DNA of 6,256 bases. Source: Chloroflexota bacterium (GTDB lineage Bacteria; Chloroflexota; Limnocylindria; Limnocylindrales; CSP1-4). The position numbers were made by a program, and so were the translations under genes. Below, piece by piece: positions 1-6,256 of the stretch. The notes beneath the pieces were generated by a model. The model did not search any database and was not told the DNA's origin. It saw only the letters and a list, made by a program, of their open reading frames with translations. Each line of letters starts with the position of its first letter. The stretch's first letter is position 1. Location of the stretch: contig JAJYDP010000308.1 of assembly GCA_021777365.1 (NCBI GenBank), forward strand, positions 1 through 6,256, written 5' to 3'.

Positions 1-49
1 TCTCGCGGCCCAGGGGTACGACCGCGTCTTCGTGAAGCGCGCCAAGTAG
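1..49 (+). CDS. 3' end of an unidentified upstream gene
   Basis: The frame beginning at base 2 reads LAAQGYDRVFVKRAK and stops with TAG at 47-49. All 15 sense codons end in G or C, which matches the codon bias of the clear genes downstream and supports this as the true C-terminus of a coding sequence that starts before the window. The tail is basic (KRAK) and too short to assign to a family. The gene ends 76 bases before the MvhD-like gene on the same strand, so it could belong to the same transcription unit or be separated from it by the hairpin at 68-93. Confidence 0.5.
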   Translation, partial: LAAQGYDRVFVKRAK

Positions 50-67
50 CACCGCCCAGGGCCCGAC

Positions 68-93
68 GCGGGGCGCGATCCGTCGCGCCCCGC
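68..93 (+). terminator. Strong GC hairpin between genes (possible U-less terminator or attenuator)
   Basis: GCGGGGCGCGA at 68-78 pairs perfectly with TCGCGCCCCGC at 83-93 around a TCCG tetraloop, an 11-bp stem with 10 G-C pairs. It starts 19 bases after the upstream stop codon and ends 18 bases before the ribosome binding site of the next gene. No T-run follows, so it is not a classical intrinsic terminator. High-GC bacteria can use stems without a U-tract, so termination, attenuation or transcript-end protection are all possible. The stem is seen directly; its role is inferred. Confidence 0.5.
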
Positions 94-111
94 CCACGGC
101 CCGCCACCCGC

Positions 112-116
112 AGGAG
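112..116 (+). promoter_or_regulatory. Ribosome binding site of the MvhD-like gene
   Basis: AGGAG at 112-116 lies 9 bases before the ATG at 126 and fixes the start of the first complete gene. No convincing -10/-35 promoter is visible in the GC-rich 50-125 gap. The operon promoter is therefore either unrecognisable by eye or upstream of the window. Confidence 0.8.
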
Positions 117-125
117 CACCGTCCC

Positions 126-569
126 ATGAGCGCGGTCGCCGTCGCCGACGTGACCGGGAAGCACACCGGGTCCGTTCCGCGGATCCTCGTCTTCTCGACC
201 AACAACATCTCGGACCCGGGCATCGACCTGGCCGGCAGCAACCACCTGCATTACTCGCCCGGGGTCGAGGTCATCAGCATGCCGTGCACGAGCGGGATCA
301 AGCCGTCGTGGATCGCGCACGCGATCGAGCAGGGGTTCGACGGTGTCTTCATCGCCTCGGACGGCGACGAGTGCGCCTACCTGCCCGACTGCGCGCACCG
401 CGCGTCGCGGATCGTGGGCGAGGCGCAGGAGCTGCTGAAGGCGGGCGGTCACGATCCCCAGCGCGTCCGCATGGCGGCGATCTGCTCGGTCTGCGCCGAG
501 CCGTTCACGAACCACGTGAAGCAGTTCTCGAGCCTCCTGGCCGGGCTTCGGGAGCAGGGGGCGAAGTGA
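126..569 (+). CDS. MvhD/FlpD-type hydrogenase iron-sulfur subunit (variant cysteine pattern)
   Basis: 147-residue cytoplasmic protein of the MvhD family (FlpD domain). In Mvh-Hdr complexes MvhD carries a [2Fe-2S] cluster that passes electrons from hydrogenase to HdrA. Family landmarks are visible in order: a hydrophobic first strand (RILVFSTNN, about 19-27), DLAGSNHLHYSPGVEVI (34-50), MPCTSGIKPS (52-61), GFDGVFIASDGDECAYLPDC (70-89) and a C-terminal helical part. The usual first CxxC is replaced by STNN and the usual GCH before GDC is ASD. Cysteines remain at 54 and 83, and C89, C120 and C123 lie at positions where the family normally has none. It probably still holds a cluster, with different ligands. 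About 18 residues precede the first strand, slightly longer than typical. The ATG is set by AGGAG nine bases upstream. Family assignment is firm; partner and cluster type are inferred from its position directly before two HdrA-like genes. Confidence 0.88.
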   Translation: MSAVAVADVTGKHTGSVPRILVFSTNNISDPGIDLAGSNHLHYSPGVEVISMPCTSGIKPSWIAHAIEQGFDGVFIASDGDECAYLPDCAHRASRIVGEAQELLKAGGHDPQRVRMAAICSVCAEPFTNHVKQFSSLLAGLREQGAK

Positions 570-571
570 GC

Positions 572-3289
572 ATGGATTACGACGTCCTCGTCGTCGGCAG
601 CGGCATCGGGGGGATGGAGTCCGCCCTGAAGCTCGGCGACATGGGCTACAAGGTGCTCGTCGTCGAGAAGGAGGCGAGCGTCGGCGGCCGGATGATCCTG
701 CTGTCGAAGGTCTTCCCGACCCTGGACTGCGCGAGCTGCATCTCGACGCCGAAGATGGCGCAGACGATCCACCACCCCAACCTCACCGTGCTGACGTACA
801 GCGAGGTCGAGGGGATCGCGCGGAACGGCGGCGGGCAGTTCCACGCGAAGGTGAAGCGCAAGGCGCGCTACGTCGACGAGGTGGCGTGCACCGGCTGCCA
901 GAAGTGCGAGACCGCCTGCACCGTCGCCGTGCCCGACCAGTTCAACGCCGACCTGGTCGCCCGTCGCGCCGCGTACATCGCGTTCCCGCAGGCCGTGCCG
1001 AAGAAGGCGGTCATCGACCGCCAGGGCTCCTCGCCGTGCACGTTCGCGTGCCCCGCCGGGATCGAGGCGCACGGGTACGTGTCGCTGATCCGGAGCGGCG
1101 AGTACGAGAAGGCGCACCGCCTGGTGCTGGACGCCACGCCGCTCGTGGGCACCCTGGGGCGGGCGTGCTACGCGCCGTGCGAGTCCGAGTGCACCCGCGG
1201 CTCGCTCGAGGGCACGCTCCCGATCCGCCGGCTCAAGCGCTTCATCTCCGACCGCCACGTCGAGAGCGGCGAGGACCTCGGGATCGAGGTCGCGGCCGCC
1301 AACGGCCACCGCATCGCGGTGGTGGGCTCCGGGCCGGCCGGTCTGACCGCCGCCTGGCAGCTCGCCCGCAAGGGCTACGCGGTGAAGATCTACGAGGCCG
1401 CGTCCGAGCCGGGCGGCTTCCTGCGCCTGGCCATCCCGTCGTACCGCCTCCCCGTCGAGGTTGTCGAGCGCGACATCCAGAACGTGCGCGACCTGGGCGT
1501 CGAGATCGCCACGAGCACGCCGGTCCGCGATCTCGAGGCGCTCAAGGCCGAGGGGTACGACGCGGTGCTGCTGGCGACCGGCACGCCGCGCTCGTCCGGC
1601 CTGGGCGTGCCCGGCGAGGATCGCCTCGGCGTGATGGGCGGCACCGACTTCCTGCGCAAGGTGAAGCTCGACCAGCCCGTGGACATGGCCGGGAAGCAGG
1701 TCGTGGTGGTGGGCGGCGGCAACGTCGCCATGGACGCCGCGCGCGTCGCTCGCCGGCTGGGTGCCGCGAGCGTGACCGTCGCGTACCGCCGCGGTCGTGC
1801 CGAGATGCCGGCGCACCACGTCGAGGCCGACGACGCCGAGAAGGAAGGCGTCGCGTTCACCTTCCAGGTCGCCCCGGCCGAGGTCGTCGGAGACGCCTCC
1901 GGCGCCGTCAGCGGGCTGCGCTGCGTGCGCATGGCGCTCGGCGAGCCGGACAGCTCCGGGCGCCGGCGGCCGGAGCCGATCAAGGGCAGCGAGTTCGTCA
2001 TCCCGTGCCAGGTCATCATCGCGGCGATCGGCATGACGCCCGACACGGCCGCGTTCGCCGGCACGGTGGGCGTGGGCCGCAACGGCGCGCTCCAGGCCGA
2101 CCCGAAGACGCTCCAGACGAGCGTCCCCTGGGTGTTCGCCGCCGGTGACGTCGTGAACGGCGCCACAGACATCACGCGGGCCGTCGGCGAGGGGCGCCGG
2201 GCGGCGCACATGATCGACCGCTGGCTGACGGGCGGGATGCTGGACGGGTTCGACCTGCGGCTCCCGGTCGTCGACAAGCAGCAGGTCCTGGCGCGCCAGA
2301 AGACGTACACGATCCGGCCCGCGGCCAAGGACGGCGTGACGCTCGAAGCCGCCCCGAGGGACTTCCGCGAGGTCGAGGCCGGGCTCACGGAAGCGGAGGC
2401 CCACGAGGCGTCGGGACGGTGCATGGACTGCGCCGTCTGCTCGGGCTGTCACGAATGCGTCGCCGCGTGCCCGGTCGACGGCTGCATCGATCTGCAGGCC
2501 CGCGACCAGGAGCTGGAGGTGGAGGTCGGCGCGGTGGTCGTGTCGACCGGCTACAAGCTCTTCAACGCGGACCTGAAGCCGCAGTACGGCTTCGGCCAGT
2601 ACCGCAACGTGATCACCGGGATGCAGATGGACCGGCTGCTCGCCCCGACGCGGCCGTTCAACACGATCCTCCGGCCCAGCGACGGCAAGGTGCCCGAGCG
2701 CATCGCGTACGTCATGTGCACCGGATCGCGCGACGAGACGGTGGGCAACCCGCTCTGCTCGAAGTTCTGCTGCATGTACTCGGTCAAGCAGAACCAGCTG
2801 ATCATGGGCGCGCTGCCGCTCGCCGAGGTGACCGTCCACTACATGGACATCCGCGCCGCCGGCAAGCGCTACGACGAGTTCTACGAGCAGTCGAAATCGA
2901 TGGGCGCGACCTACGTCAAGGGACGGGTCGCCAAGATCACCGAGAAGGAGAACGGCGACCTCGTCCTGCGCTACGAGGACATCGAGAACGGCGGCACCCT
3001 CGTCGATGCCGAGTACGACCTCGTCGTGCTGGCGGTCGGCGTCCAGCCGAACCGCGAGGCGGCCATGCTCTTCCCCGAGGACAAGCTGGCCGAGGACGAG
3101 TACTTCTACGTCGCCGAGCCCGACGAGGACCTGAACCCGGGCGTCACGAGCATCCCGGGCGTCTTCGTGGCCGGCGCCGCGGCCGGCGCAAAGGACATCG
3201 TGGACTCGATCCTCCACGCGGGCGCTGCCGCCGCCCAGGTCGCGGCCCACCTGGAACGGACGCAGGCGAAGACGAAGGTGCCGGCATGA
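572..3289 (+). CDS. HdrA-like flavoprotein with an inserted GltD/NfnB-like NAD(P)H oxidoreductase module
   Basis: 905 residues. Residues 1-150 are the start of an HdrA FAD domain: GSGIGG at 9-14, VVEKE at 30-34, GGRM at 38-41, a FPTLDCASC motif with C53 and C56, and the first ferredoxin motif C106-C109-C112-C116. Residues about 152-616 form a complete GltD-type module: cysteines 156, 160, 199, 203 and 207 for [4Fe-4S] binding, a second FAD motif GSGPAG (252-257), an NAD(P)H motif GGGNVA (381-386) followed by YRRGR (405-409), which suggests NADPH, and the AAGD flavin motif (523-526). HdrA then resumes with C617, C620, C623, C626, C629 and C633, and with MCTGSR...CSKFCC (C716, C729, C733, C734). 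It lacks the HdrA N-terminal domain and the C-terminal ferredoxin; the next gene has both. Predicted cytoplasmic NAD(P)H-dependent electron-transfer subunit, possibly bifurcating. The ATG at 572 has AGGGGG ten bases upstream; a GTG at 566 overlapping the previous stop is the alternative. Confidence 0.9.
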   Translation: MDYDVLVVGSGIGGMESALKLGDMGYKVLVVEKEASVGGRMILLSKVFPTLDCASCISTPKMAQTIHHPNLTVLTYSEVEGIARNGGGQFHAKVKRKARYVDEVACTGCQKCETACTVAVPDQFNADLVARRAAYIAFPQAVPKKAVIDRQGSSPCTFACPAGIEAHGYVSLIRSGEYEKAHRLVLDATPLVGTLGRACYAPCESECTRGSLEGTLPIRRLKRFISDRHVESGEDLGIEVAAANGHRIAVVGSGPAGLTAAWQLARKGYAVKIYEAASEPGGFLRLAIPSYRLPVEVVERDIQNVRDLGVEIATSTPVRDLEALKAEGYDAVLLATGTPRSSGLGVPGEDRLGVMGGTDFLRKVKLDQPVDMAGKQVVVVGGGNVAMDAARVARRLGAASVTVAYRRGRAEMPAHHVEADDAEKEGVAFTFQVAPAEVVGDASGAVSGLRCVRMALGEPDSSGRRRPEPIKGSEFVIPCQVIIAAIGMTPDTAAFAGTVGVGRNGALQADPKTLQTSVPWVFAAGDVVNGATDITRAVGEGRRAAHMIDRWLTGGMLDGFDLRLPVVDKQQVLARQKTYTIRPAAKDGVTLEAAPRDFREVEAGLTEAEAHEASGRCMDCAVCSGCHECVAACPVDGCIDLQARDQELEVEVGAVVVSTGYKLFNADLKPQYGFGQYRNVITGMQMDRLLAPTRPFNTILRPSDGKVPERIAYVMCTGSRDETVGNPLCSKFCCMYSVKQNQLIMGALPLAEVTVHYMDIRAAGKRYDEFYEQSKSMGATYVKGRVAKITEKENGDLVLRYEDIENGGTLVDAEYDLVVLAVGVQPNREAAMLFPEDKLAEDEYFYVAEPDEDLNPGVTSIPGVFVAGAAAGAKDIVDSILHAGAAAAQVAAHLERTQAKTKVPA

Positions 3290-5082
3290 GCGAGGAGCGC
3301 ACGGTGACGGCCACGACCGGGGACGCGTCGGCGAACGAGGCGCCCGTTCCGCAGGAGGGCAGGGAGCGCCGGATCGGCGTCTACGTCTGCCACTGCGGCG
3401 GCAACATCTCCGACTACGTCGACGTCGCGCGGGTCGTCGAGGCCGTCAAGGACGAGCCGGGGGTCGTGGTCGCCCGCGACACGATCTTCGCCTGTGCCGA
3501 CGCGAGCCAGCAGGACATGGAGGAGGACATCCACACGTACGGCCTGGACGGCCTCGTGGTGGCCTCCTGCTCCCCCAAGCTCCACACCACGACGTTCCGC
3601 GGCGTGGCCAGGCGGGCCGGCATCAACCCGTACCAGTACACCCAGGTGAACATCCGCGAGCAGGACTCCTGGGCGCACACCGACGACCCGGCAGGAGCCA
3701 CCCATCTCGCGATCAGCCTCGTCAAGGGCGGCATCGCCCGGACGCGCCTCACCGAGCCGCTCGAGCCGCTCGTCGTCGAGACCACCCAGAAGGCGCTCGT
3801 CGTCGGCGGCGGGATCGCCGGCCTGCGCGCGGCGATCGGGCTCGCCGACGTCGGGCTCGAGGTCTTCCTGGTCGAGAAGGAGCAGCAGCTCGGCGGGTGG
3901 GTCAGCCGCCTCGGCACGATGTACCCGCACGACCGCAAGGGGAGCGAGCTCATCGACGGCCTCGTGGCGGAGGTCCGCCGGCGCGATTCGATCACCGTCT
4001 TCACGAACGCCGAGCTGATGGCGAAGTCCGGCAGCTTCGGCAACTACGTGGCGGCGATCCGCATCAACGCCGATCTGCCCGAGCTCGTCCACGTCGAGGT
4101 CGGCTCGATCGTGATCGCGACCGGCTTCGACACCTACGAGCCCGCGGCCGGCGAGTTCGGCTACGGGATCGAGGGCGTCGTCACGCTGCCCGAGTTCAAG
4201 GAGCTCGTGGACGCCTCGCACGGGCCGCTGACGTACCACGGCCGCCCGGTCCGGACGATCGCCTACATCTACTGCGTGGGGAACCGGCAGCCGGGCGGGA
4301 ACGAGTACTGCTCGAAGTACTGCTGCGCGGCCACGGTCCACGCGTCGGTCGAGGTGGCGAAGCTCGACGGGAAGGTCCACCAGTACCACCTGTACCGCGA
4401 CATCCGCACGTACGGGAAGTACGAGCTCATGTACACGGAGTCCCGCAAGCGCGGATCGGTGTACATGAAGTTCCCGGAGGACACGCCGCCCGCCGTGGCG
4501 CAGGATGCGTCCGGGCGCCTCGTGGTCACCACGCACGACACGCTGACGGGCGGCGAGGAAGTCACGATCCCGGCCGACCTCGTCGTGCTCGTGACCGGCA
4601 TGGTGCCCCGCAAGAACGAGGAGCTGATGGGGCTCCTGAAGCTCCCGGTCGGCACCGACGGCTTCTTCAACGAGATCCATCCCAAGCTGCGGCCGGTGGA
4701 GACCGTCGTCGACGGGGTGCTGATCGCGGGCGCCTGCCAGGGCCCCAAGAACTCCACGGAGAGCGTCGCGTCCGGCCTCGCGGCCGTGACGCAGAGCGCG
4801 GCGATCCTCAAAGTAGGGAGTGCCGAGCTCGACCCGCTCGTGGCGACCGTCAACGCGGACGCCTGCACGTGGTGCGAGAAGTGCCTTCCGGCGTGCCCGT
4901 ACGCGGCCATCGAGAAGACCGAGGTGCGGGGACGCACGGTGGCGACGATCAGCCCCAGCACCTGCAAGGGCTGCGGCGGGTGCGTCCCGGTCTGCCCCGA
5001 GGACGCCATCGACCTTCGCGGGTACACGGACGCACAGATCCGGGCCGTGATCGACAGCATGCTGGAGGAGCCGGTCGCATGA
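3286..5082 (+). CDS. hdrA: HdrA-like FAD/iron-sulfur protein (CoB-CoM heterodisulfide reductase subunit A family)
   Basis: 598 residues. After a low-complexity leader of about 28 residues comes the HdrA N-terminal domain: VCHCGGNIS (34-42), FACADASQQ (68-76), VVASCSPKLH (91-100) and NIREQDSW (122-129). The FAD domain has GGGIAG at 174-179, VEKE at 196-199, GGW at 203-205, YCVGNR (329-334), YCSKYCC (341-347) and AGACQGPKN (481-489). The C-terminus is a ferredoxin with two CxxCxxCxxxCP motifs: C527, C530, C533, C537 and C560, C563, C566, C570. The ferredoxin normally inserted in the HdrA FAD domain and the DCxxC motif before it are absent (TMYPHDRKGS at 211-220 instead). HdrA transfers electrons between MvhD-type, HdrC-type and ferredoxin partners through a flavin. 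Here it likely pairs with the preceding GltD-containing subunit. The start overlaps the previous stop (ATGA), with GAAGG seven bases upstream. The symbol is a family label only; CoM-CoB heterodisulfide is not an expected substrate in this bacterial context. Confidence 0.9.
   Translation: MSEERTVTATTGDASANEAPVPQEGRERRIGVYVCHCGGNISDYVDVARVVEAVKDEPGVVVARDTIFACADASQQDMEEDIHTYGLDGLVVASCSPKLHTTTFRGVARRAGINPYQYTQVNIREQDSWAHTDDPAGATHLAISLVKGGIARTRLTEPLEPLVVETTQKALVVGGGIAGLRAAIGLADVGLEVFLVEKEQQLGGWVSRLGTMYPHDRKGSELIDGLVAEVRRRDSITVFTNAELMAKSGSFGNYVAAIRINADLPELVHVEVGSIVIATGFDTYEPAAGEFGYGIEGVVTLPEFKELVDASHGPLTYHGRPVRTIAYIYCVGNRQPGGNEYCSKYCCAATVHASVEVAKLDGKVHQYHLYRDIRTYGKYELMYTESRKRGSVYMKFPEDTPPAVAQDASGRLVVTTHDTLTGGEEVTIPADLVVLVTGMVPRKNEELMGLLKLPVGTDGFFNEIHPKLRPVETVVDGVLIAGACQGPKNSTESVASGLAAVTQSAAILKVGSAELDPLVATVNADACTWCEKCLPACPYAAIEKTEVRGRTVATISPSTCKGCGGCVPVCPEDAIDLRGYTDAQIRAVIDSMLEEPVA
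5064..5070 (+). promoter_or_regulatory. Ribosome binding site of the small winged-helix gene
   Basis: GGAGGAG at 5064-5070, inside the end of the HdrA-like gene, lies 8 bases before the overlapping ATG at 5079 and supports that start. A second good site, GGGAGG at 5119-5124, precedes an in-frame ATG at 5133 (residue 19). Initiation there would drop the IRE-rich leader, so the start is not completely settled. Confidence 0.7.
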
Positions 5083-5333
5083 GCACGACCAGGATCCGGG
5101 AGATCCGGGAGATCATCCGGGAGGAACCGGTGATGCAGCCGCGCATCCTGCAGGCGCTCGAGGGCGGCCCGCGGACGGTGCCCGAGATCGCCGAGACGAT
5201 CGGGTGCCCGACCGACGAGGTGCTCTTCTGGGTGATGGGCATGCGCCGCTACGGCAAGATCCGGGAGGTCCCGGGGGCCAACGCCGACGGGTACTTCCGC
5301 TACTCGCGGCCCGACTGGACGGTGTCGGCATGA
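5079..5333 (+). CDS. Small winged helix-turn-helix-like protein in the hdr operon
   Basis: 84 residues. After a charged leader with repeated IRE units (6-15), the core reads as a winged-helix fold: a first helix MQPRILQALEG (19-29), TVPEIAETIG (33-42) as the second helix, TDEVLFWVMGMRRYG (45-59) as the candidate recognition helix, and a short wing KIREVPG...GYFRYSRP (60-78). It has one cysteine (C43) and no metal motif. Its place between the HdrA-like and QmoC-like genes, overlapping both by ATGA, ties its synthesis to the complex. It could be an operon regulator or, since many small winged-helix domains mediate protein contacts, an assembly or accessory subunit. The sequence does not decide between these. 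The start chosen is ATG 5079, with GGAGGAG upstream; ATG 5133 is the alternative and would leave 66 residues. Confidence 0.8.
   Translation: MSTTRIREIREIIREEPVMQPRILQALEGGPRTVPEIAETIGCPTDEVLFWVMGMRRYGKIREVPGANADGYFRYSRPDWTVSA
5093..5122 (+). repeat. In-frame 9-base tandem repeat at the start of the winged-helix gene
   Basis: GATCCGGGA occurs at 5093-5101 and 5102-5110, followed by GATC and ATCCGGGA (5115-5122), and encodes IRE-IRE-I-IRE. The same unit recurs once at 5258-5266 in the same gene (IRE at residues 61-63). It may be repeat expansion in a flexible leader, and the GGGAG cores also resemble Shine-Dalgarno sequences. Confidence 0.7.
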
Positions 5334-6256
5334 CCGCGCTCGTCGACACCGGCCTCCTCGCCGACGTGCAGCAGTTCGGGGCGGCCGACGTCTCGGCCTG
5401 CTTCAGCTGCGGCAACTGCACCGCGATCTGCCCGCTCTCGGACAACGACGGCACGTTCCCGCGCCGCCTCATCCGCTACGCGCAGGTGGGGATGAAGGAC
5501 GCGCTCCTGGGCAGCAAGGAGCTGTGGACCTGCTACCACTGCGGCGAGTGCTCGGACACCTGCCCGACGCAGGCGGATCCGGGCGGATTCATGGCCGCCG
5601 CCCGGCGCTACGCGATCGCGAACTACGACCACACGCGCCTCGCCCGGACGATGTACACGAGCCCGCTGCTGGGTTCCGTCATCGCGATCCTGCTGGCGGC
5701 GTTCTTCGCGGTCTTCATGTACGCGTCGCACGGCACGCAGAGCACGACGTCGCTGCAGCTCTTCGGGTTCATCCCCGAGGCGCTCATCCACAACACGGGC
5801 GTCGTGGTGATGATCCTCGTCTTCCTCGCCGGCCTGGCCGGCGTCGTCACCATGGCGAGAGGGATCGCCAGGCGCGAGCAGATCTCGCTCCCCGACGTGA
5901 TCGGGAGCCGGGCGGCCCTGGCGAGATCCGGGCGCGCGCTGTGGAGCGCGCTCGGGATCGAGTCGATCGGCCAGCGACGGTTCCGCACCGACTGCGAGAC
6001 GGTGCAGGAGGCTCGCCCCTGGTACCGCCGGCGCTGGTTCATCCACGCCTCGACGATGTGGGGGTTCCTCGGACTGCTCGCGGCGACGATCCTCGACTAC
6101 GGGCTCGCGGTCGTCGGCGTCAAGGCCACGGGCACCCCGGTGCCCATCTGGTACCCGGTGCGGCTCCTCGGCACGGTGGCCGGCCTGTTCCTGATCTACG
6201 GCACGACGATGCTGATCGTCGACCGACTGCAGAAGGCGAACCGCGCGGCCTCCGAC
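5330..6256 (+). CDS. qmoC: QmoC-like membrane subunit: HdrC-type ferredoxin fused to a cytochrome b-like domain (3' truncated by window)
   Basis: 309 residues visible, open at the window edge. The N-terminal half is an HdrC-like ferredoxin with two CxxCxxCxxxCP motifs: C24, C27, C30, C34 and C68, C71, C74, C78. The text around them (CPLSDNDGTFPRRLIRYAQV and LWTCYHCGECSDTCP) closely matches QmoC of sulfate reducers. Four hydrophobic segments follow at about 112-132, 152-173, 236-261 and 275-296. The arginine-rich 174-235 loop fits the cytoplasmic side, so the ferredoxin faces the cytoplasm. H154 and H239, at the starts of segments 2 and 3, are candidate heme b ligands. QmoC passes electrons between membrane menaquinone and the soluble HdrA-like subunits; the same role is inferred here. 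QmoC proteins are usually longer, so the remaining membrane part should lie beyond base 6256. The start overlaps the previous stop (ATGA). Only a weak Shine-Dalgarno (GGAC at 5317-5320) is visible, so translation is probably coupled. The symbol marks family resemblance; orthology is unproven. Confidence 0.85.
   Translation, partial: MTALVDTGLLADVQQFGAADVSACFSCGNCTAICPLSDNDGTFPRRLIRYAQVGMKDALLGSKELWTCYHCGECSDTCPTQADPGGFMAAARRYAIANYDHTRLARTMYTSPLLGSVIAILLAAFFAVFMYASHGTQSTTSLQLFGFIPEALIHNTGVVVMILVFLAGLAGVVTMARGIARREQISLPDVIGSRAALARSGRALWSALGIESIGQRRFRTDCETVQEARPWYRRRWFIHASTMWGFLGLLAATILDYGLAVVGVKATGTPVPIWYPVRLLGTVAGLFLIYGTTMLIVDRLQKANRAASD

Follow-up and report, generated by a model that had tools for sequence, protein, structure and literature searches.

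The question raised by this locus is which electron carriers are connected by a Qmo/Hdr-like gene set with an NAD(P)H module of its own. The window, by which we mean the whole stretch of 6,256 nucleotides analysed, encodes on the + strand, in this order, an MvhD/FlpD-like subunit (147 aa, 126..569; Pfam FlpD, E=5.1e-28), an HdrA with a GltD insert, here called HdrAG (905 aa, 572..3289; NCBIfam HdrA2, E=5.7e-135), a second HdrA (598 aa, 3286..5082; HdrA2, E=6.7e-140), a winged-helix protein (84 aa, 5079..5333) and a QmoC-like subunit that comprises an HdrC part and a membrane part and is truncated where the window stops (5330..6256; qmoC model). Frames and families agree with the five genes and the order originally predicted (by Pfam or NCBIfam matches, and by a model for the winged helix), and no hydrogenase or HdrB gene lies within the window. 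Neighbouring genes overlap by 4 bases at three junctions and are 2 bases apart at the fourth, which points to one operon.

The operon exceeds the window. The best-matching contig differs from it at 26 of 6256 positions, so the two are records of close strains. On this contig QmoC continues beyond the window end, and three TusA and three DsrE-family genes, all outside the window, lie upstream of MvhD in the order DsrE2-like, TusA, DsrE2, TusA, DsrE, TusA. In our best reading the window carries the redox half of an operon whose products would form a membrane complex. Judged from sequence, there is about an even chance that this complex is a sulfane-sulfur-carrier:NADP(H):menaquinone oxidoreductase, in which a GltD/HdrA conduit, QmoC and carrier exchange would act jointly, the direction being left open. 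The original prediction had postulated a third low-potential or disulfide partner; a partner is retained here, and it is most likely the TusA/DsrE/DsrE2 set.

Of 156 confirmed loci, the best 80 were fetched as relatives. Loci with short flanks were left out of the locus counts (16 of the 80 on the upstream side and 21 on the downstream side); the profiles used were partly built from the same loci, and the counts are not independent, the loci being related to each other. Among the 80, the loci offering 1.5 kb or more of upstream sequence had TusA in 64/64, TusA together with a DsrE-family gene in 62/64, and MvhD upstream of HdrAG in 63/64. A DsrE-family gene lay strictly upstream of HdrAG in 58/64, compared with the 62/64 overall, which counts against our reading. 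Where 3.5 kb or more of downstream sequence was available, 59/59 of the loci had the second HdrA, 59/59 had either QmoC or the HdrC half of it, and the winged-helix profile matched in 58/59. By these sequence matches the gene set is conserved among the loci. The carrier cysteines are also kept (TusA3 68/68, TusA1 21/21, DsrE C83 39/40, DsrE2a 24/24, DsrE2b 43/43), and the loci bearing TusA and DsrE span several phyla. ArsR-type genes were seen near the operon in 22 loci.

The organisms carrying the operon are widespread and mostly uncultured bacteria. A wider protein search gave at least 7999 candidates, some matching the GltD part only, and 120 of 4622 matches were listed. The full set is present in the named strains Actinotalea lenta SYSU T00b441, Cellulomonas sp. 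SG140 and Actinotalea sp. M2MS4P-6, so that deletions and biochemistry may be feasible.

Residue counts come from proteins within fixed length limits whose coverage was 80% or more (among them 72 HdrAG, 75 HdrA, 60 QmoC and 62 MvhD, plus the window's own). HdrAG consists of an HdrA core (FAD, clusters and an inserted ferredoxin domain) and a complete GltD-type module placed within that ferredoxin domain at residues about 151-616 (1022..2419). The module, of the StnC/NfnABC type, has two [4Fe-4S] cluster sites, FAD and an NAD(P)H site; Pfam places Fer4_20 at residues 154-232 and Pyr_redox_2 at 247-541, and fold comparison gave the StnC type. K222 (1235..1237), a lysine in 73/73 HdrAG, is equivalent to StnC K170 at the FAD-proximal cluster, where NfnB has glutamate. 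This StnC lysine disfavours the GltD insert as an NfnB-type bifurcation site. R292, at the position of NfnB R201, is likewise kept in 73/73; StnC also keeps it (R239), and it therefore does not discriminate between the two. The NADP-type arginine pair lies in the window's YRR motif at residues 405-407 (1784..1792); the site reads YRR in 55/73, CLE in 13/73 and is otherwise changed in 5/73. In five loci both GltD nucleotide motifs (GGGN and YRR) are lost while the operon is retained, so that NAD(P)H would be dispensable at some loci, which counts against our reading.

The two HdrA proteins differ at the flavin. K739 of HdrAG (2786..2788), equivalent to the HdrA K409 at FAD N5 that is linked to bifurcation, is lysine in 73/73, and residue 687, equivalent to E356, is acidic in 73/73 (59 D, 14 E). 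The second HdrA has an N-terminal domain, an FAD core and a C-terminal two-cluster ferredoxin, without the inserted ferredoxin; its H352 (4339..4341) replaces K409, and the 76 rows at this position contain no K (62 H, 10 Q, 2 A, 2 F). By alignment, then, one predicted HdrA flavin site has the K409/acid pair and the second is without the lysine. The HdrAG residues, with the K409 equivalent kept in 73/73, are compatible with bifurcation.

MvhD has an altered cysteine set (C54, C83, C89, C120 and C123), which is kept in 59-63 of 63 family rows. In alignment it lacks a CxxC of the CNWC kind, which is present in the hydrogenase-linked MvhD of the same MAG. The winged-helix gene sits between two subunit genes, those for the second HdrA and QmoC. 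Its product was modelled confidently (pLDDT 88.9), the best family match being HTH_20 below threshold (E=4e-4). The top matches in a fold search were ArsR, MarR and Zalpha domains, with no Foldseek match at E<=0.001; DsrD was absent among the matches listed, and a literature search for it by name was also empty.

The QmoC-like protein scored 151 bits against the qmoC model within the window, where it is cut, and 208.5 bits over the 385 aa that reach the contig end. Its full-length relatives scored 213.6 and 201.9 bits, and two canonical QmoC proteins 400.6 and 325.1 bits, so it falls below the curated cut-off of 300 bits for canonical QmoC. Eight cluster cysteines and H154, H239, H351 and H369 are kept in 59-61 of 61; as predicted from these residues, the cluster ligands, and probably haem ligands, continue through to QmoC. 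The membrane half is absent in 13/59 loci; an HdrB-like CCG protein occurs in all of these and in none of the others. The absence of HdrB noted originally holds for the membrane form and fails in these 13, where the HdrB-like protein replaces the membrane half. A BLAST search with the HdrB of a hydrogenase cluster in the same MAG found nothing at 1e-5 among the best 80 of 156 loci, and the operon HdrB-like proteins are therefore distant from that HdrB. That the membrane form encodes no HdrB-type site for sulfur chemistry counts against our reading.

Both HdrA proteins were placed in trees with QmoA, QmoB and HdrA. The first tree contained 28 of the 73 HdrAG, and the second 12 of these together with L193; canonical QmoA and QmoB rows were recognised from their sat-aprBA neighbours. 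The GltD-bearing HdrAs form one clade (99/99 in the first tree, 97/91 with L193 in the second). In both trees neither of the two operon HdrAs groups with canonical QmoA/QmoB or with the Mvh-type HdrA of the MAG; the canonical proteins, from operons read as sat-aprBA-qmoABC (L167, L168, L177-L179), form a separate clade (100/99 in the first tree).

These trees bear on the view that the genes belong to an ordinary system of Qmo or Mvh-Hdr type, its usual partner (APS reductase, sulfite reductase or hydrogenase) being encoded in another part of the genome. The QmoC-like protein and two HdrA-like subunits would fit it, as would a [NiFe] hydrogenase cluster on another contig of the same MAG (C288, HdrB-HdrA-MvhD-[NiFe] hydrogenase), but that cluster includes an HdrA and an MvhD of its own, and MvhA/MvhG homologues, sought with queries from this MAG, were found in 1/80 loci (L053; best 80 of 156). 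The genome search covered dsrA and aprA among sulfite- and sulfate-level enzymes, and neither was found above cut-off in 30 operon-bearing genomes (0/30 each); for aprA, weaker matches below it occurred in 23/30, and 5/14 controls also gave weak ones. These absences are soft because the genomes are incomplete (G000 84%, G004 61%), and G004 and G072 are one genome among the 30, since their matches lie at the same contigs and positions. A CCG domain search did not discriminate, with matches in 30/30 genomes and 12/14 controls. With the separate canonical clade, these results make an ordinary system very improbable. The original prediction of a Qmo/Hdr-like membrane complex that has an NAD(P)H module of its own and lacks a hydrogenase is supported.

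Relatives without the GltD insert retain much of the operon: they too have carriers, beside HdrA-HdrA-wHTH-QmoC. Those at L171-L176 are assumed to be type II Qmo. A YedE-type importer adjoins the related operons L172 and L173. Gene calling missed some genes where GC content is lower, for example at L169, which was re-read from open reading frames. The single HdrAG clade could mean that the GltD insertion was gained once, but in the partner-HdrA part of the second tree L193 lies outside the unfused L169/L191 pair, so GltD may instead have been lost in that pair, or transferred. L169 and L192 have a separate GltD-like gene downstream of QmoC, the L191 contig ending earlier. This gene is separated from QmoC by a UbiA-like frame, identified by eye (L169), or by ~0.85 kb in which no long frame is open (L192), and an argument from a split gene is therefore weak.

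The carriers also bear on a reading of the complex as an NAD(P)H:menaquinone oxidoreductase, with or without ferredoxin, of HdrL/Stn type, TusA and DsrE serving some other purpose, for example biosynthetic sulfur transfer or redox sensing. HdrL of Desulfobacterium autotrophicum, an HdrA/glutamate synthase fusion with MvhD, is proposed in the excerpt available to take electrons from NADH (PMC2702500), and the second HdrA here keeps a C-terminal two-cluster ferredoxin. Against this, the carriers recur at nearly every scored locus, in several phyla, and adjoin the GltD-less operons as well. We consider this reading improbable.

For the sulfane-sulfur-carrier oxidoreductase that we prefer, we infer coupling and direction as follows. 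Electrons would be exchanged among protein-bound sulfane sulfur (on TusA, DsrE and DsrE2), NADP(H) and menaquinone. NADP(H) would probably react at the FAD of the GltD module, and electrons would run through the clusters of this module and of the ferredoxin domain to the FAD of the HdrA core within one polypeptide, by analogy with StnC, whose GltD domain passes NADPH electrons on without bifurcating (PMC10482914, in part). Menaquinone would very probably react at QmoC. The carriers would, rather likely, bring sulfur to the complex or take it away, docking perhaps at MvhD or at the N-terminal cysteines of the second HdrA. Tentatively, the FAD beside K739 might be a bifurcation point, with sulfane sulfur at middle potential, menaquinone above and NADP(H) below. 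A bifurcating oxidoreductase in the full sense, in which a carrier persulfide would split its electrons to menaquinone through QmoC and, energetically uphill, to NADP+ through the GltD arm, seems to us doubtful.

The net direction has even prospects of being oxidative, with sulfur yielding NADPH and quinol, as opposed to the reduction of persulfide. Run reductively, the same complex would use NADPH and menaquinol to reduce carrier persulfide to sulfide, in detoxification or sulfur respiration. All couples are reversible in principle, NADPH-dependent polysulfide reduction is mentioned for the GltD-like SudA/NfnA in the part of PMC5736913 consulted, and the nearby ArsR-type genes would fit a stress response. 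However, a quinone arm would be hard to explain in simple detoxification, and the YedE-type importer beside related operons hints at sulfur as a substrate; we regard the reductive direction as unlikely.

According to the section of PMC10504309 seen, what Qmo-like complexes do where Apr or Dsr is lacking is still an open question. This operon offers a testable answer, namely that the partner is a set of sulfur carriers rather than APS reductase. If the bifurcating reading were true, Chloroflexota and Actinomycetota that lack Dsr or Apr enzymes could make NADPH from sulfur, with the quinone arm swapped for an HdrB-type arm in one lineage. The Hdr core exchanges its arms, GltD being present or absent and the other arm being a di-haem membrane part or an HdrB-like protein.

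Among known systems, canonical QmoABC shares the HdrA pair and the HdrC/di-haem membrane subunit; membership was rejected on the QmoC score, the position of QmoA and QmoB in separate clades and the lack of aprA above cut-off. Type II QmoAB(C) was compared by its published description rather than by sequence; the portion of PMC10504309 consulted does not mention a GltD module, a separate MvhD, a winged-helix gene or sulfur carriers. HdrABC-MvhAGD was rejected because hydrogenase subunits are almost absent from the best 80 of 156 loci and HdrB is absent from the window. StnABC/NfnABC (8oh5, 9bov, 9n5u; PMC10482914, in part) has the same kind of module feeding a HydBC-type flavin module (StnAB), in contrast to the HdrA flavin here. 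The sHdr system, described as hdrC1B1A-hyp-hdrC2B2 with TusA, DsrE and LbpA (PMC6776052, PMC4378227, PMC12345210, in excerpt), shares an Hdr core encoded with TusA and DsrE-family carriers. Unlike the present operon it has HdrB1 and HdrB2, compared here with no HdrB in the membrane form and one HdrB-like protein in the soluble form (13/59), and the GltD arm and QmoC are further differences; with its two HdrB subunits lacking here, membership was rejected. HdrL and type III HdrA share an HdrA with a GltD/glutamate-synthase-type insert and MvhD nearby. Type III, reported in nine archaeal sequences, keeps K409 and E356 in all nine; in HdrAG the lysine is kept in 73/73 and the E356 position is D in 59 and E in 14. 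The excerpts of these reports (PMC2702500, PMC12054007) describe neither a second HdrA-wHTH-QmoC set nor carriers. The HdrA/GltD fusion itself was already in print. The modules are thus known from HdrL/type III HdrA, Qmo and TusA/DsrE, and it is their combination in one operon that we did not find described in the CC-licensed PubMed Central literature searched, as far as its text was available.

Five same-strand genes occupy the window in the order given by the original prediction: MvhD/FlpD (126–569, + strand), HdrAG, an HdrA with a GltD-type insert (572–3289), a second HdrA (3286–5082), an 84-residue winged-helix protein (5079–5333), and a QmoC-like protein whose gene extends beyond the window end. 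The intergenic spacings are 2, –4, –4 and –4. Contig C32 of the metagenome-assembled genome G000, the best match, differs from the window at 26 of 6256 bases. Immediately 5′ of the operon, on the same strand, it carries sulfur-carrier genes in the order DsrE2-like, TusA, DsrE2, TusA, DsrE and TusA, separated by gaps of 10–78 bases. The carrier cysteines are conserved in TusA3 (68/68), TusA1 (21/21), DsrE (C83, 39/40), DsrE2b (43/43) and DsrE2a (24/24). A second operon copy, 85% identical in DNA over 6295 columns, was found on another short contig of the same genome (L002; G000:C59, 7002 bases), and represents a paralogue or a co-binned strain.

Conservation was assessed in 80 named loci with HdrAG relatives, the top-ranking ones among 156 that were confirmed; 42 are from Actinomycetota, 31 from Chloroflexota and 4 from Dormiibacterota, 2 are labelled Bacillota and 1 is unplaced. 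A profile for each operon gene was run against all frames of these loci, and the counts are descriptive rather than independent trials, because the loci are mutually related and the profiles were partly derived from them. Among the 64 loci with at least 1.5 kb of 5′ sequence, TusA was found in 64, MvhD in 63 and an upstream DsrE-family gene in 58; 62 contained both TusA and a DsrE-family gene at any place in the stretch. All 59 loci with at least 3.5 kb of 3′ sequence contained the second HdrA and either QmoC or its HdrC half alone, and 58 contained the winged-helix protein. The gene for the latter is flanked by subunit genes on both sides, so it may act in structure or assembly more than as a regulator. 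HdrAG was detected at E ≤ 1e-100 in 10 of 61 genomes close to the window by kinship.

Other genes were observed nearby. A TauE/SafE-type exporter gene is present in eight loci (L034, L035, L038, L041, L048, L068, L084 and L029), in seven of which it is adjoined, downstream of the operon, by a second DsrE2-TusA-DsrE2 set on the opposite strand. Hemerythrin-type genes occur in 15 loci (for example L025:15913–16404), directly 3′ of QmoC in ten places, and ArsR-type regulator genes, which we would guess to sense sulfide, in 22 (for example L025:8368–8760); Pfam was run on L025 alone.

The two HdrA proteins were compared with the solved HdrA 5odc_A. HdrAG is without the N-terminal domain and C-terminal ferredoxin, and retains the inserted ferredoxin, inside which the GltD module is placed (residues about 151–616). 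In the second HdrA both of these terminal domains are present and the inserted ferredoxin is missing. Both proteins share the cluster cysteines C386, C399, C403 and C404, which are invariant across 73/73 HdrAG and 76/76 partner HdrA rows. The lysine that sits at FAD N5, K409, occurs in 73/73 HdrAG proteins, in which the E356 position is always acidic (59 D, 14 E); at the K409 position the partner HdrA has lysine in 0/76 (H 62, Q 10, A 2, F 2). PMC12054007 proposes K409 and E356 as markers of bifurcating versus non-bifurcating proteins. The lysine–acid pair in HdrAG, together with the absence of the lysine from its partner, points to one potential bifurcating HdrA flavin in the complex, on the subunit with the NAD(P)H module. 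In five Actinomycetota loci (L078, L081, L082, L083 and L095) GGGN and YRR have been lost from the GltD module while the operon is retained; in these loci the NAD(P)H arm is possibly non-functional.

The window MvhD is without the CNWC present in the hydrogenase-linked MvhD of G000; five other cysteines are conserved in 59–63 of 63 proteins of the window type. In QmoC the eight cysteines of the cluster sites are conserved, as are four histidines (59–61 of 61), which would be enough for two haems b.

QmoC itself exists in two forms. A long form including the membrane part was found in 46 of 59 loci, and a short form consisting of the HdrC part alone in 13. In profile searches an HdrB-like protein was encoded downstream of the short form in 13/13 loci and of the long form in 0/46; the one examined, from L086, has a single CCG domain. 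The output of the complex therefore seems to be exchangeable, between quinone at the membrane and an HdrB-type protein. The 11 short-QmoC loci included in the tree form one clade (support 100/96 for partner HdrA, 99/95 for HdrAG). Most members of the soluble HdrB form have CLE in place of YRR (L065, L073–L075, L086, L087, L090, L091, L093 and L096, also L072, L076 and L077), which may reflect a change of nucleotide accompanying the change of output arm. Membrane and soluble forms are both present in the window's own genus, where L069 (genome G004) has the soluble form with an HdrAG 64% identical; transfer is likely. In L086 the stretch 17702–23359, past the HdrB-form operon, contains a GltD-like gene, a large pyruvate:ferredoxin oxidoreductase-like gene and a dihydroorotate dehydrogenase-like gene.

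The usual partners were sought in 30 operon-bearing genome handles, representing 29 genomes (G004 and G072 coincide), and 14 controls. No handle had dsrA above the cut-off (0/30; 8 weak matches, with weak matches also in 8/14 controls) or aprA (0/30; 23 weak matches, with weak matches also in 5/14 controls). MvhA/MvhG homologues were found in one of the 80 fetched loci, the only hydrogenase match among them: in Actinotalea lenta, group 3b-type [NiFe] hydrogenase-like genes lie about 4 kb past QmoC (L053:19969–23482). Apart from the window operon, G000 has a standard Mvh-Hdr set (L010; G000:C288:1–7400), in which HdrB, HdrA, MvhD and [NiFe] hydrogenase genes are clustered in that order and accompanied by maturation genes.

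Relatives without the GltD insert were found by running a qmoC model on 400 Chloroflexota genomes. Two scored above the cut-off and 27 more gave weaker matches (E ≤ 1e-30); neighbours were mostly assigned by eye. Five operons (L167, L168 and L177–L179) read as sat-aprBA-qmoABC. Six others (L171–L176), two of them from the window's own family (L175 and L176), have the order HdrA-HdrA-winged-helix-QmoC with a GltD-less first HdrA of 431–460 residues. By gene calls, five of the six contain MvhD (exception L171) and five the TusA3 type (exception L172); DsrE-family genes were labelled by BLAST in L171 and L173–L176. In L172 and L173 (Chloroflexota) a YedE-type transporter gene, assigned to Pfam Sulf_transp in L172, where Pfam was run, adjoins the operon with TusA- and DsrE-like genes, a set (YTD) tied to sulfur disproportionation in PMC12998232. 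L169 and L191 have carriers, MvhD and a GltD-less HdrA 62% identical to HdrAG across the C-terminal half. In a first tree all 28 GltD-bearing HdrAs included group as a single clade (99/99), to which L169 is sister (100/99); both are nested with GltD-less relatives in a larger group (100/100), separate from canonical QmoA and QmoB. In a second tree, the part that holds the partner HdrAs conflicts on the placement of locus L193.

The most economical reading is that the complex is a sulfane-sulfur-carrier:NADP(H):menaquinone oxidoreductase. Persulfide/thiol couples have potentials between those of NADP(H) and menaquinone, the order required by a bifurcating flavin. We infer that a sulfur couple would supply the middle potential, fit for flavin bifurcation.

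The modules have precedents: HdrL, an HdrA/glutamate-synthase fusion with MvhD (2009; PMC2702500); type III HdrA with inserted GltD (2025; PMC12054007); type II Qmo with or without Apr/Dsr, its role stated to be open (PMC10504309); and sHdr clusters, where TusA/DsrE beside Hdr is already known (PMC6776052, PMC4378227). Neither the union of GltD-HdrA, Qmo and TusA/DsrE in one conserved cross-phylum operon nor the exchange of membrane and HdrB arms within such an operon was found in openly licensed literature, a body that leaves out most subscription papers.
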